The notes below the pieces were generated by a model. It was not told where the DNA came from. It did not search any database and was given only the letters and a program-made list of their open reading frames with translations. This document shows, piece after piece, positions 1 to 64,000 of a stretch of 64,000 bases of DNA. The number at the start of each line of letters is the position of its first letter. The stretch's first letter is position 1. This stretch comes from Synechococcus sp. 8F6 (lineage in GTDB: Bacteria > Cyanobacteriota > Cyanobacteriia > PCC-6307 > Cyanobiaceae): positions 1 to 64,000 of the forward strand of contig NZ_NQKZ01000002.1 in NCBI RefSeq assembly GCF_002252665.1, written 5' to 3'. The translations under genes and the position numbers were made by a program.

Positions 1-38
1 GAGTTGCCAATTCAGCGATCAGGGTTCATAGTGGATGA

Positions 39-1149
39 ATGGAGCTGCGCAATCAGCTTCCAAGCAGTCATCTCTTGACTGCTCCTGTTCACCCTCCAGA
101 AAGGGACACAGGACCTCCTGAGTTACACCACTCGGAGGGGCGCTACCCGGGTACCAATGATCTGGTCCAACCCGCGCTATTTTAAAGGGGGACAGAAATC
201 AGAAGCACTTGTTTCGCTGATCGATTTCCTACCCACGGTCGCCAATCTCTACGGAGCCACAGAAGACAGCATTACCAATTATGACCTCAGGGGCGTTGAT
301 TACTCACCAATCATCAAGCGTGCCTCAAGGAATTCCTCACTAGATCATGAGAAGCTCGACGTCCAGTCGTCGATTCTCTACACGTGGGACGACATCTATG
401 CCGGACAGGACCCTCGCGGATCGATTCCTGAGGGCTCATGGGATCATGGATTGCTTCCAGGACCCAACCGCCTGCAGGCGGTGCGCACGAAAGACTTCAA
501 ATACGCACGCTATTACTCAGGAGACAAAAGCTATACACCCGAGAATTGGCAGGAAGAACTGTATGACCTCCGACCAAAAGGGGGTGACTACTACCCTAAT
601 GTAGACCCAATTACAGGTCAGCTCAACCCGTTCAAGGCAGCGCCACTCGAACTCCGCAGTCTTGACCCCAAAGCAGAAGCGCTCCGCGTCTTGCAAGGCG
701 AAAAGCCCATAGCAACGAAGAAACAGAGGAAAGCATATATCGAAATGTCAAAACTACTCGACCAGCTTATCGATGACAAGCTTCAACCTCTTTTGCCTCA
801 ACCATCCAAAGCCCCCACTTTGTACCGCTATCGTGGAGGGTCATCGCAGGCATCCGCTTACAGCAAGGGGGATCCGATCGTACGCCTGATTCCCGCTGGA
901 AATGGCACACAGGATCTAGAAGTTGCTTTCAATACACGCGCAGGCCAGACCTACAACGTTGTTTCCATTGATCAGGAGATCGTGAACGGGGCCGTGACAA
1001 TCACGGACAACGCAACGCTGGTTCCGAGCATTATCGGTACCAATGGAACTGTGTACCAGTACATCCGAGGCCTCCCGTCAGATCTGGATCTCAGCAATTT
1101 TGCCGTGGAATGGATCGGCGGCTATGTGCCGATGGAGACCCTTGCATGA
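39..1149 (+). pseudogene. C-terminal part of a sulfatase, frameshifted
   Basis: The frame open from 157 to 1149 encodes the C-terminal region of a large alkaline-phosphatase-superfamily sulfatase. The motif GATRVPMIWSNP (from about 139) and SLIDFLPTVANL are typical of the region after the catalytic core. The RVP motif starts upstream of the first ATG (157) in this frame, and the preceding family-like stretch GPPELHHSEG (about 111-140) is in another frame open from ATG 39. One extra base near 138-145 would explain this. The nucleophile Cys/Ser region and metal ligands of the N-terminal half are not visible in bases 1-110, which carry stops in all frames. The tail after residue 220 resembles a beta-rich accessory domain. 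GC is lower than in the core genes downstream. It could be a decaying gene or an assembly indel; sulfatase identity is fairly sure, loss of function is inferred. Confidence 0.7.
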
Positions 1150-1475
1150 ATGGCGCGAGTGAACTCAAGCGGTTCATTGAACACAAAAAAAAGGATCCAG
1201 CACTTGCCGCACAACTTGCCCAATTTGGCGTGGACCAATGGGGGGAGGCACATTTGCCTCTCGACATCGACATCCACAAGTTGATTGAGCTAGCCCGGCT
1301 TCACGGTTTTCACTTTGACGAGAGTGATGTGTTTAAGAGTCAATGCGAACACCTGCAATCGTTTTGGATGTTCGAGATGGAGAACTCATTTGTTGCTCGG
1401 CGCTACATGGCCCGCATCCAGCTACACATCGACAAAGGCAATACAAGATTGTCAGAGATAGACTACTATAATTAA
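1146..1475 (+). CDS. Nif11-like domain small protein
   Basis: A 109-residue protein whose ATG overlaps the sulfatase stop codon as ATGA, which suggests translational coupling. The N-terminal half matches the Nif11 pattern: a first helix ELKRFIEHKKKDPALAAQL (residues about 5-23), then a helix KLIELARLHGFHFDESDV (about 41-58), as in LKAFL..V..DP.L...L..A.....ELA...GF.F. The C-terminal half (about 59-109) is helical and rich in aromatic residues, unlike the double-Gly leader plus short Cys core of nitrile-hydratase/Nif11 RiPP precursors; there is no GG leader end and only one Cys. A longer start at 1110 would add 12 residues inside the sulfatase and looks less likely. Nif11 domains are common in marine cyanobacteria; the role of this kind, standing next to a sulfatase, is unknown. 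Confidence 0.7.
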   Translation: MNGASELKRFIEHKKKDPALAAQLAQFGVDQWGEAHLPLDIDIHKLIELARLHGFHFDESDVFKSQCEHLQSFWMFEMENSFVARRYMARIQLHIDKGNTRLSEIDYYN

Positions 1476-1517
1476 TAATTAATTGCTCAACTAAGCTTGA
1501 CGTGAGGACGCGACTGA

Positions 1518-1571
1518 CGACAAATTGCACCACCCTCCAGATGCGCATCAGCCCCCCGCAAAAATTTGTCG
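1518..1571. repeat. Imperfectly spaced 9-bp inverted repeat
   Basis: CGACAAATT at 1518-1526 is the exact reverse complement of AATTTGTCG at 1563-1571, with a 36-base spacer. It lies just after the AT-rich end of the Nif11-like gene. It could form a hairpin or be the trace of a mobile element end; no transposase fragment was recognised nearby. Confidence 0.5.
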
Positions 1572-2031
1572 GCGGCGTGACGGCGAGCCGTTTCACCGCG
1601 TGCATTTGTATGGCCTACGGCCGACTGCGTCTAAATCACCAGCCTGAGCTCGAGCCCAAAAGCGTTGCTCAGGCTGGCGCGGCAGCCCTGGGCGTTCGAA
1701 AACCAGTTGCACTTGCCTCGACACCCAGCTAGGTGAGGAATCTCACCGCTAGACCCATCGCAATGGTGTCCAGGTCCTGAAACTCTTGCGGAGCAAAGCT
1801 CTCAACCTGTTGCGCTGTAGGGCTTTCCGATCGAACAGGGCTGATCTGATTGCAGTGGCGCATGACATGAGCCGAATGCTCAGCTGGATCTGAATGAGGG
1901 CTGTGAAGAGCTGAAGGCGGATCTACGCGCAACATGCTCCTGGCTCCGTGATCGAAGTGAGCTGGCTGGTGCGGCAGCGCAACTCCAGCTCAAGCACGCT
2001 GTTGATCAGAGTTATGGCTGGGGGAGGTGGC

Positions 2032-2112
2032 TTAGGAGTTCTCGAGACGCTTAACGATGAAAGCCATCAAACCAAGCGAACCGGCCAGGGCAACCAACAG
2101 GGCGATCGTCAT
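2032..2112 (-). CDS. Possible 26-residue single-span membrane peptide
   Basis: ATG at 2112 opens a 26-codon frame read as MTIALLVALAGSLGLMAFIV followed by KRLENS and a TAA stop. The first 20 residues form one hydrophobic span and the end is charged, the architecture of the small photosystem and cytochrome b6f subunits common in cyanobacteria, but it does not match PsbM, PsbT, PsbX, PsbY, PetL, PetM, PetN, PsaM or Psb30 as I know them. No clear Shine-Dalgarno sequence precedes it. It could be a chance frame; the clean hydrophobic-then-charged pattern is the only support. Confidence 0.35.
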   Translation of the reverse strand: MTIALLVALAGSLGLMAFIVKRLENS

Positions 2113-2347
2113 TTACAGCTAAATATGAGCGGACTGCAATTCCCGCCTTTGCAAGCCCAGAAGATACTCCCACACAGAGGGCAAACACCCAGCAACCGAC
2201 AGCCGCAGGACCCTGCGCCGGCAGGGCTCGAATCCGGCGCCGTGTCCAACACCTTCACCAATTCCCGGCAACAACCTCGGGGGCAAGGGATTCACATCAG
2301 CCCCCCATAGGCTGGACCCTGCTATGCCCTGTGCAGCTACCTTCGCC

Positions 2348-2962
2348 ATGACCCTTAAGCTTAACGGCGGCGCCCGCAGCCGCGCCTCCATGCCCCGCTG
2401 GTATCTGGAGGAGAAGGGGATTGCCTACGACTGGATTCAGCTCGACATGGAGGCAGGCGAACACAAGGGAGACAACTTTTATGCCATCAACCCCTTCGCC
2501 AAGGTGCCAGCCCTGGTGGATGAAACCCTGCGCGCACCAGACGGCAAACCGCTGCAGCTGTTTGAAAGCGGCGCCATCCTCCTGCATCTAGCCGATCACT
2601 ACGCCCACGAATTCACTGGCACGTCAGCTGAGGTGGCGGCCCAGCGAGCCCTGGCAAACCAATGGATCCTGTTTGCCAATGCCACCCTGGCAGTGGCGTT
2701 GTTTGTGCCTACCAACCGGGAGCGGGAATTCCCCCAGTTGCTGGGGGTGCTTATTGGGCTGCTGGCAGGCGGCCTCTCCCTACTGGCAGGGCCCTGGGGC
2801 GATCCAGCCTGGAGCGTTGCCGACTGCGCCGTAAATGCCTACCTGGCCTATCTGCCGATCTTCTTCCCCCAGATCGATCTAACGCCCTACCCCAACGTGC
2901 AAGCCACGATCGCAGCCACCCAGGACAGGCCGGCCTACCAACGCGGCATGGGTAGGGCTTGA
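2348..2962 (+). CDS. Glutathione S-transferase family protein
   Basis: A protein of about 204 residues with an N-terminal thioredoxin-like GST domain: SRASMPRWYLEEKGI, then INPFAKVPALVDE (the cis-Pro turn that holds the glutathione backbone) and LFESGAILLHLAD, where E-S bind the gamma-glutamyl part. The rest is a short helical C-terminal domain. The start at ATG 2348 is preferred over ATG 2324 because family members begin MTL-L directly before the first strand. Catalytic class and substrate cannot be read from the sequence. The stop overlaps the TTG start of the phosphoesterase gene, so both are probably co-transcribed. Confidence 0.9.
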   Translation: MTLKLNGGARSRASMPRWYLEEKGIAYDWIQLDMEAGEHKGDNFYAINPFAKVPALVDETLRAPDGKPLQLFESGAILLHLADHYAHEFTGTSAEVAAQRALANQWILFANATLAVALFVPTNREREFPQLLGVLIGLLAGGLSLLAGPWGDPAWSVADCAVNAYLAYLPIFFPQIDLTPYPNVQATIAATQDRPAYQRGMGRA

Positions 2963-3645
2963 ACTCGCAACGAAGCTCTGCTGCAGCAAGCGTCATCTTT
3001 GAATGGCGGGACCAGCCGCTGCAGCTGCTTGGAGCCAAGGCGGCGTGGGACCCCCAGCGCCGGACCTTATTAGTGGCCGATTTGCATCTGGGCAAGGCGG
3101 AAACCTTCCAGGCCCACGGCATTCCCCTGCCCAGTGATGGCGACGGCGAGACCCTCAATGGTCTGCTGGAGTTGGCCCATCAGCTGGAGCCCCAGCAGGT
3201 GGTGGTGCTGGGAGACCTGATCCACAGCCGCCTGGGGCTCACCGGCGAACTTCGCGCCAAGCTGGCTGCCCTACCGGAGCTGCTGGGCTGCCAGCTGCGC
3301 CTAATCGGCGGCAACCACGAACAGGGCAGCTGGATCGAGGGGCTGCCGCAGGAGCCATCCCAAGCCCTAGGCCCCTGGTGGCTGAGCCACATTCCAGAGC
3401 CGCGGGCGGGCCTGCTCAACCTCTGCGGTCACCTGCATCCAGTGGCAGTGGTGGGCCGGGGTGCCGATCGGCTGCGGCTGCCTTGCTTCAGCTACTGCAA
3501 AACCAGTGAGCGCCTAGCCCTACCCGCCTACGGCCGCCTGACCGGAGGCCATCCCTGCTCCCCAGGGGAACGGATCTGGCTGGTGGCGGATGGCGCCGTT
3601 GTGGAGTGGACGCAAGCAGCCCCCAGCAACACCCCAACCGCCTGA
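2959..3645 (+). CDS. pdeM: PdeM-like metallophosphoesterase
   Basis: A 228-residue calcineurin-like phosphoesterase. The metal-binding blocks are present in order: ADLHLGK (about 40), GDLIHS (about 87), GGNHE (about 118), HIPEP (about 145) and GHLHP (about 157). This short form with DLHLGK near the N-terminus matches the ligase-associated DNA repair nuclease/phosphodiesterase PdeM (YjjX/SbcD-like family). In other bacteria PdeM sits beside a DNA ligase and helicase Lhr; here no such partner is adjacent, so a DNA repair role is inferred from family only. TTG start overlaps the GST stop by four bases. Confidence 0.85.
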   Translation: MNSQRSSAAASVIFEWRDQPLQLLGAKAAWDPQRRTLLVADLHLGKAETFQAHGIPLPSDGDGETLNGLLELAHQLEPQQVVVLGDLIHSRLGLTGELRAKLAALPELLGCQLRLIGGNHEQGSWIEGLPQEPSQALGPWWLSHIPEPRAGLLNLCGHLHPVAVVGRGADRLRLPCFSYCKTSERLALPAYGRLTGGHPCSPGERIWLVADGAVVEWTQAAPSNTPTA

Positions 3646-5093
3646 CCCCTCTGCCTGAACGCACCGCGGCGAGACGACCGCTGTGGCTTCGCAAGCGGTC
3701 GCTGGTGGTGGCCGTGCCAGTGGGATTTCTCAGCTTTCTGGTGGCGATCGCACCACCCCTGACGGGCCCCAGGGCCGGAGCACCGCTGCTCACCAGCGCC
3801 GACGGGGTGCCCTTCCGCTATCAGCCCGACGACAGCGTCTATGCCCTCGATTTCGATCCCCGAGAGGTGAAACTCCAACTGTTTGAAGGCTGGGACCGGG
3901 AACAGGAGGCCTTCGCCGACCGCCAGGCCCTGGCCTTCATCTCCGGGCCGATGTACGAGCGCCATGTCGATGAGAGGGGGCGGGAGATCACGGTGCCCCT
4001 GGGCGACATCAAGCTGGGCGATCGGATCTGGCGCGGCCGCAACCGCACCGCCGCCCGCCAACGGGCCTTTGTGGGGATCCGCCGCGATGGCGGCGTGGAG
4101 TTCGGCTACGGCGAACTCACGAGCGAGCGCGCCCAACGCTTCGACAGCTTCATCGGCGGGTTGCACAGCGTTTACAACGACCTGGAGCAGCCCCCAGCGG
4201 CCTACAAAGGCGCGTACAGCATCTCGATGGGGCAGCAGATCCGCTACTTCCTGCCCCGGATCCGCATGGTGATCGGCCTGCGCCCCGACGGCCGGTTGGA
4301 GGCGCTGATGAGCCGAGATGGCCTCACCCTGGAGCAAACCCGCTCCTTGGCACGTCAGTGCGGGCTGCGGGCGGCCTACCTGCCCGACCACGCCTCCAAA
4401 AGCCGCTTCATCATTCCGGGCCAGAAGGGCTTCAGCGCGGCCGATGCCAACTGGATCAGCGGTGGCGCCCCCAGCTTTGTGCACGTGCCCTACCTGCTGC
4501 GGCTGAGCCGGCGTGCCATACCCCTCCAGGGATCGCTGCTGGCCGGCCTGGCGGGGCGCACGGCGGCCGAGGGCTGCGGCAATCCCTTTCAATGCGGCCA
4601 AACCCTGGGCGGCCAGCTGGTGGACCGGGCCCTGGCCGGCTTCAACCGGCTGATGGAGCAAGGCGTGGAGCCCATTGCCCAGCTGATCTGGGCGCCCCTG
4701 GGGCCCAAGGATCCCCTGCGGGCGCGTGCCAAGGCGCCCCTGCGGGAGCCACCGATCAGCGCCGACCCCCTGGCCCTACGGCAACGCCAGGAGCAGGCGG
4801 GCGCCAGCCCGGTGATCACCGAGGTGGAGCTGGAAACCCTTGGCCTGCCCGCCGACCTGCCCCAGCCGCTGGTGCTGCCGGAAGGCGCAGCGCTCACGGA
4901 TGGCGACGATCTCCTGAATGGGAGGGGGACCGCAAACCTGGATGTCCCTCAGCGCCAGCCCCAGCAGCAGTCCCAGCAGCAGGAGGCCCCAAGCGGTTCA
5001 GCCGCTGGTGCAACAAGCCGTGCAACAGACCCTGTTGTGGTGGGGGGACAGCTGCCCGGGGCGCCACCACCACCGCCTCTACCGCAACCCTGA
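3606..5093 (+). CDS. Membrane-anchored conserved protein, possible phosphodiester-glycosidase-like domain
   Basis: A 495-residue protein with a GTG start inside the end of pdeM (40-base overlap). After a basic N-terminus, one hydrophobic segment (about residues 32-52) anchors it to the membrane or acts as an uncleaved signal. The middle has blocks such as ALAFISGPMYERH, PLGDIKLGDRIWRG, AFVGIRRDGGVEFGYGEL and a late GGAPSFVHVPYLL. This order, a self-contained beta-rich fold with 'G..dG.v..g', recalls the NAGPA/DUF2233 phosphodiester glycosidase fold, but the match is by eye and weak. The last 120 residues are Gln-, Pro- and Ala-rich, ending in a run of prolines, and are probably disordered. 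Function unknown; likely restricted to picocyanobacteria. Confidence 0.75.
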   Translation: MDASSPQQHPNRLTPLPERTAARRPLWLRKRSLVVAVPVGFLSFLVAIAPPLTGPRAGAPLLTSADGVPFRYQPDDSVYALDFDPREVKLQLFEGWDREQEAFADRQALAFISGPMYERHVDERGREITVPLGDIKLGDRIWRGRNRTAARQRAFVGIRRDGGVEFGYGELTSERAQRFDSFIGGLHSVYNDLEQPPAAYKGAYSISMGQQIRYFLPRIRMVIGLRPDGRLEALMSRDGLTLEQTRSLARQCGLRAAYLPDHASKSRFIIPGQKGFSAADANWISGGAPSFVHVPYLLRLSRRAIPLQGSLLAGLAGRTAAEGCGNPFQCGQTLGGQLVDRALAGFNRLMEQGVEPIAQLIWAPLGPKDPLRARAKAPLREPPISADPLALRQRQEQAGASPVITEVELETLGLPADLPQPLVLPEGAALTDGDDLLNGRGTANLDVPQRQPQQQSQQQEAPSGSAAGATSRATDPVVVGGQLPGAPPPPPLPQP

Positions 5094-5558
5094 TCAGCCC
5101 GCCGCCGCCAGCGCCCGCACCACATCGCCACGGGTGAGCACACCCACGGGGTGCCGCTCGCCATCGAGCACAAACAGGCGTTGGGTGCTGCGCTCATGCA
5201 GCAGGCTCGCGGCAGCCGGCAGGGGCAGGTCGGCGCTGCAGGTGTGCACCTTGGCATTCATCACCTCGCCCACGGTGCTGCCAAGCACCTGATGCACCTC
5301 CTTGTCCCAGTTGAGCGGGTTGCGCAGGTAGATCACCGCATCGAGCAGCATCACGTAGGGCCCGGGCTGGAAACCGCTCTCGCGCACCATCAGGTCCTGC
5401 TCCGTGAGTTCACCCACGAGCACCCCCGCCCCATCCACCACCGGCAGGCCACCGATGTGGTGCTCGCTCATCAGCTGAACGGCCTCCTGGAGGGGGCTAC
5501 CGGCGGTGACGCTCAGCACCGGGGCCGACATCACGGCGGAAACCAGCTGTTGCACCAC
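5094..5558 (-). CDS. CBS-domain pair protein
   Basis: About 154 residues made of two CBS motifs: VMSAPVLSVTAGSPLQEAV with HHIGGLPVVD, then a second repeat with VMNAKVHTCSADLPLPAAA and QRLFVLDGERHPVGVLTRGD. Such stand-alone Bateman modules bind adenosine nucleotides and regulate partners. The open frame continues upstream to 5621, but that part would overlap pgsA; the GTG at 5558 directly before QQLVSAVM is the more natural start. It stops one base after the end of the plus-strand gene at 5093, so the two converge without any space. Confidence 0.88.
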   Translation of the reverse strand: MVQQLVSAVMSAPVLSVTAGSPLQEAVQLMSEHHIGGLPVVDGAGVLVGELTEQDLMVRESGFQPGPYVMLLDAVIYLRNPLNWDKEVHQVLGSTVGEVMNAKVHTCSADLPLPAAASLLHERSTQRLFVLDGERHPVGVLTRGDVVRALAAAG

Positions 5559-5609
5559 GGGCCAGCACTCAAGACTGGAGCCATTCTGGGGCCGAGCCTG
5601 GCGAGCACC

Positions 5610-6149
5610 ATGACGACACAAGGGATCGAGCCACGGAAACTGCGCCGCCTGGCCGATGGCCTCACCGTGGGCCGCGCCCTGCTGGGCCTGCCGCTGATCC
5701 TGGCTCTGGCGAGCAACCAGCTGGCCCTGGGCTGGTGGCTGCTGCTGCTGGGGGGGCTGAGCGACTGGGCCGACGGCGTGCTGGCCCGCCGCGCCGGTGG
5801 CGGCTCGACCTGGGGCGCCCGACTCGATCCCCTCACCGACAAAATCCTGATCGCCGCCCCCCTGCTCTGGATCGGGGCCGTGGGCCTGCTGCCCCTTTGG
5901 GCGATCTGGCTGCTGTTGGCCCGGGAGCTGCTGATTTCCGGCTGGCGCAGCGGAGCCACAGGCGGCGGCCCCGCCTCCCGGGGCGGCAAAGCCAAAACGA
6001 TCCTGCAGTTTGGGAGTTTGCTGCTGCTGCTCTGGCCCTGGAGCGGCGCCGGCTGGGCCCAGCTGATGGGTTGGTGGCTGTTCTGGCCGTCGCTGCTGCT
6101 GGCGCTCAGCTCGGCCTGGGGCTACCTGCGCAAGGCCGATCAGCCATAA
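5610..6149 (+). CDS. pgsA: CDP-diacylglycerol-glycerol-3-phosphate phosphatidyltransferase
   Basis: A 179-residue integral membrane enzyme that makes phosphatidylglycerol phosphate from CDP-diacylglycerol and glycerol 3-phosphate; phosphatidylglycerol is essential to thylakoid photosystems. The CDP-alcohol phosphotransferase signature is complete: DWADGVLAR, then GARLDPLTD, giving the D-G-x2-A-R-x8-G-x3-D-x3-D pattern. About five hydrophobic spans. The ATG at 5610 follows GCGAGCACC. It starts divergently from the CBS gene, and its last ten bases overlap the end of the minus-strand PPK2 gene. Confidence 0.92.
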   Translation: MTTQGIEPRKLRRLADGLTVGRALLGLPLILALASNQLALGWWLLLLGGLSDWADGVLARRAGGGSTWGARLDPLTDKILIAAPLLWIGAVGLLPLWAIWLLLARELLISGWRSGATGGGPASRGGKAKTILQFGSLLLLLWPWSGAGWAQLMGWWLFWPSLLLALSSAWGYLRKADQP

Positions 6150-7138
6150 ACATTGGGCACGAAAAACTGTTCATTCAGTGGTGGGCGTTGGTAATCGCCC
6201 ACGCTCTTGCGCGGTGGCAGGTCGATCGCCTCGGGGGTCATGTCGACATAGGGAACCTTGCTGAGAATGTGGCGGATGCAATTGAGCCGGGCCCGCCGCT
6301 TGTCATCGGCCTCCACCGTGAACCAGGGAGCCTCTGGAATGTTGGAGCGGGCAAACATGTCGTCCTTGGCACGGGAAAACTCCACCCAGCGATCCCGAGA
6401 TTCCAGATCCATCGGACTGAGCTTCCAGCGGCGCGCCGGATCCTTGAGCCTTGAGCGAAAGCGCACTTCCTGCTCCTCATCGCTCACCGAAAACCAATAC
6501 TTCAGCAAGGTGATGCCGCTTCGCACGAGCATGCGTTCGAATTCCGGACAGGACTGCATGAATTCCTCCACCTGCTCCGGGCTACAGAAGCCCATCACCT
6601 TCTCCACCCCGGCGCGGTTGTACCAGGAGCGATCAAACAGCACCATCTCGCCGGCAGCGGGGAAATGTTCCACATAGCGCTGGAAATACCACTGGCTCTT
6701 CTGCTGGTCTGAAGGGGTGCCCAGGGCCACCACCTTGCATCCACGGGGATTCAGCGGCTCCGTCACGCGTTTGATCGTGCCGCCCTTGCCGGCGGCATCA
6801 CGCCCCTCAAACAAGATGATCAGGCGGTATCCGGTGTGCTTGACCCAGTACTGCATCTTCACCAGCTCCACCTGCAATCGGGCCAGCTCGTTTTCGTAAA
6901 TTTTGCGGTCCAGTTTCGGAGGTCGGCCCTCGGAGTGACTCGAAAAATCGTCCAAGATCGGCGACGGGTGGTAGCGATCGCTGCCGTTTCCAGCGGCATC
7001 TGCTGACAAAGTTTTCTTGTTGGTCGATTCAGCCCGTTCAACCTGTTTCTTGCCTTTCTTCTTTTTCATTTTCTTAGACAGCAGCTTCAACTTTGGCGAC
7101 GGCATATCCAGAGCGTTGGAAGCGGCCTCCGAACCCAT
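6140..7138 (-). CDS. ppk2: Polyphosphate kinase 2 family protein
   Basis: A 332-residue PPK2-family polyphosphate:nucleotide phosphotransferase. The core begins near residue 75; Walker A is EGRDAAGKGG (111-120) and the lid/Walker B block is DRSWYNRAGVE (169-179). The first 70 residues form a Lys-rich, probably disordered extension (KKMKKKKGKKQ) beyond the usual PPK2 class I start. PPK2 enzymes phosphorylate ADP or GDP (class I) or AMP using polyphosphate; the single core domain here fits class I, but the exact nucleotide cannot be read. The gene is monocistronic between pgsA and carbonic anhydrase. Confidence 0.93.
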   Translation of the reverse strand: MGSEAASNALDMPSPKLKLLSKKMKKKKGKKQVERAESTNKKTLSADAAGNGSDRYHPSPILDDFSSHSEGRPPKLDRKIYENELARLQVELVKMQYWVKHTGYRLIILFEGRDAAGKGGTIKRVTEPLNPRGCKVVALGTPSDQQKSQWYFQRYVEHFPAAGEMVLFDRSWYNRAGVEKVMGFCSPEQVEEFMQSCPEFERMLVRSGITLLKYWFSVSDEEQEVRFRSRLKDPARRWKLSPMDLESRDRWVEFSRAKDDMFARSNIPEAPWFTVEADDKRRARLNCIRHILSKVPYVDMTPEAIDLPPRKSVGDYQRPPLNEQFFVPNVYG

Positions 7139-7184
7139 CTCAGAACTGGTGTCCGATGCCCTCTCGGTCTCGTTTTCACTGGCT

Positions 7185-7310
7185 ATGGATCAACACATAC
7201 TGCAAATCACCTATCGCCAAACTGAAGCTGCCAAAGCAGCGATCGCTACCTTCAGGAAAAACGCATACCTTTCTTCACAGGCCATGACCTGTTGTCCATG
7301 TCACGCCTGA
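7185..7310 (+). CDS. Possible 41-residue small protein
   Basis: A short frame from ATG 7185 in the 175-base gap between ppk2 and carbonic anhydrase. It reads MDQHILQITYRQTEAAKAAI, then a basic and Cys-containing end (CCPCHA). It has a helix-like middle and ends four bases before the TTG of the next gene. No family was recognised and no strong ribosome binding site is seen, so it may be chance. Confidence 0.25.
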   Translation: MDQHILQITYRQTEAAKAAIATFRKNAYLSSQAMTCCPCHA

Positions 7311-7313
7311 GCC

Positions 7314-8585
7314 TTGGCTAAACCTCAAACCTGGATCAATCCCGAATCGGTGCTGGCGTGGTTGCAGCAGGGTCACCGCCGGTTTCTTGAGGGGCATTCC
7401 CTCCACCCCCACAGCACGCGGCAACGCATGCAGGCGGTGGTGGAGGGACAACATCCGCGGGCAGCGGTTCTGGGCTGTGCAGATTCGCGAGTCCCGGTGG
7501 AGCTGCTGTTCGACACCGGGTTCGGTGATCTCTTTGTTGTGCGCAATGCCGGCACGATGAGCACCACGGCGGCGATTGCCTCGCTGGAATACGCGGTGGG
7601 GCATCTGGGCGTGCCCTTAATTGTCGTGCTGGGTCACGAAGCCTGCGGCGCCGTATCGGCGGCTCTTCACCCTGAACTGCTCCTGACCCCGAGCCTGGCC
7701 CAGGTGGTGGGGCAACTGCGCATGGAGCTGTTGCAATACGGCGATCAGCTCTCACTGGAGGAATCCTGCCGGCGCCACACCTTGAGCGCCGCTGGAAATC
7801 TGGTGCACTCCAGCGTGCTGCTGACCGATCGCCTGCGGGCCGGTCAGCTCGCCGTGGTGGCCGGCTATTACGACCTCCACAGCTTCTCGATCGACTGGAT
7901 GGGCAGGGTGGGCCGATTCGTTATCCGGAACCGTGCCCCGACCTCAGCCTTCGCCCAGCAACGCCGCATCAGCGCTGAAATCGGGGCTGGTGGGGATCTG
8001 CTGGGCGTAGTCGTGGGTGTAGCTGTCAGCCAGGGTGGTCTCCAGATCGAAGTCCGGCTCCCAGGCCAGTTCGCGCCGCACCCGGGTGATGTCGGTGAGG
8101 AAGTGGGCCAACCGCAGGGGGAAGGCCTTACGGGCTTTCTTATCCAGGCCTGCGGGATCGAAGCTGCGGATCTCCACCGTCGCCGGATCCTGGCCAGCCG
8201 CCCGCGCCGCCGCCTCCACCAGGCCGCGGAAGGTGACGCCCTGGCGACCCGTGCAGTTGTAGATGCGGTTGGCAGCGGCCTCCACCTCAATGCAGCGGGC
8301 CATGGCGCAGGCCAGATCGCTCACGTGGCCAAGCTGGGTGATGGTGCTGCCATCACCCGGCAGGGGCACCGGCCGGCCGTGCACGATCCGGTCAAAGAAC
8401 CAGCTCTCCACCGGGTTGTAGTTGCCAGGCCCCACGATGTAGGTGGGCCGGAAGCTGGTGAAGGGAATCCCCTCGCTGCGCAGCCAGGCCTCGGTGTCGG
8501 CCTTGCCGGCGTGGCGGCTGGCCGGATCGGTGAGGCTGTCCTCATCCAGGGGCCACAGCTCGCTGTCGGCATACACACCGGCTGA
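7314..8585 (+). CDS. Beta-carbonic anhydrase with anomalous antisense tail
   Basis: Residues 1 to about 203 (to about 7920) are a beta-class carbonic anhydrase: zinc ligands Cys55 with the Asp57-Arg59 dyad in GCADSRVPVELLFD, then His108 and Cys111 in LGHEACGAV, and the closing strand GYYDLHSFSIDW. The enzyme interconverts CO2 and bicarbonate. The reading frame then does not stop: it runs another 220 codons to 8585, entirely antisense to the epimerase gene, with Gly/Ala/Arg-rich sequence of no family character. A one-base shift near 7905 would give a stop at about 7976. The true end is therefore probably near 7920-7980, or a stop codon was lost. The start is TTG 7314, the only in-frame start before WINPES. 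Confidence 0.85.
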   Translation: MAKPQTWINPESVLAWLQQGHRRFLEGHSLHPHSTRQRMQAVVEGQHPRAAVLGCADSRVPVELLFDTGFGDLFVVRNAGTMSTTAAIASLEYAVGHLGVPLIVVLGHEACGAVSAALHPELLLTPSLAQVVGQLRMELLQYGDQLSLEESCRRHTLSAAGNLVHSSVLLTDRLRAGQLAVVAGYYDLHSFSIDWMGRVGRFVIRNRAPTSAFAQQRRISAEIGAGGDLLGVVVGVAVSQGGLQIEVRLPGQFAPHPGDVGEEVGQPQGEGLTGFLIQACGIEAADLHRRRILASRPRRRLHQAAEGDALATRAVVDAVGSGLHLNAAGHGAGQIAHVAKLGDGAAITRQGHRPAVHDPVKEPALHRVVVARPHDVGGPEAGEGNPLAAQPGLGVGLAGVAAGRIGEAVLIQGPQLAVGIHTG

Positions 8586-8867
8586 GCTCACATACACAAA
8601 CCGGTGGCTGGGGGCGCCGGTGCGCCCGATCACGTCGCGGGAGTCGTCGAGGGTGCGGCCGGAGCTGTCGACAATCACGTCGAAGCGGCGACCATCGAGC
8701 TGCTGCAGTCCATCCGGAGTGGTGCGGTCGCCGATCAAGTGCTCAACCCCGGCCGGCGCTGGCTTGTTGCCCCGGGTGAACAGGGTGAGGGCATGCCCCG
8801 CAGCCTGCAGGCGCTCCACCAGCGGTTTGCCCACGAAGCGTGTGCCGCCCATCACCAGGATGTCCAT
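7944..8867 (-). CDS. NAD-dependent epimerase-like protein, CSP41 type
   Basis: A 307-residue atypical short-chain dehydrogenase. The N-terminus MDILVMGGTRFVGKPL is a Rossmann nucleotide motif (GGTRFVG in place of GxxGxxG), followed by DRTTPDGLQQL, VYVSSAGVYADS and SFRPTYIVGPGNYNP. In ordinary members Tyr-x3-Lys is catalytic; here the Tyr region is followed by HAGKADTEAW, leaving the Lys. The pattern is that of the chloroplast stem-loop-binding proteins CSP41a/b and their cyanobacterial relatives, which associate with RNA and ribosomes. Whether this one acts on RNA or on a sugar nucleotide cannot be decided from sequence. Its whole 3' two thirds is overlapped antisense by the carbonic anhydrase frame. 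Confidence 0.88.
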   Translation of the reverse strand: MDILVMGGTRFVGKPLVERLQAAGHALTLFTRGNKPAPAGVEHLIGDRTTPDGLQQLDGRRFDVIVDSSGRTLDDSRDVIGRTGAPSHRFVYVSSAGVYADSELWPLDEDSLTDPASRHAGKADTEAWLRSEGIPFTSFRPTYIVGPGNYNPVESWFFDRIVHGRPVPLPGDGSTITQLGHVSDLACAMARCIEVEAAANRIYNCTGRQGVTFRGLVEAAARAAGQDPATVEIRSFDPAGLDKKARKAFPLRLAHFLTDITRVRRELAWEPDFDLETTLADSYTHDYAQQIPTSPDFSADAALLGEG

Positions 8868-8934
8868 GCCGATGCCCGCCGGCGGGCCGTGAAACGCGGC
8901 GACATTCTGGGCTGCGTTCCGCTCTGGGGATCCT

Positions 8935-9867
8935 TCAGGCGCCGGCGCCGGTGCTTAGGCCCGTGCTCAGGCCCAGAAGCTGCAACAGCCAGGCCCAGAG
9001 CGGCACCGTCAGCAGCGCAGCCAAGGTGCTCCACAGCACAAGGGCGGCCGGCCGCCGGGTATCTACTGCGCTATCGGCACCGGCATCAGTCCCCACGGAT
9101 TCCGCCAACAGCAGCACCGCCACGGCGGTGGGCGCCGCCGCCTGCAGCACCAGAGGAGCGAGCAGCAATGGCGGCAGCCGCAGCAGCACAGCCATCACCA
9201 GCACCGCCAGGGGAAACAGCACCAGCTTGATCGCCATGCTGACCAGCACCCCAAAGGGCAGGGGGCGGCCCAACACCGGAGCGATGCGCAACCCCAGCAC
9301 CACCAGCGACAGCCAAACCACCGCCCGGGCAGGCCACCACAACCAGGCCGCCAGCACCCCATCCCAGGGAGACAGCTGCAGCAGGGCCGCCCCCAGCAAC
9401 CCCTGGCTGGCAGGACTCCGCACCAGAGCGGTGAGGAGCGGTTGCAGAGCCAGACGGCGCTGGGCCATCAGCGAGGGACCGATGGTCCAGGTGAACAGGG
9501 TGCCGGCCAGGTCGTAGCTGATCGCGTAGCTCAGGGCCTGCGGGGGCAACAGGGCCAGCGCCGCAGGGATGCCGAAATAGGCCGTGTTGCCCACCACCGC
9601 CCCCAAACGCTCGGCTGGGCTGGAACACCAGCGCTGCACCGCCAGCAGGCCGCTGCCAACGGCGGCCAGCGTCAGCACGCCCATCTCCAGCACATCCCAG
9701 TGCAGGCCGCTGCGCAGCAGCAGCCCCATCAAGCTGAAGGGCACCCCCCAGCGCACCAGGGGCGGTGCCAGCACGCCGGCCAAATCGGGCCAACGCTGCG
9801 CCAGCAGCATCCCGAGCAGCAGAGCAGGCACCAGCTCGAGCAGAAACGCCAAGGCCAACCGCAACAC
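8935..9867 (-). CDS. AEC-family (auxin efflux carrier-like) transporter
   Basis: About 310 residues with some nine or ten hydrophobic spans and the AEC pattern: a first half with GMLLAQRWP, a central NTAYFGIPAALALLP and a second half with LVLGLRIAP, VLFPLAVLVMA and QAAAPTAVAVLLLAE. AEC members export or import small organic anions; the substrate is not evident. The frame is open to 9963, but the GTG at 9867, right before LRLALAFLLEL, is preferred because longer versions would overlap the divergent Trp-rich/hisA gene. No Shine-Dalgarno sequence decides the start. Confidence 0.85.
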   Translation of the reverse strand: MLRLALAFLLELVPALLLGMLLAQRWPDLAGVLAPPLVRWGVPFSLMGLLLRSGLHWDVLEMGVLTLAAVGSGLLAVQRWCSSPAERLGAVVGNTAYFGIPAALALLPPQALSYAISYDLAGTLFTWTIGPSLMAQRRLALQPLLTALVRSPASQGLLGAALLQLSPWDGVLAAWLWWPARAVVWLSLVVLGLRIAPVLGRPLPFGVLVSMAIKLVLFPLAVLVMAVLLRLPPLLLAPLVLQAAAPTAVAVLLLAESVGTDAGADSAVDTRRPAALVLWSTLAALLTVPLWAWLLQLLGLSTGLSTGAGA

Positions 9868-9897
9868 CCGACGCAGCGCAGGCTCCAGGATGGCGCC

Positions 9898-10119
9898 ATG
9901 CGTCTCAGTGCCGCCTACACCGCCCAAGTCGCCGTGCTGCCGCAAACCCGCGGCTACCGCCACTTCGCCCTGCTAGGGGAGCGGGGCAAGGGCAGCGAGC
10001 GGGCCGTGGAACTCGAGGCGGTGCTGGAGCGCCAATTTCGGCTGGTGGTACCCCTGAGAGAGCTGGGCGATCGACAGCTCTGGCAGCCTGGCTGGCAGCA
10101 GTTGCCGCCACCGCTCGCC
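9898..10119 (+). CDS. Trp-rich small-protein-like domain, in frame with hisA
   Basis: ATG 9898 opens a frame of 74 codons that continues without a stop into hisA. The sequence has features of the small Trp-rich TIGR02450 family: GYRHFALLGERG, then a basic beta segment FRLVVPLREL and the closing block GDRQLWQPGWQQL (family form 'L-D...W.pGW'). Two of the usual Trp positions near the start are replaced. In most genomes this family is a free-standing protein of about 70 residues; here translation from 9898 would yield a 327-residue fusion with HisA. Function of the family is unknown. Confidence 0.6.
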
Positions 10120-10881
10120 ATGCAGATCATTCCCGCCATCGACCTGCTCGACGGGCACTGCGTGCGGCTGCACCAGGGTGACTACGACCAGGTGACGCGC
10201 TTCAGCGACGATCCCGTCGCCCAGGCCCTGAGCTGGCAGAGCCAGGGGGCCCAGCGGCTGCACCTGGTCGATCTCGACGGTGCCAAAACCGGCCAACCCG
10301 TGAATGACGTGGCGGTGAAAGCGATCACCGCCGCCCTGGACATCCCGGTGCAACTCGGGGGCGGGGTTCGCAGCGCCGAACGGGCCGAGGAGCTCCTGGA
10401 CTACGGACTGGATCGGGTGATCCTCGGCACCGTGGCGCTGGAGCAACCCGAGTTGGTGGAGGCCCTGGCGGCCCGCCACCCCGGCCGCATCGTGGTGGGC
10501 ATCGACGCCAAGAATGGCAAGGTGGCCACCCGCGGCTGGATTGAGGAGAGCAGCACCAGCGCCAGCGCGCTGGCCCGCCGCTTCAGCGCCAGCCCCCTGG
10601 CCGCCCTGATCTGCACCGACATCGCCACCGATGGCACCCTGGCGGGGCCCAACCTGGATTTTCTGCGCGCCATGGCCGGGGCCAGCAGCGTGCCGGTGAT
10701 CGCCTCCGGCGGCATCGGCAGCCTGGAGCACCTGCTCTCCCTGCTGGCCCTGGCGCCCCTGGGGGTGGAGGGGGTGATCGTGGGCCGCGCCCTCTACGAC
10801 GGACGCGTCGATCTGGCCGAGGCCCTGCAAGCCATTGGCGACGGCCGCCTCCAGGACCCCATCGCCAGCACGGTGGCCTGA
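10120..10881 (+). CDS. hisA: HisA, phosphoribosylformimino-5-aminoimidazole carboxamide ribotide isomerase
   Basis: A 253-residue (beta/alpha)8 barrel enzyme of histidine synthesis that isomerises ProFAR to PRFAR. MQIIPAIDLLDGHCVRL carries the catalytic Asp at the end of strand 1; VDLDGAKTG, LGGGVRSAE, the second catalytic Asp in ICTDIATDGTLAGPN and the phosphate loops SGGIGS and GRALYDG are all present. Length fits HisA rather than HisF. The conventional start is ATG 10120, but no Shine-Dalgarno sequence precedes it and the upstream small domain is in the same frame with no stop between them. Confidence 0.95.
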   Translation: MQIIPAIDLLDGHCVRLHQGDYDQVTRFSDDPVAQALSWQSQGAQRLHLVDLDGAKTGQPVNDVAVKAITAALDIPVQLGGGVRSAERAEELLDYGLDRVILGTVALEQPELVEALAARHPGRIVVGIDAKNGKVATRGWIEESSTSASALARRFSASPLAALICTDIATDGTLAGPNLDFLRAMAGASSVPVIASGGIGSLEHLLSLLALAPLGVEGVIVGRALYDGRVDLAEALQAIGDGRLQDPIASTVA

Positions 10882-10910
10882 TCCCGTAAGCGGATCGGGT
10901 GTGGGTTAGC

Positions 10911-10916
10911 TATAAA
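10911..10916 (+). promoter_or_regulatory. Candidate -10 element of the Fur-family gene
   Basis: TATAAA at 10911-10916 sits 27 bases before the GTG at 10944, in the only short gap between hisA and the regulator. No good -35 box is seen at the usual distance. A short dyad ACAC-N8-GTGT (10924-10939) follows and could be an autoregulatory site, though the arms are only four bases. Confidence 0.4.
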
Positions 10917-10943
10917 GCCATAACACTTCCTGAGGTGTGTCGC

Positions 10944-11462
10944 GTGAGCGTCGACGCCCTTTCCCCTACCCAACCCGCCGGTGTGGCTCCGCCCAGCACC
11001 AACCTGGGCTGCGCCACCAACGTGGATGAGGTGTACCAACGCTGTCGGGACTTGGGCATGCGGCTCAGCCGCCAGCGCCGCATGGTGCTCGATCTGCTCT
11101 GGGCCGAAAAAAGCCATCTCAGCGCCCGGGACATTTTCGAGAAGCTCAACAACCTGGGGCGCAACATCGGCCACACCTCGGTGTACCAAAACCTCGAAGC
11201 GCTGCAATCGGCCGGAGTGATCGAGTGCCTGGATCGGGCCAGCGGGCGGCTCTATGGCTACCGCAGCGACCCCCATAGCCACCTCACTTGCGTTGAATCG
11301 GGCGCCATTCAAGACCTCGATATCGAACTACCCCGGGAGCTGCTCGAGCAGATCGAGCGCCATACGGGCTTTGCCATCGAGAGCTACACCCTGCACCTCA
11401 CCGGCCGCCCCCGGGCCCGCGCAAGCCGTCACCACCGCCCCCCCGCCTTCGACCATCCCTGA
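10944..11462 (+). CDS. Fur/PerR-family transcriptional regulator
   Basis: About 172 residues. The winged helix is clear: MRLSRQRRMVLDLLW, HLSARDIFEKL, then the recognition region GHTSVYQNLEALQSAGVIE. The dimerisation domain starts SDPHSHLTCVESGAIQDLD: the H-x-H-x2-C metal block is kept, but the structural CxxC of Fur/PerR (usually CxxCG) reads CVES, so the second Cys is gone, and no C-terminal CxxC follows. The start at GTG 10944 is preferred because AGG lies nine bases upstream; 10899 and 10935 are alternatives. Metal specificity (Fe, Mn/peroxide or Zn) cannot be decided. Confidence 0.85.
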   Translation: MSVDALSPTQPAGVAPPSTNLGCATNVDEVYQRCRDLGMRLSRQRRMVLDLLWAEKSHLSARDIFEKLNNLGRNIGHTSVYQNLEALQSAGVIECLDRASGRLYGYRSDPHSHLTCVESGAIQDLDIELPRELLEQIERHTGFAIESYTLHLTGRPRARASRHHRPPAFDHP

Positions 11463-11523
11463 TCGAGGGCTGGAGAAACCGGCCCAACATCGGTAGCGTT
11501 GGCCGAACCATCCGGCCCGACCT

Positions 11524-13158
11524 GTGAGTGCGCAGCTGCTGCTGTTTGCTGAACCGCTGTTGCGTGATGGGCTCAACCGGCTGCTGACGGATCAGGCCGG
11601 GAAATATCACGTTGCCGAAACGCCAGACCAACTCAAGGGTCTGCCCGCGTTGGTGATCTGGCAGGCCAGCAGCCAAGACATGAGGGGAGGCCTGGCCCAG
11701 GAGGTGCTGCGCCTGCAGGAGCGCTGGCAGCCGGCACCGCTGCTGTTGCTGCTGCCGGCAGGCCACGGCCTTCAGAGCGAGGCCCTGCTGCAACTGCCCG
11801 CGGCTGGACTGCTGGAATCGCCGAGTCCGCAGGAGCTGCTGGAGGCGATCCCCACCCTGCTGGCCGGCGGCCGGGTGCTGGCCGTAGCCGATGACACCCC
11901 AACGCCCACGCCAACGGCCACCCCGGCGCTGGGGCTGGGCCAATGGCTATTGATCAGTGGCCTGCAGCAGATCGATGCCGACATCCAGGCCATCGGGCGT
12001 CTGCTGACACCGCCCCCCACCAACCTGGTGCAACTGCTGGTGCTGCAGGGTCGCCTCCGGGAACTCTCGGCGGCCCGCCAACTGCTGCTGGTGCTCTGGG
12101 GCCCCGTGAGTGTGGCCTGGGGCCCTCTGGCCTCCAGCCTCAGCCCCACCCTGGCCGCAGCCAACGCCCCGGGTGGCGGCCCCGAACCCGTGCTGGCGAT
12201 CACGCTGCAACAGCGCAGCGCCGATGGCATCTGGCATGCCATTCGCCAGCGGCTTGAGGCCGGCATCGACGCTGGCCTGAGCAACCAAACCGGCCAACTG
12301 CTGGCCATTGAGGGGCTCAGCGAGGAGCGGCGGCGGGATCTGCTGCGGGCCCTGCTCAGCCAGGTGGACAGCCTGCGCCAGCGCTTGCTGAGCGACCCCG
12401 CTCCTCAGCAAGCGCTGCAGGAGCGCTGGCAGCAGTGGCAGCCGGAACTGCGCCAGCAAGCCCTGCGCAGCCTGGTGAATCCCTACGTGCAACTGCCTCA
12501 CGAGGGCAACCTCCAGCCCGTGGCCGAAACCCTGATCCGCTGCAGCAACCTCGCCGCAGGCGACCCAGAACTGCCCGATGCCCAACCGATGTTGGCAGCG
12601 CTGGTGCGGGCTCAGCCCCTGCTGGTGCAGGGTCGCTTGCTGGCGGCCGATGAGCCGCAGGCCGTGTTGCATCTGGAGCTGCTGCTGGCCAACTGGCTGG
12701 TGCGCAGCGCCGAATTGGTGAGCGCTGAGCTGCTGGCCAGCTGTGCCCACTGGCCTGAGCTGCGCCGCTACCTGCTCCAACCCGACCTGCTCGCCACCCG
12801 CAACCTGGAGCGGCTGCGCAACCAGCTCAACGCCCAGCAGCGCTGGAGCAGCTGGGTGGAGCGGCCGATCAGCCTCTACGAGAGCCGCCGCCGGCTCTAC
12901 TGCCTGCGCGATGGCGCCATCCGCTACCAGGAGCTCACCGAACCCCGCGACGCCGAATTGCGCCAGCTCGGCTGGCTGCAGCAACTGGTGACCCTGGCGC
13001 TGGAAACCCGAGATGCGCTAGCTCCCCAGGTGCAGAGCCTGGTGCGCGGCCTGGGCGATCTGGTGGTGGTGGTGCTCACCCGGGTGCTGGGCCGGGCCAT
13101 CGGCCTGGTGGGCCGGGGCATCGCCCAGGGAATGGGCCGCAGCCTGGGCCGTGGCTGA
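11524..13158 (+). CDS. DUF3685 (Ycf55-like) conserved protein
   Basis: A 544-residue protein with a GTG start. The first 120 residues look like a degenerate receiver fold (LLLFAEPLLRDGLNRLLTD, later PAAGLLESPSPQELLEAI, GGRVLAV) without the phospho-accepting Asp pair, as in 'response-regulator-like' cyanobacterial proteins. The rest is helical and Leu/Gln-rich, with LRSLVNPYVQLPHEGNLQPV and a C-terminal amphipathic stretch rich in Leu, Val and Arg (VVVVLTRVLGRAIGLVGRG). This matches the DUF3685/Ycf55 family kept in cyanobacteria and red-algal plastids, of unknown function. Confidence 0.8.
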   Translation: MSAQLLLFAEPLLRDGLNRLLTDQAGKYHVAETPDQLKGLPALVIWQASSQDMRGGLAQEVLRLQERWQPAPLLLLLPAGHGLQSEALLQLPAAGLLESPSPQELLEAIPTLLAGGRVLAVADDTPTPTPTATPALGLGQWLLISGLQQIDADIQAIGRLLTPPPTNLVQLLVLQGRLRELSAARQLLLVLWGPVSVAWGPLASSLSPTLAAANAPGGGPEPVLAITLQQRSADGIWHAIRQRLEAGIDAGLSNQTGQLLAIEGLSEERRRDLLRALLSQVDSLRQRLLSDPAPQQALQERWQQWQPELRQQALRSLVNPYVQLPHEGNLQPVAETLIRCSNLAAGDPELPDAQPMLAALVRAQPLLVQGRLLAADEPQAVLHLELLLANWLVRSAELVSAELLASCAHWPELRRYLLQPDLLATRNLERLRNQLNAQQRWSSWVERPISLYESRRRLYCLRDGAIRYQELTEPRDAELRQLGWLQQLVTLALETRDALAPQVQSLVRGLGDLVVVVLTRVLGRAIGLVGRGIAQGMGRSLGRG

Positions 13159-13194
13159 ACGCCACAATGGCCCCATTCAAGCCAGCGGATCGGG

Positions 13195-13779
13195 ATGACG
13201 GGCACGGCGACAACCACCAAGAGCGTCCTGGGGGCCCTGCTCACCTCCGCCCTGGGGATGCTGCTGGCGTCGGGCCTCTGGGGCCTGTGGAGCCCGCCGG
13301 CCCAGGCCTCGCTCACCAATAACACCTACGACGGCAACATCTACGCCCTCTACGCCGGCAACGGCTCCCTGGTGCCGCCCCGCAGCAGCCTCGCCCAGGC
13401 CCTGTCCGACCACCGCACCACCGTGGTCGTCTACTACCTCGATGACGACGCCGCCAGCAAACAGTTTTCGGCGGTGGTGTCGGAGCTGCAGCGGGTGTGG
13501 CTCAACAGCGTCGAGCTGATCCCCCTGGTCACCGACCCCCTGCAGAACCGCGCTGACGCCGGCCCCACCGACCCAGCCCACTACTGGTCGGGCTCGATCC
13601 CCCAGGTGGTGGTGTTCAACCCCGAGGGCCATGTGATCTTCGATCAACAGGGCGCCGTGGACGTCGATGCGATCAACACCGCCGTCAGCCAGGCCACCGG
13701 CATCCCCCTGCCGGAAGGGGGCACCAGCAGCACCACCGAGAGCTTCAACGAACTCAATTCGGAGGTGGTGAGCCGCTGA
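13195..13779 (+). CDS. Secreted or lumenal thioredoxin-fold protein
   Basis: A 194-residue protein with an N-terminal signal (hydrophobic [20 protein letters not shown], then an AQAS-type cleavage site near residue 38), so it is exported to the thylakoid lumen or periplasm. The mature part has thioredoxin-like elements: [20 protein letters not shown], a cis-Pro-like [20 protein letters not shown]. The CxxC active site is absent, so a redox role is unlikely. Similar proteins are conserved beside fumC or photosystem genes in picocyanobacteria, with no assigned function. Its stop overlaps the fumC start (TGATG). Confidence 0.8.
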
Positions 13780-15152
13780 TGAGCCGCCTGGAAACCGACA
13801 GCATGGGCGCCATCGAGGTGCCCGATCAGCATTACTGGGGCGCCCAGACCCAGCGCTCGATCCACTACTTCCCCTTCGGCCAGGCCATGCCCCTGGCGCT
13901 GGTGCACGCCTTCGGCCAGCTCAAGGCGGCCTGCGCCGAGGTGAACCAGGCGAAGGGCAAGCTCAGCCCAGAGCTGGCCGCCCTGATCGTGGCGGCAGCT
14001 GACGAGGTCGCCGCCGGGGCGCTCGATGGAGAGTTCCCGCTGAAGGTGTGGCAGACGGGCTCCGGCACCCAAACCAACATGAACGTCAACGAGGTGATCG
14101 CCAACCGGGCAATCGAAGCCTCCGGTGGCGTGCTGGGCAGCAAGAGCCCGGTTCACCCCAACGACCACGTCAACCTCAGCCAGTCGAGCAACGACACCTT
14201 TCCAGCCGCCCTGCACGTGGCGGTGGCGATCGAGCTGGAGCGCCGCCTGATTCCGGCGGTGGAAGCGCTGCGCAGCGCCCTGGCGGCCAAGGCCGAGGCC
14301 TATGCGGAGATCATCAAGATCGGCCGCACCCACCTGCAGGATGCGGTGCCCCTCAGCCTGGGTCAGGAGTTCGGCGGCTACGTGGCCCAGCTGGAGTTGG
14401 GGCTCGAAAGCCTGCGCGCCAGCCTGCCCCAGGTGCGCCAGCTGGCCATCGGCGGCACAGCCGTGGGCACCGGCCTCAACGCCCCTGCCGGTTTCGGCGA
14501 AGCGGTGGCGGCGCGGCTGGCCGAGCGCCTTGGGCTGCCTTTCAGCTCAGCGCCCAACAAGTTTCAGGCGCTGGCGGGCCATGAGCCCCTGGCCTCCGCC
14601 CACGGCGCCCTCACGGTGCTGGCCGGCAGCCTGATGAAAATCGCCAACGACATCCGCTGGCTGGCCAGCGGGCCCCGCTGCGGCCTCGGCGAGCTGGTGA
14701 TTCCGGAAAACGAACCCGGCAGCTCGATTATGCCGGGCAAGGTGAATCCCACCCAGGCCGAAAGCCTGACCATGGTGGCCGTGCAGGTGATGGGCAACAA
14801 CACCGCCGTGCAACTCGCCGCCAGCCAGGGCAACTTCGAGCTGAACGTGTTCAAACCGCTGATCGCCCACAACGTGCTCGAGAGCATCACCCTGCTGGCG
14901 GGGGCCTGCAGCAGCTTCCGCGAGCACTGCGTCGAGGGGCTCAAGGCCAACGAAAGCCGCATCGAAACCTTGCTCGACCAGAGCCTGATGCTGGTCACGG
15001 CCCTCACCCCCGCCATCGGCTACGACCGGGCCTGCGCCATTGCCAAGCACGCCCACAACCACCAGCTCAGCCTCAAGGAAGCCGCCCTGGTGCTCGGCGA
15101 GATCAGCGCCGAAGAGTTCGATCGCTGGGTGCAACCCAACCAGATGGTGTGA
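13779..15152 (+). CDS. fumC: Class II fumarate hydratase
   Basis: A 457-residue class II fumarase, converting fumarate and malate in the cytosol. [45 protein letters not shown] and the signature [13 protein letters not shown] (catalytic Ser loop) are all intact, and the length is standard. ATG overlaps the upstream stop by one base, so the two genes are translated together. In cyanobacteria it serves the incomplete TCA route and recycling of fumarate from purine and arginine synthesis. Confidence 0.96.
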
Positions 15153-15220
15153 GGGGCTGAGGCTCAGATGGTCGCATCGCCTACCGAAGCCGGGGCCAGT
15201 GAGCTGGTGGGATAGGGCCC

Positions 15221-16138
15221 ATGGCCCAACTCTCCCAACCGCTGCTGGAGCGCGATGCGCTGGCCAGCCTCAACACGCTCCGCGATGGCCCAGCCATCCT
15301 GCGGCTGGTCAGTCACCTGCTCACGATCGTGTTGGGCGGGCTGGGCTGGGCTCACCAGAGCTGGCCCCTAGCTCTGCGCCTGCTGGGGCTGCTGCTGTGC
15401 GGCATCGGCCTGGCCACCTGCTTTGCGCCGTTGCATGAGTGCGGCCACCGCACCGCCTTTCGCAGCCGGCGGCTGAACGACACCGTGGCCTGGCTCGCGG
15501 GGCTGCTGAGCTTCTACAACGCCACCCACTACCGGCGTTACCACCAGTGGCACCATCGCTACACCCACCAACCCGGGCTCGATCCAGAACTCGACGATCC
15601 GGCGCCCACCGATGCCTGGGCCTATCTGCAGGAGGTGAGCGGCTGGACCTGGTGGTCCGGCAAGCTGGTCGGCTATCGCCGGTTGCTGTGGGGCGACCTC
15701 AGCGCTCTGAGCTACCTCAGTCCTGAGGCGATTCCGCAGGTGCGCCGCTCGGTGCGGCTGCAATTCGCGGTGTACGGCGCTCTGGCCCTGGCCTCCCTGG
15801 TGGGGGGCAACGGATTTCTGCTGTGGTTCTGGCTGCTACCCCTGGCGGTGGGGCAACCCTTCCTGCGGGTCCTGCTGCTGGCGGAGCACAGCGGCTGCAG
15901 CTTCAGCCGTGACGGCACCGAGAACACCCGCACCACCCTCACCAACCCGGCCGTGCGCTGGTTGATGTGGAACATGCCGTTCCACGCCGAGCACCACCTC
16001 TACCCCTCCCTGCCCTTCCACGCCCTGCCGGCCGCCCATCTCCCGATCGCGCCCCATCTTCGCCATTGCGATCGGGGCTACCTGGCGGTGCACCGCCGGC
16101 TGCTGCGCAACCTGCCGGCCCTGCGTCTGCCGGCATGA
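15221..16138 (+). CDS. Membrane fatty-acid-desaturase-family protein
   Basis: A 305-residue di-iron membrane protein. The three histidine boxes are present: HECGHR (about 72), HQWHHRYTH (about 108) and HAEHHLYP (about 252), with four to five hydrophobic spans around them. This fits the desaturase/hydroxylase superfamily; the short box spacing and length resemble CrtW/CrtR-like and small acyl-lipid desaturases, so substrate (fatty acid or carotenoid) is open. It shares an ATGA overlap with the MetX-like gene, which in turn overlaps the glutamine-synthetase-like gene. Confidence 0.85.
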   Translation: MAQLSQPLLERDALASLNTLRDGPAILRLVSHLLTIVLGGLGWAHQSWPLALRLLGLLLCGIGLATCFAPLHECGHRTAFRSRRLNDTVAWLAGLLSFYNATHYRRYHQWHHRYTHQPGLDPELDDPAPTDAWAYLQEVSGWTWWSGKLVGYRRLLWGDLSALSYLSPEAIPQVRRSVRLQFAVYGALALASLVGGNGFLLWFWLLPLAVGQPFLRVLLLAEHSGCSFSRDGTENTRTTLTNPAVRWLMWNMPFHAEHHLYPSLPFHALPAAHLPIAPHLRHCDRGYLAVHRRLLRNLPALRLPA

Positions 16139-17136
16139 GCGCCACCGCCGTTGCCCAGCGGGCCCAGCACTGCCTCGGCGATTGGCGCCTGGCCTGCGGC
16201 CGCACCATCCCCGGCGCCCAGGTCAGCTATCTGCAGATCGGCGAACCCAACGCCGATCGCTCCAACCTGATCCTGGTGCCCACCTCCTATGGCGCCCGAC
16301 CCGAGGATCTGGCCTGGCTGGTGGGGCCGGTGCTCGATCCCGAGCGCTGGTGCGTCGTGATCGCCGGCATGTTCGGCAACGGCGCCTCCAGCAGCCCCAG
16401 CCACGGCGCCATGGGCCTGGCGGAGCAGGGCTGGGTGGTGAGCCACCGCGACAATGTCGCCGCCCAACGTCAGCTGCTGAGCGAGGTGTTCGGCGTCGAA
16501 CGGCTCCCCCTGATCTATGGCTGGTCGATGGGGGCCCAACAGGCCTACCAGTGGGCCGTGGACCATCCCGAGCAGGTGGAGCGGATCTGCTGCGTCTGCG
16601 GCACAGCCCGCACCTCGCCCCACAACCGCCTGTTCTGCTTGAGCCTGCGCCAGGCCCTCACCGCTGATGGCCACTGGAACGGCGGGGGCTTCGACGCACC
16701 GCCGGATCAAGGACTGCGCACCTATGCCCTGATCTACGCCAGTTGGGCCGCCAGCCAGCCCTTCTTCCGCAGCATCCCCGAGCCGATGGAGGAGCACGTG
16801 GAACGCCAGTGGCTGCCCCACTACCAGCGCCACGACCCCCGCGATCTGATCGCCATGCTCGACACCTGGCTCGCCCACGACGTGGCCGCCGGAGGTGATC
16901 TGGCGGAAGCCCTGGGCCGGATCCAGGCCCGCACCGCCGTGGTGGCCGGCAGCCACGACCTCTACTTCCCGGTCGACGATCTGGCCGCCGACGCCGACGC
17001 CATCCCCGGTGCTGCGCTGCACCTGATCCGCTCACAGCTCGGCCACCGCGCCGGCAACCCCCACAGCAGTCCGGCGGAGCAACAGAGCCTGCACCGCATC
17101 GTTGCCACCCTCCTCCAGCAAGCGTCCCATGTCTGA
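16135..17136 (+). CDS. MetX-like alpha/beta hydrolase (homoserine acyltransferase fold)
   Basis: A 333-residue alpha/beta hydrolase of the homoserine O-acetyltransferase group. The nucleophile elbow is GWSMGAQQAYQWAV (Ser about 132), the oxyanion region FGNGASSSPS (about 83), the acid Asp lies in VVAGSHDLYFPVDD and the His in SQLGHRAGNP. It lacks the full MetX substrate motif, and methionine genes are not adjacent, so a bona fide homoserine acetyltransferase is unlikely; a hydrolase or transferase acting with the neighbours is more probable. It overlaps the desaturase by four bases and the next gene by eight. Confidence 0.8.
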   Translation: MSATAVAQRAQHCLGDWRLACGRTIPGAQVSYLQIGEPNADRSNLILVPTSYGARPEDLAWLVGPVLDPERWCVVIAGMFGNGASSSPSHGAMGLAEQGWVVSHRDNVAAQRQLLSEVFGVERLPLIYGWSMGAQQAYQWAVDHPEQVERICCVCGTARTSPHNRLFCLSLRQALTADGHWNGGGFDAPPDQGLRTYALIYASWAASQPFFRSIPEPMEEHVERQWLPHYQRHDPRDLIAMLDTWLAHDVAAGGDLAEALGRIQARTAVVAGSHDLYFPVDDLAADADAIPGAALHLIRSQLGHRAGNPHSSPAEQQSLHRIVATLLQQASHV

Positions 17137-18445
17137 TCTCGCCCAGCAGGTGCAGGAGCTCAACCTCAAGTTTCTGCTGATCTCCTTCGCCGACCTGTTC
17201 GGCATCCAGCGGGCCAAGCTTGTGCCCGCCTCAGCGGTGGCCGGCATGGCCCGGGACGGGGCCGGCTTCGCTGGCTTTGCCGCCTGGCTGGATCTCTCAC
17301 CCGCCGATGGCGATGTGATGGCGATCCCGGCGGCCGCCAGCCTCACGCCCCTGCCATGGCAGCCGGAGGTGGGCTGGGTGGCGGCCGAGCTGCAGCTCAA
17401 CGGCGCGCCGATGGAGCAGTGCCCCCGCCGGCTGCTGCGCCGCCAGCTGGAGCGGGCCGCCGCCGTGGGCTTCGAGCTGCGCAGCGGCGTGGAGGCGGAG
17501 TTCTTCCTGCTCGATCCCTCTGGTGAGCAGATCGCCGATGGGGCCGACAGCCAGGAGAAACCCTGCTACGACCAACTGGCCCTGATGCGCCGCTACCCGC
17601 TGATCGGCCCCCTGCTGGAGGCGATGGAGGCGCTGGGCTGGGGCCCCTACCAGGCCGACCACGAAGATGCCAACGGCCAGTTTGAGGTCAACTGGACTTT
17701 TGCTGACGCCCTCACCACCGCCGATCGCCATGCCTTCTTCAAGGTGATGGTGAAAGCGATGGCCGAGCAGCAGGGGCTGCGGGCCAGCTTCATGCCCAAA
17801 CCCTTCGCCGAGCTCACCGGCAACGGCTGCCACACCCACCTCTCGCTCTGGGGCACGGCCGGCAGCCCCAACGCCAACCAGAACCTCTTCCACGATCCCA
17901 GCGGTCCCCTGGGCGTTTCCACCCTGGCCTACCACTTTCTCGCCGGCCTGCTGGCCCACGCGCCGGCCCTCAGCTGCCTCACCAACCCCACGGTGAACAG
18001 CTACCGCCGGCTGGCCGCGCCACCGACCAGCTCCGGCGCCACATGGAGTCCGGGCGGCATCAGCTACAGCGGCAACAACCGCACCCACATGGTGCGCATC
18101 CCCGACGACCAGCGCCTCGAATTGCGCCTGCCCGACGGCGCCGCCCATCCCTACCTGCTGCAGGCGGCCGTGCTGGCGGCCGGCCTCGATGGCATCGAGC
18201 GCCAACTCGATCCGGGCCCCCGCCACGACAACGACAACTACGCCGAGCCACTCCCCACCGGCACCGCCGGACGACTCCCCGCCAGCCTCGGGGATGCCCT
18301 CGATGCCTTTGCCGCCGACACCGTGCTGCGCCAGGCCCTGGGCGAGGCGTTCTGCCAGGCCTACGAGCGTCTGCGGCGGCGCCAGTGGGATCAGCACCGC
18401 TCCGAAGTGACCCCCTGGGAGCGGCGCACCGGTCTCGACGGCTAG
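17129..18445 (+). CDS. Glutamine-synthetase-family ligase (GlnT/type III-like)
   Basis: A 438-residue member of the glutamine synthetase superfamily. The N-terminal beta-grasp domain has LISFADLFGIQRAKLVP; the catalytic domain carries EAEFFLLD, NGQFEVNW (the ammonium/glutamate side), GNGCHTHLSLW (His and Gly binding glutamate and ATP) and YSGNNRTHMVRI (Arg). This type differs from the housekeeping GlnA and resembles GlnT/FluG-like ligases that join glutamate to amines. Substrate is not determinable. It is the last gene of an overlapping trio. Confidence 0.82.
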   Translation: MSDLAQQVQELNLKFLLISFADLFGIQRAKLVPASAVAGMARDGAGFAGFAAWLDLSPADGDVMAIPAAASLTPLPWQPEVGWVAAELQLNGAPMEQCPRRLLRRQLERAAAVGFELRSGVEAEFFLLDPSGEQIADGADSQEKPCYDQLALMRRYPLIGPLLEAMEALGWGPYQADHEDANGQFEVNWTFADALTTADRHAFFKVMVKAMAEQQGLRASFMPKPFAELTGNGCHTHLSLWGTAGSPNANQNLFHDPSGPLGVSTLAYHFLAGLLAHAPALSCLTNPTVNSYRRLAAPPTSSGATWSPGGISYSGNNRTHMVRIPDDQRLELRLPDGAAHPYLLQAAVLAAGLDGIERQLDPGPRHDNDNYAEPLPTGTAGRLPASLGDALDAFAADTVLRQALGEAFCQAYERLRRRQWDQHRSEVTPWERRTGLDG

Positions 18446-18455
18446 GGAACCAAGC

Positions 18456-19874
18456 TCAGAGCAGGTTGGCCGCCAGCTCAGCCAGTTCGCTTCGCTCACC
18501 CCGCAGCAGGGTCACGTGGCCGGCCAGGGCCTGGCCTTTGAAGCGCTCCACCAGCCAGGTGAGGCCGTTGCTCTCGGCATCCACGTAGGGATTGTCGATC
18601 TGGTAGGGATCGCCGGTGAGCACGATCTTGGTGCCTTCGCCCACCCGGGTCACGATCGTTTTCACTTCGTGGGGCGTGAGGTTCTGGGCCTCATCCACCA
18701 CCATGAACTGGCGGGGAATCGAGCGGCCGCGGATGTAGCTGATCGCCTCCACCTCAAGCAGACCCATGCCTTTGAGGTCGGTCCAGTTGCTGCGCGGCCC
18801 GCGGTGGCTGCCGCCCCGGCCACCCGCTCCAGCGCCACCGCCACCGGCTGTCCGCCCGGCACCGCGCCCCTCGTCCTCGCCGCTGCCGCCCAGCAAAAAG
18901 TCGAGGTTGTCGAGGATCGGCTGCATCCAGGGCCCCATCTTCTCCTCGAGATCCCCCGGCAGAAAACCGATCTCCTTGCCCAGGGAGATCACCGGCCTGG
19001 TCACCAGCAAGCGCTCATAGAGCCGCTCATCGGCCACCTGGTGCAGGCCCGCCGCCAGGGCCAGCAGGGTCTTGCCCGTGCCGGCCTTGCCCACCAGGGT
19101 GATCAGCTGAATCTCGGGATCCAGCAGCAGATCCAGGGCAAAGGTCTGCTCCCGGTTGCGGGGCTGGATGCGGCCGAGCTTGGCCTTGGGCGCCCGCTGC
19201 AACGGCTGCAGGGTGCCGGTGGCTGCATTGAAGCGAGCCAGCAGGGTGTGGGCCGGTTGGGCCTGGTCGATCAGGGTCACCCCCTCATTGGCCTGCAGGG
19301 AGGTCTCCACCGCCAGCCCGTTCACCTCCAGGCCCGGCGGCAGCTTGAGCCGGTCCATCTGCTCGGCACTCACCCACAACTCACACAGGCCGGGGTAAAG
19401 GTCGCCGATGTCAACCCGATCGCTGGTGTAGTCCTGGGCGATCAGGCCCACCGCATCGGCCTTGATGCGCAGGTTGGTGTCCTTCGTCACGAGGATCACC
19501 GGCGGCTGACTGCCCATCACCGCCTGCAGCCGCTGCTCCTCGAGGGCCACCGCCAGGATGTTGTTGTCGCCGTTGCCGGCCTTGAGCTCCGGCGGCAACT
19601 GGCTGAGGGTTTCACTGCGGCAGAACACCACCTTGAGGGTGCCGCCCTGGTCACCGTTGGGCACCCCATCGGCCAGGTTGCCCTGGGCCCGCAGCCCATC
19701 CAGCAGGCGCGACACCTGGCGGGCGTTGCGTCCCTTCTCGGCCGGATCCCGCTTGAAGCGATCGATCTCCTCCACCACCTCGATCGGAATCAAGATGTTG
19801 TTGTCTTCAAACCGGGTTAGCGCAGCCGGATCGTGCAAGAGCACATTGGTGTCGAGCACGAAGGTCTTGCGCAT
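18456..19874 (-). CDS. PhoH-family ATPase with N-terminal PIN domain
   Basis: A 472-residue PhoH2-type protein. Residues 1-150 form a PIN nuclease domain (FVLDTNVLLHDP, EVVEEIDRFK, GDNNILAVA, VTKDTNLRIKA). The PhoH ATPase follows: Walker A GKAGTGKTLL (about 262-271), EEKMGPWMQP, Walker B MVVDEAQNLTPHE (about 391-403) and LTGDPYQID. Between them, residues about 329-362 are an unusual Gly/Arg/Ala-rich insert. PhoH2 proteins are toxin-like or RNA-unwinding RNases; the free-standing cyanobacterial form is of unknown role. ATG 19874 is the natural start; the open frame upstream to 20276 is antisense to the next gene. Confidence 0.9.
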   Translation of the reverse strand: MRKTFVLDTNVLLHDPAALTRFEDNNILIPIEVVEEIDRFKRDPAEKGRNARQVSRLLDGLRAQGNLADGVPNGDQGGTLKVVFCRSETLSQLPPELKAGNGDNNILAVALEEQRLQAVMGSQPPVILVTKDTNLRIKADAVGLIAQDYTSDRVDIGDLYPGLCELWVSAEQMDRLKLPPGLEVNGLAVETSLQANEGVTLIDQAQPAHTLLARFNAATGTLQPLQRAPKAKLGRIQPRNREQTFALDLLLDPEIQLITLVGKAGTGKTLLALAAGLHQVADERLYERLLVTRPVISLGKEIGFLPGDLEEKMGPWMQPILDNLDFLLGGSGEDEGRGAGRTAGGGGAGAGGRGGSHRGPRSNWTDLKGMGLLEVEAISYIRGRSIPRQFMVVDEAQNLTPHEVKTIVTRVGEGTKIVLTGDPYQIDNPYVDAESNGLTWLVERFKGQALAGHVTLLRGERSELAELAANLL

Positions 19875-19967
19875 GCCGGGCACCGAAATCGCGACGGTTT
19901 GAAGCTGACGGTTTGAAGCTAAGACCGCAGGCCCACTTACGCTCCGGCGATTCTTGCCCGGTCGCAA

Positions 19968-21164
19968 TTGGCTTCTTCGCTTGTCGCCCTCGCCCTGCTG
20001 AAGCTCGTGCTGGTGCTGGCCCTGCTGTTGGGCCTCACCCTGGTGTGGCTGGAGCTGCGCCACCGGCTGCGGCCCGCGTCGCCGCTGCAGCTGCGGGCCG
20101 ATGGCTTCCAGGTGGAGCGCACCCCCGCGGGGTTGGAGGTGACCGGCACGATCACGATCAGCAACCCCCATCGCCGCATGGAGGTGATGGTGCCGGAGAT
20201 CACGCTGCGGCCCACCCTGCTGGGCCGGGGCGACCTGGCGGGCGTCACGGTGAGCAGTCGGATCGAGGCGCTCCATCCGGATGAGGAGTCACGCCCGGAT
20301 GGCTACTGGGCCGCCTACATCGTCAAGGGGCGCAAGAGCACCAGCGCCCGCATCCACATCAGCCTCAGCGGAGCGCCGGGCCAGCCCCTCGAGCAGCTGC
20401 TCGACACCCTCTGGCTGGACATCCTCTGGATCAATTACGGCCCCTTCGGCCGGCTCGAGCGCCGTGACGGCGTGCTCGTGCCGCTGCAAATGCCCACCCC
20501 CCTGGCCGCCGCAAATGCCCGCTGGCGCGACGGCGACCGCTGTCGCGTGCTGCCGTTGGGCACCCACCTGCTGGGGGTGCTGGATGATCCGGAAGCTGTG
20601 CTGCGCCGCTACGCCGGCGGCTTGATCCAGCCGGGCGACGTGCTGACCATCGGCGAAACCCCGCTGGCGGTGATCCAGGGCCGCTATCACCACCCTTCCA
20701 CCGTGCAGCCCAGCGGCCTGGCCCGGCTGCTCTGCCGGGTGTTCCACCCGACCAGCTCCCTGGCCACCGCCTGCGGCCTGCAGAGCCTGATCGATGTGGT
20801 GGGGCCGGCCCGGGTGCTGGGGGCCTGGCTGGTGGGTCTGGCGCTGAAGCTGGTGGGGAGCAAGGGCTGGTTTTACCGACTGGCCGGCGAGCAAGCCCGC
20901 CTGATCGACGACATCACGGGCACCACCCCGCCCTACGACCAGACGATTGTGCTGGGCCCCGACCAGCCCGCTGCCTTCTGCGCCGCCATGGCTCGCTCCC
21001 TCGGTGTGGCGGTGGCGGTGGTGGATGTCAACGACCTGGGCCGGGTCAAGGTGCTGGCCTCGAGCCCGGGCTGCGATGAGGCCTTGCTGGAGCGGGCCCT
21101 GCGCCCCAACCCGGCAGGCAACGCCAACGAGCGCACCCCCCTGGTGCTGGTGCGGCCGGCCTGA
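19968..21164 (+). CDS. Membrane-anchored CofE-like (F420 gamma-glutamyl ligase-like) protein
   Basis: A 398-residue protein with a TTG start and one N-terminal membrane span (LVALALLKLVLVLALLLG). The middle part begins a CofE-like region: GDVLTIGETPLAVIQGRYHHP, then LARLLCRVFHPTSSLATACGLQSLID and a late GPDQPAAFCAAM and VAVVDVNDLGRVKVLAS. These features mark the cyanobacterial COG1478-like family. As the organism is not known to make F420, the true substrate is unclear. It lies divergent from phoH. Confidence 0.8.
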   Translation: MASSLVALALLKLVLVLALLLGLTLVWLELRHRLRPASPLQLRADGFQVERTPAGLEVTGTITISNPHRRMEVMVPEITLRPTLLGRGDLAGVTVSSRIEALHPDEESRPDGYWAAYIVKGRKSTSARIHISLSGAPGQPLEQLLDTLWLDILWINYGPFGRLERRDGVLVPLQMPTPLAAANARWRDGDRCRVLPLGTHLLGVLDDPEAVLRRYAGGLIQPGDVLTIGETPLAVIQGRYHHPSTVQPSGLARLLCRVFHPTSSLATACGLQSLIDVVGPARVLGAWLVGLALKLVGSKGWFYRLAGEQARLIDDITGTTPPYDQTIVLGPDQPAAFCAAMARSLGVAVAVVDVNDLGRVKVLASSPGCDEALLERALRPNPAGNANERTPLVLVRPA

Positions 21165-21263
21165 GCGGCCGCGGGGTGGAGCGCACATCGGGCGCCGCCG
21201 ATACAGTTGGGTGATCGGATCAGCCTCGGCGCCCGTTCAGCCCCGGCATCTTCGCCACGCCCC

Positions 21264-22355
21264 ATGCTCGGGATATTGCAGCCCCCCTCTGCCCAGCCGG
21301 CACCACCAGGGCGGCCCGAACCCGACAGCTGGCGGCTCGAGCCACTCGCCGGCTGGCACTTGCCCCTGCTCAGCGACCCCGCCTTCCTGCCGCTGCAGCC
21401 GCTACTGCAGCGCGCCTTGCTGCTGGGGCTGCCGGAGCGCCTGCTGCAATCCCTGCTGGCCCGTCCATCCTTGGCGCCCCAGGTGCTGGTTGCCCTCAAC
21501 GGCCAAACACCCCTGGGCCTGATCGTGTGCCGCCGGCTGAACCGCAGCGGCAGCTGCTGGCAGATGCAGCACCTGCGTCTGGCCCCCGCCGCCGCCCGCC
21601 AGGAGCTGGCCGCCACCCTGCTACGGGCCGCGATTCAGCGGGCCAAGGGCGCCGCCAGCTGGATTGCCGCGGCCTCCACCCTCGACGACACCCGCCTGGC
21701 GATGCTGCGCGAGCAGGGCTTCCAGCCCCTGCGCACGGATCGCCTCTGGTGCTGGCAGCAGCCCGCGAGCGCATCCGCAGCGCCCCCCCTGCCAGCGCCT
21801 GCCGACCTGCAGCTCACCGCCCTGAACCGCCGCTCGGCGCCGCTGCTGTGGCACCTGGAGCAGGCGGTCTGCCCGGCCCGGTTGCGGCACCTGCTGGATC
21901 GGGGCGTCGACGACCTGCTCGACCAGAGCCACGGCCGGGGCTGGATGTGGGTGGATCCCAATCGCGAGCAAGCGGTGGCGGCCGTGCGCTGGATCGGCGA
22001 CCATCCCGGCGGCGGCCACGACGTGGAACTGAGTGTCCATCCCGGCTGGACGCATCTGGTGGGCCCCGCCACCGAGCTGTTGCTGCAGCGGGCACAGAGC
22101 GAGCTGGGGGCTGGTGAACCCCTGTGGCTGCGCTGCGATCTGCGCGACGAGGCCCTACAGCTCTGGATGGCGGGCCTCGGCGCCCAGGAGCGCGGTGAGC
22201 GGGTGCTGATGGCGCGCAGCGTCTGGCGGCGCCAGGGCCTGCAGGCACCCGCCCGGGCCGCCCAGCGCCTGGAGGCGATCCTCGGCCAGTGGCAACCCCG
22301 CCGCCGTCCACTTCCCACACCCACCCCTCTCACACCCACCCTTCCCCGTGCGTGA
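21264..22355 (+). CDS. GNAT-like N-acetyltransferase-domain protein
   Basis: About 363 residues with a first GNAT-like unit: VLVALNGQTPLGLIVCRRL, MQHLRLAPAAARQELAATLL and ALREQGF-type sequence (RLAMLREQGFQPLRTDR), followed by a second half of similar length (WMWVDPNREQAVAAVRWI, VELSVHPGWTHL, LLLQRAQSEL) that looks like a degenerate repeat of the same fold. The acetyl-CoA pyrophosphate loop (R/Q-x2-G-x-G/A) is not well conserved in either half, so enzymatic activity is doubtful. ATG 21264 is chosen; the frame is open back to 21207. The stop overlaps ruvX by eight bases. Confidence 0.7.
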   Translation: MLGILQPPSAQPAPPGRPEPDSWRLEPLAGWHLPLLSDPAFLPLQPLLQRALLLGLPERLLQSLLARPSLAPQVLVALNGQTPLGLIVCRRLNRSGSCWQMQHLRLAPAAARQELAATLLRAAIQRAKGAASWIAAASTLDDTRLAMLREQGFQPLRTDRLWCWQQPASASAAPPLPAPADLQLTALNRRSAPLLWHLEQAVCPARLRHLLDRGVDDLLDQSHGRGWMWVDPNREQAVAAVRWIGDHPGGGHDVELSVHPGWTHLVGPATELLLQRAQSELGAGEPLWLRCDLRDEALQLWMAGLGAQERGERVLMARSVWRRQGLQAPARAAQRLEAILGQWQPRRRPLPTPTPLTPTLPRA

Positions 22356-22848
22356 CGCTGCCCAGCGGGCCCGCCGCCAGCCTCCCCAGCCCCGCTCGAC
22401 CCTGGCCCTGGATGTGGGCCGCCGGCGCATCGGCCTGGCCGGCTGTGACCCCCTGGGGCTGACGGTCACGCCCCTGCCGGCCCTGGCCCGGGGGCGCTTT
22501 GCCACGGATCTGGAGCACCTGAGGGCGCTGGTGCGCCAGCGGCGCGTCAGCGCCTTGGTGGTGGGCCTGCCCCTCGATGAGGCCGGCCAACCGACCGCCC
22601 AGGCTCAGCATTGCCAGCGGTATGGCGATCAGCTGGCCCGAGCGCTCCAGCTGCCCCTGGCCTGGGTCAACGAGCACACCAGCAGCTGGGCCGCCGCCGA
22701 GCGCCATGGCCTGCACGGCGACCGCAGCGGCGCCCTCGACAGCGCTGCGGCAGCGCTGCTGCTGGAGCAGTGGCTGCAGGAGGGGCCAGAACCGGTGCAG
22801 CCGGCGACCATCGGCGGCGGCGAGATGGCCGGCGTTGCACCATCCTGA
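22348..22848 (+). CDS. ruvX: RuvX/YqgF Holliday-junction resolvase-like nuclease
   Basis: A 166-residue RNase-H-fold protein with a GTG start. TLALDVGRRRIGLAGCDPLG holds the first catalytic Asp, VVGLPLDEAGQPT the phosphate/Glu region, and VNEHTSSWAAAER with the late ALDSAAAALLLEQWL the remaining acidic residues. RuvX (YqgF) is proposed to resolve junctions or to process the 5' end of 16S rRNA precursor. It is first of a short run with DUF3727, yqeG and proB. Confidence 0.9.
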   Translation: MRDAAQRARRQPPQPRSTLALDVGRRRIGLAGCDPLGLTVTPLPALARGRFATDLEHLRALVRQRRVSALVVGLPLDEAGQPTAQAQHCQRYGDQLARALQLPLAWVNEHTSSWAAAERHGLHGDRSGALDSAAAALLLEQWLQEGPEPVQPATIGGGEMAGVAPS

Positions 22849-22867
22849 GAAGACACGCGCCCCCTGC

Positions 22868-23422
22868 ATGAGCCCCGAAGCCCCCTCCCAGCCCCCCTCG
22901 GAGAGTTCCGCCGATGTGCCAACGGTGCTCGTGCACGACAGCCGCGGCCGCCAGCTGCTCTGCTTCCTCGAGCAGCTGATCCCCCTCGACGGCCACGACT
23001 ATGTGCTGCTCACCCCGGTGGACACCCCGGTCTGCCTGTTCCGCCTGGACGACGACGAAGACCCGGAACTGATCGACACGATCGATGCCACCGAGCCGAT
23101 CCTGTCTGTCGCCGATGTGGTGCTCCAGGAGCACGACCTTACCCTGGTGCGTTCTGCCGTCACCCTCACGGTGAGCGGTGAACTGGACGAACCCGAGGAG
23201 CTCGACGACGACGAGGACGCTGATGACGACTCGGAGACCTACGAACTGCTGGTGAGCTTCCTGGCGGACGAACGGGAGTACGGGCTCTACATCCCCCTCG
23301 ATCCCTTCTTTGTGGTCGCCCGGATGGACGGCAACGGTGCCGTGCTGGTGGAAGGCGAGGAGTTTGAGCGGGTCCAGCCCCGGATCGAGGCTGAGCTGGA
23401 GGAGCGGGAGGGCGACGACTGA
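22868..23422 (+). CDS. DUF3727 conserved cyanobacterial protein
   Basis: A 184-residue acidic protein. LLCFLEQLIPLDGHDYVLLTPVDTPVCLFRLDDDEDPE is the first half; after an Asp/Glu run comes YELLVSFLADEREYGLYIPLDPFFVVARM, followed by GAVLVEGEEFERVQPRIEAELEERE. This two-part DUF1292-like/DUF3727 pattern is conserved across cyanobacteria and plastids with unknown function. Its stop overlaps the yqeG start (TGATG). Confidence 0.88.
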   Translation: MSPEAPSQPPSESSADVPTVLVHDSRGRQLLCFLEQLIPLDGHDYVLLTPVDTPVCLFRLDDDEDPELIDTIDATEPILSVADVVLQEHDLTLVRSAVTLTVSGELDEPEELDDDEDADDDSETYELLVSFLADEREYGLYIPLDPFFVVARMDGNGAVLVEGEEFERVQPRIEAELEEREGDD

Positions 23423-23931
23423 TGCTGCGTCAGTTGCTGCGCCCCAACTGGCTGCGGGAATGCACCTTGGCCGAGCTGCCCCTGCAGGAGCTGCTGGACC
23501 AACCGATCCGGGCCCTGGTGCTCGATGTCGACCGCACCCTGCTGCCCCGCCGCCAGGCAGAGCTGCCCGACAGCGCCCTGCGCTGGCTGCGGCTGGCGCG
23601 GCAGCACATGCCGATCCACCTGTTCAGCAACAACCCCTCCCGCAAACGGATTGGAGCCGTCGCGGCCCAGCTCGACCTCCCCTACACCATCTCTGCGGGA
23701 AAACCACGACGCAGCGCCCTGCGCAAGGTGCTGGCCGAGCTGCAGCTGCCCCACCAGGAAGTGGCCCTGATCGGTGATCGCCTCTTCACCGATGTGATTG
23801 CTGGCAACCGGCTCGGGCTGTTCACCGTGCTGGTGAAGCCGATCGATCCGCTCGGCCAGCCCTGCCAGCGGGATCGGCTGCAGAAGCTGGAGCTGCGCCT
23901 GGCCCGTTGGGTCGGCACGACCCTGGGCTGA
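23422..23931 (+). CDS. YqeG-family HAD phosphatase
   Basis: A 169-residue HAD-IIIA hydrolase. Motif I is LVLDVDRTLLP (nucleophile Asp and general acid Asp), motif II FSNNPS, motif III the Lys in SAGKPRRSA, motif IV IGDRLFTDVIAGNRLG. YqeG proteins act on phosphorylated lipids or ribosome-linked substrates; related plastid PGPP1 dephosphorylates phosphatidylglycerol phosphate, so this gene is a reasonable candidate for the step after PgsA (inference). Overlaps both neighbours by one base. Confidence 0.88.
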   Translation: MLRQLLRPNWLRECTLAELPLQELLDQPIRALVLDVDRTLLPRRQAELPDSALRWLRLARQHMPIHLFSNNPSRKRIGAVAAQLDLPYTISAGKPRRSALRKVLAELQLPHQEVALIGDRLFTDVIAGNRLGLFTVLVKPIDPLGQPCQRDRLQKLELRLARWVGTTLG

Positions 23932-25019
23932 TGGCACACGAGCAAAGCGCCATGCGCCGGGTAATCAAGGTGGGCACCAGCCTGCTGCGGGGCAGCGGTG
24001 ATCGCCCCACCGCGGCGGTGATCGCTGATCTGGCGGCCAGTCTGAGCCGTCAGCAGCGCCGTGGCGACGCGATTGCCCTGGTCACCAGCGGTGCCGTGGG
24101 CCTGGGCTGCGTCGCCCTGGAGATGGACCAGAGACCCAGTGAGGTGGTGGCCCTGCAGGCCGCCGCCGCCGTAGGCCAGGGGCGGCTGATGGCTCTGTAT
24201 CAAGACGCGTTCGCGGTGCGGGGCCTGGCCGTGGCCCAGGTGCTGCTCACCCGCGGCGATCTGGCCTCCCGGCGTCGCTACCAGAACGCCTGCCGCACCC
24301 TCGAGCAGCTGCTGGACTGGGGGGTGGTGCCGGTGGTCAACGAAAACGACACCCTGGCCACCGATGAGCTGCGCTTCGGCGACAACGACACCCTGTCGGC
24401 CCTGGTGGCGGTGGCGATCGGCGCCGACGAGCTGGTGCTGCTCACCGATGTGGATCGGCTCTATTCCGGCGATCCCCGCACCGATGCCGAGGCGCGGCCG
24501 ATCGAGGAGGTGCGCAACCTGGCGGAGCTGGACAGCCTGCACAACGTGGCCACCGGTGGCGGCCAGTGGGGCACCGGTGGCATGACCACCAAACTGGCTG
24601 CCGCCCGCATCGCCACCTCCAGCGGCATCCGCGTGCGGCTGGCCGACGGCCGCGACCCCGCCGTCCTCGATGCCCTCCTGGCTGGCGAGCGGGTCGGCAC
24701 CGTGTTCCAGCCGAGCCCCACCCCCCTGCCCGACCGCAAGGGCTGGCTCGCCCATGCCCTGCTGCCCAAGGGAAGCCTGCACCTCGATGCGGGCGCCGAA
24801 CAGGCCCTGACCCGCCAGGGGGCCTCCCTGCTGGCCGTGGGGGTGAAGGCTGTGGAGGGCGACTTTGGCCGCCGCGAGGCCGTGCGGCTGCTGGCCAGCG
24901 ATGGCCGGGAGCTGGGCCGGGGGCTGGCCACCCTCAGCAGCACGGAGCTGCGGGAGCTGATGGGGCGCGCCGGCGTGGAGGTGGTGCACCGCGACCAACT
25001 CGTGCTCACCAGCTCCTAG
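23931..25019 (+). CDS. proB: Glutamate 5-kinase
   Basis: The first enzyme of proline synthesis, phosphorylating glutamate. [13 protein letters not shown] is the ATP-binding start, TSGAVGLG the glycine-rich loop, VVNENDTL the glutamate-binding block, [11 protein letters not shown] and [12 protein letters not shown] complete the kinase (to about residue 260), and a PUA domain follows ([21 protein letters not shown]). The ATG at 23931 overlaps the yqeG stop; ATG 23952 is a possible alternative that removes seven residues. Length about 362. Confidence 0.93.
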
Positions 25020-25056
25020 GCCCGGCCTACGATCCGGCCTGGACGGCTCCCTTGGA

Positions 25057-26109
25057 ATGCGCTTCAGCGACCTGCTCAGCCATCTGAGCGACGTGACTGA
25101 TGCCAGCCCGCGCCACCTGGCCGGCGACCCCGAGATCCGCGGTGCCGCCGCCCTCGACCAGGCCGGGAGCGGCCAATTGAGTTTCCTCGAACCGGGGAAT
25201 GCCCTGGCGGCGGCCTTGCAGGCCAGTGGCGCCAGTGCGGTCCTGATTCCGGTCCGGGGCGAGGAGGCCGAGGCTCTCCAACAGGAGGCCAGGGATCGCG
25301 GCCTGGCCTGGGTCGCCCTGGCCGATCCCAGGCTGGCCTTTGCCGAAGCCCTCGAGGCGCTCTACCCCCGCAGCCGCCCGGCCTCCGGCATTCACCCCAG
25401 CGCTGTGGTTGATCCTAGCGCCGTCGTGGGGATGGGCACCCATGTGGGAGCCCAGGTGGTGATCGGCGCCAACGTGCAGATCGGCGCCAGCTGCATCCTT
25501 CACCCCCGGGTGGTGCTCTACGACGATGTGCAGGTTGGCGAGGGCTGCGAGCTCCACGCCGGGGCTGTGCTGCAGCCCGGCACGCGCCTGGGCCGCGGCT
25601 GCGTGGTGCACTCCAACGCCGTCATCGGCAGCGAGGGCTTCGGCTTTGTGCCCACCGCCAACGGCTGGCGCAAGATGCCCCAGACCGGCCAGGTGATCCT
25701 CGAAGACGGCGTGGAGGTGGGTTGCGGCAGCACGGTGGATCGCCCCTCGGTGGGTGAAACCCGCATCGGCGCCGGCACCAAAATCGACAACCTGGTGCAC
25801 ATCGGCCACGGCGTGATCACCGGCCAGGGCTGCGCCCTGGCGGCCCAGGTGGGAATCGCCGGTGGCGCTCGCCTGGGCAACGGCGTGATCCTGGCGGGCC
25901 AGGTGGGGCTGGCCAACAAGGCGGTGATGGGCGACCGCTCAATCGCCTCCTCCAAATCCGGCGTGCATGGCGAGGTGGCCGCCGGCGAAGTGGTGAGCGG
26001 CTATCCGGCCATCCCCAATCGCCTCTGGCTGCGCTGCTCGGCCGCCTTCAACAAGCTGCCCGAGCTGGCCAAGAGTTTGCGCCAACTGGAGAAACGCGTG
26101 CAGAGCTGA
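25057..26109 (+). CDS. lpxD: UDP-3-O-acylglucosamine N-acyltransferase
   Basis: A 350-residue left-handed beta-helix acyltransferase of lipid A synthesis. The N-terminal uridine-binding domain (to about 105) is followed by hexapeptide repeats ([20 protein letters not shown] onwards), the conserved [28 protein letters not shown], the catalytic His in [10 protein letters not shown] and the end [14 protein letters not shown]. All key blocks are intact. 37 bases follow proB, so it may belong to the same transcript. Confidence 0.94.
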
Positions 26110-26187
26110 GCCCGCCAGGGGTGCAACCAGCCAGCGCCTAGCCTCGCCGCCAGCCCTAAACACCGCCGGCGGCACCCCCACACCACC

Positions 26188-27270
26188 ATGACGACCAGCT
26201 ACCGGATCACCCTGCTCCCCGGCGATGGCATCGGACCGGAGATCACCGCAGTGGCCCGGCAGCTGCTGGATGCGGTGAGTGCCCGGCATGGCTTTGACCT
26301 CGCCTACGACGAGCAGCCCATGGGTGGCGCCGCCATCGATGCCACCGGCGAGCCCCTGCCCGCGAGCACCCTGGAGGCCTGCAGGCATGCCGATGCGGTG
26401 TTGCTGGCCGCCATCGGCTCCCCCCAATACGACACCCTGCCCCGGGAGCAGCGCCCCGAAACCGGTCTGCTGGGGCTACGGGCAGGGTTGGGCCTGTTCG
26501 CCAATCTGCGACCCGTCAAGATCCTTCCGGCCCTGATCGACGCCTCCACCCTGAAGCGCGAGGTGATCGAGGGGGTGGACCTGCTGGTGGTGCGCGAACT
26601 CACCGGCGGTGTGTACTTCGGCACCCCTAAGGGGCGTGTCGAAGCGGAAGGCCGAGTGCGGGCCTTCAACACCATGGCCTACTTCGATGACGAAATCGAT
26701 CGGATCGCCAAGGTCGGATTTGAGCTGGCCATGCAGCGAGGCGGGCGCCTGTGCAGCGTCGACAAGGCCAACGTGCTGGATGTGAGCCAGCTCTGGCGCG
26801 ACCGGGTCAACGCGATGGCGAGCGACCACCCAGGCGTGGAGGTCAGCCACATGTATGTCGACAACGCCGCCATGCAGCTGATGCGCAACCCGCGCCAGTT
26901 CGACGTGCTGCTCACCAGCAACCTCTTCGGCGACATCCTCAGCGATGAGGCCGCCATGCTCAGCGGCTCGATCGGCATGCTGCCGTCGGCCTCCCTGGGG
27001 TCCAGCGGTCCGGGCCTGTTCGAGCCCATCCACGGTTCTGCGCCAGACATCGCTGGGCAGGACAAGGCCAACCCGATGGCCATGGTGCTCAGCGCCGCCA
27101 TGTTGCTGCGCATCGGCCTGCAGCAGCAGGCAGCTGCCGCCGATCTGGAAGCAGCGGTGGATCGCGTGCTGGCAGCCGGCTACCGCACCGGCGACCTGAT
27201 GGCCGAGGGCTGCACCCAACTGGGCTGCCGCGCCATGGGCGAACAACTTTTGGCAGCGCTGGAGGGCTGA
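26188..27270 (+). CDS. leuB: 3-isopropylmalate dehydrogenase
   Basis: A 360-residue enzyme of leucine synthesis that oxidises and decarboxylates 3-isopropylmalate with NAD. LLPGDGIGPEITAVA, GSPQYDTLPREQRPE, LGLRAGLGLFANLRPVK, RELTGGVYFG, VDKANVLDVSQLWR, the signature NLFGDILSDEAAMLSGSIGM and HGSAPDIAGQDKANP (NAD specificity) are all in place. Confidence 0.96.
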   Translation: MTTSYRITLLPGDGIGPEITAVARQLLDAVSARHGFDLAYDEQPMGGAAIDATGEPLPASTLEACRHADAVLLAAIGSPQYDTLPREQRPETGLLGLRAGLGLFANLRPVKILPALIDASTLKREVIEGVDLLVVRELTGGVYFGTPKGRVEAEGRVRAFNTMAYFDDEIDRIAKVGFELAMQRGGRLCSVDKANVLDVSQLWRDRVNAMASDHPGVEVSHMYVDNAAMQLMRNPRQFDVLLTSNLFGDILSDEAAMLSGSIGMLPSASLGSSGPGLFEPIHGSAPDIAGQDKANPMAMVLSAAMLLRIGLQQQAAAADLEAAVDRVLAAGYRTGDLMAEGCTQLGCRAMGEQLLAALEG

Positions 27271-27351
27271 TCCTGCAACGGTTCACCGCAGGGATGGGGG
27301 AATCGGTCCGGCGACCTGCCAAACTCACGGTCGGTTTTTGAATCCCCGCGC

Positions 27352-28254
27352 ATGTCGAAGCGTCACCCGGTTGTGTCTGTCACCGGTTCCTCCGGCGCTG
27401 GGACCAGCACCGTCAAGCGCGCCTTCGAATACATCTTCAAGCGTGAGGGGATCACCCCGGCGGTGGTGGAGGGCGACAGCTACCACCGCTACGAGCGGGG
27501 CCCAATGAAGGAAGCGATGGCCGCTGCCGTGGCCAAGGGCGAGAACTTCTCCCACTTCGGTCCCGACGCCAACCGCTTCGACAAGCTTGAAGAGCTGTTC
27601 AGCACTTACGGCGAAACCGGCGGCGGCGAGAAGCGTTACTACCTGCACTCCGTTGAGGAGGCCGCTGAGCACAACGCCCGCCTCGGCACCAACCTGGAGC
27701 CTGGTCAGTTCACCCCCTGGGAGCCGATTCCCGGCGACACCGACCTGCTCTTCTACGAGGGCCTGCACGGCGGCGTAGTGGGCGAGGGCTACAACCTGCG
27801 CAATCTGGCGGATCTCCTGATCGGCGTGGTGCCGATCGTCAACCTGGAGTGGATCCAGAAGATCGCCCGCGACAACCAGGAGCGCGGCTACTCGGCTGAA
27901 GCCACGGTGGATACGATCCTGCGCCGGATGCCGGATTACATCAATCACATCTGCCCACAGTTCAGCCTCACCGACATCAACTTCCAGCGGGTGCCCACCG
28001 TGGACACCTCCAACCCCTTCTTCATCCAGACCATCCCCACCCCGGATGAGAGTTTCGTCATCATCCACATCCGCAAGGTGGCCCGCGACAAGTGGGGGAT
28101 TGACTTCCCTTACCTGCTCAACGTGATCAACGGTTCCTTCATGTCCACACCCACCTCAATCGTGGTGAACGGCGGCAAGATGGGCTTTGCCATGGAGTTG
28201 ATCCTCACCCCGATCATCCACCGCATGATCGAAGAGAAGAAGAAGCTGGCCTGA
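27352..28254 (+). CDS. prk: Phosphoribulokinase
   Basis: A 300-residue Calvin-cycle kinase that makes ribulose 1,5-bisphosphate. The P-loop is TGSSGAGTST (about 11-20), followed by EGDSYHRYERGPMKEA, NFSHFGPDANRFDKL, RYYLHSVEEAAEHN, FYEGLHGGVV and PTSIVVNGGKMGFAMEL. This sequence has the shorter, proteobacterial-like (class I) layout rather than the 330-residue class II form of beta-cyanobacteria and plants, which begin with a GVAGDSGCGKST loop. An 81-base leader precedes it. Confidence 0.92.
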   Translation: MSKRHPVVSVTGSSGAGTSTVKRAFEYIFKREGITPAVVEGDSYHRYERGPMKEAMAAAVAKGENFSHFGPDANRFDKLEELFSTYGETGGGEKRYYLHSVEEAAEHNARLGTNLEPGQFTPWEPIPGDTDLLFYEGLHGGVVGEGYNLRNLADLLIGVVPIVNLEWIQKIARDNQERGYSAEATVDTILRRMPDYINHICPQFSLTDINFQRVPTVDTSNPFFIQTIPTPDESFVIIHIRKVARDKWGIDFPYLLNVINGSFMSTPTSIVVNGGKMGFAMELILTPIIHRMIEEKKKLA

Positions 28255-28295
28255 TTGCATCTGCAGCCTTTAGTCTGGGACTGCAATTCGTTCTG

Positions 28296-28685
28296 GTGAG
28301 GCCGATTTCCTTCGCCACACCCACGAATCCACCCCGTGTGGAACACCACCAGGCGGATGAACCACAGACCTCGGCGCCGTCGTTTCTGATTCCGGGGGCC
28401 TCCGCCAAGGCGGCTCCCGGACTTCGTCTCGATCAGATCAACAGCCAGCTGGTGATTCAGGCGGCACGGCGGGTGCTGTTTCAGGCTCTCAACAATGCCT
28501 CTGCGGGGGCGGATCCTGCCGGTGTGGTGCTCCACGGCAACCAGGGCCGCCTGGTGTTCGACCTGCCGGTGCTACTGCCGGACGAACACTTTGTGCCCAT
28601 CGATCTGATCCGGGGCCGGCTGGGCCGCAGCGGCGGATCCCGCTTGCGCCTGCCCCGCAAACCTTCCTCCATGCCTCCCGCCTGA
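28296..28685 (+). CDS. Hypothetical protein
   Basis: A 129-residue frame with a GTG start between prk and the prepilin peptidase. The first 55 residues look disordered; the second half (NSQLVIQAARRVLFQALN, GVVLHGNQGRLVFDLPVLLP, FVPIDLIRGRLGRS) looks like a small folded domain. The 3' end lies eight bases before the next gene, which supports a real gene in an operon. No family is recognised. Confidence 0.55.
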   Translation: MRPISFATPTNPPRVEHHQADEPQTSAPSFLIPGASAKAAPGLRLDQINSQLVIQAARRVLFQALNNASAGADPAGVVLHGNQGRLVFDLPVLLPDEHFVPIDLIRGRLGRSGGSRLRLPRKPSSMPPA

Positions 28686-28692
28686 GGTCCGC

Positions 28693-29538
28693 TTGAGCGC
28701 CACGGCTCCACTTCTGTCCAGCTTTCCAGCCCTGCCGCTGCTGGCGGCCCTGCTCGGGGCCTGCGTCGGCAGTTTTCTCAACGTGGTGGCCTGGCGCCTG
28801 CCGCGGGAAGAATCGATCGTGCTGCCCCCCAGCCATTGCCCCCACTGCGGCAGCCGGCTGCGCTGGAGCGAAAACGTGCCTGTGCTCGGCTGGTTGCTGC
28901 TGCGGGCCCGCTGCGGCCACTGCGGCGCCCCGATCGCGATCCGTTACCCCCTGGTGGAACTGCTCTGTGCCGGTCTGTGGGTGGCGGCGCTGCTGGCCCG
29001 CCCTAGCGCCATGGGCCCCCAACCCCAGCCCTGGCTGCTGGTAGCGGCGGGCTGGTTGCTGCTCAGCTGGCTGATCCCCCTGGTGCTGATCGACCTCGAT
29101 CGCCTCTGGCTGCCGGAGCCCCTCTGCCGCATCGGCCTGGTGCTCGGCCTGGCGGTGACGGCCCTGATCGGCTTCGAGCAGGACGCGGGCGTGGGCCGCG
29201 AGCTGCTGTTCCACCACCTGGTGGCCTCTGGTGTTGGGCTGGTGGGCTTTGAGGCGGTCAGCGCCCTGGCCCAGAAGGCGATCGGCAAGCCGGCCCTGGG
29301 ACTGGGGGACGCCAAGCTGGCCGCCCTCCTTGGAGCCTGGCTCGGGCTGACCGGCCTGGGGCTCACGGTGATCCTGGCGGTGTTCAGTGGCGCCGTGGTG
29401 GGCAGCATCGGCCGTCTCAGTGGCCGGCTCGGCAAGCACCAGCCCTTTCCGTTTGGGCCTTTCCTGGCCGCTGGCGGGGCCGCCGTGTGGCTGCTGGGCC
29501 ACGACGTCTGGCTTGCTGCGCTGGGGCTGGTGTGGTGA
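28693..29538 (+). CDS. pilD: Prepilin peptidase / N-methyltransferase
   Basis: A 281-residue polytopic peptidase that cleaves and methylates type IV prepilins. The cytoplasmic zinc loop has two CxxC pairs (CPHCGSRL and CGHCGAPI). The catalytic Asp pair is in VLIDLDRLWLP and GLGDAKLAALLG (family GxGD, here GLGD). About eight membrane spans. TTG start. In cyanobacteria PilD also supports pilus-based motility and DNA uptake. Confidence 0.93.
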   Translation: MSATAPLLSSFPALPLLAALLGACVGSFLNVVAWRLPREESIVLPPSHCPHCGSRLRWSENVPVLGWLLLRARCGHCGAPIAIRYPLVELLCAGLWVAALLARPSAMGPQPQPWLLVAAGWLLLSWLIPLVLIDLDRLWLPEPLCRIGLVLGLAVTALIGFEQDAGVGRELLFHHLVASGVGLVGFEAVSALAQKAIGKPALGLGDAKLAALLGAWLGLTGLGLTVILAVFSGAVVGSIGRLSGRLGKHQPFPFGPFLAAGGAAVWLLGHDVWLAALGLVW

Positions 29539-29586
29539 AGCGCCTTAAATAGGTTCAGCGCCAGGCCCACTGCCCCCCGAGATCGC

Positions 29587-30462
29587 ATGTCGTTGTTCGA
29601 CTGGTTTGCGGATCGCCAGAAAAATGCACCAACCGTCCGGGTCACCCAGGACGTGGAGGAAGGCGATGGCCTCTGGAGCAAATGCCCGGAATGCGGGCTG
29701 GTGGTGTATCGCAAGGATCTGGTGGCCAATGCCAGCGTCTGCAAAGGATGCGGCCACCACAACCGCATCGACAGCGAAGAGCGCATCGCGTTGATCGCCG
29801 ATCCGGGCAGCTTTGAACCGCTCGACAGCGCCATGGCGCCCACCGACCCGCTGGCCTTCAAGGACCGCCGCAGCTACGCCGACCGCATCCGCGACAGCCA
29901 GCAGAGCACCGGCCTGAGAGACGCGGTGATCACGGGGCTGTGCCGCACCAGCGGACTGCCCCTGGCCCTGGGGGTGATGGATTTCCGCTTCATGGGCGGC
30001 TCGATGGGTTCGGTGGTGGGCGAGAAACTCACCCGGCTGATCGAAACGTCCACGGCACGCCGCGTCCCAGTGCTGATCGTGTGCGCCTCCGGCGGCGCCC
30101 GCATGCAGGAGGGCATGCTCAGCCTGATGCAGATGGCCAAGATCTCCGGCGCTCTGGAGCGCCACCGCGAGGCCGAGCTGCTCTACATGCCCCTGCTCAC
30201 CTACCCCACCACCGGTGGGGTCACCGCCAGCTTCGCGATGCTGGGCGATCTGATCCTGGCCGAACCCAAAGCCCTGATCGGTTTTGCCGGCCGCCGGGTG
30301 ATCGAGCAGACCCTGCGCGAAAAACTCCCCGACGGCTTCCAGACCGCCGAATACCTGCGCGACCACGGCTTCGTGGACGCCATCGTCGAGCGCACCACCT
30401 TCAAGGCCACCTTGGCCAGCCTGCTGAAGATGCACGGCTGCCGCGAAACGGTGCCCGCTTGA
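29587..30462 (+). CDS. accD: Acetyl-CoA carboxylase carboxyltransferase subunit beta
   Basis: A 291-residue subunit of fatty acid synthesis' first enzyme. The N-terminal zinc ribbon has four Cys ([23 protein letters not shown]); the carboxyltransferase core follows with [40 protein letters not shown] and [17 protein letters not shown]. Typical length, standard motifs. It probably forms the carboxyltransferase with AccA elsewhere in the genome. Confidence 0.96.
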
Positions 30463-30489
30463 GCAACCTGGCGTGAAACAGTTGCTGGC

Positions 30490-30897
30490 GTGAAACAGAT
30501 CATCTCCACGATGGTGTCCCGAATCGCAGCCCTGGTGCTGCTGGTGGCGCTGTTCACGGGCGCAGCTGGCCCTGCACTGGCTGGCCCCGTGGACTGGCAC
30601 GAAGTGGCCACCACCAGCGAGGGACGCCAGTGGTGGGACGGCGGCAGCCTGCGGCGCAGCCGCAGCGGCAATGTGTCGGTGCTGAGCCGATTTCAGCCCG
30701 CCGCCACTGAGGACAAGCCCCGCCCAGTGAGTGATCTTTACGTGATGGAGATCGATTGCGGCCAGGCACTGTTCCGCGACACCTCGATCAACGGCCTGCC
30801 CCAGTTCGGGGCCGAGTGGCAACCAGCCGCCGGAGACTCCCTGATCGCCAGCGTGATCGGCGAGGTGTGTGCCGCCGCCCCTGAGGCCCTGTCATGA
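30490..30897 (+). CDS. Exported conserved small protein
   Basis: A 135-residue protein with a GTG start and a clear signal peptide: basic start, hydrophobic IAALVLLVALFTGAAGPA, ALAG-type cleavage near residue 32. The mature part begins VDWHEVATTSEGRQWWDGGSL and has DLYVMEIDCG and FRDTSING, a pattern resembling small surface or lumenal proteins (Adhesin_E/CNP1-like) conserved in cyanobacteria. One Cys pair could be disulphide-bonded. Its stop overlaps the next ATG as ATGA. Confidence 0.75.
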   Translation: MKQIISTMVSRIAALVLLVALFTGAAGPALAGPVDWHEVATTSEGRQWWDGGSLRRSRSGNVSVLSRFQPAATEDKPRPVSDLYVMEIDCGQALFRDTSINGLPQFGAEWQPAAGDSLIASVIGEVCAAAPEALS

Positions 30898-31964
30898 CCA
30901 AACCACTGGGCGTGGCCATTGCGGGCCTGGGCTTTGGCGAGGCGGTGCATCTGCCGGCCCTGCGCGCTTGCCGCGGCGCCACGCCGGTGGCCCTCTGGCA
31001 CCCCAGGGCGCAGCGGCTGGAGGCCGCCTGCCGCAGCGCCGAGCTGCCCGGCACCAGCGACTTCGACGCCCTGCTGGCCAACCCCGCAGTGGAGGCGATC
31101 GTGATCGCCACCCCCCCGGCACCCCGCTTTGATCTGGCCCGACGGGCCCTGGAGGCCGGCAAGCATCTGCTGCTGGAGAAGCCCGTGGCCCTCTGCGCCG
31201 AGCAGGTGGAGAGCCTGCAGCGCCTGGCCTTGCAACGGGGCCTCACCGTGGCGGTCGACTTTGAATACCGGGCCGTGCCCCTGTTTCAGCAACTGGCAGC
31301 CCTGCTGGAGAGCGGCAGCCTGGGGGAGCTGGTGCTGGTGAAATTTGACTGGCTGATGGGCAGCCGCGCCGACTCCTCCCGCCCCTGGAGCTGGTATTCC
31401 CAGGCCGCCGAAGGTGGCGGCGTGCTGGGCGCCCTCGGCACCCATGCCTTCGACACCCTGCACTGGCTGGTGGGACCCACCCATTCCCTGCAGGCCCAGC
31501 TGAGCACGGCCATCCGGGAGCGGCCGCTGGCCGATGGCAGCGGCCGGCTGGCCAGCGTCGATGCCGAAGACATCGCCCTGGTGCAGCTCGAACTGGAAAC
31601 CCACCAGGGGCAACGGGTGCCGGCCCAATTGAATCTGGCCTCGGTAGCCCGCCGAGGAAGGGGCTGCTGGCTGGAGCTCTACGGCCGTGACGGCACCGCC
31701 GTGCTCGGCTCCGACAACCAGGCCGACTACGTTCATGGCTTCGGGCTGTGGCAGTCCCAGGCGGGGGAGCCCTTGCGGCCGGTCGATGCCGACGCCCGCT
31801 GGAGCTTCGCCCGCACCTGGTCCGACGGCCGGATTGCCCCCGTGGAGCGAATTCACAGCTGGTGGAGTGCCGCGGTCCGGGAAGGCCGGCCGATGGTGCC
31901 TGGCCTTGGCGAAGCGGTGCGCAGCCAACACTGCTGCGACTGGGCCCGCCAGTCAGGCAGCTAG
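30894..31964 (+). CDS. Gfo/Idh/MocA-family oxidoreductase
   Basis: A 356-residue NAD(P)-dependent oxidoreductase. The N-terminal Rossmann domain starts VAIAGLGFGEAVHLPAL (GxGxxG-like), with IATPPAPRFDLARRAL and the catalytic Lys in LLLEKPVALCAEQ (about 99); the second domain contains DFEYRAVPLFQ and GGGVLGALGTHAFDTL with the conserved His. The substrate, probably a sugar or inositol derivative, is unknown. Overlaps the exported protein gene by four bases. Confidence 0.85.
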   Translation: MTKPLGVAIAGLGFGEAVHLPALRACRGATPVALWHPRAQRLEAACRSAELPGTSDFDALLANPAVEAIVIATPPAPRFDLARRALEAGKHLLLEKPVALCAEQVESLQRLALQRGLTVAVDFEYRAVPLFQQLAALLESGSLGELVLVKFDWLMGSRADSSRPWSWYSQAAEGGGVLGALGTHAFDTLHWLVGPTHSLQAQLSTAIRERPLADGSGRLASVDAEDIALVQLELETHQGQRVPAQLNLASVARRGRGCWLELYGRDGTAVLGSDNQADYVHGFGLWQSQAGEPLRPVDADARWSFARTWSDGRIAPVERIHSWWSAAVREGRPMVPGLGEAVRSQHCCDWARQSGS

Positions 31965-32036
31965 CGCCGTTTTCGGCCAAAGGGCATCCCCTAGACTCCC
32001 CCCCAGTCCCAACTTTCGACCCCGAGAGGTTTTCCC

Positions 32037-33110
32037 ATGGCGCTCGTTCCGCTTCGGCTGCTGCTCGACCATGCCGCTGAGAACGGCTATGGCATCCCTG
32101 CCTTCAACGTGAACAACCTGGAGCAGGTGCAGTCGATCATGGAGGCGGCCTACGAAACCGACTCTCCGGTGATTCTGCAGGCCTCCCGGGGCGCGCGCCA
32201 GTACGCCGGTGAAAACTTCCTGCGCCACCTGATCCTGGCTGCGGTGGAAACCTATCCCGACATCCCGGTGGTGATGCACCAGGACCACGGCAACAGCCCC
32301 GCCACCTGCTTCGGTGCCGCCGCCAACGGCTTCACCTCGGTGATGATGGATGGCTCGCTGATGGCCGACGCCAAGACACCCGCCAGCTACGAGTACAACG
32401 TGGCTGTCACCAAGGAAGTGGTGGACGTGGCCCACGCCATCGGCGTCAGCGTCGAGGGTGAGCTGGGTTGCCTGGGCTCCCTGGAAACCGGCATGGGCGA
32501 GGCCGAGGACGGCCACGGATTCGAGGGCAAGCTCGACCACAGCCAGCTGCTCACCGACCCCGCCGAAGCCGCTGACTTCGTGGCCAAAACCAAAGTGGAT
32601 GCCCTGGCGATCGCCATCGGCACCAGCCACGGCGCCTACAAGTTCACCCGCAAGCCCACCGGTGAAGTGCTGGCCATCAGCCGCATCGCCGAGATCCACA
32701 AGGCGATCCCCAACACCCACCTGGTGATGCACGGCTCCTCCTCGGTGCCCCAGGAGTGGCTGGACATGATCAACAAGTTCGGCGGTGCCATCCCAGAGAC
32801 CTACGGCGTGCCCGTGGAGGAAATCCAGGAGGGCATCCGCAACGGCGTGCGCAAGGTGAACATCGACACCGACAACCGCCTGGCCTTCACCGCCGCCGTG
32901 CGGGAAGCCGCCTTCAAGGATCCCGCCAACTTCGATCCCCGCCACTTCAACAAGCCGGCCCGGCAGTACATGAAGCAGGTGTGCCTGGATCGCTACCAGC
33001 AGTTCTGGTGTGCCGGCAACGCCAGCAAGATCAAGCAGCGCGACATCAACTACTACGCCGGTCTGTACGCCAAGGGCGAACTCGACCCCAAAACCGCCGT
33101 GGCTGCTTGA
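32037..33110 (+). CDS. fbaA: Class II fructose-1,6-bisphosphate aldolase
   Basis: A 357-residue zinc-dependent aldolase serving glycolysis and the Calvin cycle, also forming sedoheptulose bisphosphate. The zinc ligands are in VVMHQDHGN (His81, His84), the [10 protein letters not shown] and [13 protein letters not shown] blocks, [14 protein letters not shown] and [12 protein letters not shown], and the phosphate loop [19 protein letters not shown] Shine-Dalgarno sequence stands eight bases before ATG. A strong terminator follows directly. Confidence 0.96.
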
Positions 33111-33170
33111 GCTAAACAGCCGCCTGATCAACCTGGCAGCTGGGCCATCCGGCCTGTCTCCAACAACAGC

Positions 33171-33196
33171 ATGGGCCCCGAAAGGGGCCCATTTTT
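33171..33196 (+). terminator. Rho-independent terminator after fbaA
   Basis: ATGGGCCCC (33171-33179) pairs exactly with GGGGCCCAT (33184-33192) around a GAAA tetraloop, and the stem is followed by a T run to 33196. It sits 60 bases past the fbaA stop. The converging UPF0182 gene ends at 33203; no T run is present on the minus-strand side, so the hairpin terminates the plus-strand transcript only. Confidence 0.93.
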
Positions 33197-33202
33197 ATGG
33201 CG

Positions 33203-36049
33203 TCAGGGGGTGGTTGTTTCAGCTGGGCTGGGGAAGGTCGGGAGGGAGCGGCGGGGGTCCAGCAGGGCCTCGATCGCTTTCTCGAGGGTGGTGTCCATCG
33301 CCACCCGGCTTCCATCACTCACCACCACGCGGGTGAGGGTGGGCAGTCCACCATTGCGAGCCTTGAGATACACCGGCTCCACATAGAGCAGAGCCTCTCC
33401 CACCGGCACCACCAGCAGGTTGCCCTGGATCACTTCCGATCCAGCCCGGTCCCACAAGCCAAACTGCTGGCTGATGCGAGGGTTCTGGTTGATCAGGGCC
33501 TGCACCTGCTCCGGACCGAAAATCTGGGTCTGGGTGGGGAAGCGCAGCAGCACCAACTGGCCGTAGTTGGGCGCATCGCTGCGGGCCGCCAACCAGGCCG
33601 CCAGATTGGGGCGGGCCAGGGGCGTGAGGGGCTGCAACAGCAGGAATTCGGGTGGCAACTCCGGAGCCAGCTGGGCACTCACGTGATAGGGCTTCACCGG
33701 GATCTGGCTGCGGCCATAGAGCTCCTTGGGCACCTGCCAAACGTCGTCGCCGCTGTAAAACACCCGCGGATCGGTGACGTGGTAGCGGAGCAGCTGGGCG
33801 GTTTGGAGCTCGAACTGGCGCTGGGGGTAGCGGATGTGGTTCTGCAGCGGCGCCGGCATGGCCGAAAGGGGCTGAAACAGGCCCGGGAACAGCCGCTGCC
33901 AGCCGGCGATGATCGGGTCGCGTTGATCCGCCACGTAGAGCACGGCAGTGCCGTTGTAGGCATCCACCAGCGCCTTCACCGAGTTGCGCAGATAGCGGAT
34001 ATCGGGATCGCTCGGCACCGCGGCGCTGTAGGGATAGCTGCGGCTGGTGGTGAAGCCCTCCACCATCCAGAACTGGTGCTGGTTGGGGGCGAAGGGACCA
34101 GGATCCTTCAGCTGCACCGACACCAGAACGGGATCGCCTTCGAAGCGCACAAACGGAGCCAGGGTGCGCAACCGCTCGCGCACCTCGCGGCGCAGCAACA
34201 GCCGGGTCTGCGGCGTGATCGCCCCCTGCACCAAGAGCTTCGGTTCCCCCAGGTAGATCGCCGAGGCCAGCCGCCCCCAGGGTGAGCCGATCGGCACCCC
34301 GCCCGACCCGGCGTAGTGGGTGTAGAAATTTTCATCCCCCTGGGGATAGTCAAACTCCTGCACCCGGGTGGGGGCGAGGGCGTAGGGCGATACCAGGGCC
34401 CCGAAGTAGAGGCTGGGCTGGCCGATCGGAATGCCAGCGCGCACATCGGCGGTGGTGATGCCGAGCTGGCTGTTGCCCTGCACCCGCGTGGACGCGCCCA
34501 GGTCGCTGATGAAGTAATCGGGCAGGCCATCAGGACTGCTGGTGTTCACCGGTGAAACGGTAAAGCCGTAGCCGTGGGTGAACACCAGGTGGGTGTTGAG
34601 CCAGGTGCGTGCTGCAGGCGGCAGGGACGCCTGATCGAGCTCCCGTGCCGTGATGATCACCAGTTGGCGCCCCAGCGCAGGGTTGCCACTGAGGCCGTAG
34701 CGATCCACCGCAGCCCCGGAAAAGCGGTAATAGACCCGCAGTTGTTGCAGCTGACGGTTGGTGGACAGCAACGGCTGACTGTCCCAGAGCCGGATGTTGC
34801 GCAGGGTGGCATCGCCCGCCTGCACATCGGCCCGGGTGAGGCGGCGGCGCGGTTTGACAAAGCGGGTGCTGATGTCGTCGAGCTGGAACGCGGCCCGGGT
34901 GGCCCGGATCGAACGGGCCAGGTAGGGGGTTTCCAGCTGCAGTTCCCGGGGTTTGACCAGCAACAGCTGGAGCACGGGAGTGAGCGCGGCTTCCAGCAGC
35001 GGCACCAGCAGCAGGGCCAGCGACACCCCAAGCAGAAGGCCCCCCCGGATCCCCTGCCGCGGCAGGGGAAGCAGCAGGGCCACGGCGGTGAGCACAGCCA
35101 CCACGGCGGCCAGGGTGCGCAAGGGCAGCACCAAGTGCACATCCAACCAACCGGCGCCCGGCACGCTGCCGGCGGTGCTGAGCAAGAGCTGGTGGCGGCC
35201 GAGCCAGAAGCTGCAGGCCACCAGCAACGCCATCAAGGCCAGGGGCCAGCGCAGCCGCAACAGCTGGGCAGCGGAGAAGCCGTGGAAGCGACCGTCGCTG
35301 AGCTGGGGCGGGCGGGCCACGATGCCCCACAGCCCTGCCCCCAAGTGGCAGAGCACCAAGGCGATCAACAGGGTGAGACCAAAGGCCAGGGCGGGAAAGC
35401 GCACCAGCCCAAAGACGATGTCGGCCTGAAGCATGGGCTCGCGCAGGCCGCTGTCCGGGGCGAGCAAGGCCAACGACCACAGACCCCACGCCCTGCCCAG
35501 GGCCGTGGCCGCAGCCAGCGACGCCATCGCCGCCACCAGCCGGGGGGCCGTGCGGGGACGGGCCAGCAGGGCCCCAGCCAGCCCCGCCAGCAGGAGCAGC
35601 AGCGGGGCCGACACGCCACTGAGCACGGTGAGGCCGTGCAACCGGCGGGGATCGAAGGGGTCGACCATCAGGCGCTCGGCCAGCCGCAACAGCAAGGCAA
35701 GCGGCACCAACTGGGCCAGGGCCAGCACCACCAGGCTGGTGGCATAGGGCAGGGGCGCCAGGGCGAAGCGCCGCTCCGGGGCAGCCGCCGGCGCAGGGCG
35801 CCAAAACCGGATCAACCAGCGCTGCTGAGCCAGGCCCACCACCAGGCCAAAGGCAGCCGCAGCCAACTGCAACAGCCAGCGGTGCAGCAGCACCTCCCCC
35901 TTGGCGAATTGCTCAAACCATTGCCACTCCACCCACAGGCGCGCCGCCAGCACAGTGAAACCAGCCAGCAGGGCCAGACCAAGGGCCACGGAGGCCACCT
36001 GGCGGACAGCAGAGGGCGAGGAACGCCTCAGCATGGGGGATCGGGGCAC
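33203..36049 (-). CDS. UPF0182-family large membrane protein
   Basis: A 948-residue protein of UPF0182 (COG1615). The N-terminal third has about seven hydrophobic spans (from VALGLALLAGFTVLAARL); the rest is a large soluble domain with ATRAAFQLDDISTRF, RVQEFDYPQGDENFYTHYAG, SGGVPIG and DKLYVADQ-like text (TAVLYVADQRDPIIAGW). The family is found in cyanobacteria, actinobacteria and archaea and is of unknown function. ATG 36049 is the longest start; ATG 36034 (MLRRSSPS) is equally plausible. Confidence 0.88.
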   Translation of the reverse strand: MPRSPMLRRSSPSAVRQVASVALGLALLAGFTVLAARLWVEWQWFEQFAKGEVLLHRWLLQLAAAAFGLVVGLAQQRWLIRFWRPAPAAAPERRFALAPLPYATSLVVLALAQLVPLALLLRLAERLMVDPFDPRRLHGLTVLSGVSAPLLLLLAGLAGALLARPRTAPRLVAAMASLAAATALGRAWGLWSLALLAPDSGLREPMLQADIVFGLVRFPALAFGLTLLIALVLCHLGAGLWGIVARPPQLSDGRFHGFSAAQLLRLRWPLALMALLVACSFWLGRHQLLLSTAGSVPGAGWLDVHLVLPLRTLAAVVAVLTAVALLLPLPRQGIRGGLLLGVSLALLLVPLLEAALTPVLQLLLVKPRELQLETPYLARSIRATRAAFQLDDISTRFVKPRRRLTRADVQAGDATLRNIRLWDSQPLLSTNRQLQQLRVYYRFSGAAVDRYGLSGNPALGRQLVIITARELDQASLPPAARTWLNTHLVFTHGYGFTVSPVNTSSPDGLPDYFISDLGASTRVQGNSQLGITTADVRAGIPIGQPSLYFGALVSPYALAPTRVQEFDYPQGDENFYTHYAGSGGVPIGSPWGRLASAIYLGEPKLLVQGAITPQTRLLLRREVRERLRTLAPFVRFEGDPVLVSVQLKDPGPFAPNQHQFWMVEGFTTSRSYPYSAAVPSDPDIRYLRNSVKALVDAYNGTAVLYVADQRDPIIAGWQRLFPGLFQPLSAMPAPLQNHIRYPQRQFELQTAQLLRYHVTDPRVFYSGDDVWQVPKELYGRSQIPVKPYHVSAQLAPELPPEFLLLQPLTPLARPNLAAWLAARSDAPNYGQLVLLRFPTQTQIFGPEQVQALINQNPRISQQFGLWDRAGSEVIQGNLLVVPVGEALLYVEPVYLKARNGGLPTLTRVVVSDGSRVAMDTTLEKAIEALLDPRRSLPTFPSPAETTTP

Positions 36050-36196
36050 CGGCCGAGGGTAGGAAGCCCTGGCTCAACAGCAAGCCCAGCAAGCCCCGAG
36101 ACGCGCTCGGACCACTGGCCATGAATACCCGACTTCTGCAATCGGGATTAAGTCGTCGCACCTGGAAGCGCTGTTAGCCTCCTTCGATCGCTGGGC

Positions 36197-37468
36197 GTGA
36201 CTGTGACTGCCACCCTCTCCCGCTCCACCTTCACCGGGCTGCGCTGCAAGGAATGCGGCCATCCTTATGAGGCCGGTGCCCGTCACGTCTGCGAAGACGT
36301 CTGCTTCGGCCCACTGGAGGTCGTCTACGACTACGACGCCATCAAAAACCGCGTCAGCCGCGCCACGATCGAAGCCGGCCCCGCCTCGATCTGGCGCTAC
36401 CGCGAATTTTTGCCGATCGAGGGCGATCCCATTGATGTGGGCACCGGCTTCACGCCCCTGCTCAAGGCGGGCAACCTGGCCAAGCGCCTGGGGCTCAAGA
36501 GCCTCTACATCAAGAATGACGGCGTCAACATGCCGACGCTCTCGTTTAAAGATCGAGTGGTGTCGGTGGCGCTCACCCGCGCTCGCGAGCTGGGCTTCAC
36601 CACGGTGAGCTGTGCCTCCACCGGCAACCTGGCCAATTCCACCGCGGCCATCGCCGCCCACGCCGGCCTTGATTGCTGTGTGTTCATCCCCAGCGATCTG
36701 GAGCTGGGCAAGGTGCTCGGCACCCTGATCTACAACCCCACCCTGATGGCGGTGAAGGGCAACTACGACCAGGTGAATCGCCTGTGCTCGGAAGTGGCCA
36801 ACACCTACGGCTGGGGCTTCGTCAACATCAACCTGCGCCCCTACTACTCCGAGGGCTCGAAAACCCTCGGCTATGAAGTGATCGAGCAGCTGGGCTGGGA
36901 GCTTCCCGACCACATCGTGGCGCCGCTGGCCTCCGGGTCGCTGTTCACCAAGATCCGCAAGGGTTTTGATGAATTCATCAAGTGCAGGCTGGTCGATGAG
37001 AAGCCCGTGCGCTTCAGCGGTGCCCAGGCCGAGGGCTGCAGCCCGATCGCCCAGGCCTTCGCTGAGGGCCGCGACTTCATCACGCCGGTGAAGCCCAACA
37101 CCATCGCCAAGTCGATCGCCATCGGCAACCCGGCCGACGGCCCCTACGCCATCGACATCGCCAACAAGACCGGCGGCTCGATCGCGGCCGTCAGCGATGC
37201 CGAGATCATCGAGGGCATCAAGCTGCTCGCCGAAACCGAGGGCGTGTTCACCGAAACCGCTGGCGGCACCACGATCGCGGTGCTCAAGAAGCTGGTGGAG
37301 CAGGGCAAGATCAACCCCGAAGAGCGCACCGTGGCCTACATCACCGGCAACGGCCTCAAGACAACAGAGGCAGTGGCCGACTGCATCGGCGCGCCCTACA
37401 CGATCGAAGCCCAGCTCGACAGCTTCAAAGCCGCCTGGGCCCAGGCCCAGTCCGCCCAGCAGGCCTGA
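36197..37468 (+). CDS. thrC: Threonine synthase
   Basis: A 423-residue PLP enzyme turning O-phosphohomoserine into threonine. An N-terminal zinc-ribbon-like stretch ([31 protein letters not shown]) precedes the core; PLP Lys is in [19 protein letters not shown], the phosphate loop in [14 protein letters not shown], then [14 protein letters not shown] and [18 protein letters not shown] start 36197. Followed 50 bases later by a ThiS/MoaD-fold gene, a usual pairing in picocyanobacteria. Confidence 0.95.
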
Positions 37469-37518
37469 TCGCCGGCACCACAACTGACACCGTCCTCCTC
37501 CTCCTTCCCATCCAGCCC

Positions 37519-37794
37519 ATGGCCGTTCAGGTTCTGATCCCCACTCCCCTGCAGAAGTTCACCAACGACGAGGCCAGTGTCGATCTCGAGGCCAGCAGCG
37601 TTGATGGGCTGATCGAGGCACTGGAGGGCCGCTACCCCGGCATCAAGGGGCGCCTTTGCGATGAGGCCGGCAAGCTGCGCCGCTTTCTCAATCTGTACGT
37701 CAACAGCGAGGACATCCGCTTCCTCGACAACCAGGACACGCCCCTCAAGGACGGCGATGAGGTGTCGATCGTGCCCGCGGTGGCCGGCGGCTGA
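37519..37794 (+). CDS. MoaD/ThiS-family sulfur carrier protein
   Basis: A 91-residue beta-grasp protein: [66 protein letters not shown]. The C-terminal Gly-Gly, which is thiocarboxylated in the family, is intact. The partner could be molybdopterin, thiamine or a methionine/threonine-linked pathway such as sulfur transfer to homoserine derivatives, since it follows thrC; this is inference from place only. Confidence 0.88.
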
Positions 37795-37894
37795 ATCGCG
37801 AACGGTGCTCCCTGCAGCAGCACGGCAGCGCTAAAGTCGGGCTCAATAGGTTGGTTCCCACAGCATTAGCCCATCTCGCTTGGAGGCGTTTCCG

Positions 37895-38878
37895 ATGACC
37901 CAAGCCCCGATCCAACCGGGCGACCGCGCCGTTGAAGCCAGCCAGGCCAGCGCGTCCAGCTGGCAGGCCAAAGCCCAGCTGTTCGATTACCGCCAGGCCG
38001 CCAACCCGGTGCGCCCTGGCCTCACCGAACCGATCCGCTACCACCAGTGGTCGCCGGAGCTGCATCAGAGCGGCCCCACGGCGGTGATCCCCCTGGATCT
38101 CAGCGCCGAGCTCGGCTGCAGCGGCCCAGCCACGAGCCCCGCTCTGGCGGCCCATTTCCTACGAATCCAGGCCGGCGAGGGGCTGAAGGCCGCCGCCAAC
38201 GCCACCAGCTCCCTCTTCTACGTGCTCCAAGGCGCCGGGCAGCTGCAGTGGGCGGCTCGTGCCCTGCACTGGGGCGCCGGCGACCTGTTCGTGCTGCCCG
38301 CCGGGGAGGCCCCCCTGCTGCAGGCCGAGCACACCAGCGTTCTCTATTGGGTGCACGACGGCCCCCTGCTCAGCCACCTCGGCGTGGAGGCGACCCAGGC
38401 CCGTTTCGAGCCCGCCCACTACCCGGCCGCCTGGCTGCAGCAGGAACTCGACCAGCTGCTGGCCGACCCCACGGCCGCCCGCAGCAATCGCCTCAGCCTG
38501 CTGCTGGCCAACAGCGACCTGCCCCAGAGCCGCACCGTGACCCACACCCTCTGGGCGATGCTCGGGCTTGTGCCCCCCGGCGCGGTTCAGCCTCCCCATC
38601 GGCACCAATCGGTGGCCCTGGATCTGATCATCGATTGCGACCCTGGCTGCTACACGCTGGTGGGCACCGAGCTCGATGCCAGCGGCGCCATCGCCAATGC
38701 CCGCCGCATCGACTGGCAAGCCGGCGGAGCCTTCATCACCCCCCCGGGCCACTGGCACGCCCACGTCAACAGCAGCAATCGCCTGGCCCGGCTGCTGCCG
38801 ATTCAGGACGCTGGCCTACACACCTATTTGCGCAGCCTCGACATCTGCTTTGCTGGAGGCATCCACAGCGACAGCTGA
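37895..38878 (+). CDS. Bicupin protein, gentisate-dioxygenase-like
   Basis: About 327 residues with two cupin barrels. The first has SSLFYVLQGAGQLQWAARAL with GDLFVLPAGE (no full His set); the second has VPPGAVQPPHRHQSVALDLI (H-x-H metal pair), then ITPPGHWHAHVNSS. The layout resembles gentisate 1,2-dioxygenase and related bicupins, but with only one complete metal site. A GGAGG box lies nine bases before ATG 37895, so this start is sure. Its last 63 bases overlap the converging ftsH end. Confidence 0.78.
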   Translation: MTQAPIQPGDRAVEASQASASSWQAKAQLFDYRQAANPVRPGLTEPIRYHQWSPELHQSGPTAVIPLDLSAELGCSGPATSPALAAHFLRIQAGEGLKAAANATSSLFYVLQGAGQLQWAARALHWGAGDLFVLPAGEAPLLQAEHTSVLYWVHDGPLLSHLGVEATQARFEPAHYPAAWLQQELDQLLADPTAARSNRLSLLLANSDLPQSRTVTHTLWAMLGLVPPGAVQPPHRHQSVALDLIIDCDPGCYTLVGTELDASGAIANARRIDWQAGGAFITPPGHWHAHVNSSNRLARLLPIQDAGLHTYLRSLDICFAGGIHSDS

Positions 38879-40726
38879 GCGGGCTACCACGGCCCGGAAA
38901 GCCTCGCCCTCAATGGTTTCCTCCCGGATCAACAACTCCACCAGCTCGTCCATCAGGGTGCGGCGTGCTTCCAGCAACCCCACAGCCTGATCGAGGGCTC
39001 CGCGGGCCAGATCCCGCACCAAGACGTCGATGCGATTACCGGTTTCCCGGGAGTAGTGGGGCTCCGAGCGCAACCAGTCGCGCCCCAGAAACACCTCCGC
39101 CCCATCCCCCTCCAGAGCCACCGGACCCAGGCTGGAGAAGCCATAGCGGGTGACCATCTCGCGGGCGATGCGCGTCACCATGTCCAGATCGCCACTGGCC
39201 CCCTGGGTCACTTCCCCAGGACCGAACACCACCAGCTCGGCGGCGCGCCCCCCGAGGGCGACCACCAGGCGGGCGCGGAGGTAGGCCTTGCTGATCAGAC
39301 CGGAATCGAGAATCTCCTCATCGGGCATCATCCGGGCGAAGCCGCCAACACCACCGGCCCGGGGCAGCAGGGTCACCTTGTCGAGGGGATCGGCATGGGG
39401 CACCAGGGTGGCGAGCAGGGCATGGCCCACTTCGTGATACGCAATCAAGCGCTTCTTGGCACTGTCCTGCAGGGGTGCCGCTGACAAGCCCATGGTGATC
39501 CGCTCCAGGGCACCGGCCATGGCGGCATCGTCAATTTCGCTCTGGTGGCGGCGGGCCGTGAGGATGGCCGCCTCATTGAGCAGGTTGGAGAGGTCGGCTC
39601 CGGAGAAACCCGGGGTGCGGCTGGCCCAGGCCGACAGCGACACCGCCGCCGCCAGCGGACGGCTGCGGGCGTGGACCGCCAGGATCGCCTCGCGGCCGCG
39701 GCGGTCGGGCAGGTCGACGGTGATGCGGCGATCGAAGCGGCCTGGGCGCATCAGGGCAGCGTCGAGCACGTCGGGGCGGTTGGTGGCGGCCAGCAGAATC
39801 ACGCCGGAGTTGTCGGCGAAGCCATCCATTTCGGTGAGCAGTTGGTTGAGGGTCTGCTCCCGTTCGTCGTTGCCGCCGCCGATGCCAGCACCCCGCTGGC
39901 GGCCGACCGCATCGATCTCATCGATAAAAATGATGCAGGGCGCCTTGGCTTTGGCCTTGCGGAACAGGTCCCGCACCCGACTGGCCCCCACACCCACGAA
40001 CATCTCGACGAATTCGGAGGCGGCCATCGAGAAGAAGGGCACCCCCGCCTCACCGGCGATGGCTCGGGCCAGCAGGGTTTTGCCGGTGCCGGGTGGCCCC
40101 ACCAGCAACACCCCCTTGGGAATCTTGGCGCCGACTGCGGTGAATCGATCGGGCTCCCTCAAGAAGGTGACCACCTCCTGGAGCTCCTCTTTGGCTTCGG
40201 CGATGCCAGCCACGTCTTCAAAGCGCACCGTCACAGCACCATCGGCCTGGAGGCGTGGCTTGCTGCTGCCAAATCCCATCGCCCGGTTGGCCACCTGGGC
40301 CGAGCGACGGATCAGCAGCGCCAGGCCGCCGAGCAGCAACAGCACCAACATGCCGTTGGCCACCAAACCGGCCAAAGCCCCATCGGCGCGATCGTCCCGC
40401 ACCGTGAGCGGCACCTTCGCCTGCTCGGCGGTGCGCAGCAGCAGCTGGTCGTTGCTGAACACCGGCACGGAGGCCTGGCGGCCATCCTCGAAGCGCACCT
40501 GCACCTCGCGCTGGCGCAACGACAATTCCAGGTCCTTGACCTTGCCGGCCCGCAGATCCTTCAGCAGCTGGCTGTAGGAGGGCACCGGTTCACGGGCCGA
40601 CAGGGCGTCCCAGCGAAAGGGCTGCGGGCCTGAAGGAGGATTGCCCGGAGCAGAACTGCCTGAAGACAGGCGTCCCGGAGGAAGACTTCCCGGAGTGAAG
40701 GCGTCCGGAGGAAGGCTGTCGCTCAC
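38816..40726 (-). CDS. ftsH: FtsH-type AAA zinc metalloprotease
   Basis: A membrane AAA protease. From near 40585 the sequence is Fts[16 protein letters not shown], one membrane span [18 protein letters not shown], Walker [14 protein letters not shown], Walker [17 protein letters not shown], the [21 protein letters not shown], and the protease motif YHEVGHALL. The usual first membrane span before PSYSQ is missing, so the protein appears to have a single span. GTG 40726 and GTG 40585 are both possible starts; the longer one includes Pro/Gly-rich pentapeptide repeats. The frame stays open through the antisense of rpmF to 41302, which is not credible. In cyanobacteria FtsH hexamers remove damaged PSII D1. 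Confidence 0.9.
40636..40725. repeat. Degenerate 15-bp tandem repeat
   Basis: Six consecutive 15-base units, of which most end in CCCGGAG or CCGGAG (GAGGATTGCCCGGAG, CAGAACTGCCTGAAG, ACAGGCGTCCCGGAG, GAAGACTTCCCGGAG, TGAAGGCGTCCGGAG, GAAGGCTGTCGCTCA). In the ftsH direction they read as pentapeptides such as SLPPG and SSAPG. They lie in the space between the certain ftsH coding part and rpmF. Confidence 0.7.
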
Positions 40727-40813
40727 TGAGTTCAGGCTTTGGCAGGAGCTTAGCGATTTGACGAAAGGCCAGGCGACAACGGAAGATCTTGGTTTGGCAG
40801 TGAGTGTGCGGGG

Positions 40814-40993
40814 ATGGCTGTTCCCAAGAAGAAAACCTCCAAGGGCAAGCGCAATCAGCGCCACGCCACCTGGAAAGGCAAAGCTGCTGTTGCGGCCCAG
40901 AAAGCGCTCTCGATCGGCAAGGCCGTGCTGAGTGGCCGTGCCCAAGGCTTTGTTTATCCCGTGGATGAAGAGGGCGACGACGGCGAAAGCTGA
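40814..40993 (+). CDS. rpmF: 50S ribosomal protein L32
   Basis: A 59-residue basic ribosomal protein beginning [20 protein letters not shown], with the usual L32 start (AVPKKKTSK) and an acidic tail ([11 protein letters not shown]) typical of picocyanobacterial forms. ATG 40814 is preceded by GCGGGG. A TTGACG at 40758 with AAGATC about 19 bases on could be its promoter, placed between it and the divergent ftsH. Its last 40 bases overlap the end of the glycerate kinase gene on the other strand. Confidence 0.93.
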
Positions 40994-41838
40994 TCGTTCT
41001 GATCCCTGATCCAGCCACCACACCAGCGGCGGCGTCCATCCAGGACAGCCAAACCAGCGGCTTTGTGGATTAGAGGATCCTGGTAGTAACCCGGGGGCAG
41101 CGAGCAGAGGCTGGAGCGCACCAGCCGCTCGAGCGCATCGGATGGAAGCCAGGCAGCGCCACGGCGGCGTTGCCTGGCTTCTGCTTGAAAACGCCAGCGG
41201 CGCGGCAGGTGCCACCACTGCGGACGCAGCAACCAGAGCTGGCTGCATTGATCCCAGAGCGGCTGGTAGGCCTCCAAGGCCTGATCCCAGCGGGATAGCC
41301 ACGTTTGTTCGTCGCTGCTCAGGCCCGCCACCCCATGGGCCTGAAGCTCCAGGAGCCGGGTTGGCCCCAGCGGCCGGCAGCCCAGCAACCAGCCTTCCAG
41401 CAGAAGTACCTCAGCCTCACGGCCGTCGATCCCATCCCGGTCGCCCTGGCCACCGCGCTGGGTTTTGTCAAACCGTGGCAGGTGCAGTAGCCCGCCCGTC
41501 CGCCACTGCTGCAAACAGGCAAGCGCCAAGGCGACGTCGTGGCTGCCCGGAGGCACCCGCGAGACGCCGAAGGGATTGCCGGCCAGGGCCAGCCGGCGCG
41601 GCTCCCAGGGCAGGTAAAAGTCGTCGATGGAGGCCACAGCCAGCTTCAGGCCCCGAGCGGCAGCCCGTTGACGCAGAAGCGCCGCCAGGGTGCTCTTGCC
41701 GGCGCCCACCGGTCCATTGAGGGCCACCACAGGCCGCTGTCCGCCAGCTCCGAGGCGCGCGAGCTCCGCCATCAGCGGCTGAAGCCAGTGGCGATCCAGG
41801 CCTGGATCAATGCTGGGATCCAGCGCAGGGGAGGCCAT
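40954..41838 (-). CDS. Glycerate kinase-like P-loop protein (plant GLYK type)
   Basis: A 294-residue kinase. Walker A is [15 protein letters not shown] (about 39-53); [33 protein letters not shown] and [13 protein letters not shown] follow, a set typical of D-glycerate 3-kinase of the cyanobacterial/plant type, which closes the photorespiratory cycle. The start ATG overlaps the ycf20 stop (ATGA). It is the last gene of a three-gene minus-strand unit with a HAD hydrolase and ycf20. Confidence 0.85.
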
Positions 41839-42185
41839 CAGGTGCCGAGTTTGAAGGCCTCCAGCACCACCGCATACACCGCCCCAACGCGCAGGTTGTC
41901 AACCACCAGCCAGCCCAGGCCAGGCGCCGTCTTCACCAGCCGGCCCCGCAAGCGCACGATCAGCTCCACCAGCAGCACCATCAGCAACACCGCCATGGGC
42001 CGCCCCCCGGGGATGAGCAACAGCACGTAGGCGGTGACGTTGCTGCCGGCGTAGAAACCCAGCAGCAGCGCTAGCAGCACGGTGCTGCGATGGCGCCAGT
42101 TGCCGCGCAGGCTGCCGAGCAGCAGGGCTCCGAGCTGCTCCAGGGCTTGGTTGAAGCGGGTGCGCTGAAGGGGCAGGCGCGTCAC
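41838..42185 (-). CDS. Ycf20-like (DUF565) membrane protein
   Basis: A 115-residue protein with two or three hydrophobic spans. TRFNQALEQLGALLLGSLRGNWR, LLALLLGFYAGSNVTAYVLLL and LRVGAVYAVVLEAFKLGT match the Ycf20/DUF565 family of cyanobacteria and plastids, linked in algae to non-photochemical quenching. GTG start at 42185 overlaps the HAD stop (GTGA), so the three genes are read as one unit. Confidence 0.88.
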   Translation of the reverse strand: MTRLPLQRTRFNQALEQLGALLLGSLRGNWRHRSTVLLALLLGFYAGSNVTAYVLLLIPGGRPMAVLLMVLLVELIVRLRGRLVKTAPGLGWLVVDNLRVGAVYAVVLEAFKLGT

Positions 42186-42949
42186 AGCTGTGGAGCCTCC
42201 AGCAGATCCTGCAGATAGGAGAGCGTGATCTGTCCGCCCTGGCAAGCAGGGCCCCACAACACGCTGGCACCGCTGCCCAGCTGTGTCACCACGGCCCGAG
42301 CCCGGCTGAACCGCTCGGGCGGTTCGGCGCTGCCGTAATGGCTGAGCGTCAGCAGGCAGGCCACCCCGGCCTGATCGGCCGCTGCCAGGCCATTGCCGGA
42401 GTCTTCCAGGGCCAGCGCCGCCCCGGGGGGCAATCCCAGCTGCACCAGGGCGCGCTGGTAGGCCTCGGGATCGGGTTTCTTGCGGGCGACATCGTCGCCG
42501 CACACCCAGACGCTGAAGCAGGGGGCCAACGGACCCAGCAGATGCTCGGCCAGGGCGGCCACGGCCAAGCGGCCGCTGGTGGTGACGATCGCCTGGGGCA
42601 GACCGGCGGCATGCACCGCGGCGATCAGCTCCGCAACACCAGGGCGCAGCTGCAGCTCACCGGCACCCACCAGGGCGGCGTAATGGCGTTGCTTGCGGGC
42701 CTGCAGATCGGCCACCAGCGCGGCCTCGGGCGGGGCCCCCTGCAGCTCCGCCAGGGCGGCGGCAATGCGTTCGCGGCCGCCGCTGATGGCCAGCAGCTCG
42801 CCGTAGCGCAGCCCGTCCCAGTGCAGGGGCACGCCCAGCTCCGCGAAAGCCCGGTTGAAGGCGCGGCGATGGCCGTCCCGTTCCGTCTCCGCCAGGGTGC
42901 CATCGACGTCCCAGAGCAGGGCCCCCAAGGCCATCGGCCGGTGCTGCAT
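42182..42949 (-). CDS. HAD-IA hydrolase, CbbY-like
   Basis: A 255-residue phosphatase: motif I LLWDVDGTLAETERDGHRRAF, cap ISGGRERI, motif II IVTTSGR, motif III Lys in ARKKPDPEAY, motif IV ALEDSGNGLAAADQAG. This is the CbbY/CbbZ group, which removes misfire products such as xylulose bisphosphate in Calvin-cycle organisms. Two early Met codons give 42949 as the start. Confidence 0.88.
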   Translation of the reverse strand: MQHRPMALGALLWDVDGTLAETERDGHRRAFNRAFAELGVPLHWDGLRYGELLAISGGRERIAAALAELQGAPPEAALVADLQARKQRHYAALVGAGELQLRPGVAELIAAVHAAGLPQAIVTTSGRLAVAALAEHLLGPLAPCFSVWVCGDDVARKKPDPEAYQRALVQLGLPPGAALALEDSGNGLAAADQAGVACLLTLSHYGSAEPPERFSRARAVVTQLGSGASVLWGPACQGGQITLSYLQDLLEAPQL

Positions 42950-43022
42950 CTCCGAGTCAGGCTACGGGGATGCATCCGCACGGCAGGCGCCGCACAATGG
43001 CGGGGCCCTGGTTGCGCCGTCG

Positions 43023-44918
43023 TTGCTGCCTGCCCTTGATCAGCAACGCTGGCACCTGCCTGGCCCCCTGGCGCCCGAAGGACTCTGCCAGGCGCCAGCA
43101 GACAGTCCGCTGCCGGAGGCCTTGCTGGCGGTGCTGAGCCGGCGCGGCTTCAACAGTGCAAAGGCGATCGCGGCCCTCTTGGATCCGCCCGCCGCACCGC
43201 CGGCTGGCCGCCACTTCCCCGACCTGGCCAAGGCCGTGGCCCGGCTGAAACAGGCCTGCAGCCAAGGGGAAGCGGTGGCCATCTGCGGCGACTACGACGC
43301 CGATGGCATGACCAGCACGGCCCTGCTGGTGGGAGTGCTGCAGCGCCTGGGGGCCCGACCCGTCGCGGCAATCCCCAGCCGCATGGACGACGGCTACGGC
43401 CTCAACGCCGCCATGGTGGAACGGCTGGCCGAGCAAGGCGTGGCCCTGCTGGTGACGGTCGACAACGGCGTCTCAGCCCTGGAGGCCCTGGTGCGGGCTG
43501 AGGCGCTCGGCGTCGAGGCGATCCTCACCGACCACCACACGATTCCCGATCCCCTGCCGCCCCACCTGGCCCTGCTGCACCCGGAACGCACGCCACCCAA
43601 GTCGCCGTATCGCGGTCTGGCGGGCGTTGGCCTGGCCTACGTGCTGGCGGCGGCCCTGTGCCAAAGCCTCAAGCGGGCCGATGGCCTGCAGATCGCCCTC
43701 AATCTCTTTTGCATCGGCACGATCGCCGACATGGCGCCCCTGGTGGGGGTCAACCGGCGCTGGTTGATCGACGGGCTACCCGGGCTGGGGGGCAGCCCCC
43801 TGGCGGGCCTGCAGGCCCTGCAGCGGCTGGCCGGACTGGACGAGGCCCCGCTCGATGCCCAGGCGGTGGGATTTCAGATCGCCCCGCGGATCAATGCCGT
43901 GGGCCGGCTGGGGGATCCCCAGCTAGTGGTGGAGCTGCTCACCACCGACGATCCCGACCGAGCCCTGGATCTGGCGCGGGACTGCGAGGCCCTCAACCGG
44001 CAGCGCCGCGACCTCTGCAGCGCCATCGAGGCGGAGGCGATCGCCCTGCTGGAGGCCGATGGTCCCCGGCGTCCCGCCTTTCTGCTGCTGGCTCAAAACC
44101 ACTGGCACCACGGCGTAATCGGCATCGTGGCAGCGCGGCTGGTGGAGCGCTTTGGGTTGCCCGCCGCCCTGCTGGCCGGCGAGGGGCAGGGCCGCCTGCG
44201 GGCCTCGGTGCGGGCGCCCCGGGGCTTTGCGGTGGACCGGGCCCTTCAGCACTGCGCCCCGCTGCTGGAGCGCTTTGGCGGCCACCCTGCGGCGGGGGGG
44301 TTCACGGTGCGGGCCGAACAGGTGGCAGCGCTGCACGAGCAGCTCAACCAATTGGCCGACGCCTGGCTGCAACAGGCCGGCCAGGGCACCCCGGTGGAAC
44401 CCGAGGCCCTGCTGCCGTTCGCCCAGATCGACCGCGACTTCCACCGGCAGCTGCAGCGGCTCGAACCCTTTGGTATCGGCCACCCCCAGCCAGTGTTCTG
44501 GAGCCAGGGCTGCGAGGTGGCCAGCCAGAAACTGCTGCGCGGGGGACACCTGCAGCTGGAGCTGCGCCAGGGTGAAGCTGGCCTGCGGGCCATGGGCTGG
44601 CGCTGGCAGGGCGAGGCCAACCTGCCGGGGCGGGTGGATGTGGCCTACCGCCTGGCGCTCAACAGCTGGCAGGGGGAGGAGCGCCTGCAACTTGACTTGG
44701 TGGGACTGCGGCCCAGCGCCGGCGGGGCGAGCGGCAGCGATGAAGTGGTGCTCAAGCGGCGCGACCGCACCTACTGGTGCCGCCGCGAGGGGGCCGGCCT
44801 GGTGGTGCGCAATGCGGCCGGGGATGAACTCACCAGTGCGGAGGGCAGCAGCCATGCCCATCCCTATGTGCGGGCCCTCATCCAGGATGCGGCCATCGCC
44901 TTGGGACTCGTTGCCTGA
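43023..44918 (+). CDS. recJ: Single-stranded-DNA exonuclease RecJ
   Basis: About 631 residues. DHH-family motifs: CGDYDADGMTSTALLVG, VDNGVSALE, ILTDHHTIPDPLPP, then the DHHA1 part APRINAVGRLGDPQLVVELL, HHGVIGIVAARLVERFGLP, GRLRASVRAPRGF and LERFGGHPAAGGF. RecJ degrades ssDNA 5' to 3' in recombination repair. No ATG or GTG lies at the expected N-terminus; TTG 43023, before LPALDQQRWHLPGPL, is preferred. The open frame from 42855 overlaps the HAD gene and is rejected as the start. Confidence 0.9.
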   Translation: MLPALDQQRWHLPGPLAPEGLCQAPADSPLPEALLAVLSRRGFNSAKAIAALLDPPAAPPAGRHFPDLAKAVARLKQACSQGEAVAICGDYDADGMTSTALLVGVLQRLGARPVAAIPSRMDDGYGLNAAMVERLAEQGVALLVTVDNGVSALEALVRAEALGVEAILTDHHTIPDPLPPHLALLHPERTPPKSPYRGLAGVGLAYVLAAALCQSLKRADGLQIALNLFCIGTIADMAPLVGVNRRWLIDGLPGLGGSPLAGLQALQRLAGLDEAPLDAQAVGFQIAPRINAVGRLGDPQLVVELLTTDDPDRALDLARDCEALNRQRRDLCSAIEAEAIALLEADGPRRPAFLLLAQNHWHHGVIGIVAARLVERFGLPAALLAGEGQGRLRASVRAPRGFAVDRALQHCAPLLERFGGHPAAGGFTVRAEQVAALHEQLNQLADAWLQQAGQGTPVEPEALLPFAQIDRDFHRQLQRLEPFGIGHPQPVFWSQGCEVASQKLLRGGHLQLELRQGEAGLRAMGWRWQGEANLPGRVDVAYRLALNSWQGEERLQLDLVGLRPSAGGASGSDEVVLKRRDRTYWCRREGAGLVVRNAAGDELTSAEGSSHAHPYVRALIQDAAIALGLVA

Positions 44919-44919
44919 G

Positions 44920-46257
44920 ATGGCCTTCCCCCTGCTCCGCCCCCCCCTGCGCACCCTGCTTCAGCTTCTGCTGATCGGCGTGCTGGTGGGTCTGGCCTGC
45001 TGGCCCCTCAACCTGGTCGACCGCGCCCAGGACCTGCTGCTGCAGCAGCTGCCCGGTTTCCGGGGTGGGCACTGGACGCCCCAGAGCCTTGCCCTGGCCT
45101 TCGCACCGGTGCTGGTCATGCCCCTGCTGCTGTGGCTGCAGGCTGGGCCGCTGGCCCTGGGCGCCGGCTCCGGCATCCCCCAGACGATCGAAAGCCTGGA
45201 GCATCCTGCGCAGGCCCCACAGCTGATGAGCCGCGGCCCAACGCTGGCGCGGATGGCGCTCTGGAGCACCGCCAGCCTGGCCCTAATGCCCCTGGGCCGG
45301 GAAGGGCCGGTGGTGCAGGTGGGCGCGGCCGTGGCCCATGGGCTGCGCCGCCGCTTTCCCCGCTTGCTAGGCGCGCTCGCGCCCGAGAGCTTGATGGCGA
45401 TCGGCGCCGGCGCCGGCCTGGCAGGCGGGTTCAACAGCCCGCTGATGGGGATGGTGTTCGTGCTGGAAGAGCTCACCGGCAGCTTCCAAACGTCGGTGCT
45501 TTGGCCTGCGGCGGTGGTGTGCGCCGCCGCCGCCCTCGTGAGCAACCTCAACGGCATCTCGATCTTCACCCTGGGCCTGGTGCAGACCCCTCAACCCGAG
45601 TGGCAGCAGCTGCTCTGGGCCCTGCCGGTGGGGATCGGCGGCGGCCTGCTGGGCGGACTGTTCAGCCGCCTCCTCTGGACTGGCACTGCGCTGCTGCGCC
45701 AGCGGGTGCGGCAACGCCCCCTGGCCTGGGGGCTCGGGCTGGGCCTGGCCCTGGGCCTGATCGCCTTTGCCAGCGGTGGCTGGAGTGGTGGCGATGGCGA
45801 GGCACTGATGAGCCAGCTGCTGGACAGTCAGGGGAGCTTGCCCATCCCGGGGGAGCCGATGAGCATCGCCGCCTGGTGGCTGGTGCTGGGCTCACGGATC
45901 GTGGCGCCCGTGCTGGCCCTGGCTGCCGGAGTCCCTGGGGGGCTGATTGACCCGGCCTTTGCAATCGGCGCCCTGTTCGGCAGCGGCTCACTCGAGCTGC
46001 TCGGCGGCGACGCCCAGCTCGGCCTCGCGTTGGGCATGGCAGCAGGATTGGCCGGAGCCACCCAGCTGCCGCTGATGACGGTGTTGTTCGCCCTGCGCAT
46101 GCTGGGCGATCAGCAATGGCTGTTCGGCATCCTGCTCAGCGCAGTGGTTGGAGCCAGCGTTGGTCGCCGGGTCCAACCCGAACCGGTTTATCACGCCCTC
46201 TGGAAGCTGGGCAGGACGCCAGAGCTGGCGTTGGATCAGAGCGCGCCGCGGCGGTAG
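44920..46257 (+). CDS. ClC-family chloride channel/transporter
   Basis: A 445-residue membrane protein with the three ClC selectivity blocks: GAGSGIPQT (about 86), [13 protein letters not shown] (about 127, the gating Glu) and [11 protein letters not shown] (about 335, usually GxFxP). [24 protein letters not shown] is also typical. It starts one base after the recJ stop (TGAG ATG) and its 3' end overlaps psb30 on the other strand by 22 bases. Confidence 0.9.
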
Positions 46258-46343
46258 AAGAGCACGAAGATCACGGCCGGACCGGCCAGGGTGATCAGGG
46301 CTAGGGCGGCGAAATTCGCGATCAGATGAAAGTCGATACCCAT
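46236..46343 (-). CDS. psb30: Photosystem II protein Psb30 (Ycf12)
   Basis: A 35-residue single-span PSII subunit reading [20 protein letters not shown], then [15 protein letters not shown]. This is the family sequence almost unchanged; it stabilises the PSII reaction centre near cyt b559 and PsbJ. ATG at 46343. Its 3' end overlaps the end of the ClC gene on the opposite strand. It stands alone, transcribed away from the YkgJ gene. Confidence 0.93.
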
Positions 46344-46424
46344 GGTGGTGGCGGCTGAGAAGCGGCAAACGCTGCGACCACAGGGTAGGCGCCGCGCCCG
46401 CCGCTCCAGGGCTTCGGCTTGGCT

Positions 46425-46443
46425 CTGTGACGGCTTGTCACAG
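46425..46443. promoter_or_regulatory. Perfect dyad CTGTGAC-N5-GTCACAG
   Basis: CTGTGAC (46425-46431) and GTCACAG (46437-46443) form a perfect 7-bp dyad with a GGCTT centre, 28 bases before the ATG of the YkgJ-family gene and in the space shared with divergent psb30. TGTGA and TCACA are CRP-like half sites, but the spacer is seven bases rather than six. A hairpin or an operator for another regulator is possible. Confidence 0.5.
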
Positions 46444-46470
46444 CGGCGGCGCGGGAATCACTGTGGCTGA

Positions 46471-46857
46471 ATGGACAGCAACCGCGACCGGCCGATGGAC
46501 CAGGAGAAGTGGAGCTGCATCAGCGGTTGCGGGGCCTGCTGCCGCCTGGATCCGAGCCTGCGGCAGGAGGCCATCGACGCCCTCAGCCCCGCTCAGCAGG
46601 AGCAGTATCTGGCGATGGTGGGCGCCGATGGCTGGTGCATTCACTTCAACACCGGCTCCCGCAGCTGCCGGATCTACGCCGACCGCCCCGATTTCTGCAA
46701 CGTCGCCAACCTGGTCAAGCTGTTTGGTTCGCCCGAGGACCCCGGCGCCGGCGACCGCCTGGCGATCGGCTGTTGCCTCCAACAGATCCGCAGCGAATAC
46801 GGAGGCCGTGGCAGGGTGATGCGGCGCTTCCGGCGGGCCATCCGACAGCGCCCATGA
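46471..46857 (+). CDS. YkgJ-family cysteine-cluster protein
   Basis: A 128-residue protein with the YkgJ zinc/iron-binding pattern: CISGCGACCRLDP (about 16-28), then CIHFNTGSRSCRIYADRPDFCNV (about 56-78) and CC (about 101). Eight or nine cysteines are expected to bind metal. Function in cells is unknown. ATG 46471 is preferred; ATG 46495 (MDQEKWSC) is an alternative. Its stop overlaps the start of the GDT1-like gene as ATGA. Confidence 0.88.
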   Translation: MDSNRDRPMDQEKWSCISGCGACCRLDPSLRQEAIDALSPAQQEQYLAMVGADGWCIHFNTGSRSCRIYADRPDFCNVANLVKLFGSPEDPGAGDRLAIGCCLQQIRSEYGGRGRVMRRFRRAIRQRP

Positions 46858-47231
46858 GCACGCCCATGAGCACTCCCATGAGCAACGACAGCGAGCTCCC
46901 CAAACCCGCCCCAGCCGGCACCTGGGGTGCGGTCTTTTTGACGACCTTCACCACGGTGTTCCTGGCAGAGCTGGGCGACAAGACCCAGCTCGCCGCCCTG
47001 CTGCTGTCGGCCCAGTCGGGACGTCCGGTGGTGGTGTTTGTGGGGGCCTCCCTGGCCCTGATCAGCTCCAGCCTGGTGGGGGTGCTTCTGGGCCGCTGGC
47101 TGGCGCGGGTGATGCCGCCGCAGCAGCTGGAACGCCTGGCGGGAATCCTGATGGTGGCCCTGGGGCTCTGGCTGGGCCGTCAGGCCGTGCTGGGGCTGGT
47201 GCCCTCTCCCTCCGAACTCCCCCTCAGCTGA
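46854..47231 (+). CDS. Half-size GDT1/UPF0016 cation exporter subunit (first copy)
   Basis: A 125-residue protein with three membrane spans and one copy of the family motif ELGDKTQLAALLL (about 38-50). Full-length UPF0016 proteins (TMEM165/GDT1, cyanobacterial Mnx) carry two such motifs in one chain and export Mn or Ca. Here the second half is a separate gene right behind. The first 10 codons repeat ATGAGCAC(G/T)CCC, giving three in-frame ATGs (46854, 46866, 46878). Expected to sit in the thylakoid or plasma membrane. Confidence 0.88.
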   Translation: MSTPMSTPMSNDSELPKPAPAGTWGAVFLTTFTTVFLAELGDKTQLAALLLSAQSGRPVVVFVGASLALISSSLVGVLLGRWLARVMPPQQLERLAGILMVALGLWLGRQAVLGLVPSPSELPLS

Positions 47232-47237
47232 ACGACC

Positions 47238-47579
47238 GTGTCCGCCCTGCCGCTCGCCCTGCTCGCATCCACCTTCGTCACTGTGTTCCTGGCCGAATTG
47301 GGGGACAAGACCCAGCTGGCCATCGTCACCATCAGCGGCACCTCGACCCGCCCCGGGGCGGTCTTCGCTGGTAGCTCCCTGGCTTTGGTGCTGGCCAGCC
47401 TGCTGGGGGCAGCGGCGGGCGGATCCCTCTCGGCCGTGATCCCCACCAATGCGCTGCAACTGGCGGCCTCGGTGGGCTTCCTGGTGATCGGCGTGCGGCT
47501 GATCCAGCGCTCCAGCGGCGAAGAGGGCGAAAAGACCGTCGCGGCGGCCGCCGCGGCTGAGGATCCCTCAGCCGACTAA
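47238..47579 (+). CDS. Half-size GDT1/UPF0016 cation exporter subunit (second copy)
   Basis: A 113-residue protein with the second ELGDKTQLAIVTISG motif (about 20-34) and three spans, then an Ala/Glu-rich tail. With the gene six bases upstream it would rebuild a two-motif transporter as a heterodimer. GTG start at 47238. Confidence 0.88.
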   Translation: MSALPLALLASTFVTVFLAELGDKTQLAIVTISGTSTRPGAVFAGSSLALVLASLLGAAAGGSLSAVIPTNALQLAASVGFLVIGVRLIQRSSGEEGEKTVAAAAAAEDPSAD

Positions 47580-47717
47580 CATTTGAAATGAAGGTTTTGG
47601 TGGCCGTGGGCATCGCTCCGAGCCCAGTCCGCCATCAGCCGCCTTCATCCCCTCGCCGCCCGCCCCTGCAACCCGGGGCATTCCTGGGTGGCCCACAGCC
47701 AACCAGCCCTCCCACCG

Positions 47718-50063
47718 ATGAAGTTCACGGTCGCCGACCTGCTCGACCAGCTTCCCGCCCATGAAGCCCTGCCACTGACCAAGCTCGAAAAGGCCCTTGG
47801 CCTGAGCCAGAAAGCTGAAAAGCAGCAGCTGCAGATCGGGCTCGACGGACTCACCAAGCTGGGGCTGGTGGAAATCAGCGATGCCGGCATCGCCCGGCGC
47901 GAGGACCCCGAGCTGATTCCCGCGCGGCTGCGCTGCTCCAGCAAAGGCTTCTGCTTCGCCCTGCGGGAAGACGGCGGCGAAGACATCTACATCCGCGATC
48001 ACCAGCTCAACCACGCCTGGAACGGCGATAGGGTGCTGGTAAAGGTGATCCGCGAAGGCGGACGGCGCCGCTCTCCGGAAGGGGGCGTGCAGTGCATCCT
48101 CGAGCGGCACACCACCTCGCTGCTGGCCCAGGTGGAGCAACAGGAGGAGCGGTTGGTGGCCACCCCCCTCGACGACCGGCTGCTGACCGCTGTGGAACTG
48201 CCGGCCGGTGATGCCACCCATCTCGACAGCGAGCAGAGCTCGGTGGTGGAGGTGCTGGTAGACCGCTATCCAGTGGGCCAGTTTGCACCCCTAGGCCACG
48301 TGGCCCGGTGCCTGCCCGTGAACGGCGGCGAGGCCGCCGACCTCGATCTGCTACTCACCAAGCACCGGCTTCACAACCGTCCCCAGCCCCCTCGGGCCAC
48401 CCTCAAGGCCCTGGCAGCCAAAGAGCGCACCGACCTCACCGGCCAAGCAGCCCTGCTGCTGGAACCGTGGAGCGGCAAGGAAGCCCCGGGACTGCCGGCC
48501 CTGGCCCTTGAGGAGCGTGAAGGCGGCTGGACCCTGTGGGTGCATACCCCGGCCATCGCGGAGCGCTTCGCCAACGGCACCGCCCTCGACGCCTGGCTCC
48601 GCAACCAGGCCGATGCCTACTGCGTGGGCCGACAGTGGCTGCCCCTGCTCAGTCCAGCCCTGGCCAAGGCCAGCGCCTTCAAGGTGGGCGAGGTGCAGGC
48701 AGCCCTGTCGGTGAGCCTGGAGCTCAGCACCGACGGCAAGCTGGAGCACTACCGCTTCTGCCGCAGCCAGATCCAGCCGGTAGCCGCCGCGGGCCTTGAA
48801 GCCCTGACCGCCCTGGAGGATCGCAAGCCCAAGAGCCGCACCGTGCCGGCGGCCCTCAAGGGACTTAAAGATCAGCTGCCCCTGCTGGAGCAGCTGATCG
48901 CTGTCACCGGCCTGCTGCGTCAACAACGTCAGGCGGCCGGCTCCCTCGACCTCAACCTGCCGCTGCCCGCCATCGACAGCCTCGGCGACCTGGCGGTGCC
49001 AGGTCCTGATGCTCCCCTGGAGGGCTGGATGGTGACCCTCGAACCCCACCATCCCCTGGCGCTGCTGCGCGAAGCGGTGCTGGTGGCCGAGCAGGCCCTG
49101 GGCCAGCACCTCCAGACCCTCGAGCTGCCAGCGGTTTACGCCACCAACGCCCCCGCCGACGCCAACGACCTCAACGACGTCGCCCGCTCGGCCCTCGCCC
49201 TCGACATCCCCCTCGAATTGAGCGAGGAGGGCAACGCCAGTGGGGCCGAACTGGCGGCCGCCTTCGCCGGCACCGATCGCAGCCGGCCTCTGCAGCAGCA
49301 GCTGCAGGCCATCCTCAAGCCGATTCAGCTGAGCAGCGCCCCCGGCGCCCATGCCCTATCGGGTTGGCTGGAAGAGGATGCGGCCCTGGCCCCGTGGTGC
49401 TGCCCCACCCTCCATTACGCGGACATCTGGAACCAGCAGCTGCTGGTGCTGCTGCTCACCGAGGGCAAGGATCGCCCAAGCGTGCGCCACAAAACCACCG
49501 TCGACCTGGCCTCCGATGCCTGCCACGGCGCCATCGACTGGCCGCTGCTGGCCCCCAGCCAGCTCACCCCCTTCCTGGAGGCCCAGGAGCATGGGCTGGT
49601 GCAACGCCTCAATGGCCGGCGCCGTTTCCTGGCCGAACTCCAGGCCGACCTGCTGGCGATGCTGCAGGCCCGCCAGGCCGAGCCGCTGGTGGGCCAGGTG
49701 CTCCCTGGTGTGATCAGCGGCGTGCAGAGCTACGGCTTCTTTGTCGAAGTCCCCCCCTCCCAGGTGGAGGGTCTGGTGCACGTCAGCTCCCTCAAAGACG
49801 ACTGGTACGAATACCGCTCGCGCCAGAACAGGCTGGTGGGACGCAAGAACCGCCGCACCTACATGCTCGGCGACCAGGTGGAGGTGGAGATCCAGAAGGT
49901 GGATGCCCTGCGCCATCAGATCGATCTGGCCGTGGTGCTACCCGAAGGCGTGATGGCCGACGGGGACGGGCTGGCCGAGGGGGCCGATGACGCCGATGAC
50001 GCCCGCGCTCTCGAACATGACCACGATCCGTTTGCGCCGATACCGGTGTTGAGCGAGGCCTGA
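47718..50063 (+). CDS. RNase II/R-family (RNB) protein lacking catalytic aspartates
   Basis: A 781-residue protein with the layout of RNase R: helix-turn-helix (1-60), cold-shock-like segments (about 65-205), an RNB domain (about 236-600) and a C-terminal S1 domain (about 660-745, VISGVQSYGFFVEVPPSQVEGLVHVSSL). The RNB signature TID-x2-DAKDFDDAL is absent: where it belongs (about 245-262) one reads LLLEPWSGKEAPGLPAL, with no Asp. The second active-site block, normally SPIRRYADL-N-Q, reads CPTLHYADIWNQQLL, without the two Arg. The fold is kept (WVHTPAIAERFANGTALD, LSLELSTDGKLEH). So it is a likely RNA-binding pseudonuclease. ATG 47718 is preferred over 47688. Confidence 0.9.
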   Translation: MKFTVADLLDQLPAHEALPLTKLEKALGLSQKAEKQQLQIGLDGLTKLGLVEISDAGIARREDPELIPARLRCSSKGFCFALREDGGEDIYIRDHQLNHAWNGDRVLVKVIREGGRRRSPEGGVQCILERHTTSLLAQVEQQEERLVATPLDDRLLTAVELPAGDATHLDSEQSSVVEVLVDRYPVGQFAPLGHVARCLPVNGGEAADLDLLLTKHRLHNRPQPPRATLKALAAKERTDLTGQAALLLEPWSGKEAPGLPALALEEREGGWTLWVHTPAIAERFANGTALDAWLRNQADAYCVGRQWLPLLSPALAKASAFKVGEVQAALSVSLELSTDGKLEHYRFCRSQIQPVAAAGLEALTALEDRKPKSRTVPAALKGLKDQLPLLEQLIAVTGLLRQQRQAAGSLDLNLPLPAIDSLGDLAVPGPDAPLEGWMVTLEPHHPLALLREAVLVAEQALGQHLQTLELPAVYATNAPADANDLNDVARSALALDIPLELSEEGNASGAELAAAFAGTDRSRPLQQQLQAILKPIQLSSAPGAHALSGWLEEDAALAPWCCPTLHYADIWNQQLLVLLLTEGKDRPSVRHKTTVDLASDACHGAIDWPLLAPSQLTPFLEAQEHGLVQRLNGRRRFLAELQADLLAMLQARQAEPLVGQVLPGVISGVQSYGFFVEVPPSQVEGLVHVSSLKDDWYEYRSRQNRLVGRKNRRTYMLGDQVEVEIQKVDALRHQIDLAVVLPEGVMADGDGLAEGADDADDARALEHDHDPFAPIPVLSEA

Positions 50064-50066
50064 GCC

Positions 50067-50723
50067 ATGACCCCTGCGGCCGGAAGCGGGCCGGTGGTGC
50101 TGGCTGTCTCCGGCGCCTCGGCTCAACCGCTGGCGCAGCGGGCCCTGCAGCTGCTGCTTGAGGCCGGCGAGTCGGTGGAGTTGGTCACCTCCCGCGGCGC
50201 CATTGGCGTGTGGCAGGCGGAGCTGGGCCTGAGGGTGCCCTCGGAGCCTGCGGCCCAGGAAGCGTTCTGGCGCGAGCGCACCGGTGTCCGCTCCGGCCAG
50301 CTGCGCTGCCACCGCTGGAACGACCAAGCTGCCGGCATTGCCAGCGGCAGCTTCCGCACCCGCGGCATGGTGATCCTGCCCGCCTCGATGGGCACCGTTG
50401 GTCGCATCGCCTCCGGCGTGGCTCTGGATCTGGTGGAGCGCGCCGCCGATGTGCATCTCAAGGAGGGACGCCCCCTGGTGATCTGCCCACGGGAAACACC
50501 CTGGAGCCTGATTCACCTGCGCAACCTCACAACCCTGGCCGAGGCCGGCGCCCGCATCGCCCCACCGGTGCCCGCCTGGTACCACCAACCCCAGACCATC
50601 GACGACATGGTTGATTTCCTGGTGATCCGGGTGTTTGACGTGCTCGGCTACGAGCTCGGCAGCCTGCGCCGTTGGCAGGGGCCGCCCCACCAGCCAGGAT
50701 CCCCGGACGACCCTTCCGCCTAG
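50067..50723 (+). CDS. ubiX: UbiX-like flavin prenyltransferase
   Basis: A 218-residue flavoprotein that prenylates FMN for UbiD-type decarboxylases. LAVSGASAQPLAQRAL (FMN phosphate loop), VTSRGA, AGIASGSFRTRGMVILPASMGTVGRIASG, LKEGRPLVICPRETPWSLIHLRNL and PAWYHQPQTIDDMVDFLV are in place. It follows the RNB gene after three bases. Confidence 0.92.
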   Translation: MTPAAGSGPVVLAVSGASAQPLAQRALQLLLEAGESVELVTSRGAIGVWQAELGLRVPSEPAAQEAFWRERTGVRSGQLRCHRWNDQAAGIASGSFRTRGMVILPASMGTVGRIASGVALDLVERAADVHLKEGRPLVICPRETPWSLIHLRNLTTLAEAGARIAPPVPAWYHQPQTIDDMVDFLVIRVFDVLGYELGSLRRWQGPPHQPGSPDDPSA

Positions 50724-50724
50724 G

Positions 50725-51207
50725 TTGGCCCTGCTGCAACGCCTACTGCTGCTCCCCCTGCTCGCCCCGCTGCTGCTGGTGCTGCTGGTGGCTGCCCTCA
50801 ACCCCAGGCCCAACCTGGCCTTGCGGCTGCTGATCTGGAGCACCCCAGCACTGCCGATCGGGGCCTGGATCGCCCTGGCCGCCGGCGGTGGCGCCGGCCT
50901 CAGCGCTGCCGCCGCCGCCTTGGCCCTGCAAACGGGGCCGGTCTCGCTGCGCCGCCAGGTGCGGCGCGAACCCCGCGACCCGGTGGAGTCCTGGGAGGAA
51001 CCGCCCCAAGCGGCAGCGCCCCCGCCACCACCCCGGCAGGCCGCCGGGCCACAACGTCCACCCGGCGATCCTGCACCCACCGTGGCGGTGCCGTTCCGGG
51101 TGATCCGCAAGGGCCGCTCGGCAGCTGCCGCCGAGCCCGCTAGCGCCACGCCCCAAACCAGCGCCGTGGGCGACGGCTGGGACAACCCCGGCGGCGACGA
51201 CTGGTGA
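50725..51207 (+). CDS. Small membrane protein with Pro-rich tail
   Basis: A 160-residue frame with a TTG start one base after the ubiX stop. Two hydrophobic spans (LLLLPLLAPLLLVLLVAAL and PIGAWIALAAGGGAGLSAA) are followed by a charged and Pro/Ala-rich C-terminal half and a WDNPGGDDW end. This resembles small membrane proteins common beside ubiX in picocyanobacteria; function unknown. Confidence 0.65.
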   Translation: MALLQRLLLLPLLAPLLLVLLVAALNPRPNLALRLLIWSTPALPIGAWIALAAGGGAGLSAAAAALALQTGPVSLRRQVRREPRDPVESWEEPPQAAAPPPPPRQAAGPQRPPGDPAPTVAVPFRVIRKGRSAAAAEPASATPQTSAVGDGWDNPGGDDW

Positions 51208-51255
51208 GCGCGATCTGCGTAGAGTCGGCGCAGAAGCCAAAAGGGGCCTGCACCG

Positions 51256-51657
51256 GTGAGCGAATCCGCCCAGCCAGCCGCCAAAGCCAAGCCACCGGCC
51301 CCGGAAGACCAGCCGTTTGCCACGTTTGTGCCCGAGCTGCTGCTCCCCGCTTTGGCTGAGGAGATCCAGGGGTACGGCGGTCCGGCCCCCGAGCTGGCCT
51401 TCGAGCAAGGTCCGATGCCCGTGGTGGGCGCGGACTGCTGGATGGTGAAAGGCGAGCTGCCCGGGGAGCGGCGTTTCTGGCTGTGCTTCACCACAGCGGA
51501 CATCAATTCCCCCAAAACCGTGGCCGTGGCCGAAGCCGGCAGTGAGCCGAGCCTGCTGGAGTCCTTTCTGATCGATGAGAAGAAAATGAGCCTGGCGCTG
51601 CTGGTATCCCGGCTGGTGCAGCGGCTGAACGGTCAGAAATGGCTGGGCCCGAACTGA
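51256..51657 (+). CDS. DUF2996 conserved protein
   Basis: A 133-residue protein with a GTG start. FVPELLLPALAEEIQGYGG, LPGERRFWLCFTTADINSPKT, EPSLLESFLIDEKKMSLALLVSRLVQRLNGQKWLG match the cyanobacterial DUF2996 family. The first 25 residues are disordered. It lies just before acsF. Confidence 0.85.
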   Translation: MSESAQPAAKAKPPAPEDQPFATFVPELLLPALAEEIQGYGGPAPELAFEQGPMPVVGADCWMVKGELPGERRFWLCFTTADINSPKTVAVAEAGSEPSLLESFLIDEKKMSLALLVSRLVQRLNGQKWLGPN

Positions 51658-51705
51658 CGGGCGGTCCCTCTACGATGACCTCACTGCCGTAAGCCGCAAC
51701 GCTCA

Positions 51706-52776
51706 ATGGTTTCTCCCGCCGCACTTGCCAGCCCAGCTGCACCGGCCATCAAGGATCCGGTCAAGGACACGATCCTGACCCCGCGGTTCTACACCACGGA
51801 TTTCGACGCCATGGCGGCGATGGATCTGCGCCCCAATGCCGTTGAGCTGGAAGCGATCTGCGAGGAGTTCCGCAAGGACTACAACCGCCACCACTTCGTG
51901 CGCAACGCGGAGTTTGAAGGCGCCGCCGACAAGCTCGATCCTGAAACCCGCCAGGTGTTCATCGAGTTTCTGGAGCAGAGCTGCACCTCAGAGTTTTCTG
52001 GCTTCCTGCTCTACAAGGAGCTCAGCCGCCGCATCAAAGACAAGAACCCCCTGCTGGCGGAGTGCTTCGCCCACATGGCCCGTGATGAAGCCCGCCACGC
52101 CGGCTTCCTCAACAAGGCCATGGGTGATTTCGGCCTGCAATTGGATCTTGGCTTTCTGACTGCCAGCAAGGCCTACACCCACTTCAAGCCCAAGTTCATC
52201 TTCTATGCCACCTACCTGAGCGAGAAGATTGGCTACTGGCGCTACATCGCGATCTTCCGTCACCTCGAGAAGAATCCCGACAGCAAGATTTTCCCAATCT
52301 TCAACTTCTTTGAAAACTGGTGCCAGGACGAGAACCGCCACGGCGACTTCTTCGACGCCCTGATGAAGGCCCAGCCCGACACGGTGCGTGGCCTGACCGC
52401 CCGCCTCTGGTGCCGCTTCTTCCTGCTGGCGGTGTTCGCCACCATGTATGTGCGCGACGTGGCCCGCAAGGAGTTTTATGAGGCCCTGGGCCTGGATGCC
52501 CGTGACTACGACAAGTACGTGATCGCCAAAACCAACGAAACGTCCGCCCGGGTCTTCCCGGTGGTGCTGAATGTGGAGCATCCGAAGTTCTACACCCGGC
52601 TGGAGCGGCTGGTGAGCAACAACACCAAGTTGAGCGAGGCCGATGCCAGCTCGGCTCCGGCCCCGATCAAGGTGCTGCGCAAGCTGCCCTATTGGATCGC
52701 CAATGGCGCCGAGATGGCCAAGCTCTATTTGATGGCCCCGATCCGCAGCGAGCAGTTCCAAGCCTCGGTGCGCTGA
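51706..52776 (+). CDS. acsF: Mg-protoporphyrin IX monomethyl ester oxidative cyclase
   Basis: A 356-residue di-iron enzyme that closes the fifth ring of chlorophyll using O2. The ferritin-like ligand pairs are in [39 protein letters not shown] and [14 protein letters not shown]. Standard length; N-terminus [17 protein letters not shown] as in oxygenic phototrophs. Probably expressed as its own unit; the stop is followed by tldD after 44 bases. Confidence 0.97.
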
Positions 52777-52820
52777 GGCCTCTGCGGCCCAACCCTTTTG
52801 CCCCCCATCGCTGATCTCTT

Positions 52821-54239
52821 TTGGTTGCCTCCGCACCCGACGCCTTTGACCTGGCCTGGCAGCCCCGTCTCGAAAGCCTGTTGGCGGTAGGGCAGGGGGC
52901 TGGGGCCGATCTGGTGGAGATCTTTCTGGAGCGCACCGATCACCTCGGGGTGCTGGCCGAGCAGGAGACCATCACCAGTGTCAGTCCGTCCTTCGGCATG
53001 GGGGCCGGGATCCGGGTGTTTCGGGGCGATCGGGATGGCTTCGTCAGCACCAACGACCTGAGCGACTCCGGCCTGCTCCAGGCCCTTGATCAGGCCCTGG
53101 GCATGCTCGGGCTGCTGCGCAGCAGCGCCCCCGCCGCCCAGTTCGACGGCCTCGGTACCCTGCGCGACTTTGCCGCCGCCAAGGCCGACTGGCTGGAACG
53201 CTGCCCCTCCTTGGCGGAGGCCACGCTGAAGCTGCTGGACGGCACGGGCCGCCTGGCCCACCACGGCCGCCACCTGCAGGCGCGCCGGGGCAGCTACTCC
53301 CGCGACTGGCAAGCCGTGCTGGTGGCCGCCAGCGACGGCACCTTCGCCCGCGACATCCGCCTTCACCAATCCCTGGGCCTGAACGTCCTCGCCGCCGATG
53401 GCGACCACCGCGCCGGCCTCGGCCGCCGCTACGGCACCTCCGGCCGTCCCGACGACCTGCGCGCCTGGGATGCGGACGCGTCAGCCCAGGACGTGTGCGC
53501 CAGCGTTGGCACCATGCTCTACGCCGACTACGTGGAAGCCGGCCAGATGCCGGCGGTGCTGGCCAACCGCTTCGGTGGCGTGATCTTCCACGAGGCCTGC
53601 GGCCACCTGCTGGAAACCACCCAGGTGGAGCGCGGCACCACCCCCTTTGCCGACAAGGTGGGCGAGCCCATCGCCCACGCAGCGGTGACGGCCATCGACG
53701 AAGGCCTCACCGACGGCGCCTTCGGCTCCCTGTCCATGGACGACGAGGGAATGGAGCCCCAGCGCACGGTGCTGATTGAAAACGGCATCCTCAAACGCTT
53801 TCTCAGCGATCGCGCCGGCGAACGGCGCACCGGCCATGGCCGCACCGGCAGTGGCCGGCGCCAGAGCCATGCCTTCGCCGCCGCCAGCCGCATGCGCAAC
53901 ACCTTCATTGCCGCCGGTCCGCACACGCCCGACCAACTGATCGCCTCGGTCGACAAAGGGCTCTACTGCAAATCGATGGGCGGCGGCAGCGTCGGCCCCA
54001 CCGGCCAGTTCAACTTCGCTGTGGAGGAGGGCTACCTGATCGAAAACGGCCAGCTCACCAAGCCGGTGAAAGGCGCCACCCTGATCGGCGAAGCCAAGGA
54101 GGTGATGCCCCGGATCTCGATGTGTGCCAACGACCTCGAACTGGCGGCTGGCTTCTGCGGCTCCGTCAGCGGCAGTGTCTACGTCACCGTGGGCCAGCCC
54201 CACATCAAAGTCGACTCGATCACCGTGGGGGGCCGCTGA
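52821..54239 (+). CDS. tldD: TldD-type metallopeptidase
   Basis: A 472-residue peptidase of the TldD/PmbA family. [18 protein letters not shown] contains the zinc motif HExxxH; later [24 protein letters not shown] and [22 protein letters not shown] are typical. TldD-TldE degrade unfolded peptides and mature some RiPPs and toxins (as for microcin B17 and CcdA). TTG start. TldE follows three bases later, so both are translated together. Confidence 0.93.
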
Positions 54240-54241
54240 CG

Positions 54242-55612
54242 ATGGCCACCTCCGCCGGCCTCAATGCCGAGGCCCTGAGCAGCCGCCTCCAGCAGCTGGC
54301 CCAGCAGACCGGCATCCAGCAGTGGGATCTAGGCGCCTCCTGCAGCACCGACACCTCCGTGCAGGTCGACCGCGGCGAGGCCAAACAGATGAAAGGGGCC
54401 CAGCGCAGCGCCATCACCGTGAGGGTGTGGAACGGCGATGGCCTGGTGGGCATCACCAGCACATCCGACCTCAGCGACGCAGGTCTTGCCCGGGCCCTCG
54501 CCGGTGCCCGCGACGCCAGCGCCTTTGGCAACGCCGATGAGACCCCGGCCTTCTCGCCCCTGGCCACGGCCCCCCTGGCCAGCCTGGAGCAGCCCCTGCA
54601 TGAGCCCCAGCCGATCCTCACCCTGCTTGAGACCCTCAAGCAGGCCGAACGGCAACTGCTCGATCGCCATGCCGCCATCGGCACCGTGCCCTACAACGGC
54701 CTGGCCCAGCGCAGCAGCGAGCGGCTTTACCTCAACAGCGAGGGGGCCTGCCGCCACCAGCGCCTTACCACAGCCAGCCTGTATCTCTACGCCCGGGCCG
54801 AGGAAGCCGGCCGCAAGCCCCGCAGCTCGGGCGCGGTGCGCCTGGCCTACGGCACCGCCAACCTCGACATCCAAGGCTGCATCGACGAAGCCGCCCAGCG
54901 CACCATTGCCCACCTCGACTACGCCCCGATCGAGACCGGCCACTACACCTGCGTGTTCAGCCCCGAGGCATTCCTGGATCTGATCGGCGCCTTCAGCAGC
55001 CTGTTCAACGCCAGGGCGGTGCTCGATGGCGTCAGCCTCAGCCAGCGCGATTCCCTGGGCCAAACCCTGGCGGTGCCATTCCTCAGCATCCGCGACAACG
55101 GCCTGCACCCCGGCAACGTGGGCGCCTCAGCCTTCGATGGCGAGGGCACACCCACCGCTCCCCTCGACCTGGTGGACGGCGGGGTGCTGCGGCATTTCCT
55201 GCACTCGGAGGCCACGGCCCGGGCCTTCGGTGTGCCCCCCACCGGCCATGCCGGCATGGGGGCCAAGGTGTCGGTGGGGGTCGACTGGTTGGAGATCGGC
55301 GCCACCCCGGGCAGTGGCGGTGGCCAGCAGGGCCTCAACCGCCTCGGCCACGACGGGCCCGTGGTGGTGATCGATTCCCTCTCCGCCCTGCACGCCGGCG
55401 TCAAGGCCAGCCAGGGCTCCTTCTCCCTGCCCTTCGATGGCTGGCTGGTGCAGGGCGGTAACAGCCGCTCGATCGAAGCCGCCACCGTGGCCGGTGACAT
55501 CCGCACGCTGCTCCAGGCGATCGTCGGGTTTGAGGGCGAGGCCAAGGTGACCCCCGATGGCCTCTGCCCCTACGTCTGGGTGGAAGGTCTCTCCATCACC
55601 GGCGAAGCCTGA
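54242..55612 (+). CDS. tldE: TldE/PmbA-type peptidase subunit
   Basis: A 456-residue partner of TldD. ITVRVWNGDGLVGITSTSDLS, RLYLNSEGACRHQ, FLSIRDNGLHPGNVGASAFDGEGTPTA and the long Gly-rich C-terminal part match TldE. As usual for this subunit, the HExxxH motif is absent; the active site is in TldD. Neighbourhood and spacing confirm the heterodimer. Confidence 0.92.
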   Translation: MATSAGLNAEALSSRLQQLAQQTGIQQWDLGASCSTDTSVQVDRGEAKQMKGAQRSAITVRVWNGDGLVGITSTSDLSDAGLARALAGARDASAFGNADETPAFSPLATAPLASLEQPLHEPQPILTLLETLKQAERQLLDRHAAIGTVPYNGLAQRSSERLYLNSEGACRHQRLTTASLYLYARAEEAGRKPRSSGAVRLAYGTANLDIQGCIDEAAQRTIAHLDYAPIETGHYTCVFSPEAFLDLIGAFSSLFNARAVLDGVSLSQRDSLGQTLAVPFLSIRDNGLHPGNVGASAFDGEGTPTAPLDLVDGGVLRHFLHSEATARAFGVPPTGHAGMGAKVSVGVDWLEIGATPGSGGGQQGLNRLGHDGPVVVIDSLSALHAGVKASQGSFSLPFDGWLVQGGNSRSIEAATVAGDIRTLLQAIVGFEGEAKVTPDGLCPYVWVEGLSITGEA

Positions 55613-55647
55613 CCCCCCAGTTCTGAACGGGCCCTGAGGTCGCTGTT

Positions 55648-56688
55648 GTGAAGATCCTGTTCTGGGGCACCCCTGCCTACGCCGTGCCCAGCCTGGAGGC
55701 TCTGGTGGCTGCCGGTCACACCCTGGTGGGGGCGGTGAGCCAGCCGGATCGTCGCCGTGGGCGCGGCAAGGAGCTGCAGCCCAGCCCAGTGAAGGCAAGA
55801 GCCCTGGAGCTCGGGATTCCGGTGTTCACGCCGGAAAGGATCCGGCGGGATCAAGCCTGCCAGCAGCAGCTCGCGGCCCTGGGCGCCGACGTCTCAGTGG
55901 TGGTGGCGTTCGGTCAGATCCTGCCGCCCGAGGTGCTGGCCCAGCCCCCCCTGGGCTGCTGGAACGCCCACGGCTCCCTGCTGCCCCGTTGGCGCGGCGC
56001 CGGGCCCATCCAGTGGTGCCTGCTGGAGGGCGACGCCGAAACCGGCGTGGGGATCATGGCCATGGAGGTGGGGCTCGACACCGGTCCGGTGTTGCTGGAG
56101 CGCAGCCTCGCCATCGGTCTGCGGGAGAACGCCCAACAGCTGGGGCAGCGGCTGGCCCAGCTCAGCGCCGAGCTGCTCGTTGAAGCCCTGCCCCGGATCG
56201 AGGCCGCTGGCACGGGCCCGGAAACCGAACGGCTGACCCGATTGGGAGTGCGCCCCCAGGGGGAGGCGGGGCTCACCATCGCCCGCATGCTGACCAAAGA
56301 CGACGCGGTGATCGACTGGAGCGCTTCCGCCCTGGCGATCCACCGGCGGGTGATGGGTCTCTATCCCGCAGCCCACACCAGCTGGCGGGGCAAACGGCTG
56401 AAACTGCTCAGCACCGAGCCGCTGGTGGCTCGCCTTGCCGAGCAGCTGAGCCCCGAAGCCCAGGCGGCACTTGCCTCCAGCAGCGGAGCCGCACCAGCTC
56501 AGCCGGCAGCGGCCGTTGCCCCAGGCACGGTGCTGGCGCTGCTAGCAAGCACAGGCCTGGTGGTGGCCACCGGTGGTTGCCCTGTGCTGGTTCGTGAAGC
56601 CCAGCAGGAGGGCAAGGCGACCGCCCGGGGCGGCAGCCTGCTCCAACAGCTCGCGGCCCAGCCTGGCGATCGCCTGGGCTCCGCATGA
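55648..56688 (+). CDS. fmt: Methionyl-tRNA formyltransferase
   Basis: A 346-residue enzyme that formylates initiator Met-tRNA. ILFWGTPAYAVPSLEALVAAG, AFGQILPPEVL, NAHGSLLPRWRGAGPIQW (catalytic His and Asn region), TGVGIMAMEVGLDTGPVL and the C-terminal tRNA-binding barrel (GVRPQGEAGL to CPVLVREAQQEGK) are present. GTG start. The C-terminal part includes a low-complexity Ala-rich stretch. Confidence 0.95.
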   Translation: MKILFWGTPAYAVPSLEALVAAGHTLVGAVSQPDRRRGRGKELQPSPVKARALELGIPVFTPERIRRDQACQQQLAALGADVSVVVAFGQILPPEVLAQPPLGCWNAHGSLLPRWRGAGPIQWCLLEGDAETGVGIMAMEVGLDTGPVLLERSLAIGLRENAQQLGQRLAQLSAELLVEALPRIEAAGTGPETERLTRLGVRPQGEAGLTIARMLTKDDAVIDWSASALAIHRRVMGLYPAAHTSWRGKRLKLLSTEPLVARLAEQLSPEAQAALASSSGAAPAQPAAAVAPGTVLALLASTGLVVATGGCPVLVREAQQEGKATARGGSLLQQLAAQPGDRLGSA

Positions 56689-56790
56689 AGCTCCATGACG
56701 GCATGGCTTACGTTCTGTGTTGTTAGGGCTCGCACACTTTTCCTGATCCCCCAAGGTCGCTACAGAGGGTGGAGACTTTGCTGAGGATCC

Positions 56791-56976
56791 ATGGGAAGCG
56801 AGCTGTCCTATGTCGGTGAAACAGGCCAGGGCTGCCTGATCTACCGGGAGACGTCGGGTCGCTACGTGGTCAGCCACGAACAACAACCCAAGCAGCGCCG
56901 CAGGGTCGCCACGCTGGCCAGTGCCTACGCCACCTGTCAGTGCCTCCAGATGGAGCGGATCACCGAGGCCAGCTGA
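56791..56976 (+). CDS. Small conserved-looking protein
   Basis: A 61-residue frame: ELSYVGETGQGCLIYRETSGRYVVSHEQQP, then a basic stretch and a Cys pair (TCQCLQMERI). ATG follows GCTGAGGATCC, a fair ribosome binding site, and 100 bases of possible promoter separate it from fmt. No family recognised; small proteins like this are common in picocyanobacteria. Confidence 0.6.
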   Translation: MGSELSYVGETGQGCLIYRETSGRYVVSHEQQPKQRRRVATLASAYATCQCLQMERITEAS

Positions 56977-56982
56977 TCGCGA

Positions 56983-57225
56983 TCAGCCCAAGCCAATCTC
57001 CTTGCGGTAAAGCCCATGGAGGCCCTCCAGCTGGTTGTGCACCGACACCAGCTGGTCGCGGATGTGCTGGCTGTTGTCGATGCGCCCAAGGGCCAGGAGC
57101 ATCGCCTCAATCTGCCCCTTGCAATCGATCAGCACGCGGCACTCCGGGGATCCGGGCTCGTAGGGCATGTCAAACGTCTCAACCGCACCATCCGAGCGGA
57201 GACCCACCGCAGCCGGTGTGTCCAT
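56983..57225 (-). CDS. Small hypothetical protein (80 residues)
   Basis: An 80-residue frame downstream of the DEAD-box helicase: VETFDMPYEPGSPECRVLIDCKGQIEAMLLAL, then helical NSQHIRDQLVSVHNQLEGLHGLYRKEIGLG. The second half is predicted alpha-helical and amphipathic. The start is 28 bases after the helicase stop, beside a short direct repeat. No family recognised. Confidence 0.6.
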   Translation of the reverse strand: MDTPAAVGLRSDGAVETFDMPYEPGSPECRVLIDCKGQIEAMLLALGRIDNSQHIRDQLVSVHNQLEGLHGLYRKEIGLG

Positions 57226-57262
57226 TGCTGCCGTTCAGCGCGACTGCTGCCGTTCAGCGTCG
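57226..57262. repeat. 19-bp direct repeat at the helicase end
   Basis: TGCTGCCGTTCAGCG occurs at 57226-57240 and again at 57245-57259, spaced as a 19-bp tandem unit that includes the helicase stop codon (TCA on plus, 57254-57256) in its second copy and a like trinucleotide in the first. It looks like a recent small duplication between the helicase end and the next gene's start. Confidence 0.7.
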
Positions 57263-58762
57263 CGCGCCAGGAGCGCGCGGACTGCGACGGCCCTCACGGC
57301 GGGCCCCCTGGGGGGAGGCGTCGGGTCGGGAGGAGGAGGGGCGGCGTCCGCCGCGACCCCGGCCGCCACTGAGATCGAGAGGTGGAGCGGAGAGCACCTT
57401 GGGTTCGAAGCCGGGCACCTCCTGACGCGGCAGGCGGGTGCCGATCATGCGCTCGATGGCACGCAGCAGCTCACTCTCTTCGGCCGCCACCAGGGAAATG
57501 GCGTGGCCGTTGTGGCCGGCCCGACCGGTGCGGCCGATCCTGTGCACATAGTCCTCGGCCTGGTTGGGCAGATCCAGGTTGACCACGTGGGGCAGCTGGT
57601 GGATGTCGATGCCCCGGGCAGCCAGGTCGGTGGCCACCAGCACCCGCAACGTGCCGGCCTTGAAGTCGGCGAGGGCCCGGGTGCGTGCCCCCTGGCTCTT
57701 GTTGCCGTGGATGGCGGCCGCCGACATGCCTTCGCGGCTGAGCCGCTCGGCCATCCGGTTGGCGCCGTGCTTGGTGCGGGAAAACACCAGAACCTGCTGC
57801 CAATCGTTGCTGCGGATCAGGTGGCTGAGCAGATCCGCCTTGCGATCCATGTCACAGGGATGCAGCAGGTGCTCCACCGTGGGGGCCGTGCGGTTTTCCG
57901 GAGTGGCCTGGAGCTGCACCGGGTTGTGCAGCAGTCCAGTGGCCAGGCGCCGGATATCACCGGAGAAGGTGGCTGAAAAGAGCAGGTTTTGACGCTTGGG
58001 AGGCAGCAGCGCCAGGATTTTCTGGATGTCACGGATGAAGCCCATATCGAGCATCCGATCCGCCTCATCGAGCACCAGGATCTCAACCCGATCGAGCCGC
58101 AGGGCCCGCTGCTGGTAGAGATCCATCAAGCGGCCCGGTGTGGCCACGAGCACATCGGTGCCCTTCTGCAACCGGCTGATCTGGGGGTTGACCTTCACGC
58201 CGCCGAACACCACGTCGCTGCGCAGGTCGAGGTAGCGGCCATAAGCCCGCACGCTCTCGGCCACCTGGGCCGCCAGCTCGCGGGTAGGGGTGAGCACCAG
58301 CGAACGCACCACACCGCCGCGCGCATGGGGGCCATGGCGCAGCCGCTCCAGCATCGGCAGGGTGAATCCAGCGGTTTTGCCGGTGCCGGTCTGGGCGGCC
58401 GCCATCACGTCGTGGCCCGCCAACACGGCCGGAATGCACTGGCCCTGGATCGGCGACGGCTTGGTGTAGCCCTTTTCGGTCACCGCCTTGAGGATCGGCT
58501 CACCCAGTCCGAAGGAGGCAAAGTCGACCAACGCCGTGCTGGTTGCTGGATCAGCGGCAGCCTGCGACTGGCTAGCAGCCTGCACCTGGCTAGCAGCCCT
58601 CACGAGACTGTCAGGCTCCTGGAGACTGGCAACGGCCGGATGACTGGAAACGGCTGCTGGGCTGGAGATGGCCGTTGCGGTGCGGGATCGGGGAGGGGAC
58701 TGACGGATCGCCGGCTCTGCGGGATTCTCCACCCTAGGGGGGGCCTGGGCAACGGACCGCAC
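57254..58762 (-). CDS. DEAD-box RNA helicase
   Basis: A 502-residue RhlE-like helicase. After about 90 residues of low-complexity Ala/Ser/Gln-rich sequence: Q motif [19 protein letters not shown], Walker [50 protein letters not shown] and the [10 protein letters not shown] motif VI. A Gly/Arg-rich tail (RGRGGRR) likely binds RNA. GTG start; it follows the 58768 gene after five bases. Such helicases help cold-shock and ribosome assembly. Confidence 0.94.
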
Positions 58763-58767
58763 CCCTG

Positions 58768-59451
58768 TCAGGGGCCATAGAGCCGCCAGGCCTGGTCACA
58801 GGTGGCCAGCAGATCCCTGTCGCAGAGGGCCAGAGCCTCGGGCCAGGCCCCCAGAAGCCACAGCCGCAGACGGGCCGGATCCACGGCACCGCTGGGGGAA
58901 TCGCGCCAGTCGCGGAAGAAAGCGTCCTGGGCTGCCAACACCCGAAATTTGAAAAACTCCAGCAGGCGCGCCCACAGGCGGGTGCCTTCGATAGTCCAGA
59001 GGCGGTGGGGGTCCACCCCGAGGGCGATCTCCACACCGGGCGCAATCCCCTCCAGCGGCGGCGCCAGCACTTCCACCACCTGGGGCGGCTGCCCGTGGCG
59101 TTGTTTGGTCTGCGGATCGGGCTGATAGATCCACCCCTCCACGGCAGGGGAGTCGCCGCAGCGCACCAGCACACGCCAAAACCGAAAGGTCTCCGGCGGA
59201 TGGCGATCGGTCCAAAGGAGCTGCTCAAAGCAGTGGTCGGGGTGCTCGCTGCGCAACTCCAGGGGTGCCAGGCTGAGATTGAGGGTGCCGGCGAAACAGT
59301 CAGACAGATCCAGGCCCCGCTGGGCAAACAGGGGGCGCTGCAGGCTGATGGTGCCGGCCGGGTAGGGGGAGCCGGGATCGCGCCCAGAGGCGACGCCATA
59401 ACCCCGGATCAGGCGCCCCGTGATCCAGACCGGCTGCTCTGGTTCAGCCAT
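58768..59451 (-). CDS. Conserved hypothetical, weak riboflavin-kinase-like motif
   Basis: About 227 residues. [16 protein letters not shown] and [11 protein letters not shown] near the N-terminus faintly recall CTP-dependent riboflavin kinase (a G-rich start and a GTLN loop); the rest ([40 protein letters not shown]) is unlike it. Function is unknown. ATG 59451 is preferred over 59502. It is the third gene of the terC-to-helicase minus-strand unit and overlaps the previous gene by eight bases. Confidence 0.65.
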
Positions 59452-59809
59452 GGCCGGCAGCGCCCGCCACGGCGAAGTGGCTGCAGCGCTCGCAGGGGCC
59501 ATCGGGCAGCACGGCGCAGCGCAGCAGCGGGCTACGGGCGTTGAAACGGCAGCTGGGATCGCCGATCACCCATTGGTTCTGCCACCAGCGGGCATCGGCG
59601 GGCCGCCGCTGGGCCTTTACTTGGAGCGCCACGGAGGCGAGTTCATAGCGGCCATTGCGCAGCTGGTAGCGGTGGCGGCGCTGCAGCACCAGAAAACTAC
59701 GGCCAGCCGCCTCCAGCCAACGGCCGGGCTGGGGCACCTCACCAAGCTCGGCCACCTCCAGGGCATCGAGCAGCTGATCGCTGCCGATCTGGCGCAGCTC
59801 CACCCTCAT
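59444..59809 (-). CDS. Small Cys-containing cyanobacterial protein (DUF6464-like)
   Basis: A 121-residue protein ending in a conserved block: WVIGDPSCRFNARSPLLRCA, then VLPDGPCERCSHF. The four Cys (C-x-R...C...CxxC) may bind metal. This end resembles the cyanobacterial DUF6464 family as I remember it. The ATG at 59809 overlaps the terC stop (ATGA). Confidence 0.75.
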   Translation of the reverse strand: MRVELRQIGSDQLLDALEVAELGEVPQPGRWLEAAGRSFLVLQRRHRYQLRNGRYELASVALQVKAQRRPADARWWQNQWVIGDPSCRFNARSPLLRCAVLPDGPCERCSHFAVAGAAGHG

Positions 59810-60588
59810 GACTCGGGCGGTATTTCCAGTGGGGCGTTGCGCGCCGAGAAGCCCCAGGCGAAGAGGGCCGCTACCACAAGCAGCAGCACCCATTCCGGCG
59901 GCACCACCTGGGGCAGACCAAGCCGCAGCAACAGCCGAATCCCCACCAGACCCACCGCCAGGTAGCCGGCGGTCTCGAGGTGCCGGTACACCTCCAGCCA
60001 ACGGATGAACAGCTCGGCGGTGAGCCGCAGGGCAATCACTCCGATCACACCACCCGCCATCACCAGCAGCAAACGATCACTCACCGCAACCGCCGCAGCC
60101 ACGCTGTCGAGGGAGAAGGCGAGGTCGGTGAGGGCCAGGGTGGCCACGATCGAGCCGAGGCCGGCGTGGTGGAGCGAGCCGGGATGGGTTGATCCACCGG
60201 AGCCTTCGGCACCAGCGCCGGCTGTGGCCAAATCACTGGATTCAGCCCCATCTCCGGGCTCCGACCACACCAGCAGCAGATGCCGGCCGCAGAGCCACAG
60301 CAGATACCCCGCTGCCGCCAGCTGCAACGGCCAGAAATTCAGCACCCACTGAGCCGCCACAATCAGGCCGAGACGAAACACCAGCGCCAGCGCCAGGCCC
60401 AGGTTGAGAGCCTGGCGCTGACGCGCCGGATCCTCCAGGCCACGGGCGATCGCCGCCAGGGCAATGGCGTTGTCGGCGGAAAGCACGGCCTCGAGCGCCA
60501 CCAGCAAGGGCAGCAGCAGCAGCACCTCTTTCCACTGATCGGCCTGGTTGATCAGGGGAGTGAGGGACTGGATCGACTCGGCTTCCAC
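59806..60588 (-). CDS. TerC-family membrane protein
   Basis: A 260-residue protein with about seven spans. EAVLSADNAIALAAIARGL and TLALTDLAFSLDSVAAAVAVS carry the paired Asp/Asn motifs typical of TerC (metal export or thylakoid membrane integration; TerC/Alx family). A Ser/Gly/Ala-rich cytoplasmic loop (about 110-135) separates the halves. ATG 60588 opens a five-gene minus-strand unit. Confidence 0.9.
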   Translation of the reverse strand: MEAESIQSLTPLINQADQWKEVLLLLPLLVALEAVLSADNAIALAAIARGLEDPARQRQALNLGLALALVFRLGLIVAAQWVLNFWPLQLAAAGYLLWLCGRHLLLVWSEPGDGAESSDLATAGAGAEGSGGSTHPGSLHHAGLGSIVATLALTDLAFSLDSVAAAVAVSDRLLLVMAGGVIGVIALRLTAELFIRWLEVYRHLETAGYLAVGLVGIRLLLRLGLPQVVPPEWVLLLVVAALFAWGFSARNAPLEIPPES

Positions 60589-60661
60589 GGGCTGCAGCGG
60601 GCCAAGATGAAAAGCAGTCTAGAAAGACACCCTGAGCCGCCCGCTGCAGGATTCACAGCTC

Positions 60662-61396
60662 GTGGAGGGTTTACAGCACGTGGAGGAGTCACAGCTGGAG
60701 GTCCAACTGGTGCATGCCGACAACGGCAGCCGGGTGGTGCTGGTGCAGGCGCGGCGCGGCGGCACTCTCGTCGACGGTGCCCTTGGGGAAGCCGCCACGG
60801 CGGAGGAGGCCGAAGACAGGGCCCGCCAACGCCTGGCGGCCCGCCTCACCCCCAAAACGCCGCCAGCAGCTACAGCGGCTCCAACACCCGCTTCAGCAAC
60901 CCCATCAGCCCTGCCCAGCAACCCAACGCCCAGCCCGCCGCCACACCAAGAGCAGCCGAGCCCGCCGGCCGCCCAGCTCGCCGAGGAACCCCCTGCCGAT
61001 CCGGAGGACTGGAGCAGCGAACTGGCCCGACTGGATCTGGAACTGCAACGGCTCGGCTGGGACCGCGACCAGGAGGCGATTTACCTGGAGCGGGTGTTCA
61101 ACCACCCCAACCGCAATCGCCTCACCAGCTACGGCGATCTGCTGGCCTACCTCCAGGCCCTGGAGGGATTTGCACCGGGCACGGATCCAGCCACCGCCCC
61201 GGCTCCGCTGCGGCGCCGGGAGCTGCTCAGCCAGTGCGACGCGCTGCTGGGACAGTTGCAATGGGATCCCGGCCAGGGCCGGGCCTTTCTCGAGCAGCAC
61301 TTCTCCCTCACCAGCCGCCAGCAGCTCAGCGACGCCCAGTTGCTGCAGTTCAACATGCTGCTGGAGAGTGAATGGCTGGCCGGGCAGAACCCTTAA
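60662..61396 (+). CDS. Cyanobacterial hypothetical with a duplicated helical domain
   Basis: A 244-residue protein. The N-terminal 60 residues form a small beta domain (VQLVHADNGSRVVLVQARRGGT), then a Pro-rich linker (about 65-108). Two copies of one helical motif follow: LGWDRDQEAIYLERVFNHPNRNRLTSYGDLLAYLQALEG (about 133-170) and LQWDPGQGRAFLEQHFSLTSRQQLSDAQLLQFNMLLES (about 200-237). This repeat 'W...Q...fL...f...sR..Ls...Ll.f...L' recurs in cyanobacterial proteins, maybe for protein or DNA binding. The start at GTG 60662 is uncertain. Confidence 0.75.
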   Translation: MEGLQHVEESQLEVQLVHADNGSRVVLVQARRGGTLVDGALGEAATAEEAEDRARQRLAARLTPKTPPAATAAPTPASATPSALPSNPTPSPPPHQEQPSPPAAQLAEEPPADPEDWSSELARLDLELQRLGWDRDQEAIYLERVFNHPNRNRLTSYGDLLAYLQALEGFAPGTDPATAPAPLRRRELLSQCDALLGQLQWDPGQGRAFLEQHFSLTSRQQLSDAQLLQFNMLLESEWLAGQNP

Positions 61397-62145
61397 CAGT
61401 GCTGGCGCACCAGTTGGGCACCCAGACCCGATTGAGCCTGGTTGGCATAGGCCTCCCGCTCGAGCTGCTGTTCGTGGGCTGAGGCCTGGCGGTACACCGG
61501 ATCATTAAGCACCCCCGCCAGGTGGGCCGGCAAGGCGGTGGGCAGACCCAGCAGCCGCGGACTGGAGCGCACCCCCCGGTTGCGGCAGCTCTGGGCCACA
61601 TGAATGGCCTCATGGTTGAGCACCGTGGCGAATTCCGCACTGCCCTTCTCCACCACCCGGGGCTGGATGCGCAGCGTGCGCGCCTGGGGATCCCATTCAC
61701 CCGCCGCCCCCAGCTTGGGCGGCTCGGTGAGCTCCAGGCGCACCCCCGCTGTCGCCAACACGCTCAGCAGTTCAGCAATCGCCTGCCGCTCCACTCCAAA
61801 GCTGGGGGGATTGGCGATCAGGGCACGCAGCTCAGCCACTGAAAGCGTCGGTTGATCGGCGCGGCGGCGGTAGTGGTAACGGATTGCACCGTTGGCAAGG
61901 GTTTCTGCCCTGGGGATCCACTGCTGATCGGCCACAGCCAATTGCTGCAGCAGAGACGCCTCCAATGCCGACGACGGGGCAGCGGGCTGGGAGAGGGCGG
62001 GCGGGGGAAGCGGCGGGGCCTCCACCCCAGGCCTCGACAGTTGGGCTACCAATCCGGCGCCCAGTAAAGCCAGCAGCCCGCTGAGCACACGCAGGGAAAC
62101 CTGGCCGTGGGGGCGATCCAGGCGGGACGGACGGCGAGAACGCAC
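61393..62145 (-). CDS. Predicted zinc metallopeptidase with signal anchor
   Basis: About 250 residues. A basic start and hydrophobic segment (VSLRVLSGLLALLGAGLVAQL) suggest a signal or anchor; then a Pro-rich linker and a domain with LNHEAIHVAQSCRN, a zinc HExxH motif. The SARTLRIQP... context resembles conserved cyanobacterial secreted peptidases. The frame is open to ATG 62220, whose start overlaps that of mfd; GTG 62145 (VRSRRPSRL) is the more likely start. Last four bases overlap the 61396 gene end. Confidence 0.78.
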   Translation of the reverse strand: MRSRRPSRLDRPHGQVSLRVLSGLLALLGAGLVAQLSRPGVEAPPLPPPALSQPAAPSSALEASLLQQLAVADQQWIPRAETLANGAIRYHYRRRADQPTLSVAELRALIANPPSFGVERQAIAELLSVLATAGVRLELTEPPKLGAAGEWDPQARTLRIQPRVVEKGSAEFATVLNHEAIHVAQSCRNRGVRSSPRLLGLPTALPAHLAGVLNDPVYRQASAHEQQLEREAYANQAQSGLGAQLVRQHC

Positions 62146-62218
62146 CAGGGCAGTCGGACGGTCCGCACCAGTCTGAGGCTGGTTGCGAAGATCGGGGCTT
62201 CTTGCCTCCCGCGCCTCC

Positions 62219-64000
62219 ATGCCCCTCTCCGCCCTGGTGCGTCAACTGCAGCAGGCATCCCTCACCGGGGAGGTGCTGGAGCGCAGCAAGCGGCCCGAGC
62301 GCCTGCGACTGAGCGGCGCTGGCCGGGGGGCCAGGGCCCTGATCAGCTCGGCGCTGGCGGGCGCCGCCGGCGCTCCCCTGCTGGTGATCGTGCCCACCCT
62401 GGAGGAGGCCGGGCGCTGGGCGGCGCTGCTGGAGCTGATGGGCTGGCCCAGCTGCCAGCTTTATCCCACCAGTGAAGCGAGCCCCTACGAGCCCTTCGAT
62501 CCCACCAGCGAAATCACCTGGGGCCAGCTGCAGGTGCTGGCGGAGTTGCTGGATGGCGGCCAGCGCCTGGCGATCGTGGCCACCGAGCGGGCCCTGCAGC
62601 CCCACCTACCGCCGCCGGAGGCCCTGCAGGCCCAGTGCCTGAGCCTGCGCAAGGGCGACACGGTGGATCTCGACGAGCTAGCCACCACGCTGACGCGCCT
62701 TGGCTATGAGCGGGTGCCCACGATCGAGCAGGAGGGCTGCTGGAGCCGCCGCGGCGACATCATCGACGTGTTTCCGGTAAGCGCCGAGCTGCCGGTGCGG
62801 CTGGAATTTTTTGGCGAGGAGCTGGAGAAGCTGCGGGAGTTTGATCCAGCCTCCCAACGCTCCCTCGATGCCGTTGAGGTGGTGCGCCTCACCCCCACCG
62901 GCTACGGCCCACTGATCGCCGATGCCCTGCGCGAGGCGATGCCCGATGAACTGGATCAGCTGCTGAGCGCCGAGGCCAGCGACCAGCTGCTGGAGGGCGG
63001 CACCCCCGAGGGCCTGCGGCGGCTGATGGGGCTGGCCTGGCAGCAACCGGCCTGCCTGCTCGATTACCTGCCCGCCCACACCTTGATCGCCGTGGACGAG
63101 CGGCGCCATTGCCTCTCCCACGGCCAGCAGTGGTTCGACCATGTTGTGGAGCATCACAGCGAGGTGTGCCAGGAGCTGGCTCTGCTGCCACCGCTGCTGC
63201 ACCGCCCGCCCAGCGAGGCCCTGGAGCAGGCGGCAGCCTTCGGCGGCTTCGATCTGGCCGAGCTGCACGAAACCGACAGCTACCCCAACAGTCTCGATCT
63301 GGCCTCCCGCTCGGTGCCGGCCTACCCCAACGCCTTCGGCAAGCTGGCGGGGCTGGTGAAGGGCTTTGTGGCCGAGAAGGCCACGGTGTGGCTGCTCTCG
63401 GCCCAGCCCAGCCGGGCGGTAGCCCTGCTGGAGGAGCACGACTGCATCACCCGCTTCGTGCCCAACCCCACCGACTTCCCGGCCATTGATCGGCTGGTGG
63501 AGCAGGCCACGCCGGTGGCGCTGAAAACCAAGGGCACCGCCGAGCTCGAAGGGCTGCAGTTGCCGGCCTGGAAGCTGGTGCTGATCACCGATCGGGAGTT
63601 CTTCGGCCAGCACGCCCTGGCCGCCAGCGGCTATGTGCGGCGGCGGCGCAAGGCCGCCAGCCGCACGGTGGATCCCAACAAGATGCAGCCGGGCGACTTT
63701 GTGGTGCACCGCAACCACGGCATCGGCCGGTTTCTCAAGCTGGAAAAGCTGGCGATCAGCGGCGAATCGCGCGACTACCTGGTGGTGCAGTACGCCGACG
63801 GCCTGCTGCGGGTCGCCGCCGACCAGCTGGGCAGCCTCGGCCGCTACCGCGCCAGCACCGATGCCCCGCCCGAGCTCAACCGCATGGGCGGCACGGCCTG
63901 GACCAAGGCCAAGGAGCGGGCCCAGAAGGCCGTGCGCAAGGTGGCGCTGGATCTGGTGAAGCTCTATGCCGAGCGCCACCAGGCCCCGGGTTTCGCCTTC
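62219..64000 (+). CDS. mfd: Transcription-repair coupling factor, N-terminal part
   Basis: The first 594 residues of Mfd, cut by the window end. The UvrB-homology domain (PLLVIVPTLEEAGRWAALLELM, LYPTSEASPYEPFDPTSE, CWSRRGDIIDVFP, RLEFFGEELEKLREFD) and the RNA-polymerase-interacting domain (MQPGDFVVHRNHGIGRFL, YLVVQYADGLLRV) are present; the RecG-like helicase part with Walker A lies beyond. ATG 62219 gives MPLSALVRQLQQA. Mfd displaces stalled RNA polymerase and recruits UvrA. Confidence 0.95.
   Translation, partial: MPLSALVRQLQQASLTGEVLERSKRPERLRLSGAGRGARALISSALAGAAGAPLLVIVPTLEEAGRWAALLELMGWPSCQLYPTSEASPYEPFDPTSEITWGQLQVLAELLDGGQRLAIVATERALQPHLPPPEALQAQCLSLRKGDTVDLDELATTLTRLGYERVPTIEQEGCWSRRGDIIDVFPVSAELPVRLEFFGEELEKLREFDPASQRSLDAVEVVRLTPTGYGPLIADALREAMPDELDQLLSAEASDQLLEGGTPEGLRRLMGLAWQQPACLLDYLPAHTLIAVDERRHCLSHGQQWFDHVVEHHSEVCQELALLPPLLHRPPSEALEQAAAFGGFDLAELHETDSYPNSLDLASRSVPAYPNAFGKLAGLVKGFVAEKATVWLLSAQPSRAVALLEEHDCITRFVPNPTDFPAIDRLVEQATPVALKTKGTAELEGLQLPAWKLVLITDREFFGQHALAASGYVRRRRKAASRTVDPNKMQPGDFVVHRNHGIGRFLKLEKLAISGESRDYLVVQYADGLLRVAADQLGSLGRYRASTDAPPELNRMGGTAWTKAKERAQKAVRKVALDLVKLYAERHQAPGFAF

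What the first reader, a model, noticed from the sequence alone, without database searches (positions are those of the whole stretch)
1146..1475. Nif11-like protein translationally coupled to a sulfatase
ATGA overlap with the sulfatase gene, and a 109-residue Nif11-like domain without a double-Gly leader end or Cys-rich core. This suggests a non-precursor Nif11 partner, maybe an interaction or maturation factor for the sulfatase.
Basis: partly seen in the sequence, partly recalled or inferred. Interest (0 to 1): 0.5.

Follow-up and report, generated by a model that had tools for sequence, protein, structure and literature searches.

The report
Nif11-like partner of a picocyanobacterial sulfatase
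A small helical protein related to peptide-antibiotic leader sequences is encoded right beside one particular sulfatase-like enzyme in the picocyanobacteria that have it, probably as its dedicated partner, although in this genome a transposon has already cut the enzyme gene in two.

Summary
The ORF 1146-1475 is real: 109 aa, ATGA overlap, Nif11 above Pfam's cut-off but below NCBI's leader-peptide cut-off. The window's sulfatase is not intact: only its last ~330 residues remain, cut by the end of an IS256-type element (window 1-147), and its catalytic half was not found elsewhere in this assembly. The pairing is genuine: 14 of 400 sampled family genomes, own included, have a strong match, and all 13 others have it next to a sulfatase-like gene with the catalytic stretch. 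Two pairs are convergent and two spaced, and flanks fall into several groups. A conserved WGxxHxPLDID stretch and a long helix distinguish the protein from ordinary Nif11 leaders. I read it as a dedicated chaperone-like or activating partner, not a peptide precursor. Against this: G139, G510 and G513 have related sulfatases with no Nif11-like gene nearby. The paired sulfatases lack the usual proline (C-x-S/A/V-x-R). FGE is found in 9 of 14 pair genomes but not in two near-complete ones, so an obligate FGE-helper role is not supported. No biochemical role was tested.

The parts
1..147 (+). end of an IS256/mutator-type insertion sequence that truncates the sulfatase gene (its transposase would lie beyond the contig end)
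   Evidence: 4 other copies in the genome at 95-99%; one copy next to a transposase with PF00872 430 bits
148..1149 (+). C-terminal remnant of a sulfatase-like gene; catalytic domain missing (open frame called from ATG 157)
   Evidence: matches residues 432-766 of the G064 sulfatase at 76%; N-terminal half not found in own genome
1146..1149 (+). ATGA stop/start overlap
   Evidence: sequence; the same -4 overlap in 10 of 14 family members including this one
1146..1475 (+). Nif11-like partner protein, 109 aa
   Evidence: PF07862 26.8 bits over 23.8; 13 relatives at E 5.9e-41 or better in 400 genomes, all beside a sulfatase-like gene
1239..1271 (+). conserved stretch, residues 32-42 (W-G-E-A-H-L-P-L-D-I-D)
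   Evidence: 6 of 12 columns (32-43) invariant in 14 sequences; partly gapped (9 residues net) against the solved Nif11 chain 9zn4
1320..1421 (+). long conserved helix, residues 59-92, with the single invariant Cys67
   Evidence: 11 of 34 columns invariant; predicted helix 59-95

Best explanation
The ORF encodes a Nif11-derived, non-precursor protein that is the dedicated partner of one subfamily of sulfatase-like enzymes in the picocyanobacterial family to which this genome belongs (family named by inference from two named relatives). Shown: the two genes stay adjacent across genomes, orientations and several flanking contexts, and both are under purifying selection. Inferred: the protein binds the sulfatase, most likely as a small helical chaperone or activating subunit. 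The conserved face of its long helix and the WGxxHxPLDID stretch would hold the newly made enzyme, whose catalytic loop is a non-standard C-x-S/A/V-x-R, until it is matured, folded or exported. In this window the partnership has been broken: an IS256-type element cut the sulfatase gene, its catalytic half is not in the assembly, and the Nif11-like gene is a still-intact orphan.
For: 14 of 400 family genomes have a strong match (E at most 5.9e-41). All 13 besides the window's have a sulfatase-like gene with the catalytic stretch next door; the one of G590 is cut by its contig end. Ten of 14 have the -4 ATGA overlap, two are co-directional with 36 and 92 base gaps, and two are convergent. A nucleotide comparison of flanks groups G000 with G064 and seven others together. 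G590 (one flank held), G069, G165 and G630 match none, and G106 has under 1 kb of flank. Pairwise distances of the two proteins correlate (Pearson 0.88, 78 pairs of 13 genomes), which shared ancestry alone could also produce. In the sample of 201, 6 of 7 genomes with this sulfatase (own remnant included) have the Nif11-like gene adjacent. Invariant columns: 6 of 12 in residues 32-43, 11 of 34 in the long helix, 3 of 31 before, 2 of 15 between, 1 of 17 in the tail. Over residues 62-92, a range I chose, the helix shows one conserved face (moment 7.6, shuffle mean 3.7, p 0.023).
Against: No interaction was measured or modelled. The structural model is only moderate (pLDDT 75.9, pTM 0.60) and finds no significant fold match. 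Sulfatases without the partner exist: G139 (78% complete, RTX repeats) has no Nif11-like gene within 13 kb, and the more distant G510 and G513 proteins (34-35% identity) have none within 13-14 kb. Seven of 14 pairs share one chromosomal location, so independent events are few. Six of 14 members carry a Gly-Gly in the tail, which a precursor reading could use.
Confidence: 0.6

Rival explanations
1. Export pilot: the Nif11-like protein acts in trans as an uncleaved leader that docks the sulfatase on an NHLM/type I-like ABC exporter.
For: Nif11-derived peptides are often adjacent to such exporters (PMC2887384, passages read). NHLM HlyD (TIGR03794) is over cut-off in 12 of 14 pair genomes and 20 of 51 others that I picked. 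One relative sulfatase carries RTX repeats.
Against: The pair genome G004 (100% complete, 20 contigs) has no TIGR03794 match at E up to 1e-10. I noticed no exporter in the ORF lists of the loci, which I did not annotate systematically. Larger genomes and shared descent may explain the enrichment.
Confidence: 0.14
2. Inhibitor or immunity-type partner: the Nif11-like protein keeps the sulfatase inactive inside the cell.
For: Small protein without an evident signal peptide (by eye), next to the enzyme in all 14 genomes and kept there in convergent pairs.
Against: Nothing tested here points to inhibition specifically, and nothing excludes it. Three related sulfatases lack such a neighbour.
Confidence: 0.1
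3. Peptide (RiPP) precursor with the sulfatase-like enzyme as tailoring enzyme.
For: Nif11 domain; a less conserved short tail ending in Y-Y in 12 of 14 members; a Gly-Gly about 11 residues before the end in 6 of 14, all of one location group.
Against: Below the curated leader cut-off (23.4 against 32.3 bits). No Gly-Gly in the window or seven others, and where present it lacks the usual ELxxEELxxVAGG context. One Cys in the window protein. Conservation is strongest past the leader region.
Confidence: 0.07
4. Mere genetic linkage: the two genes travel together on an acquired segment without working together.
For: Remnant and gene have G+C 0.52 and 0.47 against 0.677 for the window; the pair is poorer in G+C than its flanks in 7 of 12 other genomes computed.
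Against: The pair is richer than its flanks in the other 5 of 12. Adjacency is retained in two convergent and two spaced arrangements and in several flanking contexts.
Confidence: 0.08

Closest known systems
Nif11 domain proteins (PF07862)
   Same: N-terminal part matches above the gathering score; a solved Nif11 chain, 9zn4, aligns at E 0.0003
   Different: 9 to 13 extra residues around the conserved WGxxHxPLDID stretch plus a long C-terminal helix with many invariant residues
Nif11-like leader peptide family RiPP precursors (TIGR03798, including prochlorosins)
   Same: distant sequence relationship (23.4 bits); Gly-Gly in the tail of 6 of 14 relatives
   Different: below the curated cut-off, no Gly-Gly in the window's protein, no Cys-rich core, beside a sulfatase-like gene in 14 of 14
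Type I sulfatases, choline-sulfatase side (PF00884; TIGR03417)
   Same: scanned partners match PF00884, and the C, R, K, H, D and DHG positions (active-site roles recalled) are invariant in 14 aligned sequences
   Different: far below the choline-sulfatase cut-off (highest 114.5 against 433); C-x-S/A/V-x-R instead of C-x-P-x-R; extra C-terminal domain; the window copy lacks the catalytic part
Formylglycine-generating enzyme (PF03781)
   Different: the Nif11-like protein has no PF03781 match

Membership tests
Nif11 domain (PF07862) | score above Pfam gathering cut-off | tested here: met
   26.8 against 23.8 bits, profile 5-47 of 48
Nif11-like leader peptide (TIGR03798) | score above curated cut-off | tested here: not met
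   23.4 against 32.3 bits
Nif11-like leader peptide (TIGR03798) | Gly-Gly cleavage motif followed by a core | tested here: not met
   window protein has none; 6 of 14 relatives have a Gly-Gly in the tail, without the ELxxEELxxVAGG context and with only about 11 residues after it
Nif11-like leader peptide (TIGR03798) | modification enzyme or exporter nearby | tested here: inconclusive
   neighbouring ORFs listed but not all annotated; none noticed
Type I sulfatase (PF00884), proteins related to the window remnant | sulfatase domain over cut-off | tested here: met
   8 of 8 scanned, 72-144 bits against 25: six pair partners, the second G106 protein and G139; the seven partners of G546, G598, G604, G622, G630, G639 and G654 were only aligned
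Type I sulfatase (PF00884), window copy | catalytic domain with Cys/FGly motif | tested here: not met
   only the C-terminal ~330 residues remain
Type I sulfatase | C-x-P-x-R motif | tested here: not met
   13 of 13 pair partners and G139 have S, A or V at the proline position
Sulfatase maturation enzyme (FGE) | PF03781 match in the Nif11-like protein | tested here: not met
   not among the Pfam matches at E up to 10
Physical partner of the sulfatase | direct binding | not testable with these tools
   no complex prediction or experiment available

The most novel reading that the evidence does not exclude
A Nif11 leader-type domain has been recruited as a trans-acting maturation factor for sulfatases that lost the FGE recognition proline. 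It would bind the C-S-S-A-R loop and either present it to FGE or, in genomes where no FGE was found such as G064 and G165, make the enzyme active by another route.
Probability: 0.12. Interest if true: 0.75.

Novelty: new variant of a known kind. Interest (0 to 1): 0.42.

Why it matters
[quoted passage not shown] A conserved Nif11-derived protein tied to one enzyme would give that domain a second, testable role. The partner's proline-less motif, together with no detectable FGE in two near-complete genomes, makes sulfatase maturation in these bacteria a concrete question.

Tried and rejected
FGE as obligate co-factor: not supported, since FGE-type matches (E at most 1e-40) are missing in G000, G064, G165, G630 (77% complete) and G639 (80%) of 14 pair genomes. 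The FGE active-site Cys pair (motif recalled) was read only in G106, G069 and G004. The hits of G000, G064, G165 and G139 that I read look like EgtB (recalled) or other SUMF1-type proteins (one search read some loci on the wrong strand, mended). The 51 comparison genomes were handles I picked from earlier listings, not a random draw, and include many small genomes.

Radical-SAM sulfatase maturase TIGR03942: 0 of 7 genomes searched over cut-off (six of the 14 pair genomes plus G139); 145-166-bit matches in 6 of 7.

Mobile vector: no Nif11-like relative in viral contigs, phages or plasmids. Plasmid sulfatases are distant, 26-29% identical in 8 records; no Nif11-like gene is annotated within 2.5 kb of the Acaryochloris one.

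Structure: Foldseek E at least 5.8, and VIA Z at most 2.9 for ten chains: nothing usable. The sulfatase model is poor (pLDDT 62), so no fold search was made with it.

Rows set aside: weak matches (14 rows at E 0.002-0.09 in 12 genomes; three rows at 1e-4 to 2e-4) were treated as generic Nif11 or chance. Of these only the G048 locus was looked at again (21.6 bits).

Link to type IV pili: minor-pilin-like genes (by eye; two of the proteins scanned pass the N_methyl cut-off) lie next to the pair in G004, G546, G598, G604, G622 and G654, but these share one chromosomal location, so I do not build on it.

Change made on checking: the peptide-precursor rival was raised from 0.05 to 0.07 after I saw the Gly-Gly in six relatives.

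Full report
What is in the window. The frame at 1146-1475 encodes 109 residues and starts inside the stop of the frame before it, ATGA. Pfam assigns the Nif11 domain at 26.8 bits (cut-off 23.8). NCBI's leader-peptide model scores it below cut-off, 23.4 against 32.3. Against the nearest relative the gene has dN/dS 0.12 over 109 codons and the remnant before it 0.09 over 330 codons, so both have been selected as protein; this reflects mostly the time before the truncation.

The sulfatase here is broken. The window starts at the first base of contig C22. Bases 1 to about 147 occur four more times in the genome at 95-99% identity. One copy adjoins a transposase with PF00872 at 430 bits, so this is the end of an IS256/mutator-type element. 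The sulfatase of genome G064 matches this genome only at window 139-1143, its residues 432-766. The catalytic half is therefore lost or unassembled. One search finds no sulfatase domain above cut-off in what is left.

The pair elsewhere. A single-sequence search of 201 family genomes gave 6 strong matches including the own one, plus 14 weak rows that I set aside. The sulfatase remnant as query gave 7 genomes, 6 of them the same. A profile of seven sequences found 14 of 400 family genomes and, in 386 genomes sampled from the phylum, four strong matches, own included and all in the same family, plus three weak ones. A scan of named bacterial genomes found two relatives, in a Synechococcaceae MAG (83%) and in Synechococcus sp. 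CS-1330 (50%). From contig length and position these appear to be the G590 and G106 entries. In all 13 other genomes the Nif11-like gene lies next to a sulfatase-like gene of 690-837 aa carrying the catalytic stretch; the 690-aa one, G590, is cut by its contig end. Ten of 14 have the -4 overlap, G165 and G106 have gaps of 36 and 92 bases, and G069 and G630 are tail-to-tail. In a nucleotide comparison of up to 6 kb, flanks are shared between G000 and G064 and among seven others. G590 (one flank held), G069, G165 and G630 share none, and G106 has under 1 kb to compare. Adjacency therefore survives relocation and inversion.

Exceptions. G139, a 78% complete genome, has a related sulfatase with RTX repeats and no Nif11-like gene in 13 kb. 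In the phylum sample, 6 of 386 genomes have a sulfatase match at E 1e-30. Four of these are pair genomes; G510 and G513 (34-35% identity) have no Nif11-like gene in 13-14 kb. The Nif11-like gene thus seems to need the sulfatase neighbour more than the reverse.

Anatomy of the small protein. The alignment of 14 has 23 invariant columns: 6 of 12 in residues 32-43, 11 of 34 in residues 59-92, 3 of 31 before, 2 of 15 between, and 1 of 17 in the tail. Against the solved Nif11 chain 9zn4 the 32-43 stretch is partly gapped. The model shows helices 3-16, 18-25, 43-52 and 59-95 at pLDDT 75.9. Conservation along residues 62-92 is one-sided (p 0.023). I read this as a binding surface (inference). Six of 14 members, all from the shared-location group, have a Gly-Gly about 11 residues before the end, and 12 of 14 end in Y-Y before 0-2 last residues. 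I do not read this as a leader-core junction because the window's and seven other members lack the Gly-Gly and its usual context is missing.

Anatomy of the partner. Eight of eight scanned proteins match PF00884: six pair partners, the second G106 protein and G139. The seven of them given to NCBIfam score far below the choline-sulfatase cut-off. The catalytic stretch reads CSSAR, CSSSR, CTAAR or CSVAR in 13 of 13 partners and in G139. More distant relatives have CAPSR or CSPSR; a plasmid relative in Acaryochloris has CTSSR. Lack of the proline is probably derived, but it is not strictly tied to the Nif11-like gene. The C-x-P-x-R rule was seen in passages of PMC9063841.

Maturation and export. 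FGE-type matches occur in 9 of 14 pair genomes and 16 of 51 others (Fisher p 0.033). NHLM HlyD is over cut-off in 12 of 14 and 20 of 51 (p 0.0025). The 51 were picked by me, and neither test is corrected for descent or genome size. Each has near-complete counterexamples: G064 and G165 for FGE, G004 for HlyD. Neither route is obligatory as far as these searches can see.

Literature. A search for Nif11 with sulfatase gave three papers. The one I opened, PMC11928666, mentions the two separately (passages); the other two I did not open. PMC10783134 passages describe Nif11 precursors in marine Synechococcus, with no occurrence of 'sulfatase'. Sulfatase passages of PMC5839243 and PMC7029141 concern other bacteria or other enzymes. 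Searches listed no paper whose title or abstract start describes this pair; I did not read all the papers listed.

Verdict. A conserved two-gene unit, which I did not find described in these searches. The Nif11-like half most probably works as a dedicated protein partner. Binding, maturation and export are all unproven. The window holds a decaying copy.

Noticed in passing
window 1-147: End of an IS256/mutator-type insertion sequence with four further copies in the genome; the contig breaks inside it.
   Followed up: yes
L039 4351-7029: A related sulfatase (892 aa) with a duplicated C-terminal domain and RTX calcium-binding repeats, suggesting type I secretion of this enzyme group.
   Followed up: partly
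L036 1404-6017: Two tandem sulfatase-like genes before the Nif11-like gene; the outer one runs to the contig end and lacks the catalytic Cys region.
   Followed up: partly
L035 1409-4334; L103 8444-11436; L104 6617-12207: Minor-pilin-like genes (some with the N-methylation motif, two with sub-threshold VWA-like matches) beside the pair in one conserved chromosomal location.
   Followed up: partly
L041 2070-2525: The Nif11-like frame runs on for about 42 residues past the usual end.
   Followed up: no
window 157-1475: Sulfatase remnant and Nif11-like gene have G+C 0.52 and 0.47 while the window as a whole has 0.677, suggesting acquisition from another lineage.
   Followed up: partly
L104 6211-6540 and five other loci (L103, L105, L106, L108, L109): Gly-Gly near the C-terminus of the Nif11-like protein in six relatives only, absent from the window's.
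   Followed up: partly

Follow-up and report, generated by a model that had tools for sequence, protein, structure and literature searches.

Zam is a cyanobacterial protein of the RNase II/R (RNB) family with a degenerate active site and two redox-active cysteines, C73 and C79, according to Thomas et al. 2022 (PMC9145284). Deletion of zam, or substitution of the cysteines with serine, leads to slower growth, less phycocyanin and an altered PSI:PSII ratio, and C73S reportedly has the same phenotype as the deletion in PCC 7002, the one strain from which the redox-dependent role in photosynthesis is described. The purified PCC 7002 protein is recorded there as showing neither nuclease activity nor RNA binding, with aggregation as a caveat, and an RNase E model for Zam is put forward. 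In Anabaena, alr1240-alr1241-alr1242 form one transcription unit, Alr1242 being a 221-aa hypothetical protein, and a review (PMC10989914) cites reports that Alr1240 binds RNase E and stimulates it, and that it degrades unstructured RNA as well.

The window analysed here, a stretch of 64,000 nucleotides from Synechococcus sp. 8F6, carries an open frame at 47718-50063 on the plus strand, running from an ATG at 47718 to the stop at 50063 and encoding 781 residues. Its product is, with near certainty, a picocyanobacterial (Cyanobium/Synechococcus-type) ortholog of Zam with catalytic loss. A tree of 39 Zam and 9 Rnb proteins split the two groups at 100/100 support and placed the window protein in the picocyanobacterial Zam branch, every Zam row scored higher against P0001 than against the Rnb of the window genome, and the window protein has cysteines at exactly residues 73 and 79, as in published Zam. 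It scored 175.5 bits against the curated RNase R equivalog TIGR02063 (cut-off 597.85), a miss that carries little weight because the active Rnb of the same genome also falls below, at 159.1 bits. Across the sampled phylum, convincing Zam matches fell within the photosynthetic class, and one genome of another class matched weakly (E 1.5e-4). Zam was present in 39 of 40 relatives with the frame open in nearly all; a genome of the same class in 1,150 contigs gave no Zam match. One record titled as a Bifidobacterium breve MAG (CALPNT020000003.1) contains a picocyanobacterial zam of 70% identity and is mislabelled or contaminated. Since a Zam with a degenerate site and C73/C79 was described in 2022 (PMC9145284), the family and its dead nuclease site are already known, and the observation in the window is correct and mostly known. 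Beyond the 2022 paper, the details that may be new are limited to the loss in steps, the residues that replace the active site in picocyanobacteria, the Zams without a complete cysteine pair and the connection to Alr1240 drawn from gene order. Our literature search returned no experiment on any picocyanobacterial Zam and, among open-access sources, no paper on a Prochlorococcus Zam.

Gene order bears on the identity of Alr1240. The window reads recJ, a gene for what we take to be a ClC-type channel, a CxxCxxCC protein gene, two GDT1 genes, zam, ubiX, a small ORF, DUF2996, a gene presumably of the acsF type, and tldD. A ubiX-type flavoprotein gene (50067-50723, plus strand) lies directly downstream of zam and is a conserved neighbour; DUF2996 (51256-51657, plus strand) is likewise conserved in the neighbourhood, and the acsF-like gene (51706-52776, plus strand), with a Rubrerythrin-type di-iron domain, recurs there in many picocyanobacteria. 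Of the 71 named picocyanobacterial loci whose flanking sequence was long enough, 70 have ubiX after zam; so do at least 16 of the 43 genomes from other cyanobacteria, the latter count being a lower bound because most flanks span about 500 bases. Just upstream, a pair of neighbouring half-size genes for GDT1, a divalent cation/proton antiporter, occupies 46842-47579, and 77 of the 80 named loci gave a GDT1 match. All six examined loci of family f22, whose genomes are large and which we infer to be Nostocales-like, have zam, ubiX and then a hypothetical gene of 213-273 aa (about 220), the 213 being cut by the end of the locus. Because this order matches alr1240-alr1241-alr1242, and Rnb sits beside rpsR instead, gene order suggests that Alr1240 is a Zam. 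The same identification is stated by Thomas et al. (PMC9145284). Its importance lies in the activities reported for Alr1240, binding and stimulation of RNase E as well as RNA degradation, whereas the purified PCC 7002 Zam was inactive: the reports conflict unless some Zams retain residual activity.

The architecture expected of Zam, two cold-shock domains (CSDs) followed by RNB and S1, was found by Pfam and in the predicted structure. Pfam placed OB_RNB at residues 70-125, RNB at 237-581 (E 4.8e-35) and S1 at 657-738, all over cut-off; the CSD2 model was barely over cut-off and overlapped CSD1, and the structure model has a second set of strands within 134-200. All features lie on the plus strand: CSD1/OB_RNB spans residues ~67-131 (47916-48110), the CSD2 region residues 132-236 (48111-48425, also supported by alignment conservation), the RNB domain, its fold retained and its catalytic residues gone, residues 237-581 (48426-49460), and S1 residues 657-738 (49686-49931). 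CSD1 and S1 are the most conserved parts of Zam, both by alignment conservation and by dN/dS. An AlphaFold2 model built from 48 picocyanobacterial sequences reached a pLDDT of 88.6 and a pTM of 0.86, with only residues 745-781 below 50. The winged-helix-like region predicted at residues 1-66 (47718-47915) comprises helices 5-11, 20-26 and 32-47 with strands 51-60; these three helices and short beta hairpin are consistent with the N-terminal HTH proposed from the letters alone in an earlier note on this DNA, whose description of an intact 781-residue frame with RNB fold and S1 domain also holds.

As a whole explanation, including its identity, we read the window protein as a regulator of RNA turnover that is non-catalytic, switched by redox state and probably works through RNase E, with a probability of roughly 0.6; the RNase E/redox mechanism taken by itself has about an even chance. 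In this mechanism, Zam would regulate RNA turnover without catalysis, CSD1 and S1 would make its contacts with RNA and/or RNase E, the C73-C79 pair in the RNA-binding loop of CSD1 would link these contacts to the photosynthetic redox state, and an intact second RNase II would supply enzyme activity beside it. The literature describes contact with RNase E and control by redox state for relatives, and we infer both for the window Zam. Counting against a purely non-catalytic role in all Zams, and in conflict with it, is the reported degradation of unstructured RNA by Alr1240 (PMC10989914). The lack of RNA binding by purified PCC 7002 Zam, with its aggregation caveat, and the Zams without a full cysteine pair described below also weigh against the proposed mechanism.

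The predicted model has the RNase R fold (Foldseek E 1e-43 to 1e-44, VIA Z 34-35), its best structural matches being 5xgu (Z 34.0, 602 residues, 3.4 Å) and 8cdu (Z 35.3, 619 residues, 5.4 Å). Further down the match list, yeast Ssd1 (7am1) aligns with Z 29.0 over 604 residues at 4.4 Å and 15% identity in the structural alignment. Zam could instead be an mRNA-binding translational regulator like Ssd1, in which a dead RNB scaffold holds CSD and S1 domains that bind a set of mRNAs (e.g. those for phycobiliproteins) without RNase E. Ssd1 itself lost catalysis, and its RNA binding moved to a conserved patch on the surface (PMC8934651); conservation in Zam is focused on CSD1 and S1, and zam mutants make phycocyanin more slowly (PMC9145284). 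We nevertheless consider this unlikely, though the strongest of the alternatives: the same paper records no RNA binding by purified Zam, subject to the aggregation caveat, the Anabaena protein is reported to bind RNase E (PMC10989914), and Ssd1, so distant in sequence, descends from eukaryotic Dis3L2. Of the earlier suggestion of an RNA-binding or translation factor, only part is therefore established, and RNase E is the better-supported partner.

The earlier note had located the loss of the two catalytic motifs correctly, in residues 245-262 (48450-48503) and 561-575 (49398-49442). In alignment with canonical RNB proteins, the window Zam has E, P, L and P at the positions of D201, D207, D209 and D210 (E. 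coli RNase II numbering) in the degenerate Asp cluster, so that all four aspartates are indeed replaced, yet one replacement, the glutamate at D201, is another acid. The degenerate SPIRRYADL motif, which reads CCPTLHYADIWNQQL, has L and H for the two arginines, both gone as claimed. The combination of four catalytic acids and SPIRRY arginine typical of RNase R and RNase II is absent from the window protein.

This loss extends over the clade. The alignment comprised 92 Zam-type proteins taken from whole genomes (49 picocyanobacterial and 43 from other cyanobacteria) and 18 canonical RNB proteins. In 18/18 canonical proteins each of the four positions held an acid and both arginines were present, while all four acids were kept in 0/49 picocyanobacterial and 0/43 other Zams; a sequencing artefact is rejected because the loss is clade-wide. 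In the picocyanobacterial rows, D207 is Pro in 49/49, D209 is never acidic, each row has at most one acid of four, and R500 is kept in 0/49, with His there in 34. In the other cyanobacteria, by contrast, 36/43 have an acid at D209 (27 Glu, 9 Asp), 39/43 keep R500, and three rows have three acids of four. A further 80 named loci, including Synechococcus WH7803 and RCC307, Prochlorococcus and Cyanobium strains, were degenerate in the same way, and two of them have Arg at R500. Intact acids in close orthologs, which the earlier note had named as evidence against its claim, were looked for and not seen in the 92 Zams and 80 named loci; its statement that both motifs were lost together stands for the picocyanobacterial family and fails for the whole clade, given the R500 and D209 counts above.

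The non-picocyanobacterial sequences that keep R500 and the D209 acid leave room for a residual or unconventional nuclease that degrades RNA via a rearranged site, as does the RNA degradation reported for Alr1240, a Zam by gene order (PMC10989914). Such an activity is improbable, however, with the invariant proline at D207, no acid at D209, the most critical residue of RNase II (PMC3293843), and no more than one acid of four in picocyanobacteria, and with the purified PCC 7002 protein inactive (PMC9145284).

Judged from the alignment, the loss of the nuclease site looks stepwise: other cyanobacteria mostly keep the arginine and the acid at Asp209, and picocyanobacteria have lost both. A tentative scheme, which we consider doubtful, has two steps, with most of the metal site lost in all cyanobacteria and the arginine and acid then lost in picocyanobacteria, where a new ligand or redox site might have arisen. 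In the old active-site motifs of picocyanobacterial Zam, W251, W560 and H566 are family-conserved, as mostly are C561-C562 and C302; together with C126, the extra cysteine of CSD1, these residues could mark such a site.

The redox cysteines, at codons 47934-47936 (C73) and 47952-47954 (C79) on the plus strand, are each Cys in 89/92 Zam rows; their function is taken from PMC9145284. C73 is Ser, with C79 and C126 retained, in Synechococcus RCC307 (L179), two Ca. Synechococcus spongiarum loci (L203, L206) and L023. In two genomes of the same class (family f16, genus g25; G039 and G265), Zam has neither redox cysteine, LRFSRGSFWAI replacing LRCSSKGFCFAI; in G265 the gene is also divided between two reading frames near codon 240. 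The C73/C79 pair is therefore not universal among the Zam sequences compared. C126 in CSD1 (codon 48093-48095, plus strand) is invariant only within picocyanobacteria: it is Cys in 49/49 of their rows and 0/43 other Zams, and in 79/80 named loci, the remaining one being a gap. As C126 also accompanies the S73 variants, C79-C126 could serve as an alternative pair, a candidate suggested by residue conservation.

A second RNB protein exists in the genome. As the earlier note had proposed looking for, contig 34 encodes an intact RNase II with TIDDSDTRDIDD and SPIRRYADL, and rpsR sits just upstream of it; a genome-wide loss of RNB nuclease is ruled out by this enzyme. The active RNase II of two genomes (G004 and G015) is only 59% identical to that of the window genome, against 81-83% for their Zams, which may reflect either uneven evolution or rnb replacement. 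Outside the class but within the phylum, no RNB domain was found in eight genomes, and three genomes of family f41 have one canonical RNB apiece.

Selection was estimated by the Nei-Gojobori method with Jukes-Cantor correction between the window gene and 12 relatives, several dS values being near or above 1, which makes the ratios rough. Over the 12 pairs, dN/dS was 0.08-0.29 for whole Zam, 0.01-0.05 for CSD1, 0.01-0.12 for S1 and 0.13-0.36 for RNB; for active RNase II in the same pairs of genomes the range was 0.09-0.41, exceeding the Zam value in 11 of the 12. This comparison, also proposed earlier, finds purifying selection on zam that is very strong in CSD1 and S1, its strictest parts, and weaker yet present in the RNB domain. 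Together with the clade-wide loss, it rules out a sequencing error or recent pseudogene. That zam is a decaying, functionless gene kept by chance has a negligible probability and is already contradicted by selection and published phenotypes: its RNB domain does evolve faster than CSD1 and S1, but the gene is present in 39 of 40 relatives with an open frame in nearly all, is constrained more tightly than active RNase II in 11 of 12 pairs, and gives phenotypes when mutated in relatives (PMC9145284). The selected non-nuclease role first proposed from the letters is supported by the clade-wide loss, the intact RNase II, the purifying selection and those phenotypes.

Zam is an RNB pseudonuclease of bacteria with ties to photosynthesis and redox state. 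Picocyanobacteria carry out much of ocean photosynthesis, and since the nuclease site is most fully lost in their Zams, they would offer the cleanest test of Zam working without catalysis. The gene-order evidence for Alr1240 exposes a conflict among published claims of activity.

Among the closest known systems are the Zams of PCC 7002 and Synechocystis PCC 6803 (Sll1910), with which the window Zam shares the domain order, the dead RNB site, C73/C79 and a single copy alongside an intact Rnb; the picocyanobacterial proteins differ from these in lacking, as a rule, the SPIRRY arginines and in conserving C126, W251, W560 and N572-Q573. Cyanobacterial Rnb (Sll1290 type) shares family and genome with Zam but has intact motifs, forms a separate clade and adjoins rpsR. 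The RNase R enzymes of E. coli and B. subtilis (5xgu, 8cdu) share with the predicted model the overall fold and the CSD-CSD-RNB-S1 order but are active 3′-5′ exonucleases with the catalytic acids that the window Zam lacks. Yeast Ssd1 is, like Zam, an RNB-fold pseudonuclease with conserved cold-shock domains, but of independent origin, and the likeness seen here is structural only; we know of no redox cysteine pair in Ssd1.
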